Below are positions 1 to 64,000 of a stretch of DNA of 64,000 nt, one piece after another (positions within the stretch are counted from its first letter, which is position 1; every line of letters begins with the position of its first letter). The stretch is from Pseudomonas sp. W4I3 (GTDB taxonomy: Bacteria; Pseudomonadota; Gammaproteobacteria; Pseudomonadales; Pseudomonadaceae): contig NZ_JAUSXS010000001.1 in the NCBI RefSeq assembly GCF_030816195.1, positions 2,751,501 to 2,815,500 of the forward strand, read 5' to 3'. A program made the translations under genes and the position numbers. The notes under the pieces are model-generated. The model did no database searches. It worked only from the letters and a program-made list of their open reading frames with translations, and was not told the origin of the DNA.

Positions 1-316
1 CTCAGTGGGTACTTGTTCGAGTGACAGTAGTCGGCCGGTGTTAGTCACCGGCACATACTTGGCAAGGTAACGCGCATTTTCCAGATGCCGTTGTCTCGCC
101 AGAAAAAGCGAGAAACGGCATCCCGGCAGTGGCCATTCCTGGCGCCTGTCTGATTCCCTCTCATCGACGCTGACCAGCACCTGAGTTGCCTCGGGAGGCT
201 ACGGACGCGCCTGCCTTTTACGGTGGGCGGGCCAGGTTCGGTTGCGCCTGTTTCACGGGTGCGGCACGGACGGGCAGTACCTGCACGACGGTTTTTCCTC
301 GCGCAGGAGTAACACC
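1..316 (+). promoter_or_regulatory. Structured 5' region upstream of mgtA
   Basis: No protein-coding gene is seen here. Two stable inverted repeats lie in it: a 7-bp stem at 34-40/46-52, and a long hairpin in which an outer 8-bp stem (85-92/114-121) encloses a 6-bp stem (94-99/108-113) around an A-rich loop. Neither is followed by a T tract, so they are not simple terminators. Mg2+ transporter genes often have regulatory leaders, so a cis-acting leader is plausible, but I do not recognise a known riboswitch class. An AGGAG ribosome-binding site at 304-308 precedes the mgtA ATG at 317. Confidence 0.4.
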
Positions 317-3023
317 ATGAACTTCACGCTGCTTAAAGAGTTCTTCGCCGGTTTCCTGCGGACCCGGCATATCGCCCGGCATTTTCGGCGCCTGGCGATG
401 CTCGAAACCGTGACCGACGCCAGTGTCAGCCGCGAAGTGCCGCCCAGCCTGGCGCAAACCCTGGTGGCCGCGGCCAACGGCAGTGCCGTGCAACTGCTGG
501 GCATGCTGGGCAGCCACGCCGAGGGCCTGAACGCTCAGGAGGCCGACGCATTGCGTGGGCAATACGGGCTCAATGAGGTCGAGCATGAGCAGCCACTGCC
601 TTGGTGGGTGCACCTGTGGCACTGCTATAAAAACCCGTTCAACCTGCTGCTGACCTTGCTGGCGGTGATTTCCTGGCTGACCGAGGACATGAAGGCCGCC
701 ACGGTGATTTTCTCCATGGTGGTGCTGTCGACTTTGCTGCGTTTCTGGCAGGAGGCCAAGTCGAACAAGGCCGCTGACGCCTTGAAAGCCATGGTCAGCA
801 ACACGGCCACAGTATTGCGCCGAGACGCGGCCAAGCGCCTCGAACTGCCGATCAAACAACTGGTACCGGGTGACCTGATCGTGTTGTCGGCCGGTGACAT
901 GATTCCCGCCGATTGTCGCGTACTCAGCGCCAAGGATTTGTTCGTCAGCCAGGCGGCAATGACCGGTGAGTCGATGCCGGTGGAGAAGTTCGTGCAGCAG
1001 CAGGATGCCCATACGCGCAACCCGCTGGACCTGGAAAACATCCTGTTCATGGGCACCAACGTAGTGTCGGGCGCCGCCACCGCGGTGATTCTGGCCACTG
1101 GCAACAGCACCTACTTCGGTGCGTTGGCGCAACGCGTCACGGCGACCGACCGCGCCACCACGTCGTTCCAGAATGGCGTCAACAAGGTCAGCTGGTTGCT
1201 GATCCGCTTCATGTTCGTGATGGCGCCGCTGGTGTTGTTCATCAATGGGTTCACCAAGGGCGACTGGACCGAAGCGCTGTTGTTCGCGCTTTCGATTGCC
1301 GTGGGCCTTACCCCCGAAATGCTGCCGATGATTGTCACCTCGACGTTGGCCAAGGGCGCGGTGTTCCTGTCGCGCAAGAAAGTCATCGTCAAGCGCCTGG
1401 ACGCGATCCAGAACTTCGGCGCCATGGATGTATTGTGCACGGACAAGACCGGCACGCTGACCCAGGACCGGATTTTCCTCGCGCGCCATGTGGATGTGTG
1501 GGGCCAGGAGTCCGAGGATGTGCTGGAAATGGCCTACCTCAACAGCTACTACCAGACCGGCTTGAAAAACCTGCTGGACGTGGCGGTACTCGAGCACGTC
1601 GAAATACACCGTGACTTGAAAGTCGGTACCGCGTTTCACAAGGTCGATGAGATTCCATTCGACTTCAATCGTCGCCGCATGTCGGTGGTGGTCGCCGAAA
1701 AGGACCAACCACATCTGTTGATCTGCAAGGGCGCGGTGGAAGAGATTCTGTCGGTGTGCAGCACCGTACGCCACGGCGAGGTCAACGAGGCGTTGACGGA
1801 CGATCTGCTGGCGCGCATTCGCCAGGTGACCGCAGCGTTCAACGAAGAAGGCCTGCGCGTGGTGGCCGTGGCCGCGCAACCGATGGCATCGGGCCGCGAC
1901 ACTTACAGCCTGGCGGATGAAAACAACCTGACCCTGATCGGCTATGTGGCGTTCCTCGACCCACCCAAGGAAAGTACCGCGCCTGCGCTCAAGGCCCTGA
2001 AGGCCCATGGCGTGGCGGTCAAGGTGCTGACGGGTGACAACGAGCTGGTCACCGCGAAAATCTGCCGTGAAGTGGGCCTTGAGCAGCAAGGGCTGCTGAT
2101 GGGCAGCGCTATCGAAGACATGACCGACGCCGAGCTGGCCCTGGCCGTGGAAACCACCAACGTGTTCGCCAAGCTCACGCCCAGCCACAAGGAGCGCATT
2201 GTGCGCCTGCTCAAGGCCAACGGGCATGTGGTCGGGTTCATGGGCGACGGCATCAACGACGCGCCGGCATTGCGTACGGCCGATATCGGTATCTCGGTGG
2301 ACAGCGCGGTGGACATCGCCAAGGAAGCCGCCGACATCATCCTGCTGGAAAAGAGCCTGATGATCCTGGAGGAGGGCGTGCTGGAAGGCCGGCGCACCTT
2401 TGCCAACATGCTCAAGTACATCAAGATGACCGCCAGTTCCAACTTCGGCAACGTGTTCTCGGTGCTGGGTGGCGAGTGCGTTTATTCCGTTTCTGCCCAT
2501 GCTGCCGATGCACCTGCTGGTGCAGAACCTGCTGTATGACATCTCGCAGATCGCCATTCCCTTCGACAATGTCGACGAGGAGATGCTCGCCCAGCCGCAA
2601 CGCTGGCAGCCGGGGGATGTGGGGCGCTTCATGCTGTTCTTCGGGCCGATCAGCTCGATCTTCGACATCACCACGTTCGCACTCATGTGGTATGTCTTCG
2701 ATGCCAACACCCCGGACCACCAGACCCTGTTCCAGTCAGGCTGGTTCGTGGTGGGGCTGCTCACCCAGACGTTGATCGTGCACATGATCCGCACCCCGAA
2801 AATCCCGTTCCTGCAAAGCCGTGCGGCGTTGCCGTTGATGGTGATGACGGGCGTGATCATGGCCGTTGGCATCTTCCTGCCGATGGGGCCGCTGGCGCAT
2901 TACTTCAAATTACAGGCCCTGCCGTCGCTGTACTTCGTGTTCCTGCCAGTGATTCTGCTGGCCTACATGGCACTGACCCAGGCGGTGAAGGGCTATTACA
3001 TCCGCAAGTTTGGCTGGCAGTAA
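317..3023 (+). pseudogene. mgtA: Magnesium-translocating P-type ATPase, frameshifted
   Basis: P3-type ATPase for Mg2+ uptake across the inner membrane. The first part (317 to about 2466) shows the TGES actuator motif, the phosphorylation motif DKTGTLT, and the hinge motif TGDNELVT followed by GDGINDAPAL. The C-terminal membrane segments continue in another frame from 2469 to 3023. The break is a run of three G at 2467-2469 where two would keep the frame: removing one restores VLVASAFIPFLPMLP, which is what the family has there. As read, the first frame ends at 2539 with a nonsense tail, giving a protein without its last membrane helices. Start 317 is chosen for its AGGAG site. It could be a real inactivating mutation or a sequencing error. 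mgtC follows. Confidence 0.88.
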
Positions 3024-3083
3024 CACGCTTTCTGCCTGGGCCGGGCTCGCCCTGATGACAATTAGCCAAGCGAAAGTGGTTCT

Positions 3084-3183
3084 TGTAGGAGCGAGCTTGC
3101 TCGCGAAAAACCCTCAGGCAACGCGTTCATTCTGGATAAACACGGTGGGCCCTAAGTTCTTCGCGAGCAAGCTCGCTCCTACA
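3084..3183. repeat. REP doublet (REPIN)
   Basis: Two inverted copies of the Pseudomonas REP sequence GTAGGAGCGAGCTTGCTCGC, at 3085-3107 and 3158-3182, face each other across a spacer of about 50 bp. The same family recurs at 32339-32438. It lies between mgtA and mgtC and could form a long hairpin in the transcript. Confidence 0.92.
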
Positions 3184-3265
3184 AAAAAGCATTAAAGCTT
3201 GCCCGCGATGGGCTCGCACGGATTCGCGGCATTTCCAGTTGCCGCAGCACTCATGGAGTTTTTTT

Positions 3266-3982
3266 ATGCAGGCAATCAACAACATCAACCTCGACTCGCT
3301 GGTCGACACTGTCGTCAGCCTGACCGCGGCGTTCATTCTCGGCGGCCTGATCGGCTTCGAACGCCAGTACCGCCAGCGCACCGCCGGCTTGCGCACCAAT
3401 GTGCTGGTGGCGGTCGGCGCGGCGATCTTTGTCGACATGGCCAATCGCCTCGGCGGTGCTGAAGGCGCGGTGCGCGTGGTCGCGTATGTGGTCTCGGGCA
3501 TCGGCTTTCTGGGCGCGGGGGTGATCATGCGCGAAGAAGGCAATGTGCGCGGGCTCAACACGGCCGCCACCCTCTGGGCATCGGCCGCGGTCGGCGCCTG
3601 TGCGGGCGCCGACCTGATCCTTGAGGCGCTGCTGGGTACGCTGTTCGTATTGGCGGCCAATACCTTGCTGCGGCCGATCGTCAATAACATCAACCGCCAG
3701 CCGTTGGACGTAGTATCGGCCGAAGTCACCAACATCCTCTATGTCATCGCGCGGCGCAGTCAGCAACAGGCGGTCATGGTGCTGCTGGAAGCCGAGCTGG
3801 CGCGGTGCAACTACCCGGCCAGTGACGTCGATGTACGGCCGTTCGGCAGCGAAGAAGTTGAAATCGAGGCCACCCTGGCCGCCACGTCGGTCGACGGTGA
3901 TGAGCTGGATGCATTGGTGACGCGTATATCTACCTCCAGTCTGGTGGTGCAGGCGTTCTGGAGCCCAAGTACCACCGACTGA
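3266..3982 (+). CDS. mgtC: MgtC/SapB family protein
   Basis: 238-residue inner-membrane protein with an N-terminal hydrophobic MgtC domain ([29 protein letters not shown] motifs) and a soluble C-terminal domain of about 85 residues. MgtC proteins support growth in low Mg2+ and in Salmonella inhibit the F-type ATPase; they are not thought to carry Mg2+ themselves. The ATG at 3266 is preferred over an upstream alternative start because a GGAG site sits at 3255-3258. Position after mgtA matches the frequent pairing of MgtC with a Mg2+ P-type ATPase. A REP doublet separates the two genes, so cotranscription is uncertain. Confidence 0.9.
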
Positions 3983-4268
3983 CTCGCCTGCATGACCCCC
4001 GTCGAGCCAACATCGGCTACGCTTTATCGAGGAAAAATCCTACAGCCAGTCAGGACTATCCCTTCAATCAAAACGTCATTGCATTGCTAAGGTTGCGCAC
4101 TTACGGCTGGCAGCTCGTTTGGTCTGGCTGTCATTGCTCGTGATGTTTCAATGCAAGGGGCCGGGCCCGTGTTGAGAATAAGCAGTACCGTTTGTCGGAA
4201 CTGTCATTTCTCACAGGTACCGAGTCCCTATTTGATATGTAGGGTACTTTGACCGCCTAGGGGTATGT

Positions 4269-4895
4269 ATGAGCAAAGCATTAATCGTGGATGACCATCC
4301 GTTTATACGTGCGACGGTCAAACATCTGCTGAAGTTGGAAGGCTTCGATGAAATTTATCAGGCGGGTGATGGAGCGGATGCGATGCAATTGGCGCGGGAG
4401 CAACGTCCCGAGCTGATCATCCTTGACCTGGCGATGCCCAAGCTGGGTGGGCTGGAGGTTATCAGTCGGATCAAGGCCCTGGGTCTGCCGTGCAGGATCC
4501 TGGTGCTGACGTCGTACCTGGCAGTGTTTTTTTCCACCCGTTGCATGCGAGCCGGGGCCATGGGGTTTGTAGCCAAGACCGGCGAACTGGACGAGCTGCA
4601 AAAGGCTATCAGGGCGATCCAGTCAGGCTACAGCTGCTTCCCGAGCCTGCCTACCAGCTCGGTACGCCGTGACGATCTGCAAGAAACAGAGCGGCAGATG
4701 ATCGAGTGTTTGTCAGACCGTGAACTGACCGTATTGCAGAAGCTGGCCTTGGGGCTGGGCAACAAGGAAATTGCCGAGGACATGCTGCTGAGCCACAAGA
4801 CTATCAGCACCTACAAGACACGCCTCAAGGAGAAGTTACGTATGTCCTCAGTGGTGCACCTGTCCAAGTTTGCCCAGCGCAATCATCTGATCTGA
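4269..4895 (+). CDS. BvgA/EvgA-type response regulator
   Basis: 208-residue NarL/FixJ-family regulator. The receiver domain (residues 1-120) has the acidic pair in VDDHP and the phospho-acceptor Asp53 in LDLAMP. A LuxR-type HTH (about 145-205, LSDRELTVLQKLALGLGNKEIA) follows. The gene ends 6 bp before the start of the BvgS-like sensor kinase, which is its evident partner. Together they form an EvgAS/BvgAS-type system; the target genes are not visible from sequence. The 280 bp upstream holds no gene and is presumably the operon promoter. Confidence 0.9.
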   Translation: MSKALIVDDHPFIRATVKHLLKLEGFDEIYQAGDGADAMQLAREQRPELIILDLAMPKLGGLEVISRIKALGLPCRILVLTSYLAVFFSTRCMRAGAMGFVAKTGELDELQKAIRAIQSGYSCFPSLPTSSVRRDDLQETERQMIECLSDRELTVLQKLALGLGNKEIAEDMLLSHKTISTYKTRLKEKLRMSSVVHLSKFAQRNHLI

Positions 4896-4901
4896 TGTGA
4901 A

Positions 4902-7900
4902 ATGACCGCCGTCGCGTTCAAGCGGTTCGCCACGATCCTCTGGTTGAGCCTATTGCCCATGGTCGCGATGGCCTTTGACGAGCCCACTGTGTTGCGGCTG
5001 TTGGGCCACTCTCGTATCGACCCTCCCATCGTCACGCTGCACGAGGACGACTGGCGCTGGTTGCGCGAACGGCGCACGTTGTTGATGGGGGTGTCCGCGC
5101 CCGATTACGCCCCCTTCGACCTGACCAACAACCGTGATGAGCTTGAAGGCATCACCGCCGATTTCGCAGCATTGGTCAGCCAGGCGCTGAATATCTCCAT
5201 TGAAGTTCGCTGTTACGAAACCCGCGATGAAGTGATCGAAGCCCTCAAGCGAGGCGACGTGGATTTCCTTGGTTCGGCCAATGGCTATGAAGCCGCTGAT
5301 CCGCAACTGGTCTTGTCCCGCTCCTACGCCAATGACCAACCCACCCTGGTCACCCGTATCAACGATAGCCAGGCGCTGAGTGCCGACTTGGCGGGCAAGC
5401 GCGTGGCAATGCTTTATCACTATCTGCAACCTGAAGTGGTAAGGGCCTTTTACCCCCGTGCCCAGGTGGAGCTGTTTTCCTCGGCCTTCGAGGCTATCGG
5501 CGCGGTGGCATTTGGGCGGGCCGATGTGTATCTGGGCGATGCCATCAGCGCCAATTACCTGATCAACCGAAACCAGCTCAATATCGTGCGCATGGCGGAT
5601 TTTTCTACCCTTGAAGTCAACCCGTTTGCCTTTGCGTTCACCCGGCAGAATACGCGGCTGCCGCCGATCATCAATGCGGCGCTGGAGGCGATTCCCGCCA
5701 GTGAGCAGATGGAAATATTGCGCCGCTGGAGCAGCGGCAACCTTGGCATTGTCGGCACCGGTCGGTTGCACCTGAGTGCCAGTGAACAACGCTGGCTCCT
5801 CAAGCATCCACGGGCCAAGGTCGCGGTACTGGACAACCTCCTGCCGCTGTCAGTCGTTGATGACCAGGGGCGATTCGAGGGGCTGAGCGCCGAGGTGCTG
5901 TCACGTATCAGCCTGCGCACCGGCTTGAAGTTCGACGTGGTGCGGGGCAGCTCGATACCGCGCCAGATCGAACAGGTCAGCGTCGGCGCGGCGGATATGC
6001 TGGCGGTCGTGACACCCAGTGCCGAACGCGCCGAGAAGGTGCGGTTTACCCGGCCTTACCTGACCAACGCCTTGGTGCTGATAACCCGAGGGGACGAACA
6101 CAGCCCGATCACGCTGGAGGATATGGTGGGTAAACGCCTGGCGATGATCGGCGGCAACGGGCTGCGCGACAAGATCGCGCGGGACTTTCCGGGCATCTTG
6201 TTCATCGATGTAGAGAGCGCGGAACAGGCGATGGCGATGGTGGCCAGGGGCGAGGCGGAGGGGGCAGTCAATTCGCTGATCAGTGCGCGCTATATGATCG
6301 CCCGGTATTACCGCGACCGGTTGCGCATCACTAGCACGGTCGGCTCCGATCCCGCGCGCATCACGTTCGGGGTCAATCGCAGTCAATTGGAGCTTTATTC
6401 GATCCTCGACAAGGCGCTGCTAAGCATCACTCCGCAGGAAATGGACGAGATGATTGCCCAATGGCGCAGCGAGGTGATTATCGAAGACAGTTACTGGCTG
6501 CGGCACCGCAATGTGATCATTCAGGGGTTCGGGCTGGCCGCGCTGTTGCTGATCGTCACGCTGAGTTGGGCTATCTATTTGCGTAGCCTGATCCGCAAGC
6601 GCGTCCAGGCCGAACGCGCCTTGAGCGACCAGATGCGCTTTATGAGCGTGTTGATCGACGGCACGCCTCACCCCATTTATGTGCGTGACCGGCAGGGCCG
6701 ATTGATGGCCTGCAACAACGCTTATCTGGACGTCTTTGGCTATAAGCTCGAAGACGTGATTGGCAAAACCGTGGTGCAAGCCGACGCCGACAACTTGCCC
6801 CAGGCTCAGTCGTTTCATCAGGACTATCTGCGCTTGATGGCAGACGGCGAGCCGCAGATTCACGACCGTATACTCAAGTTGCCCACTGGGGAGGCCCTGA
6901 CTATCTACCAGTGGATGCTGCCGTACCGCGATGGTGATGAGAAAGTGGTGGGCATGATTGCCGGCTGGGTTGACGTAAGCGAGCGCCAACAGCTGTTGGG
7001 TCAGTTGCAGGAAGCCAAGGACGAGGCCGACGCCGCCAACCGGGCCAAGACTACGTTTCTGGCGACCATGAGCCACGAAATCCGCACGCCGATGAACGCG
7101 GTGATCGGCATGATCGAGCTGGCCCTGAGGAATGCCGAGCAGGGCGTGGCCGACCGGGATGCCCTGGAGGTGGCTTCGGAGGCCTCGCGCGGCATGCTTG
7201 AGTTGATCGGCGATATTCTCGACATCGCGCGGATCGAATCCGGGCATTTATCGTTGACCTTGGAACCCGCCAATCCGCACGAGCTACTGACGTCGGTGGC
7301 ACGCGTGTTCGAAGGACTGGCGCGGGCCAAGGGGTTGGTGCTGCAGGTGGAACTGGATCCTTTGGTCGACCGCATGGTGCTGGTTGATCCACTGCGTTTC
7401 AAGCAGGTGGTGTCGAATCTGCTGAGCAATGCCATTAAGTTCACCCACAAGGGCCGGGTCGAGCTCGGCGCTCATGCGGCCTGCGAAGGGGATCACCTTG
7501 GGCTGAAATTATGGGTGCAGGACACCGGAATTGGCATCAGCGCCCAAGACCAGCTGCGCCTGTTCAGCCCCTTCATCCAGGGCAGCAATGGCGAGCAGTC
7601 TGCGCGCAGTGGCTCAGGCCTGGGATTGGTGATCAGCCGCAACTTGTGCGAAATGATGGGCGGCCGGTTGCACTTGAGCAGTGTGCTGGGGCAGGGCACG
7701 CGAGTAGACGTCACGTTGGCCCTGACTATGACGGATTTACTGCCGCAGGAGGGCGCGTCGGCGAATGCTGCGGTATCTGCCGCCCACGCCCTGAGTATCC
7801 TGGTGGTGGACGACTACCCGGCCAACCGGTTGCTGCTGGCCAGGCAGTTGAGCTTCCTGGGCCACCGTATCACCACGGCTGAGGATGGGGTTCAAGGGCT

Positions 7901-8525
7901 CGAGCTGTGGCGGGCCGGGCAGTTCGACGGCGTCATTACCGACTGCAACATGCCGTTCAAAAATGGTTACCAGTTGGCACAGGACATCCGTGCATTGGAG
8001 CATGAACGCGGCCTGGCGCCTTGCCTGCTGCTGGGGTTTACCGCCAATGCCCAGCCCGAAGAGGCCGAGCGCTGCCGGCAAGCCGGTATGGATGGATGCC
8101 TGTTCAAACCCACCGGGCTTGACGATTTGCGCGTGGCGCTGGCATCGCGCTCCACCTGCGTGCTCAGCGTTGAAGCAACGACGTTTGATTTGAGCACCCT
8201 GATCGTATTGGTCGGTGAGGATCATCACGCGCTTACCGAACTGTTGGTACCGCTGCTCGACAGCCTGGAGGAGGACCGGGCGCTGTTGCCGGCGCTGCAG
8301 CACAAAGCTGACTTCGCCAGGCTGCACGACCTTGCACATCGCGCCAAGGGCGGTGCGCGAATGGTCAAGGCGCAGGTGTTGATCGCTCGCTGTGAAGCCC
8401 TCGAGGCTGTCTGTGAGAGACAGGACCGCACCGCGCTGGAGACGGCGATCGACGGTGTGGGGGAAGCAATCATCGCTCTGCATGAGGGGTTGAGTACGCA
8501 TTGCAATCAGACGGCATCCCGATGA
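4902..8525 (+). CDS. BvgS/EvgS-type hybrid sensor histidine kinase
   Basis: 1207-residue unorthodox kinase. In order it shows a signal peptide (residues 1-24), two periplasmic solute-binding (SBP_bac_3, venus-flytrap) domains at about 50-280 and 290-530, a membrane helix near 548-568, a PAS domain (about 590-700), a HisKA domain with His725 in SHEIRTPMNA, a HATPase domain ending in GSGLGLVIS, a receiver with Asp1014 in ITDCNMP, and a C-terminal Hpt domain with His1146 in LAHRAKGG. This is the complete phosphorelay order of BvgS and EvgS. It probably feeds phosphate to the regulator encoded just upstream. Confidence 0.92.
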   Translation: MTAVAFKRFATILWLSLLPMVAMAFDEPTVLRLLGHSRIDPPIVTLHEDDWRWLRERRTLLMGVSAPDYAPFDLTNNRDELEGITADFAALVSQALNISIEVRCYETRDEVIEALKRGDVDFLGSANGYEAADPQLVLSRSYANDQPTLVTRINDSQALSADLAGKRVAMLYHYLQPEVVRAFYPRAQVELFSSAFEAIGAVAFGRADVYLGDAISANYLINRNQLNIVRMADFSTLEVNPFAFAFTRQNTRLPPIINAALEAIPASEQMEILRRWSSGNLGIVGTGRLHLSASEQRWLLKHPRAKVAVLDNLLPLSVVDDQGRFEGLSAEVLSRISLRTGLKFDVVRGSSIPRQIEQVSVGAADMLAVVTPSAERAEKVRFTRPYLTNALVLITRGDEHSPITLEDMVGKRLAMIGGNGLRDKIARDFPGILFIDVESAEQAMAMVARGEAEGAVNSLISARYMIARYYRDRLRITSTVGSDPARITFGVNRSQLELYSILDKALLSITPQEMDEMIAQWRSEVIIEDSYWLRHRNVIIQGFGLAALLLIVTLSWAIYLRSLIRKRVQAERALSDQMRFMSVLIDGTPHPIYVRDRQGRLMACNNAYLDVFGYKLEDVIGKTVVQADADNLPQAQSFHQDYLRLMADGEPQIHDRILKLPTGEALTIYQWMLPYRDGDEKVVGMIAGWVDVSERQQLLGQLQEAKDEADAANRAKTTFLATMSHEIRTPMNAVIGMIELALRNAEQGVADRDALEVASEASRGMLELIGDILDIARIESGHLSLTLEPANPHELLTSVARVFEGLARAKGLVLQVELDPLVDRMVLVDPLRFKQVVSNLLSNAIKFTHKGRVELGAHAACEGDHLGLKLWVQDTGIGISAQDQLRLFSPFIQGSNGEQSARSGSGLGLVISRNLCEMMGGRLHLSSVLGQGTRVDVTLALTMTDLLPQEGASANAAVSAAHALSILVVDDYPANRLLLARQLSFLGHRITTAEDGVQGLELWRAGQFDGVITDCNMPFKNGYQLAQDIRALEHERGLAPCLLLGFTANAQPEEAERCRQAGMDGCLFKPTGLDDLRVALASRSTCVLSVEATTFDLSTLIVLVGEDHHALTELLVPLLDSLEEDRALLPALQHKADFARLHDLAHRAKGGARMVKAQVLIARCEALEAVCERQDRTALETAIDGVGEAIIALHEGLSTHCNQTASR

Positions 8526-8649
8526 ATGCCATTCAGGGCTTTTGGGAGAAGTCCTACATGACAGGGGAACATGCCTGATTTTGTCGTCGAGATTTGTCTG
8601 GAGAATGGGCGACGCTCACTGACGAGCGCTGCCTGCCCAGGGGTTTGCC

Positions 8650-9072
8650 ATGCCGAACAAAGCACTGACCATCCTGATTGCCGATGATCTGCACTTGCAA
8701 CGGCTGTACATCGAAAAAATGCTCAACCAGTTGGGGTATTACCGGATTGTGCCGGTGCAAACCTTCGAAGAAGTCCAGATCCTCACCGACATTCCGGCCA
8801 GACCCTTCGATGTGCTGATCATCAATGCGGGGCTGGCGGCCCATGCGAGTGGGCCCCATCCTCAGGTTCGCCATGTACTGGTCTACGACAACCTTGACCT
8901 GGGTAACCCCGCCGGTGCAATGCCGGCGGTAGCGGTACGCCTGCCCGGCGTGCCAGACAACGTCAACCTCGAACACTTCATGGACATCATCGACCCACCC
9001 AAGGCCAGGACCGGCTTGCGGGTGCTGCCGTGGCTGAGGGCGTTGTCCCGCCAGCCGGTGGCCGGAGTCTAG
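8650..9072 (+). CDS. Degenerate receiver-domain protein
   Basis: 140-residue protein whose N-terminus reads as a receiver domain (ILIADDLHLQRLYIEKML) with the acidic pair at 12-13. The phospho-acceptor position at the end of strand 3 is Asn59 (DVLIIN), and the conserved Thr/Ser and Lys are not evident. It is therefore a pseudo-receiver and may act by binding rather than by phosphorylation. It lies 125 bp downstream of the BvgS-like kinase on the same strand and may belong to the same pathway. Its stop overlaps the stop of the convergent DAHP synthase gene. Confidence 0.72.
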   Translation: MPNKALTILIADDLHLQRLYIEKMLNQLGYYRIVPVQTFEEVQILTDIPARPFDVLIINAGLAAHASGPHPQVRHVLVYDNLDLGNPAGAMPAVAVRLPGVPDNVNLEHFMDIIDPPKARTGLRVLPWLRALSRQPVAGV

Positions 9073-10160
9073 GCCAGCGCTGGCGCCCTGTTGCTGTGTC
9101 CACGAAGGCGCTCGGCGGCACTGCGCAGCAACTGCTCGGTGCCCGCCCAACCCAGGCAACCGTCGGTCACCGACACGCCGTACTTCATTGACGGGCTCAG
9201 AGGTTGGCAACCCTCGAACAGGTGGCTTTCGAGCATCATGCCGATCAACGACGTATCGCCCTGCAAGCGTTGCTCCAGCACCTCGCTGAATACCGCCGGC
9301 TGGCGCAGTGGGTCTTTACCACTGTTGGCGTGGCTGCAATCGACCATGATGCGTGCCGCTACCTTGGACTTGGCCAGGTCTTGCTTCACTTGGGACACAC
9401 TTTGCGCATCGTAGTTTGGCCCACGGTGACCACCGCGCAGCACCAGGTGAGTGTCGGGGTTGCCAGGCGTCTGGATGATCGCCGGATGCCCCTGGCTGTC
9501 GACGCCGAAGTGGCGGTGCGGGTGCGAGGCCGAGCGCATTGCGTCACAAGCAATCGCGACGCCGCCGTCGGTACCGTTTTTGAAGCCTACGGGCATGCCC
9601 AGGCCGCTGGCCATTTCGCGGTGGATCTGCGATTCGGTGGTGCGTGCGCCAATCGCAACCCAACTGAGCAGGTCATCGAAGTAGCCGGCGGCCATGGGTT
9701 GCAACAGCTCGGTGGCGACCGGCAAGCCCAGGCGCAGCATTTCGCGCATCAGTTCCCGCGACAGGGTCAAGCCCGCGGCCATGTCATCGCTGCCATCAAG
9801 GTGCGGATCGTAAGCCAGGCCTTTCCAGCCAATGGTGGTACGGGGCTTTTCGACGTAGGCGCGGACGACCAGCAGCATCTGGTCGCTGACTTCAAGCGCG
9901 AGCTTCTTCAGATTGCGCGCGTATTCCATGGCCGATTGCGGATCGTGTATCGAGCATGGGCCGACAATCACCAGCAAGCGTGAATCCTGGCCATTGAGAA
10001 TGGCGCGTACGGCTTGGCGGTGGGCGTGCACCTGTTCATTGAGGAACGGGCTGAGGGGCAGTTGATGCTTGAGCTCCAGGGCGCTTGGCAGGCGCTGGGT
10101 CAAGGCTTCATTGGCACTGTCGAGCGTAGAGACGGGCAAAGCGGCGATAGAGGCGTTCAT
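9069..10160 (-). CDS. 3-deoxy-7-phosphoheptulonate synthase (DAHP synthase, class I)
   Basis: 363-residue enzyme that condenses phosphoenolpyruvate with erythrose 4-phosphate in the first step of aromatic amino acid synthesis. AroF/AroG-type motifs include VGPCSIHDP, EKPRTTIGWKG, GARTTESQIHRE and KNGTDG. The ATG at 10160 is chosen; a TTG two codons upstream is also possible because AGGA lies close to it. The gene has a leader of more than 450 bp with two small ORFs and an intrinsic terminator, which implies control by aromatic amino acid supply. Which of Phe, Tyr or Trp inhibits the enzyme cannot be told here. Confidence 0.95.
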   Translation of the reverse strand: MNASIAALPVSTLDSANEALTQRLPSALELKHQLPLSPFLNEQVHAHRQAVRAILNGQDSRLLVIVGPCSIHDPQSAMEYARNLKKLALEVSDQMLLVVRAYVEKPRTTIGWKGLAYDPHLDGSDDMAAGLTLSRELMREMLRLGLPVATELLQPMAAGYFDDLLSWVAIGARTTESQIHREMASGLGMPVGFKNGTDGGVAIACDAMRSASHPHRHFGVDSQGHPAIIQTPGNPDTHLVLRGGHRGPNYDAQSVSQVKQDLAKSKVAARIMVDCSHANSGKDPLRQPAVFSEVLEQRLQGDTSLIGMMLESHLFEGCQPLSPSMKYGVSVTDGCLGWAGTEQLLRSAAERLRGHSNRAPALA

Positions 10161-10205
10161 ATTCAAGGTTTCCTGGGCAAGCGGCGGGCGATTCCCGCGC
10201 CTGGC

Positions 10206-10355
10206 CTACTGGGGTGTTCGACAATTGGCCGTATTGGCCAGCGTTGGCTTGCCACCAAGAGGTGACCGATCGGAGGCGGCAGGCTGTCCCGAACGGGGCT
10301 GGCTAAATCGCCATGCAGCGCACGTGTCGTAGCGGTAATAGGTGGCGTAGTTCAT
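10206..10355 (-). CDS. Small ORF in the DAHP synthase leader (uORF2)
   Basis: A 49-codon ORF begins MNYATYYRYD and has a strong AAAGGAA ribosome-binding site upstream of its ATG at 10355. The first 17 residues hold four Tyr, one Trp and one Phe. It lies between the leader terminator and the DAHP synthase start, ending 45 bp before that start. It may be a second aromatic-sensing peptide or a translational coupler. No database family is recognised. Confidence 0.5.
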   Translation of the reverse strand: MNYATYYRYDTCAAWRFSQPRSGQPAASDRSPLGGKPTLANTANCRTPQ

Positions 10356-10401
10356 GTCGTGATTCCTTTAAGTGCTTGATCGAACAAAATTGTCAGGGCC
10401 T

Positions 10402-10441
10402 GAAAAAACAAAACCCCCGGTCGGGGAGCCGACCGGGGGTT
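10402..10441 (-). terminator. Intrinsic terminator, probable attenuator of DAHP synthase
   Basis: A perfect 13-bp GC-rich stem (10412-10424 with 10429-10441, 4-base loop) is followed on the minus strand by a T-rich tract (TTTTGTTTTTT). It lies 51 bp after the stop of the leader peptide and some 240 bp before the DAHP synthase start, as expected for transcription attenuation. On the plus strand there is no T tract, so it acts only toward the synthase gene. Confidence 0.88.
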
Positions 10442-10491
10442 AGATTTCTCTGGCAGGCGACCCCTTGAGTAGTGGGCGCCGATTTCAGGTA

Positions 10492-10626
10492 TCAGGCGCG
10501 CCAGTGGCTAAACCAATACCCAAAATAAAAGCTGACCAGTGCGCTCGAACCGTTCACACGGGTAGCCGACACCGAGCGCGAAGCGCGGGCAGCGAGGCAG
10601 ACCTGAGTGTAGGTGAGTTGCAACAT
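10492..10626 (-). CDS. Aromatic-rich leader peptide upstream of DAHP synthase
   Basis: A 44-residue ORF with a GGAG site 7 bp before its ATG ends in FYFGYWFSHWRA: seven aromatic residues (three Phe, two Tyr, two Trp) within ten codons, just before the stop. This run (about 10530-10501) sits about 60 nt ahead of the intrinsic terminator. Ribosome stalling there when aromatic aminoacyl-tRNA is scarce could favour an alternative fold and read-through. Found by reading the minus strand; it is too short for routine gene calling. Confidence 0.75.
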   Translation of the reverse strand: MLQLTYTQVCLAARASRSVSATRVNGSSALVSFYFGYWFSHWRA

Positions 10627-10773
10627 GGTATGGCTCCAAATGATGGGGGGAGCTTACTAGAGCTGCGCGGGTAGATTCAATCAGTAATTTCTATTGCGCC
10701 GAGGGACTTACGGCTATGGGGTGAGTATGGATATGCTGACCCCTCCAGCCACAAAGATTGCCAGGACGCGACC

Positions 10774-11523
10774 ATGACTGCCTTGACCCTTGCTGCGGCG
10801 CAAAGCCTTTCCATTGCAGGCGATGTACCGGCCAATATCGCGCGGCATCGGGTGTTCATGCAGGCTGCGGCCGCACAGGGCGTGCAATTGCTGGTGTTTC
10901 CAGAGCTGTCACTGACCGGCTATGAGCCTGCGCTGGCAGCCGACTTGGCCATTGCCCCTGAATCGCCAGTGCTGACCCCGTTACGTGAGATGGCGCGCAA
11001 GCTGCGGTTGACGGCGGTGGTGGGTATGCCTGTGCGCTTGGCGCCAAAGGCGGACGTAATGATTGGCGCCTTGGTGCTCGGGGCTGACGGCTCATTGGCG
11101 GTCTACACCAAGCAGCATCTGCATCCGGGCGAAGAAGTTGCGTTTGCAGCGGGGCAGGGCGGTGCAGTGCTTGAATTAGGGAGTGATCGTATTGCGCTGG
11201 CCGTCTGCGCTGACTTTTCCCATGCCAGCCATCCGCGTCAAGCTGCGCTGGCAGGCGCCAATATCTACGCCGCCGGGGTATTGATCAGCGAGAGTGGCTA
11301 CGCAACGGACAGCGCGTTGCTCCAGCAGTACGCGGTCGAGCATCAGCTTCTGGTATTGATGGCGAACCACGGTGGCCCTTCGGGTGGCTGGGTCTGTGCT
11401 GGCCGCAGCGCGATATGGGCCGACGATGGCCGTTTGCTTGTGGCGGTACCCGGCGTCGGCGAAGCGCTGGCGATTGCCCGTCGCGATGGCGAGCGCTGGG
11501 TTGGGCACGTGGTGACTGTGTAA
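10774..11523 (+). CDS. Carbon-nitrogen hydrolase (nitrilase superfamily)
   Basis: 249-residue cytosolic amidase-like enzyme. The catalytic triad is visible: Glu44 in FPELSLTGY, Lys113 in TKQHLHPGE and Cys145 in AVCADFSH. The substrate cannot be assigned. The next gene, a GNAT acetyltransferase, starts one base after the stop codon, so the two are surely cotranscribed and may share an amide or amine substrate. Confidence 0.88.
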   Translation: MTALTLAAAQSLSIAGDVPANIARHRVFMQAAAAQGVQLLVFPELSLTGYEPALAADLAIAPESPVLTPLREMARKLRLTAVVGMPVRLAPKADVMIGALVLGADGSLAVYTKQHLHPGEEVAFAAGQGGAVLELGSDRIALAVCADFSHASHPRQAALAGANIYAAGVLISESGYATDSALLQQYAVEHQLLVLMANHGGPSGGWVCAGRSAIWADDGRLLVAVPGVGEALAIARRDGERWVGHVVTV

Positions 11524-11958
11524 ATGACCTTTCACCTACGCGCTGCGACGGACCAGGACCTGCCATTTGCACGAACCCTGACCCACCGGGCGATGGACCG
11601 CTATTACGTGCAAAACCGCTTGCTGTGGTCCAACGACGGTTTCGATATGGCCTGGGCGAGTCGGGAAAACTGGCTCATTTGCCATGACGACGAAGTGGCC
11701 GGCTTTATCAGCCTGAGTCGTGACAGTCACGCGCTCTACATCCGCGAGCTGCACATGCTCGAGGCCTTCCGCGGGCTCGGCGCGGGCAGTTGGGTGCTGG
11801 AGCAGATGGCACTCAAGGCGCAAGCTCAGGGCCTGTTGCGTTTGACAGTGTTCAAGGCTAACCCGGCCAAAAGCCTTTATCAGCGCAGCGGGTTCAGCGT
11901 TGTCGGAGAAGAGGACGGGTTCTGGCGGATGGAGCGCGTCTGCCGCGGCTCAAGCTAA
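11524..11958 (+). CDS. GNAT family N-acetyltransferase
   Basis: 144-residue acetyl-CoA-dependent acyltransferase. The acetyl-CoA binding loop is seen around residues 80-92 (FRGLGAGSWVLEQM), followed by the SLYQRSGFSVVGEE motif typical of the family C-terminus. The start codon directly follows the stop of the C-N hydrolase gene. The substrate is unknown. Confidence 0.85.
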   Translation: MTFHLRAATDQDLPFARTLTHRAMDRYYVQNRLLWSNDGFDMAWASRENWLICHDDEVAGFISLSRDSHALYIRELHMLEAFRGLGAGSWVLEQMALKAQAQGLLRLTVFKANPAKSLYQRSGFSVVGEEDGFWRMERVCRGSS

Positions 11959-11992
11959 AACATGCACGGGGTCCTAATTAGCGCATACTGGC

Positions 11993-12232
11993 TCAGGAGC
12001 CGACTTCCTGATCGTTGCTCTGGCCATCCGCCTCCGCAAGGATGATCCCCTCTTTCATGCCCAGAAGGACCGCTACCTTATGGGCCTCCCCACGCCGTCC
12101 CTTTTTGCGCCCAGCGAGCACTTGATAGGTGGTTGCCGGATCGACGCCATGTTCACGGGCGAACGCTTGAACGGACTTTCCTTGGTGTTCCAGCCAGGCC
12201 TTGGCTTGTGCGGCAGTACGGATTCCGGGCAT
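11993..12232 (-). CDS. Small HTH DNA-binding protein
   Basis: 79 residues with one helix-turn-helix (SVQAFAREHGVDPATTYQVLAG) and a basic stretch (RKKGRRGE). Similar small proteins occur in many Pseudomonas genomes, sometimes close to phage or pyocin genes, but no other phage gene is present here. It is divergent from the XRE regulator; a 13-bp palindrome lies between the two genes. Confidence 0.75.
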   Translation of the reverse strand: MPGIRTAAQAKAWLEHQGKSVQAFAREHGVDPATTYQVLAGRKKGRRGEAHKVAVLLGMKEGIILAEADGQSNDQEVGS

Positions 12233-12250
12233 AGTTCAAAACCGTTCAAT

Positions 12251-12263
12251 TTCGTTTAACGAA
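12251..12263. promoter_or_regulatory. Palindromic putative operator between divergent HTH genes
   Basis: TTCGTTTAACGAA: two perfect 6-bp arms around a central T. It lies 19 bp upstream of the ATG of the minus-strand HTH gene and 52 bp upstream of the XRE regulator start. A palindrome between divergent HTH genes is a natural operator candidate. Confidence 0.45.
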
Positions 12264-12314
12264 GAGATGAGTGTGTCACCTCTTGGGGTGTGCCAAATAG
12301 GATCATACATCCAA

Positions 12315-12680
12315 ATGAGTGGAATCGGTTCGCGTTTAAGGCAAGAAAGAGAGCGACTTGGCCTGTCGCAAAAAGTTTTTGGTGAAATCGGAGGCGTTGA
12401 AGCAAACGCACAAGGCAAATATGAAAGCGGCGGGCGGGCACCCAAGGCCGACTACCTGTCTCGCGTGGCCGAGAGAGGCGTGGACATTCTGTACGTATTG
12501 ACCGGGACTGCCACGCCGATTCAACTGGAGAATCTGAGCCAGCTTGAAGAGAAAGTGCTGGTTGACTACCGGGCGATGCTCAAGGAGGACCAGGACGCAA
12601 TCCGCCGCCTGACCTCGACATTGGCCGAGCATTCCCTTTCTCACAACGGAAAAACCAAACCGCAGTCGCAGGATTCCTGA
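12315..12680 (+). CDS. XRE family transcriptional regulator
   Basis: 121 residues. An N-terminal Cro/C1-type HTH (about 5-60: SRLRQERERLGLSQKVFGEI) is followed by a short C-terminal helical region. The start at 12315 gives the usual family N-terminus MSGIGSRLRQE; an in-frame ATG at 12267 with GAAGAG upstream is the alternative. Resembles prophage-type repressors. Likely self-regulated and controlling the divergent HTH gene. Confidence 0.82.
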   Translation: MSGIGSRLRQERERLGLSQKVFGEIGGVEANAQGKYESGGRAPKADYLSRVAERGVDILYVLTGTATPIQLENLSQLEEKVLVDYRAMLKEDQDAIRRLTSTLAEHSLSHNGKTKPQSQDS

Positions 12681-12831
12681 CCTTCTGCCCAGCAAATCCG
12701 GCCGTCCGACGTCTGATGGCCGCGTGCCGAGCGCTCAAACTCCACATATATGACGCTTGCGGCTAGGTCTGCACCGAGGTTTTTTGCTAAGGTGTCCGGC
12801 AACCTATAAGACCATATCGCGAGGTGTCTGC

Positions 12832-13473
12832 TTGATTAGGGTGCTAGTAGTCGATGACCATGATCTCGTTCGTACAGGCATTACACGAATGCTGGCTGAC
12901 ATCGACGGCCTGCAAGTAGTCGGCCAGGCCGAGTCTGGGGAGGAGTCGCTGATCAAGGCCCGGGAGTTGAAGCCCGATGTGGTGTTGATGGACGTCAAGA
13001 TGCCGGGGATCGGTGGCCTGGGCGCCACGACCAAATTATTGCGCAGCCATCCGGATATCAAGGTTGTGGTGGTGACGGTGTGCGAGGAAGATCCCTTTCC
13101 TACCCGTCTGCTGCAGGCGGGCGCCGCGGGTTACCTCACCAAAGGCGCCGGCCTGGCGGAAATGGTGCAAGCCATTCGCCTGGTATTTGCCGGCCAGCGC
13201 TATATCAGCCCGCAGATTGCCCAGCAGTTGGCCATCAAATCCTTCCAGCCCACCAGCGACTCGCCGTTTGACGCGCTGTCGGAGCGGGAAATCCAGATTG
13301 CCTTGATGATCGTGGGGTGCCAGAAGGTGCAGTCGATCTCCGACAAGCTGTGCCTGTCACCCAAGACCGTCAACACCTACCGCTATCGCATCTTCGAGAA
13401 GCTCGCCATCAGCAGTGATGTTGAATTGACCCTGCTCGCGGTGCGCCACGGCATGGTGGACGCCAGCGCCTGA
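12832..13473 (+). CDS. gacA: Response regulator GacA
   Basis: 213-residue response regulator of the GacS/GacA global system, which activates small RNAs that sequester RsmA/RsmE and so controls secondary metabolism and exoproducts. The receiver holds VDDHD and phospho-acceptor Asp54 in LMDVKMPG; the LuxR-type HTH ([28 protein letters not shown]) is C-terminal. The TTG start at 12832 with GAGGTG upstream is the usual Pseudomonas gacA start. Next to the phosphorylation loop the sequence reads [10 protein letters not shown], where I recall GGLEATRKLL in other Pseudomonas GacA (Gly64 and Thr67 here). uvrC starts two bases after the stop. Confidence 0.97.
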
Positions 13474-13474
13474 C

Positions 13475-15298
<1,824 letters not shown>

Positions 15299-15330
15299 AA
15301 TGCCTTCTCACCTCGTAGCCAGTTGTGCCG

Positions 15331-15891
15331 ATGAATATCCCTAATCTGATCACCGTTCTACGCGTCCTGCTTATCCCGATTTTTATCCTGCTGTTCTATT
15401 TGCCGTATGAATGGAGCTATGCCGCGTCCAGTTCAGTATTCGCCTTCGCCGCCGCCACCGACTGGCTCGACGGCTACCTGGCGCGACGCCTGGAGCAAAG
15501 CACTCCGTTCGGCGCGTTCCTCGACCCGGTGGCCGACAAACTCATGGTCGCCGTGGCCCTGGTGCTGTTGGTGCAGGAACACGGCAACCTGTGGCTGACT
15601 TTGCCGGCCGCCGTGATCATCGGTCGCGAGATCGTCGTCTCGGCTTTGCGCGAATGGATGGCCGAAATCGGCGCCCGCGCCCACGTCGCCGTGTCGAACA
15701 TGGGCAAATGGAAAACCGCCGCGCAAATGCTCGCGCTGGTCATCCTGCTGGCCAACCCCTCGGACTTCTCGTTCTGGGTGCTCACCGGCTACGCTTTACT
15801 GCTCATCGCCGCGGGCCTGACGCTATGGTCCATGCTGCAATACCTGCGCGCCGCCTGGCCCCACTTGCGCACCACGGTGGAAAAGAAATAA
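15331..15891 (+). CDS. pgsA: CDP-diacylglycerol-glycerol-3-phosphate 3-phosphatidyltransferase
   Basis: 186-residue inner-membrane enzyme making phosphatidylglycerophosphate, the committed step to phosphatidylglycerol and cardiolipin. The CDP-alcohol phosphotransferase signature is present as DWLDGYLAR...[10 protein letters not shown]. Several hydrophobic helices are visible. The ATG at 15331 giving [11 protein letters not shown] is chosen over a GTG two codons upstream. Third gene of the gacA-uvrC-pgsA block. Confidence 0.96.
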
Positions 15892-15911
15892 AACTTTTTT
15901 GAATCAAGGGG

Positions 15912-15939
15912 TTGACGGGTGCCAAGGATTCTATAGAAT
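15912..15939 (+). promoter_or_regulatory. Promoter of tRNA-Gly
   Basis: TTGACG at 15912-15917 and TAGAAT at 15934-15939 with a 16-bp spacer form a good sigma-70 promoter 13 bp before the tRNA. Confidence 0.75.
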
Positions 15940-15951
15940 GCGCATCACCAA

Positions 15952-16027
<76 letters not shown>

Positions 16028-16073
16028 AATATAGATCTGCAAACATCCACTGGATTCTGGAGATCATCGAAAT

Positions 16074-16095
16074 AGACGCTTAGGCGTCTTTTTTC
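16074..16095 (+). terminator. Terminator after tRNA-Gly
   Basis: A 6-bp stem AGACGC/GCGTCT with a TTAG loop is followed by TTTTTTCG, 47 bp after the tRNA. Confidence 0.75.
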
Positions 16096-16251
16096 GTTTC
16101 TGCGGAAAATCACTGGAGTCCAGGGTGATCTGGTACGTTTAAGTATCGTTTTAGGTACTGTCTAACGGACAGACTCTAATCTGCGTTGTTGCTGGATTCT
16201 CCCAGGTCGCCAGAAAGCATCGGCAGCTGACTCTCTAACAGAGAGCTCACC

Positions 16252-16649
16252 ATGCCTCTCTCAAATATGGCAATTCGGCGCGCCCGACCTGCCGATAAAA
16301 ACTACACCATCGGCGATTTCACGGCTTGTCCTGATTGGTGACGGCTGCTGGCAAAAACGATGGGTGTTCCGTTTTTACTGGGCTGGCTGGCAAACCAACA
16401 TGTCCCTTGGCAACTACCCAGCGGTCAGCTTGAATCTACCGGCCATCCTCTGCGTCATTGAGCAGCGCCAAGCTTTCACCATGGCTGAAAATGCCGCATC
16501 TGGTTCAACCAACTTTTTCGTTATGCCCTGCTGAAAGTCGATGGTATGGAACTCAATCCTATGAAAACCGAACTGACGGAAGAAAAGTTGCGGCAGGCGC
16601 TGTTCGGCATGTCTGAGCCCGTTGTACCTGATGCAAAAGGAGGTGCCTG
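16252..16649 (+). pseudogene. Decayed P4-type tyrosine integrase relic
   Basis: Three frames joined by frameshifts spell parts of a P4-like integrase. MPLSNMAIRRARPADK (from 16252) matches the N-terminal DUF4102 arm-binding start. KRWVFRFYWAGWQTNMSLG then NYPAVSL (16349 on) continues that domain. AILCVIEQRQAFTMAEN and, in another frame, WFNQLFRYALLKVDGMEL match the core-binding region. The catalytic domain is missing; the last piece (LTEEKLRQALFGMSEPV, ending at 16649) is not integrase-like to my eye. It starts 224 bp from the tRNA-Gly 3' end, so this is the scar of an element once integrated there. Confidence 0.75.
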
Positions 16650-16703
16650 ATGGCTCTGACAGATAGAGCGATCAAGCAAGCTGAATCGCTCCGGGTCCCG
16701 TAG
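16650..16703 (+). pseudogene. Second integrase start, truncated after 17 codons
   Basis: An ATG overlapping the previous stop (TGATG) begins MALTDRAIKQA, the common opening of P4-type integrases, but a TAG follows six codons later. It may be a second relic or a rearranged copy. The rest of 16028-16744 shows no gene. Confidence 0.5.
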
Positions 16704-16744
16704 ACACCTCTTTGCCTTATTCGTGAGTCCAACAATAAGGGTTG

Positions 16745-18232
16745 TCAGTAGCGAATCATCACCGACTTCAGCTCCGTGTAATCATCGATGAAGGCACTGC
16801 CGAACTCCCGGCCTATCCCCGAGGACTTGTTGCCGCCAAAAGGCACCGCCGGGTCCAGCATCGTGTGCATGTTCACCCACACCGTGCCGGCCTCGATAGC
16901 GGGCACCATGCGCAAGGCTTTGCTGAGGTCGTTGGTCCACAGGCTGGCGCTCAAGCCGTAGGGTGTGTTGTTCATCAAGGTCAGCAGTTCTTCTTCGCTG
17001 TCGTACGGGAAGAACGTGGCAATAGGGCCGAAGGTCTCTTCGTTGAGCAGGGTGTCGTTGACGCTGTTGGCGAGGATGATCGTCGGCTCGACGTAACAGC
17101 CAGGACGGTCGATCAGGTTGCCACCGTGAATGATGGTGTTGTTTTCGGCGCGGGCCTTGGCGAAGAACTCGCCGAGTTTGAGTTGGTGCTGGCGGTTGGT
17201 GACCGGGCCGAATTCGGTTCGCTCATCCAGGGGCGAGCCGATGTTCAGGGTGCTCAGGCGCTTGGCCAGTTTGTCCATGACTGTTTCGATCTGCGAACGA
17301 TGCACAAAGAAGCGTTCGGCCGCGGCGCAGATCTGCCCGGAATGCAAAAAGCCCGCTTCGATGATGCCGTTGACGGCCTTGTCCAGGTCCACGTCGCGCA
17401 GAAACCCGGCCGAGTTTTTTCCGCCAAGCTCAAGAGTGGTCCGGGTCAGCCCGGCGCCCATGGCGCTCCGGCCCACCGCAATCCCGGTCGGCACGGAGCC
17501 TGTGAACGACACCTTGTCGGTGCCGGGGTGTTCGATCAGGCCTTTACCTACGCTGCCGCCGCCGGTCAATACGTTCAACGCACCGGCGGGGAGGCCGGCG
17601 TCAATCGCCAGTTCGGCGATGCGCAGAATGGTCAGCGGCGTGAACTCACTGGGCTTGATGATGATGCTGCAACCGGTCACCAGTGCCGAAGCGAGTTTCC
17701 AGATGGCGATCATGGTCGAAAAATTCCACGGTACGATGCCAACCACCACCCCGACTGGCTCGCGCAGGGTGAACGCGGTGTAGCGCTCGCCGGCGAATGA
17801 TGGCAGCGACGGAGTGATAGTCTGGCCGCTGATCTTGGTGGCCCAGCCGGCGTAGTAGCGCAGGAAGTGGGCGGCTTGGTCGACTTCGAAAGCACGGGAA
17901 ATCTGGATGATCTTGCCCGACTGACAGGTTTCGATCTGTGCCAGTTCTTCGCGGTGTTGCTCCAGCAGGTCGGCCAGCTTGAGCAGTACGTTGCCGCGCA
18001 CCGCCGGTGCGACCTGCGACCACTGCTTGAAGCCTCGGCTCGCCGACGCCACAGCCGCGTCAATGTCGGCCGGGTTGGCGTCGACGACGTCGGCGATGAT
18101 TTGGCCGGTCGCCGGGTTGATCACCTCCAACCGGTGGTTGGAATGGCTCTCGACGTAGCCACCGTCAATGAACAACGTGTGGGCTCGACGCAGGAAGGTT
18201 TCAACTTGGGGCAGCAGTGGAGTATCGCTCAT
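16745..18232 (-). CDS. Phenylacetaldehyde-type aldehyde dehydrogenase (FeaB/StyD-like)
   Basis: 495-residue NAD-dependent aldehyde dehydrogenase. Motifs: PWNFSTMIAIWKLA, FTGSVPTG, the ELGGKN glutamate and the cysteine motif GQICAAAERF. Overall it is closest in memory to phenylacetaldehyde dehydrogenases. With FeaR and a 4-hydroxyphenylacetate hydroxylase nearby, the likely reaction is 4-hydroxyphenylacetaldehyde to 4-hydroxyphenylacetate. The ATG at 18232 has AGGAAAA upstream; the longer frame adds an unlikely N-terminus. Divergent from the hydroxylase genes across a 260-bp promoter region. Confidence 0.88.
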   Translation of the reverse strand: MSDTPLLPQVETFLRRAHTLFIDGGYVESHSNHRLEVINPATGQIIADVVDANPADIDAAVASASRGFKQWSQVAPAVRGNVLLKLADLLEQHREELAQIETCQSGKIIQISRAFEVDQAAHFLRYYAGWATKISGQTITPSLPSFAGERYTAFTLREPVGVVVGIVPWNFSTMIAIWKLASALVTGCSIIIKPSEFTPLTILRIAELAIDAGLPAGALNVLTGGGSVGKGLIEHPGTDKVSFTGSVPTGIAVGRSAMGAGLTRTTLELGGKNSAGFLRDVDLDKAVNGIIEAGFLHSGQICAAAERFFVHRSQIETVMDKLAKRLSTLNIGSPLDERTEFGPVTNRQHQLKLGEFFAKARAENNTIIHGGNLIDRPGCYVEPTIILANSVNDTLLNEETFGPIATFFPYDSEEELLTLMNNTPYGLSASLWTNDLSKALRMVPAIEAGTVWVNMHTMLDPAVPFGGNKSSGIGREFGSAFIDDYTELKSVMIRY

Positions 18233-18494
18233 GGAATTTTCCTGGTGGCAGACTTTGAAAAGCCCGAGGTTAATCCCAGTGGCCGGAACGGGCTTGACTG
18301 TGGCTGCCGAGTGGCATGTCTGTGCCTGCCAACGCCTGCGCACGACGAATCAGCCTGAGCGGTTGAAAAGTACAATCTTGACTCTGGAAGGTGCATGTCC
18401 TGCCAGGAAGGCTCGCTCCATACTGGTCCTGCATTCGGCGCTACGCCTCGTTTTTTGGCAGTGCCCGGACATCCAATAATAAGCAGGGCCATCC

Positions 18495-19664
18495 ATGAAA
18501 AAGCCAAACCCGCTCCTTGAAGACCTCAAGTCCATCCTGCCGACCATCGCTGCAAATGCCTTCGTGGCCGAGCAGGACCGCAAGGTGCCCGCCGAGAATA
18601 TTGCGCTGCTCAAAAGCATCGGCATGCACCGTGTGTTTCAGCCGAAAGTGTTCGGCGGCATGGAATTGTCGCTGCCGCAGTTTGCCGACTGCATCGCGTT
18701 GCTCGCCGGGGCCTGCGCCAGCACGGCCTGGGCCATGAGCCTGTTGTGTACACATAGCCATCAATTGGCACTGTTCTCGGCCCAACTCCAGCAGGAGGTC
18801 TGGGGTACTGACCCGGATGCTACTGCGAGCAGCAGCATCGCGCCGTTCGGGCGCACCGAGGAAGCAGAGGGCGGCGTGTTGTTCAGCGGTGAAATGGGCT
18901 GGAGCAGCGGCTGTGATCACGCCGAGTGGGCCATCGTGGGTTTCCGCCGCAGCAATGCTCAGGGCCCCCAGGATTACTGCTTCGCGGTGCTGCCGCGCAG
19001 CGACTACCAGATTCGCGATGACTGGTTTGCCGCCGGCATGAAAGGCAGCGGCACCAAGACCTTGATCATCGACAAGGCCTGGGTGCCGGAGCACCGCATC
19101 CAGAAAGCCAAGGACATGATGGAAGGCAAGTCCGCAGGCTTCGGGCTGTACCCCGACAGCAAGATTTTCTATTCACCGTATCGGCCTTACTTTGCCAGTG
19201 GCTTTTCCACCGTCAGCCTGGGCGTCGCCGAGCGAATGCTCGCGGTGTTTCGCGAAAAAACCAAGACCCGCGTTCGCGCCTATACCGGGGCGGCGGTCGG
19301 TGCCGCGACCCCGGCGTTGATGCGCCTGGCCGAGTCGACTCACCAAGTTGCCGCCGCGCGCGCCTTCCTCGAAAAAACCTGGGACGAACACGCCCAACAC
19401 AGTGAACAGCAGCGTTACCCAAGCCGCGAAACCCTGGCGTTCTGGCGCACCAACCAGGCCTACGCAACCAAAATGTGCATCCAGGCGGTGGACCGTCTGT
19501 TCGAAGCCGCCGGCGGCAATGCCTGGTTTGAGCACAACGAGATGCAGCGCTTGTTCCGCGACTCGCACATGACCGGCGCCCATGCCTATACCGACTACGA
19601 CGTCTGTGCACAGATCCTCGGCCGCGAGTTGATGGGGCTGGAGCCCGATCCGAGCATGATCTGA
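18495..19664 (+). CDS. 4-hydroxyphenylacetate 3-hydroxylase, oxygenase component (C2 type)
   Basis: 389-residue flavin-dependent monooxygenase with the acyl-CoA-dehydrogenase fold (group D), like the C2 component of the Acinetobacter p-hydroxyphenylacetate hydroxylase. Seen: N-terminal helical domain, SGEMGWSSGCDHAEW in the middle beta domain, GMKGSGTKTL, and the C-terminal AAGGNAWFEHNEMQRLFRD. It would ortho-hydroxylate 4-hydroxyphenylacetate to 3,4-dihydroxyphenylacetate using reduced FMN from the next gene's product. The downstream reductase with a MarR-like tail strongly supports this. It is not of the HpaB type found in E. coli. Confidence 0.85.
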   Translation: MKKPNPLLEDLKSILPTIAANAFVAEQDRKVPAENIALLKSIGMHRVFQPKVFGGMELSLPQFADCIALLAGACASTAWAMSLLCTHSHQLALFSAQLQQEVWGTDPDATASSSIAPFGRTEEAEGGVLFSGEMGWSSGCDHAEWAIVGFRRSNAQGPQDYCFAVLPRSDYQIRDDWFAAGMKGSGTKTLIIDKAWVPEHRIQKAKDMMEGKSAGFGLYPDSKIFYSPYRPYFASGFSTVSLGVAERMLAVFREKTKTRVRAYTGAAVGAATPALMRLAESTHQVAAARAFLEKTWDEHAQHSEQQRYPSRETLAFWRTNQAYATKMCIQAVDRLFEAAGGNAWFEHNEMQRLFRDSHMTGAHAYTDYDVCAQILGRELMGLEPDPSMI

Positions 19665-19720
19665 ACGCGCTTTTGAAAACAACAATCAGGGCTGCGCTTG
19701 ACGCAACCCGGGAGTCTTGC

Positions 19721-20653
19721 ATGTCTGAATCGACCTTCGACCCACGCGCCTTTCGCCGGGCCCTGGGCAACTTTGCCACGGGCGTAACCGTGGTCACCGC
19801 CGCCGACGCCTCCGGCCGCAAGGTGGGCGTTACCGCCAACAGCTTCAACTCGGTGTCCCTGGACCCACCGCTGGTGCTGTGGAGCATCGACAAACGCTCC
19901 AGCAGCCACGGGGTATTCGAGGAGGCCAGCCACTTCGCGGTCAACGTGCTGGCGGCGGACCAGATTGAGCTCTCGAACAATTTTGCCCGGCCCAATGACG
20001 ACCGCTTCGCCGGGATCGCCTATGAACCGGGGGAGGGCGGGGCGCCGGTGTTCGCCGATTGTTCGGCACGTTTTCACTGTGAAAAATACATGCAGGTGGA
20101 CGGCGGCGATCACTGGATCATGATCGGCAAGGTGGTGGCCTTCGACGATTTCGGTCGCTTGCCGCTGCTTTACCATCAGGGCGCCTACTCCATGGTCCTG
20201 CCCCATACGCGCATGACCAAGCGTGCCGAAAGCCAACCGCCGAGCAGCCACTTCCAGGGGCGCTTGAGCCATAACCTGTATTACCTGATGACCCAGGCGG
20301 TACGCGCCTACCAGTCCAGCTACCAGCCCCGGCAACTGTCCACCGGCCTGCGCACCAACGAGGCGCGGATGCTGATGGTGTTGGAGAGCGACGCCTGCCT
20401 CAGCGCCAGCGACTTGCTGCGGGAAGTGGCGATGCCGGTGCGGGAAATTGATGACGCCGTGGCCAACCTCAAGCGCAAGGGGCTGGTCGACGACGATGAA
20501 CACGGCGTGCGCCTGACCGCTGCGGGTATTGAACAGACCGAGGATCTTTGGGCCATTGCCCGGGAACAGCAGGATAAGGTGTTCGCCGCGTTCAGCCAGG
20601 ATCAGATCGAAACCTTCAAAACGGTGTTGAAGCAACTGATCAGCCACTGCTGA
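19721..20653 (+). CDS. 4-hydroxyphenylacetate 3-hydroxylase, flavin reductase component (C1 type)
   Basis: 310 residues: an N-terminal flavin reductase domain (about 5-165: RRALGNFATGVTVVTA, TANSFNSVSLDPPLV) and a C-terminal winged-helix MarR-like domain (about 185-305). In the Acinetobacter C1 protein this extra domain is autoinhibitory and lets 4-hydroxyphenylacetate stimulate FMN reduction. The ATG at 19721 has GGGAG upstream. Same operon as the C2 oxygenase; an intrinsic terminator follows the stop. Confidence 0.88.
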   Translation: MSESTFDPRAFRRALGNFATGVTVVTAADASGRKVGVTANSFNSVSLDPPLVLWSIDKRSSSHGVFEEASHFAVNVLAADQIELSNNFARPNDDRFAGIAYEPGEGGAPVFADCSARFHCEKYMQVDGGDHWIMIGKVVAFDDFGRLPLLYHQGAYSMVLPHTRMTKRAESQPPSSHFQGRLSHNLYYLMTQAVRAYQSSYQPRQLSTGLRTNEARMLMVLESDACLSASDLLREVAMPVREIDDAVANLKRKGLVDDDEHGVRLTAAGIEQTEDLWAIAREQQDKVFAAFSQDQIETFKTVLKQLISHC

Positions 20654-20661
20654 TTGCTCAA

Positions 20662-20696
20662 AATCCGATGCCGGCAACCGGCATCGGATTTTTTTT
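20662..20696 (+). terminator. Intrinsic terminator after the hydroxylase operon
   Basis: Perfect 13-bp stem (20662-20674/20678-20690) with a CAA loop, followed by a T tract. It starts 8 bp after the reductase stop codon. Confidence 0.95.
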
Positions 20697-20705
20697 GCGT
20701 CACGC

Positions 20706-20973
20706 TCAGCGGACTTCGGCCAACTTATCAATCAAGCGCAGCTGAAATGCCGCCAGCGCCGCTCTCGGTTGCTGCAACCGCACAAACTCCAGCATGGGGT
20801 CGCCGACTGAGTCCTGACACTCACCAATGCTTCAATGGTCGCCAACCCGCAAAACGGTACATAGGCTTCGCAATAGGCTGCACCCACCCGCCCACCGACA
20901 AGGTCAAGGCGTGCAACCCGGCGCTGTGCCAGAGGCTGAGTTCGTCGAAGAAAAATGCACTTTTCCGGCTCAT
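20706..20973 (-). pseudogene. Class II histone deacetylase / acetylpolyamine amidohydrolase relic
   Basis: The minus strand begins with MSRKSAFFFDELSLWHSAG...LHALTLSVGGWVQP, which matches the N-terminus of bacterial class II HDAC-like amidohydrolases. It then jumps, in a shifted frame, to EAYVPFCGLATIEAL and, after a second shift, to GDPMLEFVRLQQPRAALAAF near the family C-terminus, ending at 20706. Only 268 bp remain of a gene normally over 1 kb: the catalytic core is deleted. Confidence 0.75.
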
Positions 20974-21253
20974 CGTTTTTCCATTTTCTTGGGGTAAAGG
21001 GTCCGTCAGGCACTCGGGCGGCTGCTCAGCATCAACACGCTCGTACAGGCAATCACGCTCGGTTTGCGATCAGATCCGGGGGGTTCGACTCGATCAGAGA
21101 GGTGCAGATCTGCGAGCTGCTGCACTGCACCATGACCGAAGGCTGCCGGCACATCACCGTGGTCAACGGTGACGTGCAGGCCCCCCCCAGTCACATGCGG
21201 ACGTTCAATCAGTTCCGTCGGACGGAGCTGCATTGCGCAGCTCCTGAAGCCGG
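20974..21253. other. Intergenic stretch without a recognised gene
   Basis: About 280 bp between the HDAC relic and the porin gene. The plus strand can be read as VQICELLHCTMTEGCRHITV at 21102 on, which looks protein-like, but I match it to no family and see no start or ribosome-binding site. Probably more decayed coding sequence. Confidence 0.35.
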
Positions 21254-22582
21254 TCAGAAGGGCACGGCCACGGTCAACTGGCTGTAGAGGTTGGTGCCGT
21301 TGCCACCCATCTGGTTACCGCCGGTGTCGGCATCCTTCTTGGGGTGGTAAATGCCCACCAGCGGGCTGATGATCAGGTGGCTGTTGACCGCCCATTCGGC
21401 GTACAGGTCCAGCTCCCGGGCGTCGAGGTTCAGCGCATCGTTTTTGCGCAGGGAATTGAAGTCGAAGTACAGCGCACCGACCGTCAGGTTCTGCAGGGGT
21501 GTCGCCTTGAGACCGACGTGATGGATGCCGGTATTGCTGTTGAACGGGCCGGCATAGTTGGAGGCGACTTCACCCTGGAACCAGGTGCCGTAGCCGGTGC
21601 TGAGCCCGGTGAACAGCGGGTCCCATTGTTGCGAGTAGCGCGTGTAGCGGTAGGTCACTTTTGGCGACCAACTGACATCGGCGAAGGTGTAGCCGGCCTC
21701 GGCGTACCAAGCTTTTTCCGGCCCCGCGTCCTTGTCTTGCCAGGCGTATTCGAAGGCGAAGCTGGCGTTGTCGACGCCGGCGCTGCCTTCACCGCGCAGG
21801 CTGTAAGTGTCCAGGCCCTCACGCTGTTTCTGGAAGTCGCTGGCCCACTGGTCGGTGACGTTCATGCCGTGGACCCAGGTCAAGCCCAGCGTGCCGGCGG
21901 CGGCCGTGTAGTCGAGGGTGCCCGCCGCCAGTTCGGTTTCAGCCTGGGCACGGTTGTCCGACTTGAGCCACAGCACCGAACCGTGCAGGCCCTCTTGCCC
22001 ACCCAGGCGCAGCACCGCAGTGCGGTCGAAGGCGTGGCGCGCCGCCAAGTAATAGGCGCCGCCACGGTTCAGCGCGCCGTCAGCCGGACCTTTACCCAGG
22101 TTGGGGCCGTCGTCGTTGATCAGGAAACCCCGGCCGATCTTGACCACCTGGCGCCCGACGGAAAAATCCACACCGTCCTTGCCCAGCGCCGGGAACAGGT
22201 CGGCTGAGCGCCATCCCAGGTAGGCGTCTTCGATTTTGGTGGTACGTTCGCTGCCATCGGTGTTGCCCGCCGCGTCGCCGTCGCCCCAGGTGCCGGAGCT
22301 GACCCAATTGAGCGCGCCATACGCGGTGCCGTGTCCCGCCAGGCCCTGGTCGCCGCTCACCCCGTACTTGATGAACCCTTCGCGCCAAGTCGAGCCGCCC
22401 GCTGTGCCGTCGTAGTTGTGACGGCTGTTGAACAGGCCGTAGACCGCCAGGAAGTCCGCATTGAGGTGAGTGTCCTCGTCGGCATACAGCTCATAGGCCT
22501 GGGCCGATGAATGGCCGATCAATAGCGCGATACCCAGGCCGACGGCCAAGGACAGCGTGCGTGGTTTCAGTGTGTGCTCCAT
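21254..22582 (-). CDS. Outer-membrane beta-barrel porin-like protein
   Basis: 442 residues with a signal peptide (LGIALLIGHSSAQA) followed by alternating amphipathic strands and a C-terminal aromatic residue (LTVAVPF), typical of outer-membrane barrels. The ATG at 22582 with GGGGA upstream is preferred to one six codons earlier. It probably admits an aromatic amine or acid for the adjoining pathway. Divergent from the APC permease across about 290 bp. Confidence 0.75.
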   Translation of the reverse strand: MEHTLKPRTLSLAVGLGIALLIGHSSAQAYELYADEDTHLNADFLAVYGLFNSRHNYDGTAGGSTWREGFIKYGVSGDQGLAGHGTAYGALNWVSSGTWGDGDAAGNTDGSERTTKIEDAYLGWRSADLFPALGKDGVDFSVGRQVVKIGRGFLINDDGPNLGKGPADGALNRGGAYYLAARHAFDRTAVLRLGGQEGLHGSVLWLKSDNRAQAETELAAGTLDYTAAAGTLGLTWVHGMNVTDQWASDFQKQREGLDTYSLRGEGSAGVDNASFAFEYAWQDKDAGPEKAWYAEAGYTFADVSWSPKVTYRYTRYSQQWDPLFTGLSTGYGTWFQGEVASNYAGPFNSNTGIHHVGLKATPLQNLTVGALYFDFNSLRKNDALNLDARELDLYAEWAVNSHLIISPLVGIYHPKKDADTGGNQMGGNGTNLYSQLTVAVPF

Positions 22583-22873
22583 TGTTATATTCCCCAGCAT
22601 GGTTAGGTCGAGGGCGCATTAAGATGACCGCAGGAGGGGGAAGTCTTTCACCTGCGTGCCACGCAATTGATCCTGCCCGCCAAGCCAAAGGCCTTGGCAG
22701 GCAGCAACAAAAGCCACGGCAGACATGGGCAAGACGATCAGCGTCTGGGAGGCGCACAGTGATTTTGCGCACGATGCCGTTTCGATCAAGGACTGGCTGG
22801 GGAGGGCTTTATCGCCGGCTCCTTGTACGGCTCGATGCATCCACTCAGAAATCCGCTTTCGAGGATCCGTACC

Positions 22874-24373
22874 ATGTCGATCAATGACCGGCTCACACAG
22901 CATTTGAAACGGGGCAGCGTCGGATTTCCGACCGCGCTGGCCAGCACCATTGGCCTGATCATGGCCAGCCCGGTAATTCTCACCGCAACCATGGGCTTCG
23001 GTATCGGCGGCAGCGCCTTCGCGGTGGCCATGCTGATTGCGGTGGTGATGATGCTGGCCCAGGCGACCACCTTCGCCGAGGCCGCCTCGATCCTGCCGAC
23101 CACCGGCTCGGTCTATGACTACATCAATTGCGGCATGGGCCGTTTTTTTGCGATCACCGGCACGTTGTCGGCGTACCTGATCGTGCATGTGTTCGCCGGC
23201 ACCGCCGAGACGATTCTGTCCGGGGTCATGGCCCTGGTGAACTTCGAACACCTCAATACCCTGGCGGAGTCTGCCGGCGGTTCCTGGTTGCTGGGGGTGG
23301 GGTTCGTCGTAGTGTTCGGTATTCTCAATGCCTTTGGCGTCAGCGCCTTCGGCAGGGCCGAGATCATCCTGACCTTCGGCATGTGGACCACGCTGATGGT
23401 GTTCGGTGTGCTCGGCCTGATCGCCGCACCGGCAGTGCAACTGGAAGGCTGGTTCGGCGAGTCGCTGGTGGGCACCGACCTGATCACCATCCTGTCGCTG
23501 GTGGGCATGGCCATGTTCATGTTCGTCGGTTGCGAGTTCGTCACGCCGTTGGCCCCAGACCTGCGCAACTCGGCCAAGGTCATGCCCAAGGCCATGATTT
23601 TCGGCCTGTTGAGCGTGGCGACCTGCATGTTCATCTACGGCGCGGCGATGAAGCGCCAGGTGGAAAACGTGGTGCTGGATGCCGCCACCGGCGTGCACCT
23701 GCTCGACACGCCCATGGCAATCCCACGCTTTGCCCAGCAGGTCATGGGGGATATTGGCCCGCTATGGCTGGGGATCGGTTTCCTGTTCGCCGGTGCCGCC
23801 ACTATCAATACGCTGATGGCAGGCGTGCCGAGGATTCTCTACGGCATGGCGGTGGACGGCGCGTTGCCCAAGGTCTTCACGTATTTGCACCCGCGCTTCA
23901 AGACGCCGCTGCTGTGCATCCTGGTGGCGATGCTGATTCCGTGTCTGTACGCCCTGTGGTTGGGCGGCAACACCGACAACATCATGCCCCTGGTGCTGGC
24001 GGCGGTGTGCGCGTGGAGTTTCTCTTATTTGCTGGTGACGCTGTCGGTGGTGATCCTGCGCATTCGTCGTCCGGATCTGCCACGGGCCTATCGCTCGCCG
24101 TTCTTTCCGTTGCCGCAGATTCTTTCCAGCGTCGGCATCTTGCTGGGCATGTGGTTCATTACCCCGCCGGGCATGAACCCAGCGGACATTTATGTGCCGT
24201 TCGGAGTAATGCTCGGGATCACGGCTTCATACGCGCTGTTCTGGACACTGATGGTACAGAAGGTCAATCCATTCAAGCCGGCTTCGGTAGAAGAAGTGCT
24301 GGCCAAGGAGTTTTCCCATGAGCCTGGCAACCCTCACAACCGTTATCTGGAACAGGCTGCAAAAGCTGTCTGA
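22874..24373 (+). CDS. APC superfamily amino acid/amine permease
   Basis: 499-residue inner-membrane transporter with about 12 hydrophobic helices; the first contains GFPTALASTIGLIMASP, and PTTGSVYDYI is a family-type loop. Context suggests uptake of tyramine or a related amine. The ATG at 22874 has GAGGA 7 bases upstream. Its end overlaps the following gene by 56 bp, indicating translational coupling. Confidence 0.85.
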   Translation: MSINDRLTQHLKRGSVGFPTALASTIGLIMASPVILTATMGFGIGGSAFAVAMLIAVVMMLAQATTFAEAASILPTTGSVYDYINCGMGRFFAITGTLSAYLIVHVFAGTAETILSGVMALVNFEHLNTLAESAGGSWLLGVGFVVVFGILNAFGVSAFGRAEIILTFGMWTTLMVFGVLGLIAAPAVQLEGWFGESLVGTDLITILSLVGMAMFMFVGCEFVTPLAPDLRNSAKVMPKAMIFGLLSVATCMFIYGAAMKRQVENVVLDAATGVHLLDTPMAIPRFAQQVMGDIGPLWLGIGFLFAGAATINTLMAGVPRILYGMAVDGALPKVFTYLHPRFKTPLLCILVAMLIPCLYALWLGGNTDNIMPLVLAAVCAWSFSYLLVTLSVVILRIRRPDLPRAYRSPFFPLPQILSSVGILLGMWFITPPGMNPADIYVPFGVMLGITASYALFWTLMVQKVNPFKPASVEEVLAKEFSHEPGNPHNRYLEQAAKAV

Positions 24374-24938
24374 GCTGTTCAGCGCCCAACGGGCCCCAGC
24401 CGGTTACCGGCCCGGGGTCACGCTTGAGTACGTGCGGCGCAACCTCGGGCTGGCGAGTTTCACCTCGACGGGGCCAGCTCAGGCAACGTTTTGTCTGGAG
24501 GACATTTTCCTTCAGGTCGATGTTGCCGAGCGCACCGAAGCGCAATTGCTGATGCACCTGGTCATGACCGAATTCATGTTCACGGTGCCCGCCTCAGAGC
24601 AGGGCAGTGCGCGCTTTGAACTGCACCACAGCGGGTCGATTAGACGCTCGGGGCTGGCCTGCCGGCAACGGACAGGCGCTCCGGTTTTGCTGGCCAGGCT
24701 CCAGGCAGCCCTGAACGACGACCCCGGCCTGCATCAAGCGTTGATGGGGCTGGACTTCAAGCGCCTGCACCTCGATTTGAGCGGGCAGCAATGGCACGTA
24801 CGGCTTGAACACATGGGCGGCAGCGAGGTGGTCAACCGCATGCCGGCGTTTCGGCGCTACATCCCCTTGAGCGGCGCGCAGCGTGCTGGGCTGTTGACGG
24901 TGCTGGCGGGTTTGCAGCGGGTATTGGGCGCGGTCTGA
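24318..24938 (+). CDS. Conserved hypothetical protein, DUF3156-like
   Basis: 206 residues, soluble, no signal peptide. From memory it resembles DUF3156 proteins, which tend to follow amine or amino acid permeases in Pseudomonas; I could not confirm this. It starts inside the 3' end of the permease gene, so the two are expressed together. Function unknown. Confidence 0.65.
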   Translation: MSLATLTTVIWNRLQKLSELFSAQRAPAGYRPGVTLEYVRRNLGLASFTSTGPAQATFCLEDIFLQVDVAERTEAQLLMHLVMTEFMFTVPASEQGSARFELHHSGSIRRSGLACRQRTGAPVLLARLQAALNDDPGLHQALMGLDFKRLHLDLSGQQWHVRLEHMGGSEVVNRMPAFRRYIPLSGAQRAGLLTVLAGLQRVLGAV

Positions 24939-25002
24939 GTTGAGGAATTGGCATCAATAGTGCTTCTACAGCCGGTATCACGGACTTGTTGCGCGCATAT
25001 AG

Positions 25003-25015
25003 ATAACATGTTAAC
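25003..25015. promoter_or_regulatory. HpaR-type operator candidate upstream of feaR
   Basis: ATAACATGTTAAC, with the 10-bp palindrome TAACATGTTA at its heart, lies 40 bp before the FeaR start codon. It fits WTAA-NNTG-TTAAC, also found at 31856, 39845 and 39866. Confidence 0.6.
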
Positions 25016-25054
25016 TATTAGCCAACAAAAACAAGAAACCATTGTGGAGATGCC

Positions 25055-26017
25055 ATGAGCACCTATCAGTCTGCGCACTATGGGTTGGAAACCTGGACTC
25101 GGGATCTGCGAGCGGCCTGCGGCCATTTCGACACGGAACTGGCCTTCAACCGATCACTGTTCATCGGTGAGGTTTCCAAGCACTCCCGGGGCGGCCTGTC
25201 CCTGGCCAACCTGCGGACCAATGCCGGCCTGATCAAACGCGAGCGGCCCAATGCCGATCACGACATGGACCAGCATTGTTTCCTCGTCAGCCAGCGCAGC
25301 GGCTATTGTCAGATCACCCAGAACGGCCAGGTCATTCAATTGGCCCCCGGCGATATGTTGCTGATGGATTCCACAGGTTCGATCGAGATAAGCCCGTTTG
25401 GCCTTATCGAACATGCCTCTTTGTCACTTTCGCGCAATGAAGTCTGCAAGCAGCTGGGCAGCGCCTCGAAAACCTTCGGCAAGATCTCTTCGAGCAAGGC
25501 CTGTGGGCGCATGCTCCACGTGTTGATGGACCAGTTGTGCCGCGAGGGCCTGGAGGGGCAGGATTCGATTGAAGAGGCCGAGGCGCTGCAAGCGGCGTTT
25601 GTTTCCTTGCTCGGTTCCGCCTTTGAACTGCATGACGCCCCAGGCGACAGCAGCGCATCCTTGCAGGGCAGTAACCTGCGCAGTTATGTGCAGAAAGTCA
25701 TCGACGAGTCCCTGACCCAACCCGGTCTTAGCCCGGTGGGTCTGGCCAGCCGCTTGAACATCTCGGTGCGGCATTTGTACCGTTTGTTTGAAGAGCAGGA
25801 CGACAGCGTCTGTCGCTACATCCAGCGTGCGCGGCTCAAACGCAGCGCGGACGACCTAACCAACCCCTTTCTCAAGAGCGAGTCGATCACCTCGATTGCC
25901 TACAAGTGGGGCTTCACCGATTCCGCGCACTTCAGCCGCTCGTTCAAGAAGCAATTCGAGCTGTCGCCCAAGGATTTTCGTTCCACTCATCTGCAGCAAG
26001 CGGTCGGTGCGGCGTAG
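25055..26017 (+). CDS. feaR: AraC-family activator FeaR
   Basis: 320 residues: an N-terminal cupin-like sensing domain of the AraC_binding_2 type and a C-terminal double HTH (VGLASRLNISVRHLYRLFEEQ; ESITSIAYKWGFTDSAHFSRSFKKQF). It resembles E. coli FeaR, which activates tyramine oxidase and phenylacetaldehyde dehydrogenase genes in response to aromatic amines. Start with GGAG upstream. It probably drives the aldehyde dehydrogenase and amine-uptake genes. An HpaR-type site precedes it. Confidence 0.85.
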   Translation: MSTYQSAHYGLETWTRDLRAACGHFDTELAFNRSLFIGEVSKHSRGGLSLANLRTNAGLIKRERPNADHDMDQHCFLVSQRSGYCQITQNGQVIQLAPGDMLLMDSTGSIEISPFGLIEHASLSLSRNEVCKQLGSASKTFGKISSSKACGRMLHVLMDQLCREGLEGQDSIEEAEALQAAFVSLLGSAFELHDAPGDSSASLQGSNLRSYVQKVIDESLTQPGLSPVGLASRLNISVRHLYRLFEEQDDSVCRYIQRARLKRSADDLTNPFLKSESITSIAYKWGFTDSAHFSRSFKKQFELSPKDFRSTHLQQAVGAA

Positions 26018-26032
26018 GGTATCCATCGATCA

Positions 26033-26713
26033 ATGAAACCGCTCACGCTGTCGGCCCATAACATTTGCGCAGTCGCGGTCGAACACTTTGCCGCCCACGG
26101 CTACGACGCCTCGTCGCTGAACGAAATCGCGGTCGGGGCGGGTATGCGCAAGGCGTCGCTGTATGCGCATTTTGTCAGCAAGAACGCGCTGTTTCAGACG
26201 GTCTTCGAGATTGCTCTGGCCCATGAGCATCAGTACATCGCGCAGTGCTTCAAGGAAGAAGTCGCCCACACCGGCGTGCCAGGGCAATTACACCTTGAGC
26301 GGCTGAGCGGGCGCTATGAAGGATCGGCGCACCTGCGCTTCCTATTGCGCACGGCGTACTTTCCGCCGACGGAAATTCGCAGCGTCATTACCACAGGATT
26401 TGAGGGTTACCTGGCCTGCATTCGCCAAGACTTTCAGCGCGCCGCGCAAGGGCGGTACAGGACGTTACGACCTGAGGCGCTTGAAGTGTCCGGCGACGCC
26501 TACCTGGGCATCGTCGACAGCTTGCATGTGGAGCTGATCTATTCGACGCCCCAGGGTTACGTCAAACGGCTTGCGGCTTTGTCGCGGGTATTCAGTGATT
26601 CACTGTCGCTGCTTGAAGGAGCCGAGCGCTATTTAGCTGATACACCACGATCGACATGTGGGAGGGGGCTTGCCCGCGATAGCGGTGTACCAGTCGCTAA
26701 AAATGCTGACTGA
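26033..26713 (+). CDS. TetR family regulator with a REP-encoded tail
   Basis: 226 residues. N-terminal TetR HTH (YDASSLNEIAVGAGMRKASLYAHFVSKNAL in two parts) and a ligand-binding helical domain. It starts 15 bp after feaR and is likely cotranscribed with it. From 26657 the reading frame runs into a REP doublet, so the last 19 residues (TCGRGLARDSGVPVAKNAD) are encoded by repeat DNA and the stop lies in the doublet's spacer. The native stop was probably lost when the repeat arrived. Confidence 0.82.
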   Translation: MKPLTLSAHNICAVAVEHFAAHGYDASSLNEIAVGAGMRKASLYAHFVSKNALFQTVFEIALAHEHQYIAQCFKEEVAHTGVPGQLHLERLSGRYEGSAHLRFLLRTAYFPPTEIRSVITTGFEGYLACIRQDFQRAAQGRYRTLRPEALEVSGDAYLGIVDSLHVELIYSTPQGYVKRLAALSRVFSDSLSLLEGAERYLADTPRSTCGRGLARDSGVPVAKNAD

Positions 26714-26746
26714 TACGCTGCCATCGGGGGCAAGCTCCCTACCACA
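26657..26746. repeat. REP doublet (second sequence family)
   Basis: TGTGGGAGGGGGCTTGCCCG at 26657 and its inverted copy ending at 26746 flank about 40 bp. It overlaps the 3' end of the TetR gene. A degenerate half copy (GGGGCAGGCTCCCTC) is seen near 32470. Confidence 0.88.
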
Positions 26747-26774
26747 GTTGACCCGGTTTACATCCCGACAGAAC

Positions 26775-27545
26775 TCATTTCACCTCAGGCAACGTCGAGC
26801 CGCCGTCCACCACAATGGTCTGCCCGGTGATGTAGGTCGCCAGGTCGGAGGCCAGAAACAGCATTGCCCCGGCAATATCCTGAGCGGCGCCCAGCCGTCC
26901 CAGCGGCACGCGGCTGGCGATGTCGGCATTGACCTGGTTGTCGCCCAGGTTCTCCATGGCTGGCGTGGCAATCATCCCTGGCTCGACGCCGTTGACGCGC
27001 ACCTGGTAAGTCGCCAGCTCCAGTGCAGCATTGCGGATAAAACCATTGACTCCGGCTTTGGACGCCGCGTAATGGCTGAGTCCCGCATAGGCGACCCGTG
27101 GCCCGGTGACCGATGAGGTGACCAGCACGCAGCCGCCACCCTGGCGTTGAAACATCGGCAAGGCGGCCTGGGTCAGCCAGAACAGGGCTGAGAGATTCAC
27201 CGCCAGCGTGCGTTCCAGAATGGCCGGGGTGATCTGCACGAACGGTGTCAGCGGAAAGTAACCGGCGTTGTGCACCAGAATATCCAGGCGGCCCCCATCC
27301 TGCTCTATGTGCTTGATGCCTTCGAACACCGCAGTCGCGTCGGCCAGGTCGAGCGCGATGGCCTCGACTTGGCAGCCTCGCGCACGCAGGCCTTCGGCCA
27401 ATGCCTGGGCTTGTGCCAGGCGCAGGTCTGCGATCATTACGCGGGCGCCACGCCAGGCGAATGCCTCGACGATGGCCTGGCCGATGCCCTGGGCGCCGCC
27501 GGTGACCAGCACGGTTTTGCCGCTGAAATCAAAGTCTTCAGGCAT
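26775..27545 (-). CDS. Short-chain dehydrogenase/reductase (SDR)
   Basis: 256 residues of classical SDR type: cofactor motif TGGAQGIG, NAG in VHNAGYF, catalytic Ser in VTSSVTG and YAASK, C-terminal VDGGSTLP. NAD(P)-dependent; substrate unknown. The start codon lies inside the 3' end of the upstream SDR gene (8-bp overlap), so it is the last gene of the minus-strand operon. Confidence 0.86.
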   Translation of the reverse strand: MPEDFDFSGKTVLVTGGAQGIGQAIVEAFAWRGARVMIADLRLAQAQALAEGLRARGCQVEAIALDLADATAVFEGIKHIEQDGGRLDILVHNAGYFPLTPFVQITPAILERTLAVNLSALFWLTQAALPMFQRQGGGCVLVTSSVTGPRVAYAGLSHYAASKAGVNGFIRNAALELATYQVRVNGVEPGMIATPAMENLGDNQVNADIASRVPLGRLGAAQDIAGAMLFLASDLATYITGQTIVVDGGSTLPEVK

Positions 27546-28338
27546 GTACACGCTCCATATGGACGTAAGCCAATGTGGGCACATCGACAATGCTCGAACC
27601 GCCATCGGCGACCACGCTGGCACCGGTGATGATCGAGGCATCCGGGCTGGCCAGAAAGCGGCACACCTTGGCGATTTCTTCGGCGCTGGCGGGGCGCCGC
27701 AACGGGACGTCGGCGCACACGCGGGCATAGGCTTGCTGCAGGGTGTCGCCATGGAAGCTCATCAGTGGCTGCATTTCCTCGTCGGCCATCGGCGTGGTAA
27801 CCCACCCTGGGCACACCGCGTTCACCCGCACGCCGCGTGGGCCGTAATCGCGCGCCAGTGAACGGTTGAGCCCGAGCAACGCATGCTTGGCGGTGGTGTA
27901 GCCACACACGTCGGGGCCGGCGGCCAGCGAGGCAATGGAGCCGAGCAGTACGATATTGCCAGCGCTTTCGATCAGTAACGGCAGGCAGGCGCGAGCGCTG
28001 TAGAACGCGCTGTCCAGATTGCTGCGCAAGGCCGCCTCCCAGGTTTGTGGGCTGGTCTGGGTGGCGCTGCCCACGCCATGCCCGCCGGCGCAGGCCAGCA
28101 GCACATCGAGGCGGCCGTAGCGCTGACCAATCTGCGCAACGAAACCCTCCCAGGTGGCCGCGCAGGCCGCATCACCGACCAGCACCAGGCCGCCGGTGTC
28201 CCGCGCAACCTGCTCCAGCGGCTCGCGGCGACGGCCGATCAGCACCACGTTGGCCCCTTCGGCGGCGTACATCCGCGCGCAAGCGGCACCGATGCCCGTT
28301 CCGGCACCGGTGATGACAACGGTGCGTGGATCAGGCAT
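27538..28338 (-). CDS. Short-chain dehydrogenase/reductase (SDR)
   Basis: 266-residue classical SDR: TGAGTGIG, ACAGGHG in place of the usual NAG motif, Ser in LLGSIASL, YTTAK, and VADGGSS near the end. The gene overlaps both neighbours by 8 bp (MoaF-like upstream, second SDR downstream). Two SDRs in tandem with a MoaF-like protein suggest redox steps on an amine-derived aldehyde or alcohol, but the substrate is not shown. Confidence 0.86.
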   Translation of the reverse strand: MPDPRTVVITGAGTGIGAACARMYAAEGANVVLIGRRREPLEQVARDTGGLVLVGDAACAATWEGFVAQIGQRYGRLDVLLACAGGHGVGSATQTSPQTWEAALRSNLDSAFYSARACLPLLIESAGNIVLLGSIASLAAGPDVCGYTTAKHALLGLNRSLARDYGPRGVRVNAVCPGWVTTPMADEEMQPLMSFHGDTLQQAYARVCADVPLRRPASAEEIAKVCRFLASPDASIITGASVVADGGSSIVDVPTLAYVHMERVHA

Positions 28339-29152
28339 CGGGATACTCCGTGCGGTTGAGCACTTGGCAGTAGGAGCTGACCGGAAAGTTCGACAGCTCA
28401 TCGAAGGACGCACCGGCATAGCCGAAGATCTTGCCGTCGCTGCGGTGTTGTTGCAGGTCGATCAGGACCAGGCCCAGGGTGGGGATGATCTTTTCTCGCC
28501 AGACGAACAGGTACAGCTGATCGGCGATCTTGTAGTAGTGGCAGCGATCGGTATCGCACAGGCCTTGCTCCACGCCCTTGAGGCATTGCCAGGCATAGAA
28601 CTGATCGTTCAGGTAGATATGCTCGTAGACTTCGCTGGGGCTGTAGCGATACAGATTGCGCAGGCCGGTCAGTTCCTGGGTGGGCGCGTGCGGGCATTGG
28701 CCGGCCTGCCAGTCTTGATCCAGGCTGCCGTGCAGGAAGTCCACTTCCACCGAAGTCAGGGCCTTGCCGGCCAGGGCGCGACTGTAGAGGCCTTGCTCGG
28801 TTTGTTCGCGGTCCGGCATGCGCCCGATCACGGCGGTGAACGACGACGTGGTGGTGTCCAGCACCAGGCTGATCGACCAGGCCTGGCCGGCTTCATGCTT
28901 GATGAAGTCCACCAGGTACAGGCCCGGGCGTACCGAGGTGGCGCGGTAGGCGGCCGAGCCGCTGGAGTGACCGTCGGCGGCGTGCCAGTGCAACTGCTCG
29001 GTGTCGAAGCGATGCTCGATCTGCCATCCGTTGGCGAAGTGCAGGGTGAAGGCCTTGCCGTTGAGGTCGGCGAGGTTGGGCAGGATAAACGCGTCGGGGG
29101 CAAAACCGTCGGCGAGGGCGCCTACGGTGATCCAGTCGGATGTAGTGGTCAT
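28331..29152 (-). CDS. MoaF-like protein
   Basis: 273 residues with two beta-rich lipocalin-like halves, matching in memory the MoaF N- and C-terminal domains (NGWQIEHRFD; YKIADQLYLFVWREKI). MoaF was first described in the monoamine-regulated moa operon of Klebsiella. Despite the name a direct role in molybdenum cofactor synthesis is unproven. The ATG at 29152 follows GGAGCC. Operon with two SDRs downstream and probably with the LuxR gene 84 bp upstream. Confidence 0.75.
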   Translation of the reverse strand: MTTTSDWITVGALADGFAPDAFILPNLADLNGKAFTLHFANGWQIEHRFDTEQLHWHAADGHSSGSAAYRATSVRPGLYLVDFIKHEAGQAWSISLVLDTTTSSFTAVIGRMPDREQTEQGLYSRALAGKALTSVEVDFLHGSLDQDWQAGQCPHAPTQELTGLRNLYRYSPSEVYEHIYLNDQFYAWQCLKGVEQGLCDTDRCHYYKIADQLYLFVWREKIIPTLGLVLIDLQQHRSDGKIFGYAGASFDELSNFPVSSYCQVLNRTEYPDA

Positions 29153-29236
29153 TGCATGGCTCCGGTTGAGGGAATGGACACCCGGATCATGCGGTTGGCA
29201 ACCTGGCTCGCCTATCAACCAAAGGGTTGAGGCAGC

Positions 29237-29896
29237 TTAAAGAAACAGCGCGGCGACCAGTTCGGTGCGGCTGCTCACACCGGTTTTGCGAAACAGGTGG
29301 ATCAGGTGAGTCTTGATGGTGGGCAGGCCGACATCCAGCTCCAGGGCCAGTTGTTTGTTGCTCGCGCCCTGACGTAATAACCAGGCAATCTGGCGCTCTT
29401 TGGGCGTGAGACTGGCCAGTGCATCGTCGCAGGGCTGCATATTGGCCACAGCCATTTGCAGCAATGCCTGCAAGGCATTGAGCTGAGCCAGTTGGTCGAT
29501 GGTGAATACCCCTTGCTCCGCCGTGCGCAGCAAGGAGATGGCCGCCTGGGGCTGGTCGGCACGATGGGCGACGATCTCCACCACATCGACCACGCCATAA
29601 CGCTGCAGGAAGTCTTGATAGCGGCGGCTGTCACGCAGCGGCTGGCGGGCCATGGCGAAACCCAGCGGCACCACCGTCAGCCCGCTGGAGAGGCAATTGC
29701 GCGGTTGCAAGGGGTCGAATTGGCGGTAATTGTCCAGGTAGTCGCGGTGCATCTCACCGCTCATGCCTTGCAGCCTGAAGTCACGGGCTTGCAGTTGGCG
29801 GTCGACACAATAGAACGCTGCCTGGCTGGCGGGCACCAGATGAGTGAAAGCCTGCAGGCAATGGCCGGCGACTTCCTGAGCGGGGATGGCGTGCAT
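29237..29896 (-). CDS. LuxR-family transcriptional regulator
   Basis: 219 residues. The C-terminal LuxR HTH is clear (LTPKERQIAWLLRQGASNKQLA...LPTIKTHLIHLFRKTGV). The N-terminal 140 residues are a GAF-like or autoinducer-like sensing region with no identifiable ligand. It lies between the MoaF-like and cupin genes, so it may be a local regulator of the amine genes, comparable in position with MoaR of the Klebsiella monoamine operon (inference). Confidence 0.82.
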   Translation of the reverse strand: MHAIPAQEVAGHCLQAFTHLVPASQAAFYCVDRQLQARDFRLQGMSGEMHRDYLDNYRQFDPLQPRNCLSSGLTVVPLGFAMARQPLRDSRRYQDFLQRYGVVDVVEIVAHRADQPQAAISLLRTAEQGVFTIDQLAQLNALQALLQMAVANMQPCDDALASLTPKERQIAWLLRQGASNKQLALELDVGLPTIKTHLIHLFRKTGVSSRTELVAALFL

Positions 29897-29953
29897 GGTC
29901 AGTCACCTGCGCCGGAACAAACGCTGCCGGCCGAAGCCGGCAGAGAGGAGCGA

Positions 29954-30319
29954 TCAGACTACCGCGAAATAGTGCTTCACAAAACTCTCGCTTACCACCT
30001 CCCACAGCACCGGTGTGTCCTTGGTCACGAACCAGCTGTCGCCGGCTTTGTAGCGGGTGCTCTGGCCAGTGCTTTCGTCGGTTAGCACCACTTCACCGGT
30101 GACCACCGTGGCGTGTTCGGCGAACGGGTAGACCATCCGGAACTTGCCTTGGGTGGTGCCGAAATAGGCGCTGCTGACGGCGTCGGTCGGTGCGCCGAAG
30201 GTCATTTTGCCGAAGGCTTTGACTTCACCTTCGAGGATCTCGGAGCCAAGGTCGGCAACGGTGCCCCACGCATCGAGGTCCGATAATTGGATGTCTTTCT
30301 TAAGGGGGGTAACGGGCAT
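29954..30319 (-). CDS. Cupin domain protein (EutQ/DUF861-like)
   Basis: 121-residue single cupin: YPFAEHATVVTGEVVLTDE and YKAGDSWFV carry the beta-barrel motifs. Start at 30319. It follows the FAD oxidoreductase gene by 31 bp and is almost certainly cotranscribed. Cupins of this type often accompany amine oxidases of the DAO family, but the role is unknown. Confidence 0.8.
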   Translation of the reverse strand: MPVTPLKKDIQLSDLDAWGTVADLGSEILEGEVKAFGKMTFGAPTDAVSSAYFGTTQGKFRMVYPFAEHATVVTGEVVLTDESTGQSTRYKAGDSWFVTKDTPVLWEVVSESFVKHYFAVV

Positions 30320-30350
30320 GGCAGTTCTCCTGTGAATGAAACAGCGGGAC

Positions 30351-31649
30351 TCAACGGCGACCGTTGAAGTAGCCCGAAAGTTGATGAAGGCTTTTGCCGG
30401 CCGTGAGCAGCAGCGGGCGGATATGGTCCTTGCCCAGGATCTGCGCATGCTTGACCGCGCTGATCAGGTCGTAGCGCGACGAGCCTTCGCTCATGCCTTC
30501 GGCTAATACCTTGCAAATGATGTGGCTGGGCGTGACCCCGAAGCCCGCGTAGCCCTGCACATAAAAGGCATTCGGGCGCCCGCTGAGCGTGCCGATCTGC
30601 GGGAACAGGTTGGCGCCGGTCGCCATCGGTCCGCCCCACGCCAGGTCGATCTTCACGTCCTTGAGGTAGGGGAAAATCTTCAGCATCAGGTTGCGGTTCC
30701 AGGCTTTGAGGTCCAGCGGGATGTGCTCGACGAAAGGCGTGGCGGCACCGAACAGCAAGCGATTTTCGTTGGTGACCCGGTAGTAGTCGATCACCGGGCG
30801 AATATCGCTGTAGGCGCCGCGAATCGGGCTGATGCGGTTGATCATCTCGTCCGACAACGGTTCGGTCATCAACTGGAAGGCATAGGTATTGATGGTGGTC
30901 TTGTGCAGCTCCGGTTCCAGCTTGTTGAGAAAACTGTCGCAGGCCCACAGCAACTTGGAGGCTTTGACCGAGCCCCGGCCGGTGCGCACGGTGATGCGTT
31001 CGCCATAACTGACTTCCAGGGCCGGGCTGTGCTCAAAGATGCGCACACCGTGGCCGGCCAGGGCCTTCGCTTCGCCCAGCAGCAGGTTCAGCGAGTGCAC
31101 GTGCCCGCCGCCCATGTGCAGCAGCGCGCTGGTATAGGCGTCGGAACCAATGATTTGCTTGACCTCGGACCCCGCCATAAAGCGGATTTCGTCCTTGGTG
31201 TTGATCGACTTGAAGTCCTTTTCCCAGGCGCGCAGGGTTTTTTCCTGGCGGGCGTTGAAGCCCATGTAGCCGTAGCCGTGGCAGAAGTCGGCATCGATCG
31301 AGTACTTGGCGATGCGATCCTTGATGATGCCCGCGCCCAGCTCGCTGATTTCAAAGATCTGGCGCAGGCCCTCATCGCCGACTTGTTGCTTGATCTTTTC
31401 CAGGTCATGGCCGATCCCCGCCATGATTTGCCCGCCGTTGCGGCCCGTGCCGCCGAAACCCAGGTAGCGCGCTTCGAGCACCACAATGTTGGTGATGCCT
31501 TTTTCGGCGAGTTCCAGTGCGGTGTTGATGCCGGAGAAACCGCCGCCAATCACCACCACATCGGCTTCCACGTCCTGTTCGAGGGTGGGGAAGCTGAGGT
31601 TGTATTTCTTGGTCGCCGAGTAGTAGGTAGGCGTTTCGATATTGATCAT
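30351..31649 (-). CDS. FAD-dependent amine oxidoreductase (DAO/PuuB-like)
   Basis: 432-residue flavoprotein with the N-terminal Rossmann motif VVIGGGFSGINTALELAEKG, GFGGTGRNGGQ, and a C-terminal GYAGFGVTPSH. Similar to gamma-glutamylputrescine oxidase and glycine oxidase families. No copper amine oxidase (TynA) is present in the window, so this enzyme is the best candidate for turning tyramine or phenylethylamine into the aldehyde used by the FeaB-like enzyme. That is inference from context. First gene of the minus-strand operon; divergent from hpaR with an HpaR-type site between. Confidence 0.82.
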   Translation of the reverse strand: MINIETPTYYSATKKYNLSFPTLEQDVEADVVVIGGGFSGINTALELAEKGITNIVVLEARYLGFGGTGRNGGQIMAGIGHDLEKIKQQVGDEGLRQIFEISELGAGIIKDRIAKYSIDADFCHGYGYMGFNARQEKTLRAWEKDFKSINTKDEIRFMAGSEVKQIIGSDAYTSALLHMGGGHVHSLNLLLGEAKALAGHGVRIFEHSPALEVSYGERITVRTGRGSVKASKLLWACDSFLNKLEPELHKTTINTYAFQLMTEPLSDEMINRISPIRGAYSDIRPVIDYYRVTNENRLLFGAATPFVEHIPLDLKAWNRNLMLKIFPYLKDVKIDLAWGGPMATGANLFPQIGTLSGRPNAFYVQGYAGFGVTPSHIICKVLAEGMSEGSSRYDLISAVKHAQILGKDHIRPLLLTAGKSLHQLSGYFNGRR

Positions 31650-31855
31650 GGCGCAGCCTGGAAAAGTGAAGGGAAACTCACTGCAGAGCCGACAAGAAGC
31701 TCTGTGCCTGTTGGGGTGTATTAAGTGCCTTCCGAGCGGTAGGTGTCTTGATTCTGTGTGCCGCCGCTCTTGACCGTGGCTGCCAATAATCAACCCTGAA
31801 TCCGGCCACGCGGTGAAGCCGCACACGGGGAACACGTGCCAATGCTAGAATGTTG

Positions 31856-31868
31856 TTAATCTGTTAAC
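31856..31868. promoter_or_regulatory. HpaR-type operator candidate between FAD oxidase and hpaR
   Basis: TTAATCTGTTAAC, 20 bp before the hpaR start and in the divergent promoter of the amine oxidoreductase operon. Same motif as at 25003, 39845 and 39866. Confidence 0.62.
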
Positions 31869-31888
31869 CAATTGCGACGCCGCCACCC

Positions 31889-32311
31889 ATGTCCAAACCG
31901 CGCCAATCCCTGACCCTCACTTTGCTCCATGCGCGTGAAGCCGCCATGGGGTTTTTTCGTCCTTCGCTCAATCAACACGGGTTGACCGAGCAGCAATGGC
32001 GGGTCATTCGGATCTTGAGCCAGCACGATGAGCTTGAGATCAACCGCCTGGCCGAGCTGGCGTGCATCCTCAAGCCGAGCATGACCGGGGTGCTGGTGCG
32101 CATGGAAGCGGCGGGGATGGTTGAACGGCGCAAGGCGCAACAGGATCAACGCCGCGTGCTGGTGCGGCTGGCCGAGAAGGGGCAGGCCTGTTTCGACTCG
32201 ATGAGCCAGAGCATGGAAGCCAATTACCAGCGCTTGCAGGCGGGGTTTGGCGAAGAGAAGTTGCAGACGTTGCTGACCTTGCTCAACGAGCTGAAAACCC
32301 TCAAGCGCTGA
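31889..32311 (+). CDS. hpaR: MarR-family repressor HpaR (copy 1)
   Basis: 140 residues with the MarR winged helix (LTEQQWRVIRIL, LACILKPSMTGVLVRMEAAGMVERR, DQRRVLVRL). HpaR represses homoprotocatechuate genes and is released by 4-hydroxyphenylacetate or its hydroxylated products. It is divergent from the FAD oxidoreductase gene and convergent with the hpa operon. A second, clearly related copy is at 41075. Confidence 0.88.
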   Translation: MSKPRQSLTLTLLHAREAAMGFFRPSLNQHGLTEQQWRVIRILSQHDELEINRLAELACILKPSMTGVLVRMEAAGMVERRKAQQDQRRVLVRLAEKGQACFDSMSQSMEANYQRLQAGFGEEKLQTLLTLLNELKTLKR

Positions 32312-32338
32312 ACCGAGGCCTGCTGCAATGCTGGTCAG

Positions 32339-32438
32339 TGTAGGAGCGAGCTTGCTCGCGAAGAACCTGAGAGCGCCGCCTCAAACCAGACACGCTGCGT
32401 TTTCGTTAACGATCTTCGCGAGCAAGCTCGCTCCTACA
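32339..32438. repeat. REP doublet (REPIN)
   Basis: Inverted copies of GTAGGAGCGAGCTTGCTCGC at 32340-32362 and about 32414-32438, the same family as at 3084. It lies between the convergent hpaR and hpaI genes. A remnant of the second REP family follows near 32470. Confidence 0.92.
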
Positions 32439-32512
32439 GTGAATCACTGTCGCTTAACTAACTGGCATTGGGGCAGGCTCCCTCTCTACAGATCACTTTT
32501 CGTTCGCACTAC

Positions 32513-33316
32513 TTAATAGATAGCGCCGGCCGCGCTGGCAGGCGCCGGTGAATCCTTGAAGGCCGCCGCCAGGCTTTGCAGTCCGCGCATCAGCACGGTG
32601 GTGTCCACGCCCACCGCCACGAACGCCGCGCCCAGTTCGATGTAGCGCCGTGCCAGTGCCTGGTCGGCGCTGAGAATGCCGGCGGCTTTTCCGGCGTTGC
32701 GGATGCGCGCAATAGCGTCTTCGATTGCTGCCTGCACCTCAGGGTGGCCGGGGTTGCCGCGATGGCCCATCGACGCGCTCAGATCCGCCGGCCCGATAAA
32801 CACCCCGTCGACGCCTTCCACCGCCGCAATCGCATCCAGGTTGGCCAGGCCCTCGCGGTTTTCGATCTGCACCAGCAGGCACATCTGCTCATCGGCGTGG
32901 TCAAGGTACCCGGCAATGCTGTTCCAGCGTGAAGCCCTGGCCAGCGCACTGCCGACACCACGCACGCCCTTGGGCGGATAGTGGACGGCTTTCACCAGCG
33001 CCCGCGCCTGTTCCGCGCTTTCGACCATGGGCACCAGCAAGGTCTGTACGCCAATGTCGAGCACTTGCTTGATCAACGCGTTATCGCCGATCACCGGGCG
33101 AATGACCGGATGGCTGGGGTAGGGCGCCACCGCCTGGAGCTGGCCGAGCATGCCGCGCAGGTCATTGGGCGCATGTTCGCCGTCGATCAGCAGCCAATCG
33201 AAACCGGCATTGGCGGCCAGTTCCGCGCAATAGGCATCGGCCAGGCCCAGCCACAGGCCGATCTGGGCTTCACCGCTGTGCAGGCGACGTTTGAAGGTGT
33301 TGATAGGCATGTCCAT
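32513..33316 (-). CDS. hpaI: 4-hydroxy-2-oxoheptane-1,7-dioate aldolase
   Basis: 267-residue class II aldolase of the HpcH/HpaI family. It splits the C7 hydroxy-keto diacid into pyruvate and succinic semialdehyde, the last step of homoprotocatechuate breakdown. Motifs: [31 protein letters not shown] (catalytic base region), [11 protein letters not shown] and [17 protein letters not shown] (metal ligands). The ATG at 33316 has GGGAGA 6 bp upstream. Last gene of the hpa operon, 13 bp after hpaH. Confidence 0.94.
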
Positions 33317-33329
33317 GAGCACTCTCCCG

Positions 33330-34133
33330 TTAAACGAATCGGCAGCCAATCGACCCCAACATGTCATAGTCGACATGGAAGGTATCGCCAGGGTTGGCCG
33401 CCACCGGGCGGGTGAAGGAGCCACCCAGAATGATTTGCCCGGGTTGGAGGGTGACGTCATAGGCGGCCAGTTTATTGGCGAGCCAGGCCACGCCCTTGGC
33501 CGGGTGATTGAGCACGGCGGCGGAGACACCGGACTCTTCGATCACGCCATTGCGGTAGAGCACCGCCGGCACCTTGCGCAAGTCGATCTCGGTAGGGCGC
33601 ACGGCCCGCCCGCCCATCACCACGCCGGCGTTGGCGGCGTTGTCGGAGATGGTGTCGAACACCTTGCGGGTCGCCTTGGTGTGCGGGTCGACCTGCTGGA
33701 TGCGCGCATCGATGATCTCCAGCGCCGGGATCACCCATTCGGTGGCGTCGAGCACATTGAACACTGTCACGTTCGGGCCTTTCAGCGGTTTGCCCAGGAT
33801 AAATGCCAGCTCCACCTCGACGCGCGGCACGATAAAGCGCTCGAAGGGGATGTCGGTGCCTTCATCGAAGAACATATCGTCCAGCAACGCGCCGTAATCC
33901 GGCTCGGTGATGTTGGACGAGACCTGCATGGCCCGGGAGGTCAGGCCGATCTTGTGGCCGACCAGCTTGCGCCCGTCCTTGATTTTTTGCGCGACCCAGG
34001 CGCGCTGGATGGCATAGGCGTCCTCGAGGGTGATCGCCGGGTGATCGAGGGAAAACTGACGCACCTGCTCGCGTGAACGTTCGGCCTGGTCGAGGCGCGC
34101 GGCGGCTTGCAAAATGAGCGATTGATCAAGCAT
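33330..34133 (-). CDS. hpaH: 2-oxo-hepta-3-ene-1,7-dioate hydratase
   Basis: 267-residue hydratase of the fumarylacetoacetate-hydrolase-like superfamily. It adds water to the oxo-heptenedioate made by HpaG. Visible motifs: [12 protein letters not shown], the acidic metal ligands in [13 protein letters not shown], and GGSFTRP near the C-terminus. The symbol hpaH means the hydratase here, not the hydroxylase. Tight spacing with hpaX (12 bp) and hpaI. Confidence 0.94.
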
Positions 34134-34145
34134 GGCAAGAGTCTC

Positions 34146-35450
34146 TTATTGAGGGTTGACGATGGCCGCTCGGGTGCGCAGCACCAGCAAGCCACCAAAA
34201 GCAATGAGCAGCGCCAGGACGTACAGGGCCAGGCTGGCGCTCTGGGTGGTGTCGCGCATCCAGCCGATCAGGTAGGGCGCGAAGAATGAGGCAATGCTGC
34301 CGAACGAACTGATCAGGGCAATCCCGGCGGCTTGGGTGCTGTTGGACAGGAACGCTGGGGGCAGTTGCCAGAACATCGGCAACGCCGCGCTGGCGCCCAT
34401 GCCGGCGAGAATCAAACCGCCCAGCACCACGGCCGGGTTGGCGGGGGCGAGCCCGGCGATGGCAATGCCGGCGGCCGACATCAGCAAGGGCACGCACAGG
34501 TGCCAGCGGCGTTCTCGCTGGCGGTCGGATGAACGCCCACAGCCGATCATGAAAAAACACCCGGCCAGGTACGGCACCGCACTGAGCAAGCCGACCTTGC
34601 CGTCGCTGCCGATGCCGGCGCCGTGGATCAGCGTCGGCATCCAGAACGCCAAGGTGTTGACCGCCAGCATCACCGCGAAGTACACGGCCACCAGCAGCCA
34701 CACCTGCAGGTTGCTGAGAATGGCGGAGAACGAGGTGATTGATTTTCGGTGTTCTTCCCGGTGCAGTTGCTCGCGCAGTTGTTGCTTCTGTTCCGGCGTC
34801 AGCCACTTGACCGTCTCGAAGCTGTCCGGCAAGCACTTGAGCACCACCAGCCCGAGCAGAATCACCGGGGCGCCTTCGATGACGAACATCCATTGCCAGC
34901 CGCGCAGGCCGCCCAGGTCGTGAAAGTGCTCAAGGATGCCGCCGGAAAGCGGACCGCCGATCACCCCGGCCATCGGCACCGCGATTGCAAACAAGGCGGT
35001 GACCTGCGCGCGGCGACCGGCCGGGTACCAGCGGTTCAGAAACACCAGGATGCCCGGGAAGAAACCGGCCTCGGCCACCCCCAGCAAAAAGCGCAACACG
35101 TAGAAGCCCATGGCGCTGTCGATCAGGAACATGCAGGTCGACAGCACGCCCCACACCCCCATCAGCGTGGCAATCCAACGCCTCGGGCCCACTCGGTCCA
35201 GGGCCATGTTGCTGGGCACGCCGAACAGCGCGTAGGCCACGAAGAACAGGCCGGCGCCGAAGCCATAGACGGTGTCGCTGAAGTTCAAGTCCGCGCTCAT
35301 CTGCATCTTGGCGAAGCCGATGTTGATGCGGTCGAGATGGGCGAAGAGGTAGCACATCAGCAACAACGGCATCAGCCGCCAGGTGATGGTGCTGTGAGTG
35401 CGGTCGCGTGCGACCTGGCCGAGGTTGTCGGCGGTATTGGCTGTGCTCAT
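34146..35450 (-). CDS. hpaX: 4-hydroxyphenylacetate MFS permease
   Basis: 434-residue major facilitator of the anion:cation symporter family with 12 hydrophobic helices. The N-terminal LLMCYLFAHLDRINIGFAKMQ signature and RFLLGVAEAGFFPG motif are typical. Being inside the hpa operon it is assigned to uptake of 4-hydroxyphenylacetate, as for E. coli HpaX. Confidence 0.9.
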   Translation of the reverse strand: MSTANTADNLGQVARDRTHSTITWRLMPLLLMCYLFAHLDRINIGFAKMQMSADLNFSDTVYGFGAGLFFVAYALFGVPSNMALDRVGPRRWIATLMGVWGVLSTCMFLIDSAMGFYVLRFLLGVAEAGFFPGILVFLNRWYPAGRRAQVTALFAIAVPMAGVIGGPLSGGILEHFHDLGGLRGWQWMFVIEGAPVILLGLVVLKCLPDSFETVKWLTPEQKQQLREQLHREEHRKSITSFSAILSNLQVWLLVAVYFAVMLAVNTLAFWMPTLIHGAGIGSDGKVGLLSAVPYLAGCFFMIGCGRSSDRQRERRWHLCVPLLMSAAGIAIAGLAPANPAVVLGGLILAGMGASAALPMFWQLPPAFLSNSTQAAGIALISSFGSIASFFAPYLIGWMRDTTQSASLALYVLALLIAFGGLLVLRTRAAIVNPQ

Positions 35451-35500
35451 GGTTTATACTTTTTGTCTGAGAGGCCGAGGGTGTGAACGGGCAGGGCGCT

Positions 35501-35893
35501 TTAACCGACCTGAGCCTTGAGGAACGCGTGCACGTTGTTCTGCTTGAAGTTGAGTTGCTCGTGCAGTTCGATCATTTCAAACGACAAGGCCAGCAGGCGC
35601 TGGGCCTGAAGCTCGGCGAAGTGCTGGGTGACGACCTCGAACAGGCGCTCGGCGACTTGCTGGCGTGTCGCCAAATCGCGCCCATGGCCGACCTTCAACG
35701 TCATATGCACGAAAGCGTAGTCATGCTTGCCGTCGGCCATGCGCCAGGTGTCCAGGCGCACGCCACGGCTGCGAATGCCGCCCAGGGGAAACACGCCGCT
35801 GTCGCCCAGGCTGGTGTGGACTTTTTCAAACAGGCCCGGCAGGTCCGCCTGCTGTTCAATGTTGTCGGTGTATTCAGCGATGAAGTGGGGCAT
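35501..35893 (-). CDS. hpaF: 5-carboxymethyl-2-hydroxymuconate delta-isomerase
   Basis: 130-residue isomerase of the CHMI/tautomerase fold, with Pro2 after the initiator Met (MPHFIAEYTDN) as expected for the catalytic N-terminal proline. It isomerises the semialdehyde-derived diacid before decarboxylation. The ATG at 35893 has AGGAGG upstream. An inverted repeat separates it from hpaD. Confidence 0.93.
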   Translation of the reverse strand: MPHFIAEYTDNIEQQADLPGLFEKVHTSLGDSGVFPLGGIRSRGVRLDTWRMADGKHDYAFVHMTLKVGHGRDLATRQQVAERLFEVVTQHFAELQAQRLLALSFEMIELHEQLNFKQNNVHAFLKAQVG

Positions 35894-35926
35894 GGGAGCC
35901 TCCTGCGTCGGTAGCTTTCCAGCGGC

Positions 35927-35981
35927 AAGCTTCAAGCTGCAAGGTGTATGCGATCGGCGTGCAGCTTGTAGCTCGAAGCTT
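35927..35981. repeat. Inverted-repeat element inside the hpa operon
   Basis: AAGCTTCAAGCTGCA at 35927 and TGCAGCTTGTAGCTCGAAGC to 35979 form an imperfect stem around an 18-bp loop. It lies between hpaD and hpaF, within the transcribed operon. It resembles the AAGCTTCAAGCTGCAAG-type repeats scattered in Pseudomonas genomes. Confidence 0.7.
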
Positions 35982-35995
35982 TTGGCTGTGGTTAT

Positions 35996-36853
35996 TCAAA
36001 CTGGGAAAATAGCGTTGATCTGCCCGGTACCCGAGCTGCCGAAGGGCGCGGTGATGATCTCGGCCGGCTTGTCGTAGTCCGGCCCGCCGAGCAAACCGAG
36101 AAGCATGGCGGTGTCGTGCATCTTGCCCTCGCCAAAGCAATGCTCGGCGTAGTCCGGGAGCATGGCGCAGAACTCTTTCCAGCGGCCCTGGCGCCACATT
36201 TCCACCACATGCAGGTCGACCTGTTTGTCGAATTCGCGCGTCCAGTTATGGATATTGGCTTCGGCATTGCGGTCATCGGAGAAGCGGTGCGACAGCGACC
36301 CCGAGGCCAGCACCACAACTTTGCGGTCGCTCTTCTCGATGGCCCGGCGCACGGCGGCGCCGAAGGTGAAGCTGTCTTGCAGGCGATGCCAGGCACACCA
36401 GGCGGCAATCGACACCACGTTGAATTTCTGCTCGTCCGGGACGCCCATATGCATGTAGCGCATCGGTACCAGAGTGCCGTATTCCAGCTCCAGGCTCGGG
36501 ATGTTGTGGGCCAGGGTGCGCACGTCGGCGGCGTTGGCCTCGGCGGCGATCAGCTCGCCCAGCTCCGGGCAGCCGGGGTATTCGTACGCCATGTTCTTGA
36601 TGAAGTGCGGCAGTTCGTTACTGGTGTAGATACCTTTGAAGTGCTCGCCGCTGTTGACGTGATAGGCACTGTTGACCAGCCAGTGCACGTCGAATACCAC
36701 GGCGGTATCGGCGCCCAGCTCGCGGGCGCGCCGACCGATTTCCTTGTGCCCGGCAATCGCCGCTTCGCGGCAGCCGTGGTGCTTGCCCGGCAATTCCGAC
36801 AGGTACATCGAGGGAACGTGGCAGACCTTTGCTGCCAGAACTACTTCGCCCAT
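35996..36853 (-). CDS. hpaD: 3,4-dihydroxyphenylacetate 2,3-dioxygenase
   Basis: 285-residue extradiol dioxygenase of the LigB (class III) superfamily. It opens homoprotocatechuate to 5-carboxymethyl-2-hydroxymuconate semialdehyde. N-terminal CHVPSMY, the metal-region DVHWLVNSAYHV and SGSLSHRF are visible. The ATG at 36853 has AGGAG 7 bp upstream; an ATG two codons earlier is less well placed. Confidence 0.94.
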   Translation of the reverse strand: MGEVVLAAKVCHVPSMYLSELPGKHHGCREAAIAGHKEIGRRARELGADTAVVFDVHWLVNSAYHVNSGEHFKGIYTSNELPHFIKNMAYEYPGCPELGELIAAEANAADVRTLAHNIPSLELEYGTLVPMRYMHMGVPDEQKFNVVSIAAWCAWHRLQDSFTFGAAVRRAIEKSDRKVVVLASGSLSHRFSDDRNAEANIHNWTREFDKQVDLHVVEMWRQGRWKEFCAMLPDYAEHCFGEGKMHDTAMLLGLLGGPDYDKPAEIITAPFGSSGTGQINAIFPV

Positions 36854-36904
36854 GATCATTCTCCTGAGTATTGATTGTTGTGTAGGAGCGTTGTTATATC
36901 CGGG

Positions 36905-38365
36905 TTACACACCCCAGCGCGGGATGTGGTGACTGCCCATGGAAATGCACACGTTCTTGATCTCGGCGAACACCTCGAAGCTGTACTGGCCGCCTTCACG
37001 GCCGGTGCCGGAGCCCTTCACCCCGCCGAACGGCTGACGCAAGTCACGCACGTTCTGGCTGTTGATGAACACCATGCCCGCTTCGATGCCATAGGCCAGA
37101 CGATGCGCCTTGCCGATGTCCTGGGTCCAGATGTAAGACGCCAGGCCGTACTCGGTGGCGTTAGCCAGTTGCAGGGCTTCGGCTTCGTCCTTGAACGGAA
37201 TCAGGCACACCACGGGGCCGAAGATCTCTTCCTGGGCGATACGCATGTTGTTGTTTACGTCAGCGAACACTGTGGGCTGGATGAACTGGCCTTTGCTCAG
37301 ATGCGCCGCCAGGTTGGCCGGGCGCTCCAGGCCACCGGCGAGGAGGGTGGCGCCTTCTTCGAGGCCGATCTTGATGTAGCCGGTGACCTTGTCGTAGTGG
37401 GCCTGGGTGATCATCGAGCCGACCTGGGTTTTCGGGTCTTGCGGGTCACCGACGATCAGGCGTTTGGTGCGCGCGGCGAACTCGGCGACGAACTGCGGGT
37501 ACACGCTTTCCTGGATAAAGATCCGGCTGCCGGCGGTGCAGCGCTCGCCGTTGAGCGAGAAGATGGTGAACAGCGCGGCGTCGAGGGCACGTTCCAGGTC
37601 GGCGTCTTCGAAGATCAGCACCGGCGACTTGCCGCCCAGCTCCATGGAGTACTTTTTCAGCCCGGCGGTCTGCATGATTTTCTTGCCGGTGGCGGTGCCG
37701 CCGGTGAATGAAATCGCGCGTACATCGGGGTGGCGCACCAGGGCGTCACCGGCGGTCGCGCCATAACCCTGGATGACGTTGAGCACGCCTTTTGGAATGC
37801 CTGCCTCCACCGCCAGGCGCCCTAGTTCATTGGCGGTCAGCGGCGACAGTTCGGACATTTTCAGCACGGCGGTATTGCCCAGGGCCAGGCACGGTGCGGT
37901 CTTCCAGGTGGCCGTCATGAATGGCACGTTCCACGGCGAGACCAACGCGCAGACACCCACCGGCTGGTACAGGGTGTAGTTGAGCATCTGGTCATCGACC
38001 GGGTAGCTGTGGCCGTCCATGTGCGTGCACACTTCAGCGAAAAAGTCGAAGTTGTGCGAAGCCCGTGGGATCAACACGTTTTTGGTCTGGTGAATCGGCA
38101 GGCCGGTGTCGAGGGTTTCCAGTTCGGCCAGGTGCGGCACGTTCTGTTCGATCAGTTCACCCAGCTTGCGCATCAAGCGCGCTCGTTCCTTGGCCGGGGT
38201 GCCGGCCCATTTCGGGAAGGCTTCCTTGGCAGCGGCCACGGCTTGCGCGACTTCCTCGGCACCGCCGCTGGCTACTTCGCCGATGGCTTCGCCGGTGGCC
38301 GGGTTGTAGTTGACGAACACGTCTTTGCTTTCGACCTCACGGCCGTTGATCCAATGTTTGATCAT
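36905..38365 (-). CDS. hpaE: 5-carboxymethyl-2-hydroxymuconate semialdehyde dehydrogenase
   Basis: 486-residue NAD-dependent aldehyde dehydrogenase: SPWNVPFMTATWK, FTGGTATGKKIM, MELGGKSP and the catalytic cysteine in NGERCTAGSR. It oxidises the ring-fission semialdehyde to the dicarboxylate. Start at ATG 38365, five bases after the hpaG2 stop. Full length for the family. Confidence 0.94.
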   Translation of the reverse strand: MIKHWINGREVESKDVFVNYNPATGEAIGEVASGGAEEVAQAVAAAKEAFPKWAGTPAKERARLMRKLGELIEQNVPHLAELETLDTGLPIHQTKNVLIPRASHNFDFFAEVCTHMDGHSYPVDDQMLNYTLYQPVGVCALVSPWNVPFMTATWKTAPCLALGNTAVLKMSELSPLTANELGRLAVEAGIPKGVLNVIQGYGATAGDALVRHPDVRAISFTGGTATGKKIMQTAGLKKYSMELGGKSPVLIFEDADLERALDAALFTIFSLNGERCTAGSRIFIQESVYPQFVAEFAARTKRLIVGDPQDPKTQVGSMITQAHYDKVTGYIKIGLEEGATLLAGGLERPANLAAHLSKGQFIQPTVFADVNNNMRIAQEEIFGPVVCLIPFKDEAEALQLANATEYGLASYIWTQDIGKAHRLAYGIEAGMVFINSQNVRDLRQPFGGVKGSGTGREGGQYSFEVFAEIKNVCISMGSHHIPRWGV

Positions 38366-38370
38366 GCTGC

Positions 38371-39141
38371 TCAAGCCTCTTTACGGGCGCTGAAGAACGC
38401 CGCTTCGCTGACAATTCGGTTAACCAGGCGGCCTACGCCTTCGACTTCCACAATCACTTCATCACCGGGCACTACGTCGGCCAGGCCTTCGGGCGTGCCG
38501 GTGGCGATCATGTCGCCGGGTTGCAAGGTCATGAAGCTGGACAGGTATTCGATCAGGTAGGGAATGTCGAAAATCATGTCCTTGGTGCTGCCTTCCTGGC
38601 GCAGCTCGCCGTTGATCCAAGTGCGCAGTTTCAGGTTGCCTGGGTCCGGCACGTCGGCTACATCGACGATCCACGGGCCGACAGGCGTGGTGGCGTCGCG
38701 GTTTTTCACGCGCAGGTTGGGCCGGTAGTAGTTTTCCAGGTAGTCGCGAATGGCGTAGTCGTTGCACACGGTGTAGCCCGCGAGGTAATCCAGAGCATCT
38801 TCGCGCTTGACGTTGCGCGCCGCCTTGCCGATGACGGCCACCAACTCGCACTCGTAGTGCATGTAGGCGACGTTATCCGGGCGCCAGGTCATCTGGTTGT
38901 GGCCGGTGTACGTGCCTACGGACTTGATGAAGGCCAGCGATTCGGTTGGCGGCTTGAAAGCCAGCTCAGCGGCGTGGTCGGCATAGTTCAGGCCGAGGGC
39001 GAACATGCTGCCGGTCGCCGGTGGCAGCCATTGCACCTGGTCTTCGGCCAGCAGGCGGCCGTCAGCCAGGCGTACGGCGTTTTCAGCTTCGACCTGTACC
39101 GAATGGACTTCACCTTCAAAGCGAATACGGGCGTGTTTCAT
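38371..39141 (-). CDS. hpaG2: 4-hydroxyphenylacetate degradation bifunctional isomerase/decarboxylase, HpaG2 subunit
   Basis: 256 residues of FAH superfamily: GSMFALGLNYADHAAE, the metal-ligand region HYECELVAVIGK, GPWIVDVADVP and TGTPEGLADV. In E. coli HpaG is one protein of two such domains; here they are separate genes. Its start overlaps the hpaG1 stop by 4 bp (ATGA). Confidence 0.9.
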   Translation of the reverse strand: MKHARIRFEGEVHSVQVEAENAVRLADGRLLAEDQVQWLPPATGSMFALGLNYADHAAELAFKPPTESLAFIKSVGTYTGHNQMTWRPDNVAYMHYECELVAVIGKAARNVKREDALDYLAGYTVCNDYAIRDYLENYYRPNLRVKNRDATTPVGPWIVDVADVPDPGNLKLRTWINGELRQEGSTKDMIFDIPYLIEYLSSFMTLQPGDMIATGTPEGLADVVPGDEVIVEVEGVGRLVNRIVSEAAFFSARKEA

Positions 39142-39806
39142 GAGAGCTCCTCTGCCTTGATGTGATTGACCAGGCGGCCCAGGCCGCTGATCTCGACCTC
39201 CACGGTGTCGCCGGGCTGCACATCCACCCGGCCTTCGGGAGTGCCGGTGATCAGCACATCGCCTGCGTGCAGGGTCATGAATTCGCTGATCTCGGCGATC
39301 AGCAATGGAATGTTGCGCACGAAGTTGGCCGTGGTGTTTTGCTGGCGAATCTCGCCGTTGACGTACAGCGTGATCGCGAGATTGTGCGGGTTCGGGACCT
39401 GCGCTGCGGGTATCAGCTCGGGCCCGATGGCGCAGAAACCATCGCGGCACTTGGCTTTGACGGCGGGGCGGTAGTAGCTGTCTTCCGGTAGGCTGAACTC
39501 ATTGACGAGGGTGTAGCCAGCCACGTAATCGAGGGCTTCGGTCGGGCTGACGCGGCTGGCGCTCTTGCCCATCACCACCCCCAATGCCGGCCCAGGTTGC
39601 AAGCGCTCGCCCTGGCCTGGATGCACCACTTCGGCGCCGTGCTGGTTGCGCGTGTTGGGCGTCTTGATAAACAGCACCGGTTTGACCGGCGGTTTCTGGT
39701 ACGGCGGCTGTTCGAACTCGCCGAGGCGCTGCTTGAGCAGCCCCTGATAGTTCAGCGCGACACCGAAAACGGTGCCAGTCGCGACGTTATGCAAGGCGCG
39801 GCTCAT
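39138..39806 (-). CDS. hpaG1: 4-hydroxyphenylacetate degradation bifunctional isomerase/decarboxylase, HpaG1 subunit
   Basis: 222-residue FAH-superfamily protein (GVALNYQGLLKQR, LGVVMGKSASRV, GTPEGRVDV). It pairs with HpaG2 to decarboxylate and isomerise the C8 triacid to oxo-heptenedioate. First gene of the eight-gene minus-strand hpa operon. The promoter region to the divergent hpaA holds two operator-like repeats 21 bp apart. Confidence 0.9.
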   Translation of the reverse strand: MSRALHNVATGTVFGVALNYQGLLKQRLGEFEQPPYQKPPVKPVLFIKTPNTRNQHGAEVVHPGQGERLQPGPALGVVMGKSASRVSPTEALDYVAGYTLVNEFSLPEDSYYRPAVKAKCRDGFCAIGPELIPAAQVPNPHNLAITLYVNGEIRQQNTTANFVRNIPLLIAEISEFMTLHAGDVLITGTPEGRVDVQPGDTVEVEISGLGRLVNHIKAEELS

Positions 39807-39844
39807 GCTTTCTCCTGGCAGAGCCGTGGGGGCCCCGCATTTAG

Positions 39845-39878
39845 TTAATGTGTTAACAGTTATAATTAAGATGTTAAC
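39845..39878. promoter_or_regulatory. Paired HpaR-type operator candidates in the hpaG1-hpaA promoter
   Basis: TTAATGTGTTAAC at 39845-39857 and TTAAGATGTTAAC at 39866-39878 share WTAA-NNTG-TTAAC and are offset by 21 bp, two helical turns, so a repressor could bind both on one face. They lie 39 bp upstream of hpaG1. In E. coli HpaR controls the equivalent operon. Confidence 0.68.
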
Positions 39879-39985
39879 TATCGTCAAGCATGGCAGACTG
39901 TTTGCGCGGTGGTTGCGCCGCCCAGATCGGTGCAGGATGAGAGCGGCTGCACTGCAGCGATCACAATAAAAACGAGTAGCGTGCG

Positions 39986-40891
39986 ATGAGCGACCGTCAA
40001 CCCATCCCGAACATCAACATTGGTCAGGTGTACGACCAGCGCTACAGCGACGCCGAAGTCCACTACGACAAACTGGCGAACCTGGCGGATTTCTTTGGGC
40101 GCAACATGCCCGTTCACCGGCATGACCGGTTCTTCCAGGTTCACTACGTAAAAAGCGGCACCGTGCGCGTGTACCTGGACGACCAGCAATACGTCGAATC
40201 CGGGCCGATGTTCTTCCTCACGCCACCGACGGTCCCGCACTCGTTTGTGACCGAGGCCGACAGTGACGGACACGTGCTGACGGTGCGTCAGCAACTGGTG
40301 TGGCAACTGATCGAAGCCGACGCCAGCCTGGCACCGGCCGGTGCGCAATTGCCGGCCGCATGTGTCGCCCTGGCGCAGTTGGAGCCGCAATACGCGGGGG
40401 ATATCCGCCGGTTGGATTATTTGTTCGAGGAACTGAGCGAAGAAGTGAAAGCCCAGCGTTCCGGGCGCAGTGCGGCCTTGGACAGCCTAACGCGGTTGAT
40501 CATGATCAGCCTGTTGCGGCTGTGCTCCCACTCGTTGAAAGCCACGCCCGCCCGCCACGAAGACTTGAAAATCTTCCACCGCTTCAATGAGCTGATCGAA
40601 GTGCACTACCAGCAACACTGGCCGTTGTCGCGGTATGCCCAAGGTATAGGGGTGACTGAAGCACGGCTCAATGATGTGTGCCGACGCATTGCCGACCTGC
40701 CGTCCAAGCGCTTGATCCTGGAGCGCCTGATGCAGGAAGCCAAGCGCCTGCTGCTGTTTACCGGCAGCTCGGCCAACGAGATCTGCTATCAGTTGGGGTT
40801 CAAGGACCCGGCCTATTTCAGTCGTTTTTTCCAGCGTTACGCACAGCTCACTCCGGGGGAGTACCGCCAGCGCCAATCGGGGTTGCGTTGA
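39986..40891 (+). CDS. hpaA: AraC-family regulator HpaA
   Basis: 301 residues: N-terminal cupin sensing domain (MPVHRHDRFFQVHYVKSG, GPMFFLTPPTVPHSF) and C-terminal AraC HTH (ANEICYQLGFKDPAYFSRFF). In E. coli HpaA activates the 4-hydroxyphenylacetate hydroxylase operon. It is divergent from the hpa meta-cleavage operon. Confidence 0.88.
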   Translation: MSDRQPIPNINIGQVYDQRYSDAEVHYDKLANLADFFGRNMPVHRHDRFFQVHYVKSGTVRVYLDDQQYVESGPMFFLTPPTVPHSFVTEADSDGHVLTVRQQLVWQLIEADASLAPAGAQLPAACVALAQLEPQYAGDIRRLDYLFEELSEEVKAQRSGRSAALDSLTRLIMISLLRLCSHSLKATPARHEDLKIFHRFNELIEVHYQQHWPLSRYAQGIGVTEARLNDVCRRIADLPSKRLILERLMQEAKRLLLFTGSSANEICYQLGFKDPAYFSRFFQRYAQLTPGEYRQRQSGLR

Positions 40892-40893
40892 GT

Positions 40894-40980
40894 CAGGCAT
40901 AGGGGCTTCGCGCCTTGGTCTTGTTGATCTTGTAGGGATCATCATGCGCATCGCCGCAGTGCGACAGAATGGCTTTTACG
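40894..40980 (-). other. Possible C-terminal gene remnant
   Basis: The minus strand reads AILSHCGDAHDDPYKINKTK then ARSPYA and a stop at 40894. It looks protein-like but has no start or upstream continuation. I do not recognise the family. It may be a remnant or chance. Confidence 0.25.
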
Positions 40981-41074
40981 CGGAACCGATTGTACTTTTC
41001 ACAGCGCCGACGCCGCTTGCAGCCGCTGGCCGGCGACACTAAGCTGCCGACTCGCCCATTCAAGTGGTGCCGTC

Positions 41075-41497
41075 ATGGCCAACCCCAGACCTTCGCTGAC
41101 ACTGACCCTGCTGCAAGCCCGTGAAGCCGCAATGGCTTTCTTCCGTCCGGCCCTGAACAAGCATGAACTGACCGAGCAACAGTGGCGGGTCATTCGGATC
41201 CTGCGCCAGCAGGGCGAACTCGAAAGCCATCAGCTCGCCCAGCAGGCCTGCATCCTCAAGCCGAGCATGACCGGTGTGTTGACGCGCCTTGAGCGCGACG
41301 GCCTCGTGCGCCGGCAGAAGTCCAGCCAGGATCAACGCCGGGTGTTCGTGTGCCTCACCGAGCGCGGCCAGCAATGCTTCGTCTCCATGAGCGAGGGCAT
41401 GGAAAGCAGTTACCGGAAAATCGAAGAGCAGTTTGGCGCCGAGAAGATGGAGCAGTTGCTTGGCTTGCTCAACGAGCTGAAAAAAATCAAGCCTTGA
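41075..41497 (+). CDS. MarR-family repressor HpaR (copy 2)
   Basis: 140 residues, clearly a paralogue of the protein at 31889: both share SLTLTLL-AREAAM-FFRP, LTEQQWRVIRIL, ACILKPSMTGVL and LLNELK. The divergence in the effector region may mean a different inducer. It follows hpaA on the same strand by 183 bp. A weaker TTAACATGTAAA copy of the operator motif lies just after its stop (41514). Confidence 0.85.
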   Translation: MANPRPSLTLTLLQAREAAMAFFRPALNKHELTEQQWRVIRILRQQGELESHQLAQQACILKPSMTGVLTRLERDGLVRRQKSSQDQRRVFVCLTERGQQCFVSMSEGMESSYRKIEEQFGAEKMEQLLGLLNELKKIKP

Positions 41498-41567
41498 CCA
41501 GGCAAGAAATTAATTAACATGTAAATATTTTTGCCCGCGTTCGGACTGGAACTTGCGTGCTACAAGA

Positions 41568-42701
41568 TCAATCTCCCGACGTGTGCAGCACCTCAATCCA
41601 TAACGCACCTTTTCCCGACGCCGCTTCGCCGACACGTTTCAAGGCGCCGTTATGGCTAACGGCGTAAGTGCCGACTTTGTCGCTTTTCTCACCCGTCACC
41701 AGCAACCAGCGACCGTTGGGTGAAAACGCAATATTGCGTGGCTGCTGCTCTTGCACGGGATAGTTCGCAAGAAAGCTCAAGCCGCCTGTTGAAGGGTCAA
41801 CCGCGAAGGCCGACACCGAGCTGGTGGTACGTTCGGTCATCAACAGTAGCTTGCCATCGGGCGAGATCCGCAGGTCGGCCGCCCAGATACGGGGTGTGGG
41901 GTCGTCCTTCAAGTCGTTGTTACGTGCATCACGCACTTCACCGTGAGCCAGTTTCAAACGCTCAGGAATACCGTTGGAAACGGCAATCTGAGTCAATGCG
42001 CCGGTGTTGGCATTGATTGAAAACGCGGTGACCGTGCCACTCATTTCACCCACCACATACAGGTACTTGCCGTCCGGGGAGAAGGCCAGGTGCCGAGGCC
42101 CGGTATTGTCCTGGACTTGGATGTAGCCGCTGCCGATGGGGGTCAGCGCGCCGGTGTCGGCATCAAGGCGATATTGCAGCACCCGGTCCACGCCAAGATT
42201 GCCCGCGTAGGCAAAACGGTTGCTCGGGTCGGTACGAATCGAATGGGCATGCAGGCCTGTTTTGTAGCTCAGGATGCTGGCGGAAGGCGTATAGGCCTTG
42301 TCGATGGCCTGAACGCTGAGGGTGTCGGCACCGTAGGATGCACCGAGCAGGTAGTGTCCTTTTCTGTCGGTAGACAGGTAAGCCATGCTTTCTGCCAGTG
42401 GCGCTTTGGATTGCAGCGTCAGATGCCCGCTTGTGGGGTCGATGCTGTATCCCAGAACCTGAAACGGTTTGACCCGCAAGGCGGCAAACAACACTTTACC
42501 GTCAGGGGTGATGGCCATAGGGTTGACTTGATCACCGGCGTTGACCTGTTCAATCAGACGCAGCGCGCCGGTGTCCTGATCAAGATGATACTGGGAAATC
42601 AGACCGTCTCCCGGGCTCGAGATATAGGCAAACGTGGCGGCGTTGGCTTGCAGGCTGAGGCCGTAGGTAACGGCAGCTACCAAAAGGAGAGGGGTTCGCA
42701 C
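41568..42701 (-). CDS. Secreted lactonase-family seven-bladed beta-propeller
   Basis: 377 residues: signal peptide (LLLVAAVTYGLSLQANA) then repeated blade motifs (NPMAITPDGKVLFAAL, PRHLAFSPDGKYLYVVG, PRNIAFSPNGRWLLVTG). Similar to 6-phosphogluconolactonase-type (Pgl/YbhE) propellers but periplasmic, so a sugar-lactone role is uncertain. The GTG start at 42701 with AAGGA upstream gives a clean signal peptide; the longer frame to 42764 does not. Confidence 0.82.
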   Translation of the reverse strand: MRTPLLLVAAVTYGLSLQANAATFAYISSPGDGLISQYHLDQDTGALRLIEQVNAGDQVNPMAITPDGKVLFAALRVKPFQVLGYSIDPTSGHLTLQSKAPLAESMAYLSTDRKGHYLLGASYGADTLSVQAIDKAYTPSASILSYKTGLHAHSIRTDPSNRFAYAGNLGVDRVLQYRLDADTGALTPIGSGYIQVQDNTGPRHLAFSPDGKYLYVVGEMSGTVTAFSINANTGALTQIAVSNGIPERLKLAHGEVRDARNNDLKDDPTPRIWAADLRISPDGKLLLMTERTTSSVSAFAVDPSTGGLSFLANYPVQEQQPRNIAFSPNGRWLLVTGEKSDKVGTYAVSHNGALKRVGEAASGKGALWIEVLHTSGD

Positions 42702-42913
42702 AGGTGATTCCTTATTTTTATGATTGTGGTCTGTCATCCTATGACTGCGCTGGATGGACATCAATCATTGTTTTGCTCAGCTCGGAACCTTACGCCGTGT
42801 ATCAGGCACCGTGTTTGCCCGACTTTTTCCCCGTTTGTGGCCGTTCAACCCGTCCGATGTCATCGCGTCCCGGTGCTGAAACATTTCTAAATACACTCAT
42901 TTAAGAATTGTTG

Positions 42914-42925
42914 TACGACGTCGTA
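42914..42925. promoter_or_regulatory. 12-bp perfect palindrome upstream of the Nramp-like gene
   Basis: TACGACGTCGTA lies 57 bp before the start codon in an otherwise gene-free 280-bp stretch (42702-42981). It is a candidate operator for an unknown regulator. Confidence 0.45.
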
Positions 42926-42981
42926 TCTACCGTGTTCGACTGCGCAGGTTCTCACAAAAAAAATAAACGGAGATACCCTCT

Positions 42982-44283
42982 ATGACGAGCATTCGTTCCG
43001 TCGAAGGCCAGGTTGCGGCGCCCACGGACAATCGATTTGTCCGAATACTTAAACTGCTGGGCCCCGGAATTATTGCTGTACTGTCGTGGCTGGGCGCTGG
43101 TGACTTGATCACGTCCTCCGTGGCCGGTGCCAATTACGGTTACGCAATGATGTGGGTGCTGGCGGTCTCGCTGCTCTTGAGATACCTGATCGTAAACATC
43201 ATCGCTCGCTTCCAGTTATGCAATAACCAAGGCATGACCATCCTGCAGGGCTATGCGCAACTCAACCCCTTTTTCGCCTGGTTCATGCTCGTTTACGCCC
43301 TGTTGATGGGGCACTTGATGAACGCCTACATGATCAAAGGGGCAGGTGAGTCGCTGGCGATGCTGTTTAAAAGCGACCAGCCATTGCTGTGTTCATTGGC
43401 GGTGGTGCTCGCGGTGTGGCTGCTGGTGGGGCGTAATATTTATTCGATGATCGAAGGGGTGATGAAGGTGCTGTTGGCGATCATGACCCTGGCCTTCATC
43501 GCCTTGGCCGTGATGTCCGGTCCCGATGTTGTCGGTATCGTCAAAGGCACCATCGGCTTTAGCATCCCGCCGGATGAAGGCGTGCATGGCGCGCTGCTGG
43601 TGGCGGTATCGGTTATCGGCGCGGTCGCAGGCTCCATCGCCAACTTCGTGCATCCGTATGTCATGCGTCAAAAAGGCTGGGTCGGGCCGCAGCACAAGCG
43701 GGTTCAACGCAACGATCTGCTGTTTGCAGTGTTCGTCGGGATCGTCATCAACCTGGCCATCTGGATCGTCGGCGCGGAAATCCTGCGACCCAATGGCATC
43801 GAGGTGAAGACCTTGGGCGATTTGGGCAAGGCGTTGGAAATTTTCTTCGGGCCGGTGGGTTGGTATGTGTTCTTCATCGGCGTATTCGCCACATTGTTTG
43901 CCAGCATTTCCGGCAAGACCACCGCGTTCCCGATGCTGATTACCGATGCCTTCCAACACGTTCGTCCTGAGCGGCGCGAAAAGTACGGCAAGGAGTTCCA
44001 TCATGACCCGATGCACAAATGGTTCATGCTGTTCATCCTGGTGACGCCGTTGATCTGGTCGCTGCCAGGCATGCCGGATTTCGTGACCCTGACCATTGGT
44101 GTCAGCGCGTTGAACATTATTGGCTTGCCGGTCATTTCCCTGGGCCTGCTGATCATGTCCAACCAGAAGTCGCTGCTGGACAAGCAATACCGCAATAACC
44201 TGTTTGAAAACATCGCGCTGCTGTTTGCTACAGGCCTCGCGCTGTGGGTCGCCTTCCAGTTGGGCGTCGATCTGTTTACCTGA
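42982..44283 (+). CDS. Nramp-related transporter with non-canonical metal site
   Basis: 433 residues with 11 or so hydrophobic helices and overall Nramp similarity (GPGIIAVLSW..., GKTTAFPMLITDAF). The metal-binding DPGN of helix 1 is replaced by GAGD (residues 38-41), and the helix 6 MPH motif by FVHPYVMRQ. It is therefore unlikely to be a Mn/Fe transporter and may carry another cation or an organic solute. It heads a locus with an aminopeptidase and an amidase. Confidence 0.72.
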   Translation: MTSIRSVEGQVAAPTDNRFVRILKLLGPGIIAVLSWLGAGDLITSSVAGANYGYAMMWVLAVSLLLRYLIVNIIARFQLCNNQGMTILQGYAQLNPFFAWFMLVYALLMGHLMNAYMIKGAGESLAMLFKSDQPLLCSLAVVLAVWLLVGRNIYSMIEGVMKVLLAIMTLAFIALAVMSGPDVVGIVKGTIGFSIPPDEGVHGALLVAVSVIGAVAGSIANFVHPYVMRQKGWVGPQHKRVQRNDLLFAVFVGIVINLAIWIVGAEILRPNGIEVKTLGDLGKALEIFFGPVGWYVFFIGVFATLFASISGKTTAFPMLITDAFQHVRPERREKYGKEFHHDPMHKWFMLFILVTPLIWSLPGMPDFVTLTIGVSALNIIGLPVISLGLLIMSNQKSLLDKQYRNNLFENIALLFATGLALWVAFQLGVDLFT

Positions 44284-44290
44284 CAACGAG

Positions 44291-44321
44291 CCACCGAGGG
44301 AGCGCAATGTGCCCTCGGTGG
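44291..44321. other. Stem-loop after the Nramp-like gene
   Basis: CCACCGAGGG and CCCTCGGTGG form a 10-bp perfect stem 8 bp after the stop. There is no T tract, so it may stabilise the 3' end or act as a weak terminator. Confidence 0.55.
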
Positions 44322-44354
44322 TCAATCCAGGTACCCGTCGCCACGGGGGCCGCG

Positions 44355-44500
44355 CTATGCCGGCATTGGGCCGCGCTCAAGATAAGTACCCAGTGCAATA
44401 AACGTCTTCACGGCTTTGAAACCCTCCAGGCGATGTAGCGCGCCTAGCATGCTTTCCAGTTCCGCGGAGTCTTCAGACTTTACGAAAGACCTAACACTGC
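44355..44500 (-). pseudogene. Possible Lrp/AsnC regulator C-terminal relic
   Basis: The minus strand reads SAELESMLGALHRLEGFKAV then KTFIALGTYLERGPMPA and a stop at 44355. This resembles the end of an Lrp/AsnC effector-binding (RAM) domain. No HTH part or start remains in the 305-bp gap. It may be what is left of the locus's former regulator. Confidence 0.42.
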
Positions 44501-44588
44501 GAGAGTACCCAAACGAGGTTATCGTCACTCATCCACTGCCAGCCTAGACTCCACGCACGTTCTTCACTCGACTATTGAGAGTCAAACC

Positions 44589-45704
44589 ATGCGCTTACGA
44601 GATCTAGGCATTGCAATTGGCACAGGCAAACCAGGCCCATTCAACGCCATCACTGATGTGCCCGGTGTGCGTGTCGGCCATCACACCCTCAATGCCGAAA
44701 GCGCTGACGGATCGATGCATACCGGCGTGACCGTTATCGAGCCGCGTCCGGTAGCGGCGCATTTGGCCCCGTGTTTTGCCGGCGTTCACGTGCTCAACGG
44801 CAACGGTGACGCCACCGGCCTGGAATGGATTCGCGAAGCCGGTTTGCTGACCACGCCAATTGCCTACACCAACACCCACAGCGTCGGCGTGGTACGCGAT
44901 GCGCTGGTGGCCGCCGAGCGGGAGATGGGTCGACAGCACACCTACTGGTGCATGCCGGTGGTGCTGGAAACCTACGACGGTATTTTGAGCGATATCTGGG
45001 ATCAGCATGTTACGGCCGAGCATGTGCACGCCGCGCTGGCCGACGCGCGTAGCGGTCCGGTGCAGGAGGGTTGTGTGGGCGGCGGTAACGGCATGATCTG
45101 TCATGAGTTCAAGGGCGGAATTGGCACCTCCTCTCGGGTACTGAGCGCAGCAGAGGGCGGCTGGACCGTCGGCGCGCTGGTGCAGGCCAACTATGGCGTA
45201 CGCAGCGCACTGCGCGTGGCGGGTTACCCGGTTGGCAGCGTCTTGCAAGAGACACCTTCGCCTTATGACGGCCCGGTTAACGTCGGTGTACCCGGCATGG
45301 GTTCCATCGTGATCACCATCGCCACCGACGCGCCCTTGCTGCCCCATCAGTGCACACGCCTGGCGCAGCGCGCGAGCATCGGCCTGGCGCGGGTGGGTGG
45401 CGGCACCGAGGACGACAGCGGCGACATATTCATCGCCTTCTCGGTGGGCAATACGGGCTTGCCGGTTGCCAACCTCGGTCAGCCTGGCCCGCCGACGACG
45501 GCATTGCAGATGATCAACAACGACTACATCTCCGCGTTATTCGGGGCCGCCGCGGACGCCGTCGAAGAGGCGATTCTCAACGCGTTGCTGGCCGCCAACG
45601 ACCTGCAGGGCCGTGGCCGCCAAGCGCTGGCGCTCAAGCCCGAACAGTTGCTGGCGGCGATGGCGAAGGTGGGTTGGACGGCACCGGCTCACTCCTGCGC
45701 CTGA
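44589..45704 (+). CDS. P1 family (DmpA/BapA) aminopeptidase
   Basis: 371-residue N-terminal-nucleophile hydrolase. Catalytic Ser239 follows Gly238 in GVPGMGSIV, where DmpA-type precursors cleave themselves into alpha and beta chains. N-terminal FNAITDVPGVRVGHHTL and GNGDATGLEW match the family. These enzymes release N-terminal residues from D-, L- or beta-peptides and amides. Its 3' end overlaps that of the convergent LuxR gene by 16 bp. Confidence 0.92.
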   Translation: MRLRDLGIAIGTGKPGPFNAITDVPGVRVGHHTLNAESADGSMHTGVTVIEPRPVAAHLAPCFAGVHVLNGNGDATGLEWIREAGLLTTPIAYTNTHSVGVVRDALVAAEREMGRQHTYWCMPVVLETYDGILSDIWDQHVTAEHVHAALADARSGPVQEGCVGGGNGMICHEFKGGIGTSSRVLSAAEGGWTVGALVQANYGVRSALRVAGYPVGSVLQETPSPYDGPVNVGVPGMGSIVITIATDAPLLPHQCTRLAQRASIGLARVGGGTEDDSGDIFIAFSVGNTGLPVANLGQPGPPTTALQMINNDYISALFGAAADAVEEAILNALLAANDLQGRGRQALALKPEQLLAAMAKVGWTAPAHSCA

Positions 45705-46504
45705 AGGAACAGCAGAAACAGTTCGGATTGGGATTTGATCCCCAGTTTGTTGTACAGGTGCCGACGATGCACTTTGACGGTTTCGGCAGAGATCGCCAAC
45801 TTGCGCGCGATCTCTTTATTCGAACAGCCACTGAGCATCAACTGCGCCACCTCGGCTTCACGGGCCGATAGCGCCGAGCTGATCTGCAGCGTCGCAGACG
45901 GCAGGCGCTCTTGCCAGTCCGTCGCGGGCTGCGCGGGTGGCGTGCTGCTGGATGCCTGTTCGAACATGCAACGCTGGCGCATCAGGCCGGTCACCCAAGG
46001 CTGGATCAGCCGCAGCAGCGCAAGCTGCTCCTGGCTGAAGCGGCAGCGGCTGCCCAGCGACAGGCTCAAGGTGCGCTCGGGGTCGAGTTGCACATTGATA
46101 TGAACCTCATCGGCGACCACGTTCAGGCGAAAGTAGCGCTGGAAATAATCGGTCTGCTCAAAGCATTCGGGTGCGACGTCGTCCAGTTGGAACAGTCCGC
46201 TTTTGGGCGATTCGCGATTGGCCAGGTAAAACGGATCGAGCAGGTAAAGCCCCTTGAGGTAGTCCTGGAACAGCGAATCGATGCCGCCTTCGTCGGCTGG
46301 CGATTCAGCCAGTACCTGTGGCCTGCCGGGATTGAAGATCAGCACCACCCAGCTGTCCACGGGCACATAGCGGCCGAGCAAACGCGTCATGGAGACCCAG
46401 AAGTGCGGCCGGTCCAACTGGTCGATCAGCCGGCCGACTGCGTCGTGCCAGGCCACGTCCTGCAAGGTCAGGTTGGTTTCACTACCCATTGCGGGGTACC
46501 CCAT
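45689..46504 (-). CDS. LuxR-family transcriptional regulator
   Basis: 271 residues. C-terminal LuxR HTH: LSAREAEVAQLMLSGCSNKE followed by AETVKVHRRHLYNKLGI. The N-terminal 180 residues are a sensing domain without a recognised ligand pocket. An ATG at 46489 is an alternative start. It is divergent from the nitrilase gene and convergent with the aminopeptidase gene, so it is the likely local regulator. Confidence 0.85.
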   Translation of the reverse strand: MGYPAMGSETNLTLQDVAWHDAVGRLIDQLDRPHFWVSMTRLLGRYVPVDSWVVLIFNPGRPQVLAESPADEGGIDSLFQDYLKGLYLLDPFYLANRESPKSGLFQLDDVAPECFEQTDYFQRYFRLNVVADEVHINVQLDPERTLSLSLGSRCRFSQEQLALLRLIQPWVTGLMRQRCMFEQASSSTPPAQPATDWQERLPSATLQISSALSAREAEVAQLMLSGCSNKEIARKLAISAETVKVHRRHLYNKLGIKSQSELFLLFLQAQE

Positions 46505-46592
46505 TGAAGTGATTTTTTCGCACTGCGCCGCGCCCCATACTCATTTGCACGCCCGAGTGGATTCGGGCCCCAACGTTGCCCAAGGACCTGCC

Positions 46593-47408
46593 ATGAACAT
46601 CGAACTCCTGCAGCTAGCCGGCCGCGATGGCGACACTGCTTATAACCTGGGACGCACCCTGGAGGCCATCGCCAACTGCAGCGCCGACACCGACCTGCTG
46701 GTATTCCCGGAAACCCATTTGATGGGCTTCGTCGGGGGTGAACAGTTGGCCAACGTCGCCGAGCCTCTGGACGGCCCGACGCTACAAGCCGTACAGCGAG
46801 CAGTGCGCCAGCGCGGTGTGTCGGTGGTCATCGGCCTGGTCGAAAGTGCCGCCGGCGTCTACCACAACACCTCGGTCTTGATCACACCCGACGGCATCGC
46901 TTTGCAGTATCGCAAAACTCATTTGTGGCCCTCCGAGCGCTCGGACATCACGCCTGGCGATCGTTTGGTCACCACGCTGTGGAAAGGCGTGCGTGTCGGC
47001 CTTCTGATCTGCTACGACATCGAGCTGCCGGAAACGGCACGCGCCCTTGCCCAGTTGGGTGCTGAACTGATCATTGTCACCAACGGCAACATGGATCCCT
47101 ATGGCCCTGTGCATCGCACCGCGATCATGGCCAGGGCCCAGGAAAACCAGCTGTTCACCGTGATGGTCAATCGCGTGGGGCAGGGCGATGACGGCCTGGT
47201 ATTTGCCGGCGGCAGTGCGGTGATCACGCCACTTGGCCAGGTGCTGTACGAAGCCGGGCGTGAAGAGGCACGGCACAAGGTCAGCCTGGATTTCGCGCAA
47301 ATCAGGGCTGCCCGCAGCGACTATCACTACCTCAATGACCGTCGACTGTGGCTGCAAGGGGAGGTCGCCGAACACCCGGATGGTCGTCGCGAGCTGCTGA
47401 TTGGCTAA
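46593..47408 (+). CDS. Carbon-nitrogen hydrolase (nitrilase superfamily amidase)
   Basis: 271 residues with the triad Glu40 (FPETHLMGF), Lys108 (RKTHLWPSE) and Cys140 (LLICYDIELPE). The start at 46593 gives MNIELLQLAG; the longer frame runs back into the divergent LuxR gene. Close relatives include N-carbamoyl-putrescine and omega-amidase types; a putrescine-binding-like protein follows 63 bp downstream, which favours an amine-containing amide. Confidence 0.88.
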   Translation: MNIELLQLAGRDGDTAYNLGRTLEAIANCSADTDLLVFPETHLMGFVGGEQLANVAEPLDGPTLQAVQRAVRQRGVSVVIGLVESAAGVYHNTSVLITPDGIALQYRKTHLWPSERSDITPGDRLVTTLWKGVRVGLLICYDIELPETARALAQLGAELIIVTNGNMDPYGPVHRTAIMARAQENQLFTVMVNRVGQGDDGLVFAGGSAVITPLGQVLYEAGREEARHKVSLDFAQIRAARSDYHYLNDRRLWLQGEVAEHPDGRRELLIG

Positions 47409-47471
47409 GTACGTTTTTACCCTCCATAACAATAATCAGCCGATACGCAGGTGCCGGCCCAGGAGTTCGTG

Positions 47472-48572
47472 ATGATCGCTATTCGATGCAAGCAATGGGG
47501 GCTGGCTGCCGTCTTCAGCGGCGCAGTGGCTTGCGCCCAGGCGGCGGAGCCCAAGGTCAATATCTATAACTGGTATGACTTCATTGCGCCCACCACGCTC
47601 AAGGCGTTCCAGGCGCAAACCGGCATTCAATCGGCCTACGACGTGTTCGATAACAGCGAGGTTATGCAGAGCAAACTCATGGCCGGGCGCAGCGGCTATG
47701 ACGTTGTGGTCGCCACCGGCGACCTGCTGCCGAACCTGATCAAGTCCGGCGTGCTCAAGGAACTGGATCGCTCGCAACTGCCGAACCTGTCCCATCTCGA
47801 CCCGGACATCCTGGCCAAGGTGCGCAACAACGACCCCGGTAATCGCTTCGCTGTGCCCTATTTGTGGGGCACCACCGGCATCGGCTATGACGTGGACAAG
47901 ATCAAGACGATCCTCGGTAACGACGCGCCGCTAGATTCCTGGGATCTGATATTCAACGAAGACAACCTGGCCAAGCTTGGCGATTGCGGAGTGGCGATGC
48001 TGGATGCGCCGGGTGAGATTATACCGATCGCCTTGCATTACCTGGGCTTGCCTTATAACAGCCAGAACCCGGACGACTATGCCAAGGCCCAGGCGCTGTT
48101 GTTGAAACTGCGCCCGCATGTGCGCTACTTCGATTCATCGCGCTTTATCACCGATCTGGCGAACGGTGACATCTGCGCCGTCGTCGGCTGGGCAGGCGGT
48201 GTGATGGACGCACGCAAAGCGGCTGAGGCCGCCGGCAATGGCCGCCAGATTCAGTACAGCATTCCCAAGGAGGGCGCGCCGATCTGGGTGGAAAGCCTGG
48301 TACTGCTCAACGATGCACCCAACCCGGCACAGGGCCTGGCGTTCATCGACTACATGCTGCGCCCGGCGGTGATCGCCGAGTCGTCCAACTACCTCAGTTA
48401 TGCCAACGCCAACAAGGATGCGACAAAACTGGTCGATGAAAAGGTGCGCGATAACCCCGGGGTTTATCCGTCGAAAGCCGTGCTGGATACGCTGTTTGCG
48501 CTGGAGCCGTTGCCCTTGAAACTGGAGCGCGTGCGTACGCGGGTGTGGAGCAAGGTCAAGAGTGGGACTTGA
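47472..48572 (+). CDS. Periplasmic polyamine-binding protein (PotF/SpuD-like)
   Basis: 366 residues with signal peptide (GLAAVFSGAVACAQA) and polyamine-binding family motifs: NIYNWYDFIAPTTLKAFQ, YDVFDNSEVMQSKLMAGRSGYDVVV, VPYLWGTTGIGYDV. CAGGAG lies 6 bp before ATG 47472. No ABC permease or ATPase genes follow, so it is an orphan receptor that must share a transporter encoded elsewhere, or have a sensing role. Confidence 0.88.
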   Translation: MIAIRCKQWGLAAVFSGAVACAQAAEPKVNIYNWYDFIAPTTLKAFQAQTGIQSAYDVFDNSEVMQSKLMAGRSGYDVVVATGDLLPNLIKSGVLKELDRSQLPNLSHLDPDILAKVRNNDPGNRFAVPYLWGTTGIGYDVDKIKTILGNDAPLDSWDLIFNEDNLAKLGDCGVAMLDAPGEIIPIALHYLGLPYNSQNPDDYAKAQALLLKLRPHVRYFDSSRFITDLANGDICAVVGWAGGVMDARKAAEAAGNGRQIQYSIPKEGAPIWVESLVLLNDAPNPAQGLAFIDYMLRPAVIAESSNYLSYANANKDATKLVDEKVRDNPGVYPSKAVLDTLFALEPLPLKLERVRTRVWSKVKSGT

Positions 48573-48606
48573 TTGAACGGTGCCTATTCAGCGCGCCATG
48601 AACGCA

Positions 48607-48638
48607 CGCAACTGGCCACATCCCTGTAGCCAGTTGCG
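48607..48638. other. Stem-loop after the binding-protein gene
   Basis: CGCAACTGGC and GCCAGTTGCG form a 10-bp stem with a 12-base loop and no T tract, between the convergent binding-protein and levansucrase genes. Confidence 0.5.
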
Positions 48639-48648
48639 CAGGTGGGTC

Positions 48649-48689
48649 AATGCGCGTTGTTCAAGAGCGCTCTCAAACAACGGCGCAAT
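48649..48689. other. Long imperfect inverted repeat 3' of levansucrase
   Basis: About 19 imperfectly paired bases per arm centre on AGAGCGCTCT, with one bulge, 10 bp after the levansucrase stop. Likely a 3' stem-loop of that transcript. Confidence 0.5.
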
Positions 48690-48698
48690 GGAGCGGCC

Positions 48699-49973
48699 TT
48701 ACTTGAGCGTCACATCCAGCATCGGCGGAATGAACCCGTAGTCATATTCGGCGACCACGAATGTCTGCTGCCCTTTGATCTTGATGCCGACGGTCGGTGC
48801 CTCGGTGCCGCCGATGCGCATCTGTTTACCGTCTTCGCCGGCAGGTACGCTGTCGATGAAGGAGGTCACCAGGCCGTTGGGCATCACGCAGTGCGAGTAG
48901 GTCTGGAAGGGCTGGGAAGAGGGGTTGCCCAGCACCAGGCCAGAACCGTTCAGCGGCACGTAAGGGCCGAACAGCGAGTCCGCGACGAAACCGTAGACCC
49001 CGTCGGGCCCGGTGACGCCGTCGGCGTAGGTGAAGGTGTGGCTGATGGTGAACAGGTAATACTTGCCGTCCTGGAACACGAAGTGCGGGCGTTCGGTCTG
49101 GTCGTTGACGCCTACCGCGGTGAGCAGCGGCGGCAGCATTTCCCAGTCGTCGCCGTCTTCGTCACGGGCCACGGCGATGCCGACGCAGGCGGTCTGGTAG
49201 CGCGAGTTGCCGACGTCTTCATGACCCGGCGGCACGTCGCCGATTTCTGCTTTGCCCACCTTGTGCGAGCCGCGCTCGCCGGCCACGTTGCCCTCGAACA
49301 GCATGTACAGCTTGCCGTCTTTGGGGTCGCGGAACGGCCACGGATCGCGGAAGCCCCAGAAGGCGTTCTGCGCTTCGGTCTGGTACATCTTGCCGTCGGC
49401 CTCGAACAGCGGCTTGACCTTCTCGAAGCCCACCAGGCTGACGCCATGCTCGGTGGTCACCACGCGGCCACGCACCTTGACGATGGTCGCGCCGGGTGTG
49501 ACGGCGGTGTAGTACAGGTCGATTTCACCTTGCTCGTTCAACAGGATCGGCGTGCCGGCCCATTCGCGCGCGGTCGGCGAAACGCCCTCAGCCATGACCC
49601 GGCCGCCGAGTTTCCAGTCCTTGCCGGTGCGGGAGAACCAGTAGTACATCTTTGCCCGACCGTGGCGGTCATTCCAGTCGCGGGTGATGTCGTAGTTACC
49701 GTTCTGATCGAGGTATTGCGGGTCGTTCGGGTGACGATCCGCGGTCAGGGTGAAGATCACCGACCAGCCGTCGACGGAGGTGATATTGCCGTCGAGGTCA
49801 CGCAGCGGCATGGTGTCCCAGATAAACACTTTATCGCTCAGCACCGGGAAGTCGGCGCTGACCAGTGGCTGGGTCGTGGTGGGATCGTCCGCGTGCACTT
49901 TCAGCGCATCGGCGCGGGTCCACAGGCTGGGTTGATGGGGTGCTTTGCCAAATGTATCAGTGGTGCTTTTCAT
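48699..49973 (-). CDS. lsc: Levansucrase (GH68)
   Basis: 424-residue fructosyltransferase that makes levan from sucrose. GH68 catalytic residues are seen: nucleophile Asp53 in VFIWDTMPL, transition-state Asp in WGFRDPWPF and acid/base Glu in TERPHF. No signal peptide, as in other Pseudomonas levansucrases, which are exported by a non-classical route. ATG 49973 has GAGG 8 bp upstream. Its promoter carries a LexA box. Confidence 0.95.
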
Positions 49974-50007
49974 AGGGTAAACCTCGTCCATGAAGGTTGG
50001 TTGAATA

Positions 50008-50023
50008 CTGTATTTATATACAG
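50008..50023. promoter_or_regulatory. LexA (SOS) box in the levansucrase promoter
   Basis: CTGTATTTATATACAG, inside TACTGTATTTATATACAGTT, fits the LexA consensus CTG-N10-CAG with an alternating AT core. It lies 35 bp upstream of the levansucrase ATG and just downstream of the -10 element, where bound LexA would block transcription. Confidence 0.75.
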
Positions 50024-50030
50024 TTACTTC

Positions 50031-50059
50031 ACTTTATAAGGGTCCTTCCCTCGGGTCAA
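50031..50059 (-). promoter_or_regulatory. lsc: Sigma-70 promoter of levansucrase
   Basis: On the minus strand TTGACC (50059-50054) and TAAAGT (50036-50031) are 17 bp apart. The LexA box starts 7 bp downstream of the -10. Confidence 0.65.
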
Positions 50060-50165
50060 GCAAAAAAATGCATTTATGCATAATCGAGGTTTTTGTCGAA
50101 GCTGATTCGTTTCACCAAGGGAGATAGCCCCAAGATCGTCACTGCGAATTGGGGCAGCTCGTCCA

Positions 50166-51191
50166 TTAATTGGCCTGACGCACCTGCTCATGCCGATGCT
50201 GGTTGCACTGCCAGCGCCAGGCATCGGCCAGCATGCTTTCCAGTGAGTGACGCGCCTGCCAGCCCAGCTCTTCGAGTGATTTTCGCGGGTCGGCCCAGCA
50301 GCAGGCGATATCCCCTGGCCGGCGCGCTTCGAAGGTCATGGGTATGTGCACACCGGTGACTTTTTCGAAAGCCTTGATCACCTCCAGCACCGAATACCCA
50401 CGCCCCGTTCCCAGGTTCCACACACTGATACCACGCCGCTCGCGCAGCGCTTCGAGCGCGCAGGTATGGCCCTGCGCCAAGTCGACGACATGGATGTAAT
50501 CGCGAACGCCGGTGCCGTCCGGGGTCGGGTAGTCCCGGCCGTAAACCGACAATGCCTGACGTTCGCCGCTGGCAACTTGCAGCAAATAGGGCAGCAGATT
50601 ATTCGGTGTACTGGTCGGCGCTTCGCCGAGCAAGCCGGAGGCGTGGGCGCCGATGGGGTTGAAGTAGCGCAGCAGGCCTATCGACCAGCGCGGGTCGGAG
50701 CCGGCCACGCTTTTCATCACGTTTTCACACATCAATTTGGACATGCCGTACGGGTTGGTCGGTTGCCCGGTGGTGCACGTCTCGCTGATGGGCATGCGCG
50801 TGCAGTCGCCGTACACGGTGGCCGATGAACTGAACACCAGGCGGAACACACCCGCCTGCGCCATGGCCTGGCAAAGCACCACGCTGCCGCCGACATTGGT
50901 GTCGTAATAGCGCAACGGCTCACGCACGCTTTCGCCGACGGCTTTCAATCCAGCGCAGTGCACCACCGCGTCGATCGGGTAGTCGCGCAACAGCGTGTCG
51001 AGCAAACGCCGGTTGCGCACATCGCCGTAGACAAATCCTGGTGGCCTGCCAGCCAGGGTGCTGATGCGCTCGATGGCCGAGCGCTCGCTGTTGCACAAGT
51101 TATCCAGGATCAACACGTCTTCGCCACGCCCCATCCATTGCACCGCGACATGCGCACCGATGTATCCCGCACCGCCCGTTATCAAAATCAT
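50166..51191 (-). CDS. galE: UDP-glucose 4-epimerase
   Basis: 341-residue short-chain-type epimerase: NAD motif TGGAGYIGAH, SSSATVYGD serine motif and YGMSK catalytic Tyr-Lys. It interconverts UDP-glucose and UDP-galactose. The ATG at 51191 gives MILITGGAGYIG; the longer frame is not coding. Divergent from the glycosyltransferase-glf operon, for which it can supply UDP-galactose. Confidence 0.95.
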   Translation of the reverse strand: MILITGGAGYIGAHVAVQWMGRGEDVLILDNLCNSERSAIERISTLAGRPPGFVYGDVRNRRLLDTLLRDYPIDAVVHCAGLKAVGESVREPLRYYDTNVGGSVVLCQAMAQAGVFRLVFSSSATVYGDCTRMPISETCTTGQPTNPYGMSKLMCENVMKSVAGSDPRWSIGLLRYFNPIGAHASGLLGEAPTSTPNNLLPYLLQVASGERQALSVYGRDYPTPDGTGVRDYIHVVDLAQGHTCALEALRERRGISVWNLGTGRGYSVLEVIKAFEKVTGVHIPMTFEARRPGDIACCWADPRKSLEELGWQARHSLESMLADAWRWQCNQHRHEQVRQAN

Positions 51192-51501
51192 GCGCCTGCC
51201 CTCAATCGTCCCGGCGTCTGCCTGACGCCCTGTTGCCAAGGTGGTCAGCCGTGGTGGCGGCTGACTGTTAAACCGGTAGGGGGTGTTTTTTGGCGGGAGT
51301 TCAAACCGGTTGACTGACTGGTATGTGCAGTTCATCGGCTTCGCAGAATCTTCTTCTGAACGCCCCGTGACGGCCACGCTTCCAACCTTCAAGAGCCGTA
51401 CAGCCTGATTGAACGCTGTCGCGCACTTGCCGTATCGATCGGATATGGCCAAGGGGCTCGATGCTTGAGCCGTCATCTTTTCGCTTGATAAGGACGTTGA
51501 T
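51192..51501. promoter_or_regulatory. Divergent promoter region of galE and the glycan operon
   Basis: 310 bp without a gene. AAACCGGT occurs twice as a direct repeat (51270-51277 and 51303-51310), 33 bp apart or about three helical turns; each contains the palindrome ACCGGT. GGCTC/GAGCC pair near 51450. No clear sigma-70 promoter was identified. Confidence 0.4.
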
Positions 51502-52671
51502 ATGAACCTTGCAGAACAGCCTGAACAGTTTGCTGCGCTGAGTGCGCAACGCCTCATGGAATCCCCGACCCCGGCGCGGCCCACCCTGGTGTGCCTGTCC
51601 CATTTACGCTGGGGTTTCGTTTACCAGCGCCCGCAGCATGTGATGTCGCGCCTGGCGAAAGACTACGACGTGATCTTCTTCGAAGAACCAGTGGTGGCCG
51701 GTGACGAGCCGCCCCGGCTTGAGGCGTCGAGCCCGGCAGACGGTATTCAGGTGCTGGTGCCGCGCCTGCCCGAAGGCATGAGTGCCCAGGCGATCAACGA
51801 AGCGCAGCGCCAGTTGCTCGACGAGCGCCTGGCCCAGCGCTTGCCCGGCGATCTTCTGCTCTGGTATTTCACCCCGATGAGCCTGGCGTTCACCGACCAT
51901 CTCCACGCGCAGGTCACGGTGTTCGACTGCATGGATGAGTTGTCCGCGTTCCTGGGCGCACCCGCTCAACTGGTGGACATGGAGCGGCTGCTGATGACCA
52001 AAGCTGATGTGGTATTTACCGGCGGAGTGAGCTTATGGGAGGTCAAGCAGCGCCAGCATGGCAATGCGCATCCGGTGCCCAGCAGCGTCGACATCGCGCA
52101 TTTCGCCCAGGCACGTGACACCGTGGCCGAGCCTGCGGACCAGGCCGCGATTGCGCGGCCACGCCTGGGCTTTTTCGGGGTGATCGATGAACGCTTCGAC
52201 ATCGAATTGGTGGACGAGCTGGCGGCGCTGCGGCCGGACTGGCAGATCGTACTGGTGGGGCCGGTGGTCAAAATTGACCCGCAAACACTGCCACGTCGGC
52301 CCAATATCCATTACCTGGGGGCGCGGCAATACGCCGAACTGCCGGCGTACCTGAGCGGCTGGGACGTGGCGCTGATGCCTTTCGCGCTCAACGCGTCCAC
52401 CCGCTTTATCAGCCCCACCAAGACGCCTGAATACCTGGCGGGCGGCTGCCCCGTGGTGTCCACGCCGATTCGCGATGTGGTCAACGGCTATGGCAGCAGT
52501 GGCGCTGTGTTCATCGCCGACACGCCGCAGGCCTTTGTCAGTGCCATCGAAGGCGCGCTGCACCTCAAAGGCACGCCCGACTTTCTGAAGCGTGTCGATG
52601 CCGCCCTCGAAGGCATGTCGTGGGACAACACCAGCCGTTTCATGAAGGAGCAGATCGAATGCCTCAGATAA
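51502..52671 (+). CDS. Glycosyltransferase, GT-B fold
   Basis: 389 residues. N-terminal LSHLRWGFVYQRPQHVMSRL and C-terminal FISPTKTPEYLAGGCPVVST place it with GT4-like or related GT-B enzymes of the type found beside glf. It probably transfers galactofuranose or galactose to a glycan. The next gene starts 13 bp before its stop. Confidence 0.85.
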   Translation: MNLAEQPEQFAALSAQRLMESPTPARPTLVCLSHLRWGFVYQRPQHVMSRLAKDYDVIFFEEPVVAGDEPPRLEASSPADGIQVLVPRLPEGMSAQAINEAQRQLLDERLAQRLPGDLLLWYFTPMSLAFTDHLHAQVTVFDCMDELSAFLGAPAQLVDMERLLMTKADVVFTGGVSLWEVKQRQHGNAHPVPSSVDIAHFAQARDTVAEPADQAAIARPRLGFFGVIDERFDIELVDELAALRPDWQIVLVGPVVKIDPQTLPRRPNIHYLGARQYAELPAYLSGWDVALMPFALNASTRFISPTKTPEYLAGGCPVVSTPIRDVVNGYGSSGAVFIADTPQAFVSAIEGALHLKGTPDFLKRVDAALEGMSWDNTSRFMKEQIECLR

Positions 52672-53852
52672 ATCTTGAAGCCGCCATGTCCGGACCGTCC
52701 TGCCAACCGGCGCGCACTACCTATGACTACCTGATCGTCGGTGCCGGGTTTGCCGGCAGCGTGATGGCCGAGCGCCTGGCCGAAGGGCTGGGCCGCCACG
52801 TGCTTTTGATCGACCGGCGCGCCCATGTGGCCGGCAACGCCTACGATCATTACGACGCAGCGGGGGTGCTGGTGCACCGCTACGGTCCGCACATTTTCCA
52901 CACCAACGCCCAGCGCATTGTCGATTACCTGTCACGCTTCACCGAGTGGCGGCCCTACGAGCACCGTGTGCTGGCGAAGGTGGATGGGCAGTTGGTGCCG
53001 ATTCCCATCAACCTCACCACGCTCAATACGCTGTATGGTCTGTCGATGACGCCTGAGCAAGCCGAAGTGTTCCTGGCCGAACGGGCCGAACCGGTGGCGA
53101 CGATTCGCACGTCCGAAGACGTGGTGGTCAATCAGATCGGGCGAACGCTGTACGAGCAGTTTTTCCGTGGCTATACGCGCAAGCAATGGGGCCTGGATCC
53201 GTCCGAGCTGGACAAGTCGGTGACCTCGCGCATTCCCACCCGCACCCATGCCGACGATCGCTATTTCATCGACACCTTCCAGATGATGCCCCGCGACGGC
53301 TATACGCGCCTGTTCGAGCGGATGCTCGATCACCCGCGCATTGACGTGCTGCTCAACACCGACTTCAAGGCCGTGCGCGATGCCGTCAAGTTCAAGCACA
53401 TCATCTATTGCGGGCCGATCGACGAGTACTTCGACTTCCAGCTGGGCCGCTTGCCCTATCGCTCGCTGCGCTTCGAACACCAGACCCTCGAACAGGAACG
53501 CTATCAACCAGTGGCAGTGGTCAACTTTCCCGACGAGCAGGTGCCCTATACCCGCATCACCGAGTACAAGCACCTGACTGGCCAGGAGCACCCGTGCACC
53601 AGCGTCAGTTACGAATTTCCCTGCGATGAAGGTGACCCTTATTACCCGGTGCCACGCCCCGAAAACGCCGAGTTGTACAAACGCTACAAGGCGCTGGCCC
53701 AGCAGACGCCAAATGTGACGTTCCTCGGCCGCCTGGGCACCTACAAGTATTACAACATGGACCAGGTCGTCGGCCAGGCGCTGGCGTTGTACCGCGATAT
53801 CGAGGCCGCAAGCAGCGAAGTCGCCCTTGAAGCGGGGCTCGAAGCTCCATGA
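52659..53852 (+). CDS. glf: UDP-galactopyranose mutase
   Basis: 397-residue FAD enzyme converting UDP-galactopyranose to UDP-galactofuranose. The Rossmann motif DYLIVGAGFAGSVMAERLAE, LIDRRAHVAGNAYD, HRYGPHIFHTN and FRGYTRKQWG are family hallmarks. The ATG at 52659 has GGAG 8 bp upstream. It overlaps both the glycosyltransferase (13 bp) and the glycosidase gene (ATGA), so translation is coupled. Confidence 0.95.
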   Translation: MPQINLEAAMSGPSCQPARTTYDYLIVGAGFAGSVMAERLAEGLGRHVLLIDRRAHVAGNAYDHYDAAGVLVHRYGPHIFHTNAQRIVDYLSRFTEWRPYEHRVLAKVDGQLVPIPINLTTLNTLYGLSMTPEQAEVFLAERAEPVATIRTSEDVVVNQIGRTLYEQFFRGYTRKQWGLDPSELDKSVTSRIPTRTHADDRYFIDTFQMMPRDGYTRLFERMLDHPRIDVLLNTDFKAVRDAVKFKHIIYCGPIDEYFDFQLGRLPYRSLRFEHQTLEQERYQPVAVVNFPDEQVPYTRITEYKHLTGQEHPCTSVSYEFPCDEGDPYYPVPRPENAELYKRYKALAQQTPNVTFLGRLGTYKYYNMDQVVGQALALYRDIEAASSEVALEAGLEAP

Positions 53853-55036
53853 ACGCACAAACACAGGGAGGGCCAAGCGCGCAGATCAGTCTGTTCGACA
53901 GCTTCGTGATGGCCGGTTACGAATGTTCCAGCCAGCGCCGTCAGGACGGCCAGCGCCTGGACCTGCTGGAAAGCACCGGCCACGCGCGTTGGGTGGACAA
54001 GGACTACCGGCAACTGGCGGGCCTGAACGTGCGCTGTGCCCGCGACGGTTTGCGCTGGCACCTGATCGAACGCAGCCCTGGCCGCTACGACTGGAGCAGC
54101 TTCCTGCCGATGCTCAGGGCCGCGCGTGAGCACTCGCTGCAAGTGATATGGGACCTGTGTCATTACGGCTATCCCGATGACCTGGACATCTGGCGCCCGT
54201 CATTCATCGATCGCTTCGCCCGCTTTGCCGGCGCGGTGGCGAAGCTGATGACCGATGAAGGCATCCAGCGGCCGTTCTACTCGCCGGTCAACGAAATATC
54301 GTTCTGGAGCTGGGCGGGGGGTGACGTCGGTTATTTCAACCCGAACGCACGCGGGCGAGGGCAGGAGCTCAAGCACCAGTTGGTGCGTGCCAGCATCGCG
54401 GCAATCGAGGCGATTCGCGAGCGTGCGCCCGCTGCGCGTTTCGTGCAGTGCGACCCGTTGATCCACGTGGTGTCAGCGTCGCGTCGCAGCGAAGAGATTG
54501 ATCACGCCGAACGTTATCGGCTGGCTCAATTCGAAGCGTGGGACTTGTTGACCGGGCGGCAATGGCCGGGCCTGGGCGGGCAGGAGCATTACCTGGACAT
54601 CATCGGCGCCAATTTCTACCCGCACAACCAATGGTATTTCCAGGGAGATCGCATCATGCGCGGGGCGCCTGATTACCGTCCGCTGGCCGGGATGCTCAAG
54701 GAGCTGCACCAGCGCTATCAGCGGCCTGTGCTGATTTCCGAAACCGGCGCCGAGGATCAAGCGCGTGTGCCCTGGTTGAGCTACGTCGTGGAGCAGGTAC
54801 TGACAGCGCTCAAACGAGGGGTTCCGGTGCAGGGCATCTGCTGGTATCCCTTTCTCGACTACCCCGGCTGGGATGACGGCCGTTACTGCCCCACCGGGGT
54901 GTTCGGCTACCCGGACGGAGAGGGCGAGCGCGCGTCCTTTCATCCCTTGCATGTGCAACTTCAGGCGGTGCCCGAACGCGTGCGGGCGTGTTGGCGCGAG
55001 CTGGATCGGTTGCGATCGGCGAGGCAACGGCCATGA
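53849..55036 (+). CDS. Glycoside hydrolase, GH-A clan (beta-glucosidase-like)
   Basis: 395 residues with a TIM-barrel pattern. Probable acid/base Glu149 in SPVNEISF and nucleophile Glu298 in LISETGAED. No signal peptide, so it acts in the cytosol. In an export operon it might trim or transfer sugar on a precursor rather than degrade food glycans. Overlaps glf and the ABC transporter gene by 4 bp each. Confidence 0.78.
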   Translation: MNAQTQGGPSAQISLFDSFVMAGYECSSQRRQDGQRLDLLESTGHARWVDKDYRQLAGLNVRCARDGLRWHLIERSPGRYDWSSFLPMLRAAREHSLQVIWDLCHYGYPDDLDIWRPSFIDRFARFAGAVAKLMTDEGIQRPFYSPVNEISFWSWAGGDVGYFNPNARGRGQELKHQLVRASIAAIEAIRERAPAARFVQCDPLIHVVSASRRSEEIDHAERYRLAQFEAWDLLTGRQWPGLGGQEHYLDIIGANFYPHNQWYFQGDRIMRGAPDYRPLAGMLKELHQRYQRPVLISETGAEDQARVPWLSYVVEQVLTALKRGVPVQGICWYPFLDYPGWDDGRYCPTGVFGYPDGEGERASFHPLHVQLQAVPERVRACWRELDRLRSARQRP

Positions 55037-56877
55037 TCCTGCGGCGCTTGCGCGATGAGCCGCTGCCGGCAACCGCCAGCGCGTTCTTATGGCGCTATGT
55101 CAGGGTGCGTCCGCTGCATTTCAGCGCCATGTTGTCGTTGGTGATCGGTGCGGCCTGCTGCGCGGTAGCGGTGCAGTACGGCATGAAGTTGCTGGTGGAC
55201 GCGATGGCCGGCGATTCGCAGGCAGGCCAGGTGTGGCGCGCCTTCAGCCTGTTCATCGGGCTGATCGTGGTAGAAAACGTGCTGTGGCGGCTCGGTGGCT
55301 GGGTGGGCTGCTACACCGTGGTCGGAAGTTGCGCCGACCTGCGCGTGGACCTGTTCCACCACCTGACCGGGCACCCGATGCGCTATTTCAACCGACACTT
55401 TGCCGGCTCGCTGGCCAATCGGGTGTCGGCGGCGGCCACGGCTGCCAATACCGTCTACGGTGGCCTGGCCTGGCGCATCGTGCCGCCCTGCGTGGATTTT
55501 CTCGGTGCCGTCGTGGTGCTGTTTGCCGTGCGTGGTTCCATGGCGCTGGCCTTGATCGTGTGCGTGTTGCTGGTGGCGGCGTTGATCACCGTGGTCGGCG
55601 TGCGCGGCCGCCACCGGCATATCGCCTTCGCTTCACAGTCGGCGCGTGTCGGTGGCGAGATTGTGGATCAGGTGTCGAATGTCTGGACGATCAAGGCGTT
55701 TTCCGGCCGCGAACGCGAACGCCTCAGGCTCGAGCGCGAGATCGGCGTCGAGGCGGGGGCGCATCGGCGTAGCTGGATCTATCTGGAAAAGGCGCGCGTG
55801 CTGCATGACGTGTGCCTGTCCATCATGGCGGGGTCGATGCTGGGCTGGGCCATCCTGCTGTGGCGCCAGGGCCAGGTCACGGCGGGCGATGTGGTGATGG
55901 TCAGCGCGTTGACGTTTCGTATTCTCCATGGCTCGCGCGACCTGGCGCTTGCCCTGGTGGAGGCCACTCAACAGATGGGCGTCATCGCCGAAACCCTGGG
56001 GATCATCGCCCAGCCCCATGAACTCAGCGATGCGCCGCAAGAGCTGGCCCCCACCCGCGGCAGCATCCGCTTGCTCGACGTCAGCTATGCCCACCCCGGT
56101 GGGCGCTCGGTGTTCAGGCATTTTTTCCTGGAGATTCCGGCCGGCCAGAGCGTTGGTATTGTCGGCACCTCGGGCTCGGGCAAGTCCACGCTGCTGGGCT
56201 TGCTGCAGCGCCTGGATGACGTGCAAAGCGGCGTGATCCTGATCGACGATCGCGACATCCGCTCGGTCAGCCAGGACAGCTTGCGTCGGCAAATTGCCGT
56301 GGTGCCCCAGGAACCGGCGCTGTTCAATCGCAGCATTCTGGAAAACATCGGCTACGGCCAGCCCCACGCGACCGAGCAGCAGATCATTGAAGCGGCCCGC
56401 CGCGCCTTCTGCGACGAGTTCGTGCAGGCGCTGCCCGCGGGCTATCAGACGCTGGTGGGGGAGCGCGGCGTGACGCTTTCCGGCGGGCAGCGACAACGCC
56501 TGGGGCTGGCGCGGGCGTTCCTCAAGGCCGCGCCGGTTCTGATCCTCGACGAAGCGACGTCCGCGCTGGATTCGGATTCCGAAGCCGTCATCCAGCGCGC
56601 GCTCACCGACCTGATGCGTGGCAGAACGGTGCTTGCGGTGGCTCACCGACTGTCCACGGTTGCCCACTTCGACCGGGTGCTGGTGCTGGAGCATGGCGAG
56701 ATCGTGCAAGACGGTTCCCCCGATGAACTGCGCCGCCGTCCCGGACGTTTCCGCACGCTCTGGCAGCGCCAGGCAATGCTGCGCTCTGATGCTGATGCAG
56801 CAGGCTGTGCCGTTGATCGGCCTGCGCCGTTTGCCGAACGAACTGCCGAGAATGGCCCCGGCTCGAACCGTACATAG
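55033..56877 (+). CDS. ABC exporter, fused membrane and ATPase domains
   Basis: 614 residues: six-helix membrane domain (about 30-320) and ATPase with Walker A GTSGSGKST (about 378-386), signature LSGGQRQR, Walker B VLILDEATSALD and AHRLS. MsbA/ATM1-like half transporter. As the last gene of the overlapping glycan operon it probably exports a galactofuranose-containing lipid or glycan. The tail after about residue 590 is low in recognisable structure. Confidence 0.9.
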   Translation: MILRRLRDEPLPATASAFLWRYVRVRPLHFSAMLSLVIGAACCAVAVQYGMKLLVDAMAGDSQAGQVWRAFSLFIGLIVVENVLWRLGGWVGCYTVVGSCADLRVDLFHHLTGHPMRYFNRHFAGSLANRVSAAATAANTVYGGLAWRIVPPCVDFLGAVVVLFAVRGSMALALIVCVLLVAALITVVGVRGRHRHIAFASQSARVGGEIVDQVSNVWTIKAFSGRERERLRLEREIGVEAGAHRRSWIYLEKARVLHDVCLSIMAGSMLGWAILLWRQGQVTAGDVVMVSALTFRILHGSRDLALALVEATQQMGVIAETLGIIAQPHELSDAPQELAPTRGSIRLLDVSYAHPGGRSVFRHFFLEIPAGQSVGIVGTSGSGKSTLLGLLQRLDDVQSGVILIDDRDIRSVSQDSLRRQIAVVPQEPALFNRSILENIGYGQPHATEQQIIEAARRAFCDEFVQALPAGYQTLVGERGVTLSGGQRQRLGLARAFLKAAPVLILDEATSALDSDSEAVIQRALTDLMRGRTVLAVAHRLSTVAHFDRVLVLEHGEIVQDGSPDELRRRPGRFRTLWQRQAMLRSDADAAGCAVDRPAPFAERTAENGPGSNRT

Positions 56878-56937
56878 CCCTGGAGGAGAGCCTCGAGAAC
56901 GGCTGATCGATTTGGACGAATATTAAGGAGATTTTCC

Positions 56938-58086
56938 ATGGTCGAGATTCAAACCTTTACCCGCCAGACACTGGACACGCTGTTGGCGCTGGCCGATCGC
57001 ACCAACCTGAGTGTCTACATGCCCGTTCAGCAAACATTCCCCGAGCGCGCGCAAAATCCGATTCGCCTGAAGAACCTCATCAAAGACCTGGAAGCCAGCT
57101 TGGCGCAGCAGTCGCCCGAGGCCCAGACGCTGCTGGCGCCGTTCCATGACCTGGTGGCCGACACCGAGTTCTGGAACACCTGCCCACCCGCGCTGGCGAT
57201 CTTCGGCGGCGCCGAGCACTTCATCGTGGTGGGGTTGCAGCAGCCGGTTCAAGAGATCGCCATGGTCAACCGTCACCCGTACCTGCGGCCGTTGCTGCGC
57301 CAGGCGCCGACCACCGAGCGCTACCAGGCGCTGTGCCTGACCCGCGACAGTGTGCAGGTGTTCGAGGGCACCGCGCAGGCGCTGCAAGAGGTTGAGCTGC
57401 CGCAGGCGGTTCCCACTTCCCAAACCCAGGCGCTTGGCGAGGAACTGACCCCGCGCAATCAGCAAGGCCACCCGGACGGCTTCAGCGGGGCAGGCGAGCG
57501 CGGCGACCCGATGATGCATGAGTCTGGCGGCGGCGGTAAGCAGGATGAAGTGAACCTGGACCGTGAACGCTTTTTCCGTGCCGTCGACAAGGCGATTACC
57601 GAGCATTGTTCGCGCGTCTGCCAATTACCCCTGGTGCTGGTGGCGCTGCCTGAGAACCAGGCCGTGTTCCGGGCGGTCAGCCACAACCCGTTCCTGGTGG
57701 CCGAGGGCGTACGCATCGATCCCGCCACGCTCTCGCCAACTCAATTGGCACACGCCTGCACGGAAGTACTGAGCCAGCGCCGCGACGACGCGTTGAATGC
57801 AGCGCTTGACCGTTTTGGTATCGCGGTGGGGCAACGGCTTAACGCGTCGCGGTTGCCGGACATTGAACGCGCGGCGCAGGAAGGCCGCGTGGCGTTGTTG
57901 CTGGTGGAAGCCGACGCTTATGCCGGGGTGGGGACACAGGTGGTACACGACCATGCGGTGAATGAGGATGCGGCACTGGACGAGCTGATCCTGGCCGTTA
58001 TCCGCCAGGGCGGCGAGATCGTGGTGGTGCCCACCGAACGTTCGATGCCCTCCGACAGCCGCGCGGCCGCCGTATTGCGGTACTGA
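56938..58086 (+). CDS. baeRF family protein (bacterial eRF1-like)
   Basis: 382 residues. The C-terminal half has an eRF1 domain 3-like alpha/beta fold with conserved DRERFFRAVDKAITEH and ALPENQAVFRAVS. A Gly-rich loop (ESGGGGKQDE, near 195) sits where release factors carry the GGQ loop, but no GGQ is present. From memory it resembles baeRF family 3, of unproven role in ribosome rescue or stress. AAGGAG precedes the ATG. Confidence 0.72.
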   Translation: MVEIQTFTRQTLDTLLALADRTNLSVYMPVQQTFPERAQNPIRLKNLIKDLEASLAQQSPEAQTLLAPFHDLVADTEFWNTCPPALAIFGGAEHFIVVGLQQPVQEIAMVNRHPYLRPLLRQAPTTERYQALCLTRDSVQVFEGTAQALQEVELPQAVPTSQTQALGEELTPRNQQGHPDGFSGAGERGDPMMHESGGGGKQDEVNLDRERFFRAVDKAITEHCSRVCQLPLVLVALPENQAVFRAVSHNPFLVAEGVRIDPATLSPTQLAHACTEVLSQRRDDALNAALDRFGIAVGQRLNASRLPDIERAAQEGRVALLLVEADAYAGVGTQVVHDHAVNEDAALDELILAVIRQGGEIVVVPTERSMPSDSRAAAVLRY

Positions 58087-58124
58087 GCCAGCCACCGGCA
58101 GTTCGACTCGACAGGAGCGCAACG

Positions 58125-58418
58125 ATGGAAAAAAGCCAAAAAGAGATGGAAATCCAGGCCTGGCACCTATTGCTCGAAGATGACAGCTACCGCCTGGACT
58201 GGCCCGACGACTTCTATCAGACGCTCATCAACCGTGCCGATGAGCTGGTGCTGCGTGAAATCATCAGCCTTGAGGAATGGCAGCGGCTCAAGGACGCGGC
58301 GGACGCGGTGCATGCACAAACGCTGCAGAACCTGGCGGCACTGCGACGTGACCGTGTCGACACCGTGGCCATCGACCTGTGCATCGAGGCTGGGCAGTCG
58401 ACGACGACGTCGAAGTAG
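58125..58418 (+). CDS. Hypothetical protein
   Basis: 97 residues, helical and charged, rich in Leu/Glu/Asp (LINRADELVLREIISLEEWQ). No signal peptide, no recognised domain. It follows the baeRF-like gene by 38 bp and precedes a metallo-hydrolase by 33 bp, so the three probably form one transcript. Confidence 0.6.
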   Translation: MEKSQKEMEIQAWHLLLEDDSYRLDWPDDFYQTLINRADELVLREIISLEEWQRLKDAADAVHAQTLQNLAALRRDRVDTVAIDLCIEAGQSTTTSK

Positions 58419-58451
58419 CCCGGCCGTCGGCCGTCCATCAAGGAACCTGAT

Positions 58452-59294
58452 ATGCGTGTGCATCATTTGAACTGCGGATGTATGTGCCCCCTGGGCGGGG
58501 CGTTGTTCGACGGCTACAGCCGTGGGTGGACGGCCTCGGTGGTATGCCATTGCCTGCTGATCGAGACGCACGCCAATGGCTTGATCCTGGTGGACACCGG
58601 GTTCGGCCAGCAGGATGTCGAACACCCTGAACGCCTGAGCCGTTTCTTCCGCACGTTCAACAACATCCAGCTGGAGCATCGTTTCACCGCACTCGAGCAA
58701 CTGCGGCAGTTGGGGTTCAAGCCTGAGGACGTGCGTCACATAGTGCTGACGCACCTGGACTTCGATCACGCCGGCGGGCTGCAGGATTTTCCCAAGGCGC
58801 GCGTGCACGTCATGCATCAGGAACTCAATCACGCGACGTTGGCCAGCGACTGGATTGAACGACGGCGCTTCCTGCCCGCGCAATGGCGCGACGTTGCGGA
58901 CTGGCAGCTGTATGCACCCCATGGCGATACCTGGTTCGGTTTCGATTCGGTGCGAGCAGTGGTCGGCGTCGAGCAGGAAGACATTCTGCTGGTGCCGCTT
59001 CGCGGGCATACAGCTGGCCACGCCGGTGTCGCTATTCGCACCGCCGAAGGCTGGACGCTTCATGCTGGCGATGCGTACTTTCACCATGACGAAGTTCACT
59101 TGCCCAAGCGCCGCTGTCCACCCGGTATGCGTTTCTACCAGAGCATGATGGACACCGATCGCCAGGCGCGTCTGCATAATCAACAGCGGTTGCGCCAGTT
59201 GGTCGCCGAGAGCGGCAAGACGGTGACGGTATTCTGCAGCCATGACGCACGCGAACTGAAACAAGCGCTGAGTGCTGGCATTAATGAGCATTAA
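58452..59294 (+). CDS. MBL-fold metallo-hydrolase
   Basis: 280 residues with the zinc motif THLDFDHAGG, a second His in RGHTAGHAGV and Asp in LHAGDAYFHHDE. Similar to quorum-quenching lactonase-like and alkylphosphonate-type hydrolases; the substrate is not evident. No signal peptide. Confidence 0.87.
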   Translation: MRVHHLNCGCMCPLGGALFDGYSRGWTASVVCHCLLIETHANGLILVDTGFGQQDVEHPERLSRFFRTFNNIQLEHRFTALEQLRQLGFKPEDVRHIVLTHLDFDHAGGLQDFPKARVHVMHQELNHATLASDWIERRRFLPAQWRDVADWQLYAPHGDTWFGFDSVRAVVGVEQEDILLVPLRGHTAGHAGVAIRTAEGWTLHAGDAYFHHDEVHLPKRRCPPGMRFYQSMMDTDRQARLHNQQRLRQLVAESGKTVTVFCSHDARELKQALSAGINEH

Positions 59295-59495
59295 AGTGTT
59301 TGGGCTATAACCGCGCCGCGAGGTAAGTAACGTAGCCGGCTATTAAGTTTAAGTGTGTGCGCGCAACAACAATACACGTCATTCTTAACGTAGAGAGCCC
59401 CGTTAACAAGACGTGCGGCAGGAAGTGTAACTTAGCGGTAGAAAGTCTGCACTTGATCAGCGGCGTTCGCACACCGATCGGCGAGTTCCTGGTAT

Positions 59496-59520
59496 GGAGG
59501 GGCAGCGAGGCTGCCCCTCC
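59496..59520. other. Stem-loop 3' of the KGG protein gene
   Basis: GGAGGGGCAGC and GCTGCCCCTCC form an 11-bp perfect stem with a GAG loop. It lies 10 bp past the stop of the minus-strand KGG gene; no T tract. The rest of 59295-59530 is lower in GC and holds no visible gene. Confidence 0.6.
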
Positions 59521-59530
59521 CACGCATCAC

Positions 59531-59713
59531 TCAAGAACCCGATTTGCGGCCGCCGCCGTGGCTGTGTTGACCGCCTTTACGGCCTGCTTCAGAGGCTTTT
59601 TCACGGTCATTGGCGAAGTTCCCGCCTGACGCTTGGCCACCTTTCTTGCCTGCTTCGGATGCTTTTTCGCGATCGTTGGCAAAGTTACCTGGGTTTTTAT
59701 TACCTGTGGTCAT
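59531..59713 (-). CDS. KGG-repeat stress protein
   Basis: 60-residue hydrophilic protein with two near-identical units NFANDREKASEAG(K/R)KGGQ at residues 10-27 and 32-49. The KGG motif is found in stress-induced proteins such as YciG and GsiB. Very likely disordered and linked to osmotic or desiccation stress. Confidence 0.88.
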   Translation of the reverse strand: MTTGNKNPGNFANDREKASEAGKKGGQASGGNFANDREKASEAGRKGGQHSHGGGRKSGS

Positions 59714-60008
59714 GACAATTCTCCAGTCGCTCAGTTAGCGTTTCGTTAGTTGCCCGTTATGGCAACGGACACTTATTCCGATAGCGGCGCCATGAGAAAT
59801 GTTTTATTGATTTTTATAAGCGGCGACGAGCGGTAGTTATTCACTAAAAGTTGTACAAAGGTGTGGTCATAACGCCGCTTCGTATAAGTTTTCACTCGCT
59901 GATTCGATAGCGGGTAAGTTCATTCGCACCATTCGTCTTTTTCGTCGCACTTGGAAAACAGCGACGGTTCCAACGAAGTTCCTATCCTGTACACGGGAGA
60001 CTGCTGCG

Positions 60009-60230
60009 ATGAACCATGACCCCACCAACACCCAGAACCAGCCACTCGACAATCCCAACGACGACGGTTGTGTGATCGGTACCGCCGGACGCGACGAAGA
60101 CCCCAACGCAACCACCGACTGGAACCACCCCGATACCCATGCGGATGGTGCTGTGGCCACCCCCGTGCCGCCTAACGGCACACCTGAAATCGACGCCGTT
60201 CCCGATCTGGATGATGCGGCTGCTGACTGA
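60009..60230 (+). CDS. Small acidic hypothetical protein
   Basis: 73 residues with many Asp, Asn, Pro and Thr and almost no hydrophobic core, so probably disordered. GGGAG precedes the ATG. No family recognised. It sits between the KGG gene and manganese catalase, and may be part of the same stress response. Confidence 0.55.
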   Translation: MNHDPTNTQNQPLDNPNDDGCVIGTAGRDEDPNATTDWNHPDTHADGAVATPVPPNGTPEIDAVPDLDDAAAD

Positions 60231-60396
60231 GCCGCAAGTCCCAGCGGCGCCGTTTCGCTTGTCATGGGGCGGTTAACCGCTGGTCGTGATGGGCGAATTT
60301 TTTTTGAAATTTTTCAACCACCGTCCGCTTCACATAAAGGGTAGGCGCGCATTCCGAGATGCCGCCCCTTTTAAGAAAGCCTGAGGAGATTTGTTC

Positions 60397-61281
60397 ATGT
60401 TTCTACATAACAAGCGACTTCAATACACCGTACGTGTCGCCGAGCCCAACCCAGGCCTGGCCAACCTTTTGCTTGAACAGTTTGGCGGCGCTCAAGGTGA
60501 GTTGGCGGCCGCGTCCCGCTACTTTACCCAAGCCTTGTCCGAGGACGATCCAGGGCGCAAAGACCTGTTGATGGACATCGCCACCGAGGAACTCAGTCAC
60601 CTGGAAATCGTTGGCTCGATCATCGTGATGCTCAACAAGGGCGCCAAGGGGCGCATGGCCGAAGGCGTGGAGGAGGAGGGCGAGCTGTATCGCTCACTCA
60701 ATGGCGCTGGCAATGACTCCCACATCACCAGCCTGCTGTACGGTGCCGGTGCGCCATTGATCAACTCTGCCGGGGTACCGTGGACTGCGGCCTACATCGA
60801 CACCATCGGTGAGCCCACCGCGGACATGCGCTCCAACATTGCGGCCGAAGCGCGCGCCAAGATCGTCTATGAGCGGCTGATGAACGTCACCGACGATCCC
60901 GGTGTGAAGGATGCCCTCGGGTTTCTGATGACCCGGGAAATCGCGCATCAGATTTCCTTTGAAAAGGCGCTGCATTCGATTCAACCGAATTTCCCCCAAG
61001 GCAAGCTGCCGGGCAAACCGGAGTTCACCCAGGTGTACTACAACATGTCCCAGGGCGCGGGCAATATGCGGGGCCCTTGGAACCAGGGCGATGAATGGGA
61101 GTTTGTGGAGAACCCGCAACCTGCGGTCGACGGCGGCGATGGCATGGCCAGCGTGCAGTTGAGCCCTGACGACGAAGCGCTGCTGAGCGCGATGAAAATC
61201 CGCACGCTCTCCGACCCTACCAGCGACCCGACCACAGGCGCCGATCTGGGCGCGGGCCTTCAGCCCAAGCCTGATCTCTGA
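60397..61281 (+). CDS. Manganese catalase
   Basis: 294-residue ferritin-like di-manganese catalase that removes H2O2 without haem. Helical motifs with metal ligands: GGAQGELAAASRYFTQ, ATEELSHLEIVGSI, AEARAKIVYERLMN and REIAHQISFEKAL. ATG 60397 has GAGGAG upstream. A terminator follows, before the DUF892 gene. Confidence 0.93.
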   Translation: MFLHNKRLQYTVRVAEPNPGLANLLLEQFGGAQGELAAASRYFTQALSEDDPGRKDLLMDIATEELSHLEIVGSIIVMLNKGAKGRMAEGVEEEGELYRSLNGAGNDSHITSLLYGAGAPLINSAGVPWTAAYIDTIGEPTADMRSNIAAEARAKIVYERLMNVTDDPGVKDALGFLMTREIAHQISFEKALHSIQPNFPQGKLPGKPEFTQVYYNMSQGAGNMRGPWNQGDEWEFVENPQPAVDGGDGMASVQLSPDDEALLSAMKIRTLSDPTSDPTTGADLGAGLQPKPDL

Positions 61282-61289
61282 TTCGCGGC

Positions 61290-61321
61290 AACCGCACGCC
61301 CACGGGCGTGCGGTTCTATTT
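61290..61321 (+). terminator. Stem-loop terminator after manganese catalase
   Basis: AACCGCACGCC (61290-61300) pairs with GGCGTGCGGTT (61305-61315), followed by CTATTTATT. The short T-rich tail makes it a moderate terminator. Confidence 0.65.
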
Positions 61322-61344
61322 ATTGGCTTAAGAGGAGTAACGAC

Positions 61345-61854
61345 ATGGCGACCCCACAGGAAAACGTGCTCGACTGGCTACGTGATGCCCACGCGATGGA
61401 GCAACAGGCCGAAAAAATGCTCAAGGCGCAATCCGAGCGCCTCGAGCATTACCCGCAGCTCAAGGCACGCATCGACCAGCATATCCAGGAAACCCTTGGC
61501 CAGCAGGCGCTCATTGACGAATGCCTGACGCGCTTGGGCGGCAACGCCTCGACCCTGAAAGACATCGGCGGCAAGTTGATGGCGTTCGGGCAGGCGGTGG
61601 GTGGCTCATTGATGAGCGACGAGGTGATCAAGGGCGCGATGGCAGGCTACGTCTTCGAAAACATGGAGGTGGCCAGCTACACGGTGCTCATCGCGGCGGC
61701 GCAGGCGGCAGGCGATACCGAAACACAGGCGGCGTGCGAGAAGATCCTGCCCCAGGAAATCGCCATGGCCGAGTGGCTGCTCGAGCATTTGCCGCAGCTC
61801 ACCCAGGCGTTTCTGGAGCGCTCTGCGGCCCCCGACACAGAGGCCAAGCGCTGA
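61345..61854 (+). CDS. Ferritin-like DUF892 protein (YciF-like)
   Basis: 169-residue four-helix protein: WLRDAHAMEQQAEKML, AGYVFENMEVASYTVLIAAA, ILPQEIAMAEWLLEHLP carry the Glu/His pattern of ferritin-like metal sites. YciF proteins are induced by stress and pair with KGG proteins (YciG) and Mn catalase (KatN) in enterobacteria; all three are here. Confidence 0.87.
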   Translation: MATPQENVLDWLRDAHAMEQQAEKMLKAQSERLEHYPQLKARIDQHIQETLGQQALIDECLTRLGGNASTLKDIGGKLMAFGQAVGGSLMSDEVIKGAMAGYVFENMEVASYTVLIAAAQAAGDTETQAACEKILPQEIAMAEWLLEHLPQLTQAFLERSAAPDTEAKR

Positions 61855-61961
61855 TGCAGCGCGCGGCGCCGGACCGGCGCCGCATATGATTTAGCGCACG
61901 CTCGCACTCCGCTGCGTTTTCACGGTCAATGGAACACACGCCACTTATCTGGAGGTGAACC

Positions 61962-63551
61962 TTGGCAACCAAGAAGAAGCCCGTGGTCGGCAGTGATGAG
62001 TTGCCGGTGCTTTCTTCCGACCGCAAAGATCTGTTTTTTGCGGCGATGCAAACCAGCCACAGCGCGATGATCGTGACCGACCCTGCGCAGCCCGACAACC
62101 CGATCGTGTTCGCCAACCCGGCGTTCCTGACGTTGACCGGCTTCGAACACGACGAGGTGATCGGGCGCAATTGCAGGTTCCTGCAAGGGCCGGAAACGGA
62201 CAACCGCACCCTGGAGCAGGTGCAGCGTGCGGTCGACCAACACCATGAGGTCTGTGTCGAAGTGCTTAATTACCGCAAGGACGGTTCGACCTTTTGGAAC
62301 GAATTGTTCCTTTCTCCGTTGTTCAACGAGCGCGGCCAGTTGGTGTACTTCTTCGCCTCCCAGCTGGATGTGAGCCGGCGCCACGACGCGGAACTGCGCG
62401 TGCGCCGCGCACAAGACCTGGAGGCGTTGGGGCAGCTCACGGGTGGCATCGCCCATGACTTCAACAACCTGCTGCAGGTGATGGTCGGGTATCTGGAGCT
62501 GATCCAGCAGAGCGCCAAGCGCCCCGGCTGCGACCCGCAGCGCATCTTCAACAGTGCCAGTCGCGCCCGGGCGGCCGCTGAAAAAGCGCAAAACCTGACG
62601 CAGCAATTGCTGGCGTTCTCGCGCAAGCAGCGGCTCGACAGCCGGGTAATCAATCTGAACACCTTGCTCGGTCGCCCTGACCTCACGGGCGTGCTGCACA
62701 ACGTCGACTTGCACGTGGAACTCGCCGAAGACCTGTGGAACTGCCGCATCGACCCTACCCAGGCGGAGTTGGCGGTGCGGCACCTACTGACCAATGCCCA
62801 GGACGCATTGGAAGGGCGTGCAGAGCCGACCGTGACGGTCAAAACCGCCAACGTCCAGGTGCCGGGCGAGGCCGGTGCCGAACGCGATGGCCTGGCTGAG
62901 GGCCGCTATGTCAGCATCTCGGTGTCTGACAATGGCAATGGCATCGATCCCGACCTTGAAGAAAAAGTCATGCAACCGTTCTTCACCACCAAGGAGGAGG
63001 GCAAGGGCTCGGGCCTGGGGCTGTCGATGGTGTATGGCTTCGTCAAGCAATCGGGCGGCACCGCCCGTATCCACTCCTACCCCGGGATCGGCACCACGAT
63101 ACGCCTGTATTTTCCGGCCGATGACAGCCAGCTTTGGGTCGAGCAAACACCTGCTGCCACCTCGCTGCAGGGCGACGAGAAGATCCTGATCGTGGAGGAC
63201 CGGCCCGACGTGGCCGAGTTGGCTCAGGTAATCCTGTCCGACTACGGTTACCGGACCGATATCGCACACGACGCCGCCGAAGCGTTGCGCATGCTTGAGA
63301 GCAATAGGTATGACTTGGTGTTCAGCGACTTGATCATGCCGGGCACGATGAACGGCGCGGCGCTCGCCCGGGAGGTGACCCGCCTGTATCCGCAGATCAA
63401 GGTTCTGCTCACCACCGGCTACGCGAAAGATGCGCTGGCGCGCGCGGATATACCGGTGCATGAATTCGAGCTGATTCAAAAGCCTTATCAGTCCATCGAC
63501 CTGCCGCGCAAAATCCGCGCGGTGCTCGACGCCGTACCGGCGCTGAAGTGA
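61962..63551 (+). CDS. LOV-domain hybrid histidine kinase
   Basis: 529 residues: a PAS/LOV domain (about 25-140) with photoactive Cys71 in GRNCRFLQG, HisKA with His165 in GGIAHDFNNLLQ, HATPase (GSGLGLSMV) and a C-terminal receiver with Asp456 in VFSDLIMPG. This is the LOV-HK-RR order of Pseudomonas blue-light receptors. The TTG start at 61962 has GGAGGTGA upstream. Confidence 0.92.
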   Translation: MATKKKPVVGSDELPVLSSDRKDLFFAAMQTSHSAMIVTDPAQPDNPIVFANPAFLTLTGFEHDEVIGRNCRFLQGPETDNRTLEQVQRAVDQHHEVCVEVLNYRKDGSTFWNELFLSPLFNERGQLVYFFASQLDVSRRHDAELRVRRAQDLEALGQLTGGIAHDFNNLLQVMVGYLELIQQSAKRPGCDPQRIFNSASRARAAAEKAQNLTQQLLAFSRKQRLDSRVINLNTLLGRPDLTGVLHNVDLHVELAEDLWNCRIDPTQAELAVRHLLTNAQDALEGRAEPTVTVKTANVQVPGEAGAERDGLAEGRYVSISVSDNGNGIDPDLEEKVMQPFFTTKEEGKGSGLGLSMVYGFVKQSGGTARIHSYPGIGTTIRLYFPADDSQLWVEQTPAATSLQGDEKILIVEDRPDVAELAQVILSDYGYRTDIAHDAAEALRMLESNRYDLVFSDLIMPGTMNGAALAREVTRLYPQIKVLLTTGYAKDALARADIPVHEFELIQKPYQSIDLPRKIRAVLDAVPALK

Positions 63552-63563
63552 CCGCCGACGCGC

Positions 63564-64000
63564 CTAACCGAGGACGGCCAGCGACAGGTTCAGAGCCAGC
63601 ACCAGGATAATCGAGAAGCCAAACACCTTGCGCGCCCAGCTCCGCGGATCAGTCAGGCGCGCGGAGCTGTTGGCGAGCGTCATCCAGTAACCGCAGCAGC
63701 CGAGCATCACCGCAAAATACCAGGCGTTCATCTGTGCAATCGCGCCCAGCACCAGCGTGCTGGCCAGGAACGCCAGAATGTACGCTTGTATCTGCCGGTG
63801 GGCCTCGGGCAGGCTCAACAGCGGCAGGCGCGCTGCGCGAAAATCCTCGCGGCGCATCACGGTGATGGCGTGCGAGTGAGGCATCTGCCAACAGCAGAAC
63901 ACCACCACCAGCAGCAGCGCCGTGGCGTCGAACCTGCCGGTGACCGCGCAATAACCGATCACCGGCGGCATCGCCCCGGACAGGCTGCCGATCAGGGTCG
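63564..64000 (-). CDS. cyoE: Protoheme IX farnesyltransferase, C-terminal part (truncated by window edge)
   Basis: UbiA-family membrane enzyme making haem O for the bo3 oxidase. The visible C-terminal 145 codons hold the hydrophobic helices and SGAMPPVIGYCAVTG and FCCWQMPHSHAI motifs. The 5' part lies beyond 64000. Convergent with the LOV kinase gene, 12 bp apart. Confidence 0.9.
   Translation of the reverse strand, partial: TLIGSLSGAMPPVIGYCAVTGRFDATALLLVVVFCCWQMPHSHAITVMRREDFRAARLPLLSLPEAHRQIQAYILAFLASTLVLGAIAQMNAWYFAVMLGCCGYWMTLANSSARLTDPRSWARKVFGFSIILVLALNLSLAVLG

Follow-up and report, generated by a model that had tools for sequence, protein, structure and literature searches.

Amino-acid attenuators of the his, trp and phe type are characterised by a run of regulatory codons, by alternative 2:3/4:5 and 3:4/5:6 pairings, and by a terminator with a U-tract. 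The leader described here, which precedes an aroF-type DAHP synthase gene of Pseudomonas sp. W4I3, has the same codon run, alternative pairings and U-tract terminator. It differs from these attenuators in that Phe, Tyr and Trp codons are gathered in one block and in that a second leader ORF (ORF2) follows. In Bacillus subtilis, the rtpLP leader reportedly carries two successive layers acting on the same tRNA, a T-box and then a short ORF with its stop by the next Shine-Dalgarno (SD) sequence; completed translation of the short ORF is said to hinder the next gene. Like rtpLP-rtpA, the present leader would comprise two layers sensing the same tRNA, and the stop of ORF2 is near the SD sequence of the next gene. 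Unlike in rtpLP-rtpA, layer 1 would here be a ribosome-read attenuator and not a T-box, both steps being ribosome-read; ORF2 also exceeds rtpLP in length, mixes Tyr, Trp and Phe codons, and is accompanied by a hairpin bridge and by an RNA element of pause-like character. As far as the title cited in PMC11255114 goes, rtpLP-rtpA is a precedent for the tandem principle. In Salmonella, several short ORFs of one operon, mgtM, mgtP and mgtQ, act on transcription and translation (PMC8092293, in an excerpt); unlike in the present leader, the signals differ and mgtQ is located between two genes.

The leader corresponds to a catalogued RNA. It is the same element as RF00627 (P15), an Rfam entry of type Gene named 'Pseudomonas sRNA P15', and matches it over its full 119 positions with 111 bits against a gathering cut-off of 70 bits. 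Whereas RF00627 is catalogued as an sRNA, it is read here as a cis attenuator, of which the 5' part is coding and after which ORF2 is found. Rfam and Wikipedia reportedly place P15 upstream of DAHP synthase. A study of P. aeruginosa (PMC2375449, in an excerpt) lists P15 as one of the sRNAs that Livny et al. had detected. In the open-licence PMC literature, we found no paper reading P15 as an attenuator or describing ORF2; on a term search, the main text of neither PMC2965389 nor PMC8297930, two genome-wide studies of attenuators and 3' ends, mentions P15, DAHP or aroF. We propose, with a probability of about 60%, that this leader is a two-layer sensor of aromatic aminoacyl-tRNA placed before one DAHP synthase gene. 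The proposal would assign a function to a catalogued sRNA common among pseudomonads and would point to a gating of the entry to the shikimate pathway in these bacteria.

Organization of the locus

The window, i.e. the whole stretch of 64,000 nucleotides that was analysed, contains the following features.

9069-10160, minus strand: aroF-type DAHP synthase gene, class I (TIGR00034, 439.9 bits; NF009395, 523.7 bits; PF00793)
10174-10171, minus strand: SD sequence of aroF, AGGA
10178-10203, minus strand: hairpin bridging the ORF2 stop and the aroF SD sequence
10206-10355, minus strand: ORF2, second leader ORF, 49 amino acids, with aromatic codons at residues 3-17 and none later
10251-10295, minus strand: pseudoknot-like element in ORF2
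10295-10289 and 10273-10267, minus strand: stem A of this element, CGTTCGG/CCGATCG
10280-10275 and 10256-10251, minus strand: stem B of this element, GCCGCC/GGTGGC
10304-10313, minus strand: near-invariant UGG-CGA-UUU-A inside ORF2
10368-10364, minus strand: SD sequence of ORF2, AAGGA, 8 nt 5' of the ATG
10412-10441, minus strand: intrinsic terminator, segments 5:6 (13 pairs, 4-nt loop, U-tract)
10414-10534, minus strand: RF00627 (P15), attenuator segments 1-6 (111 bits, E 7.2e-22)
10492-10626, minus strand: ORF1, leader peptide of 44 amino acids with the aromatic block FYFGYWF
10637-10634, minus strand: SD sequence of ORF1, GGAG
10651-10680, minus strand: candidate promoter TTGAAT-N18-TAAGCT, a consensus match only

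The ORF1 peptide reads MLQLTYTQVCLAARASRSVSATRVNGSSALVSFYFGYWFSHWRA and has 7 aromatic residues within FYFGYWFSHW. The terminator (10441-10412, minus strand) is followed by TTGTTTTTTC, and 45 nt separate ORF2 from aroF. All the elements reported in a first-pass annotation of this DNA, namely the aromatic-rich peptide of 44 residues, the strong terminator and ORF2 with its own ribosome-binding site (RBS), are present where it had placed them. This observation is confirmed, and given the distribution of P15 the pattern is more than chance. The source genome contains a single P15 and, counting this aroF, three PF00793 genes. A search for a second ORF2 copy in that genome gave nothing convincing (next best E 0.054), neither ORF1 nor ORF2 belongs to a known protein family (Pfam and NCBIfam, E up to 1), and a terminator scan of the window found none 3' of ORF2. 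A strict promoter scan of the window found no promoter 5' of ORF1; a TTGANN-N16-19-TANNNT motif is present there in 113 of 153 loci, with a spacer of 18 in 93 and of 17 in 20.

ORF1, P15 and transcription attenuation

P15 is matched in 182 of 199 genomes of the same genus and in 156 of 198 genomes sampled from the same family, where 14 of 19 genera are represented. In the order, 21 of 244 sampled genomes have a match; 12 of these 21 lie outside the family and 3 of the 12 are above the cut-off. A subset of the Pseudomonadaceae matches, 154 loci (84 + 70) picked across the score range, was examined. The ORF1 core with GYW is found in all 154, so the non-conservation of the aromatic run among relatives, which would have told against the annotation, was not seen. 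Of the 4323 residues that precede the block in 145 distinct ORF1, a fraction of 0.015 is aromatic, as against 0.816 within xxxGYW (six residues); the N-terminal part of ORF1 is poorly conserved. In one locus, L148, the block is GYWWFSH, with one Trp codon extra.

Genomes devoid of P15 offer a comparison. In 36 of them (the listed ones, 22 further P15-negative genomes of the family being left out), the DAHP synthases are 49-54% identical to that of the window, apart from a partial additional match that reaches 59%. The P15 and ORF2 motifs are absent near paralogous DAHP synthases (L090 and L091) and in 30 loci from P15-less genomes. The lower identity of these synthases, together with their motif-free loci, indicates that in this sample the element and the gene travel together. 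A few aromatic-dense short ORFs do occur near DAHP synthases in loci lacking the motifs.

The pairing of the leader was modelled by equilibrium folding of truncated RNA, on which a ribosome footprint of 28 nt was advanced codon by codon. This position scan covered 148 of the 154 loci, the terminator of the other 6 being unrecognised by the pattern. Over these 148 loci, with the A-site codon numbered from the core Tyr, upstream RNA engages the terminator 5' arm and loop in a mean of 7.9-8.8 pairs at codons -4 to +2, which in the window correspond to FYFGYWF, and in 6.4 when the ribosome is on the Ser past the aromatic block. Off the block, capture falls to 4.5-4.7 pairs (codons -7 to -5, +4 and +5) and, for a ribosome at the stop, to 3.9. 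Capture exceeds 4 pairs in 147-148 of the 148 loci at codons -4 to +3, compared with 91-93 before the block, 97-99 after it and 88 at the stop; in the model, block and other positions thus differ in degree. For the window itself, 10 pairs are captured in the block and 4.3 at the stop; on the upstream side the edge is blurred, codon -6 giving 8.3 pairs and codon -5 giving 8.4. A first metric for the terminator arm had pointed the other way, with a paired fraction of 0.70 for a ribosome at the stop and 0.62 for one in the block, because upstream RNA was allowed to pair through the ribosome; it was discarded.

Folding with named segments could be carried out for 130 loci, 24 of the 154 being dropped as segments or terminator were unrecognised. 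A modelled stall at Tyr leads to 2:3 and 4:5, a ribosome at the stop to 3:4. As compared with the stop, 4:5 is higher and 3:4 lower at Tyr in 127 of 130 loci each. With the ribosome at Trp, 125 loci have a higher 4:5 and 127 a lower 3:4 (one reversed); with the ribosome at Phe, 119 have a higher 4:5 (2 reversed) and 120 a lower 3:4 (4 reversed). The ribosome-free leader folds into 3:4 in the model, which favours termination. The antiterminator that the annotation had asked for is therefore predicted: it would exclude the terminator and is favoured, at equilibrium, by a ribosome on the regulatory codons. The annotation had also suggested looking for covarying stems across Pseudomonas. Covariation across loci is clear for the terminator, where the own partner is more stable than a swapped one in 72 of 92 distinct loci; there is little of it for 4:5 (54 of 93) and 2:3 (48 of 93), and none for 3:4 (41 of 93).

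In sum, an ORF with regulatory codons is located just 5' of an intrinsic terminator, recognised in 148 of 154 loci, and the claim of an attenuator is backed by the conservation of P15 and by the scan of stalled-ribosome positions. Judged on sequence, ORF1 and P15 almost certainly form a ribosome-mediated transcription attenuator. A T-box-like reading was considered but not adopted. Its mixed Phe/Tyr/Trp block is unusual for an otherwise ordinary ribosome-read attenuator, and a response to several amino acids, as had been suggested, would follow from these mixed codons.

Conservation and coding pattern of ORF2

ORF2, with its own SD sequence, ATG and reading frame, is found in all 154 Pseudomonadaceae loci. 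Trp-Arg-Phe (WRF) is encoded in 150 of them; the divergent ones (L123, L126, L127 and L143) were read by hand. Up to WRF, the aromatic fraction is 0.388; after it, the fraction falls to 0.0077 (28 of 3637 residues; 138 distinct peptides), residues 1-150 of AroF, taken for comparison, giving 0.028. The identities of the Tyr and Phe residues drift while the aromatic enrichment persists. Among 185 distinct peptides, the first 22 residues contain Tyr in 185, Phe in 185 and Trp in 184. As predicted from the sequence only, ORF2 thereby shares with rtpLP the layout of a short ORF with its regulatory codons away from the stop.

Constraint is also seen on the nucleotides. TGG, CGA and TTT are each present in 89 of 89 long-ORF2 loci, the type to which the window belongs, and CGATTTA is found in 150 of the 154 loci; in the long ORFs of the window, CGA makes up 7.7% of Arg codons. 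Synonymous diversity in the 89 long-ORF2 loci is about 0 at many ORF2 codons, compared with 0.18-0.55, depending on the residue, in aroF; some ORF2 codons vary freely. Programmed frameshifting at CGA-UUU-A was considered and rejected: no standard slippery heptamer is seen by eye, and aroF is not in a fixed frame with respect to ORF2.

The pseudoknot-like element starts 15 nt past CGA and has loops of 8 and 10 nt. Judging from the footprint size, it would start at the leading edge of a ribosome with the Arg CGA codon in the P site. The 15-8-10 nt spacing is kept in 89 of 90 long-ORF2 loci and in 34 of 34 loci of a second family (f36), for which the 15 nt and the 5' arm of stem A were preset in the search pattern. 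Stem A is paired in each of these 34 f36 loci; most Pseudomonas loci show a single mismatch there, which is U.U in the window. In stem B, a G.U pair of Pseudomonadaceae is A-U in f36; most pairs of the element are invariant. The fraction of paired cells is 0.92, against 0.23-0.52 with one arm slid, a comparison in which 20 f36 loci stand in the wrong register. The element is absent from short-ORF2 loci, which retain the ATG, the frame, the aromatic codons and the stop. The long-ORF2 locus with another spacing, L051, has GGCGCC as stem B and a second GGCGCC three nt on, as if the pairing had been rebuilt with other letters.

A search with the ORF2 pattern returned 78 stretches in named genomes, every title being Pseudomonas or Stutzerimonas. 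Of the 75 loci that could be parsed, 69 carry the ORF1 core on the upstream side by a strict motif, and in 64 a DAHP synthase motif follows ORF2. The remaining 11 comprise one without a downstream gene in reach and 10 whose downstream gene is unmatched by the motif, 9 of these 10 genes having N-termini like those of the confirmed ones. Two contigs of the assembly of Stutzerimonas chloritidismutans AW-1 (L194 and L255) carry an identical ORF2 peptide, with a DAHP synthase on each, which may reflect either a duplication or a redundant assembly.

Outside Pseudomonadaceae, 12 P15-like loci were available, with ORF2 in 5 of 5 from f36 and in 4 of 7 from a further family, f43; in two of the f43 loci (L281 and L283), ORF2 has no Trp-Arg-Phe. 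Three f43 loci (L278, L282 and L284) keep the P15-like attenuator and have no recognisable ORF2 between terminator and aroF; they provide a natural comparison for the contribution of ORF2. With at most one mismatch, the ORF2 pattern is found in 92 of 151 f36 genomes, a reversed control pattern in 6 of 151. In 29 distinct ORF2 peptides of f36, aromatic residues amount to 26.5% up to Trp-Arg-Phe and 0.8% after it. L285 and L296 are one genome.

The ORF2 stop, the aroF ribosome-binding site and the proposed mechanism

The distance between the ORF2 stop and the aroF SD sequence, measured in 149 of the 154 loci, is 31.3 ± 3.2 nt, of which 2.2 ± 1.8 nt (range 0-15) lie outside the fold. The bridging hairpin has an uninterrupted stem of at least 4 bp in 147 of the 149 loci, with 45 distinct 5' stem strings, and its z value against mononucleotide shuffles is below -1 in 143 (-1.6 in the window). 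In one genus (g7), there is no hairpin and the stop stands 3 nt before the SD sequence in 3 of 3 loci. In f36, 17 of 34 loci have, by eye, GGAG or GAGG among the final 12 nt of ORF2; automatic calls of the aroF start, which often fell on an in-frame codon further upstream, were left aside.

We propose the following mechanism. With ample Phe-, Tyr- and Trp-tRNA, the ribosome at the ORF1 stop would cover segment 2, 3:4 would pair and the terminator 5:6 would form. If any of the three were short, the ribosome would wait in FYFGYWF, 2:3 and 4:5 would form and RNA polymerase would read through. The read-through RNA would carry ORF2, of which the first part needs Tyr, Trp and Phe anew. A ribosome on ORF2 may then wait at YY..W-CGA-UUU, with the pseudoknot-like element just ahead in part of the family; otherwise, it would cross the nearly aromatic-free tail to the stop set against the aroF SD sequence. 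Arrival at this stop, and hence the charging of aromatic tRNAs, would be coupled to initiation on aroF. In favour of ORF2 as a sensor are the placing of its aromatic codons, the constraint on its nucleotides and the position of its stop. For layer 2, we infer both the mechanism and the sign of ORF2: the geometry suggests that what counts is ribosomes reaching the ORF2 stop, and the codons of ORF2 suggest that reaching it depends on aromatic tRNA charging. That ribosomes completing ORF2 hinder the start of aroF appears slightly more likely than reinitiation, because only hindrance shares the sign of layer 1. If true, ORF2 stacked on the attenuator would give two serial readings of aromatic tRNA charging for aroF. 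ORF2 could even stand for a new class of sensor, one that reads amino acids at the level of translation, predates the genus and occurs in at least three families. Such a sensor would combine Tyr, Trp and Phe codons, a near-invariant UGG-CGA-UUU pause, often a pseudoknot at the leading edge of the ribosome, a nearly aromatic-free tail and a hairpin-held stop; we put this forward tentatively, at somewhat less than even odds.

Folding was used to look at how a ribosome on ORF2 affects the aroF RBS. In 60 sampled loci, the fold in the gap persists at all ribosome positions tried except the stop, where it is covered by construction. No drop in SD pairing is seen with the ribosome at the ORF2 stop. 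The cost of opening the RBS, from the SD sequence to AUG+3, was computed for 25 of 60 short-ORF2 and 25 of 89 long-ORF2 loci. In short-ORF2 loci, it is 4.7 kcal/mol for a ribosome at W, as against 6.1 for one at the stop and 6.2 for ribosome-free RNA, a modelled difference of the sign that hindrance would give. In long-ORF2 loci, the corresponding values are 6.0, 6.4 and 6.2, and in the window 3.5, 3.4 and 3.7. Over a wider region, the cost drops on average by 1.8 kcal/mol in 149 loci with the ribosome at the stop (negative in 111), by 1.0 at W and by 0.5 at Tyr, a modelled pattern that would speak for positive coupling. For the window, the changes in this cost are +0.9 with the ribosome at the stop, +0.5 with it at W and -1.4 with it at Tyr. 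Sequestration of the RBS by ORF2 structure is therefore not the mechanism that we favour for the window, the effect of position being almost nil in long-ORF2 loci, modest (about 1.5 kcal/mol) in short-ORF2 loci and mixed over the wider region. A ribosome that melts the hairpin at the stop may also miss a 30S subunit on an SD sequence 31 nt away, so that occlusion is not forced by the geometry in Pseudomonas. The second layer that the annotation had suspected, as translational coupling or a second sensor, thus holds in that ORF2 is kept, is aromatic-rich in its first part only and is set against the aroF RBS; as to how it would work, folding gives almost no effect of an ORF2 stall on this RBS in loci of the window type and a modest one in short-ORF2 loci.

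Other explanations, which are not mutually exclusive, have to be weighed against the two-layer reading. ORF1 and P15 could be the sole sensor and ORF2 a translated coupling ORF, allowing reinitiation across the hairpin, with inherited or incidental aromatic codons. The layout is that of coupled genes, the stop and the SD sequence being held within about 2-3 nt by the hairpin or directly, and overlapping in f36; moreover, the wider-region opening cost is lowest, by a mean of -1.8 kcal/mol and with 111 of 149 values negative, with the ribosome at the ORF2 stop. Nevertheless, aromatic residues amounting to 39% before WRF and 0.8% after it, with Tyr and Phe drifting, are hard to account for without codon sensing, and the near-invariance of W-CGA-UUU also argues against incidental codons. 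We consider this possibility rather unlikely, though of real weight. The same constraint on the RNA within ORF2 would suit a role in Rho-dependent termination or mRNA decay, in which a ribosome at W-R-F would shield or expose a putative site for Rho or RNase E located 3' of the terminator and 5' of aroF. GAUUU conforms to a consensus for RNase E. Such a role leaves the spacing of stop, hairpin and SD sequence unexplained and seems distinctly improbable.

The invariant blocks of ORF2 and the identical 15-8-10 spacing in two families, along with the paired fraction of 0.92 against 0.23-0.52 for a slid arm (20 f36 loci being in the wrong register there), could also mean that the region is chiefly a structured RNA, such as a ligand- or protein-binding pseudoknot, with a secondary reading frame. 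This view has a very low probability: short-ORF2 loci lack the element yet retain the ATG, frame, aromatic codons and stop, most of its pairs are invariant, and stem A is mismatched in most Pseudomonas loci. Least probable of all is an action in trans, by P15 as a small RNA or by the ORF1 and ORF2 peptides, in spite of the Rfam label Pseudomonas sRNA, of the presence of P15 in the set of Livny et al. (excerpt of PMC2375449) and of the description of a trans-acting leader peptide, peTrpL (in the part consulted of PMC7298713). The gene after P15 has an AroF-like N-terminus by eye, and a DAHP synthase motif follows in 64 of 75 named loci; the 3' end of P15 is the attenuator terminator, and the N-terminal part of ORF1 is poorly conserved.

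Under the two-layer reading, ORF2, as a deeply conserved leader ORF, would be a test case for serial sensing at transcription and translation within a single mRNA. Engineering for aromatic chemicals targets DAHP synthases; the leader would then need to be removed or rewired. As to the surroundings, the sole other Rfam match in the window is a tRNA gene (15952-16024, plus strand). Past the 3' end of aroF, an ORF of 1207 amino acids (4902-8525, plus strand) resembles a hybrid sensor kinase by eye. Divergent from the leader, with its start about 150 nt from ORF1, is an ORF of 249 amino acids (10774-11523, plus strand), presumably a carbon-nitrogen hydrolase from its resemblance by eye.
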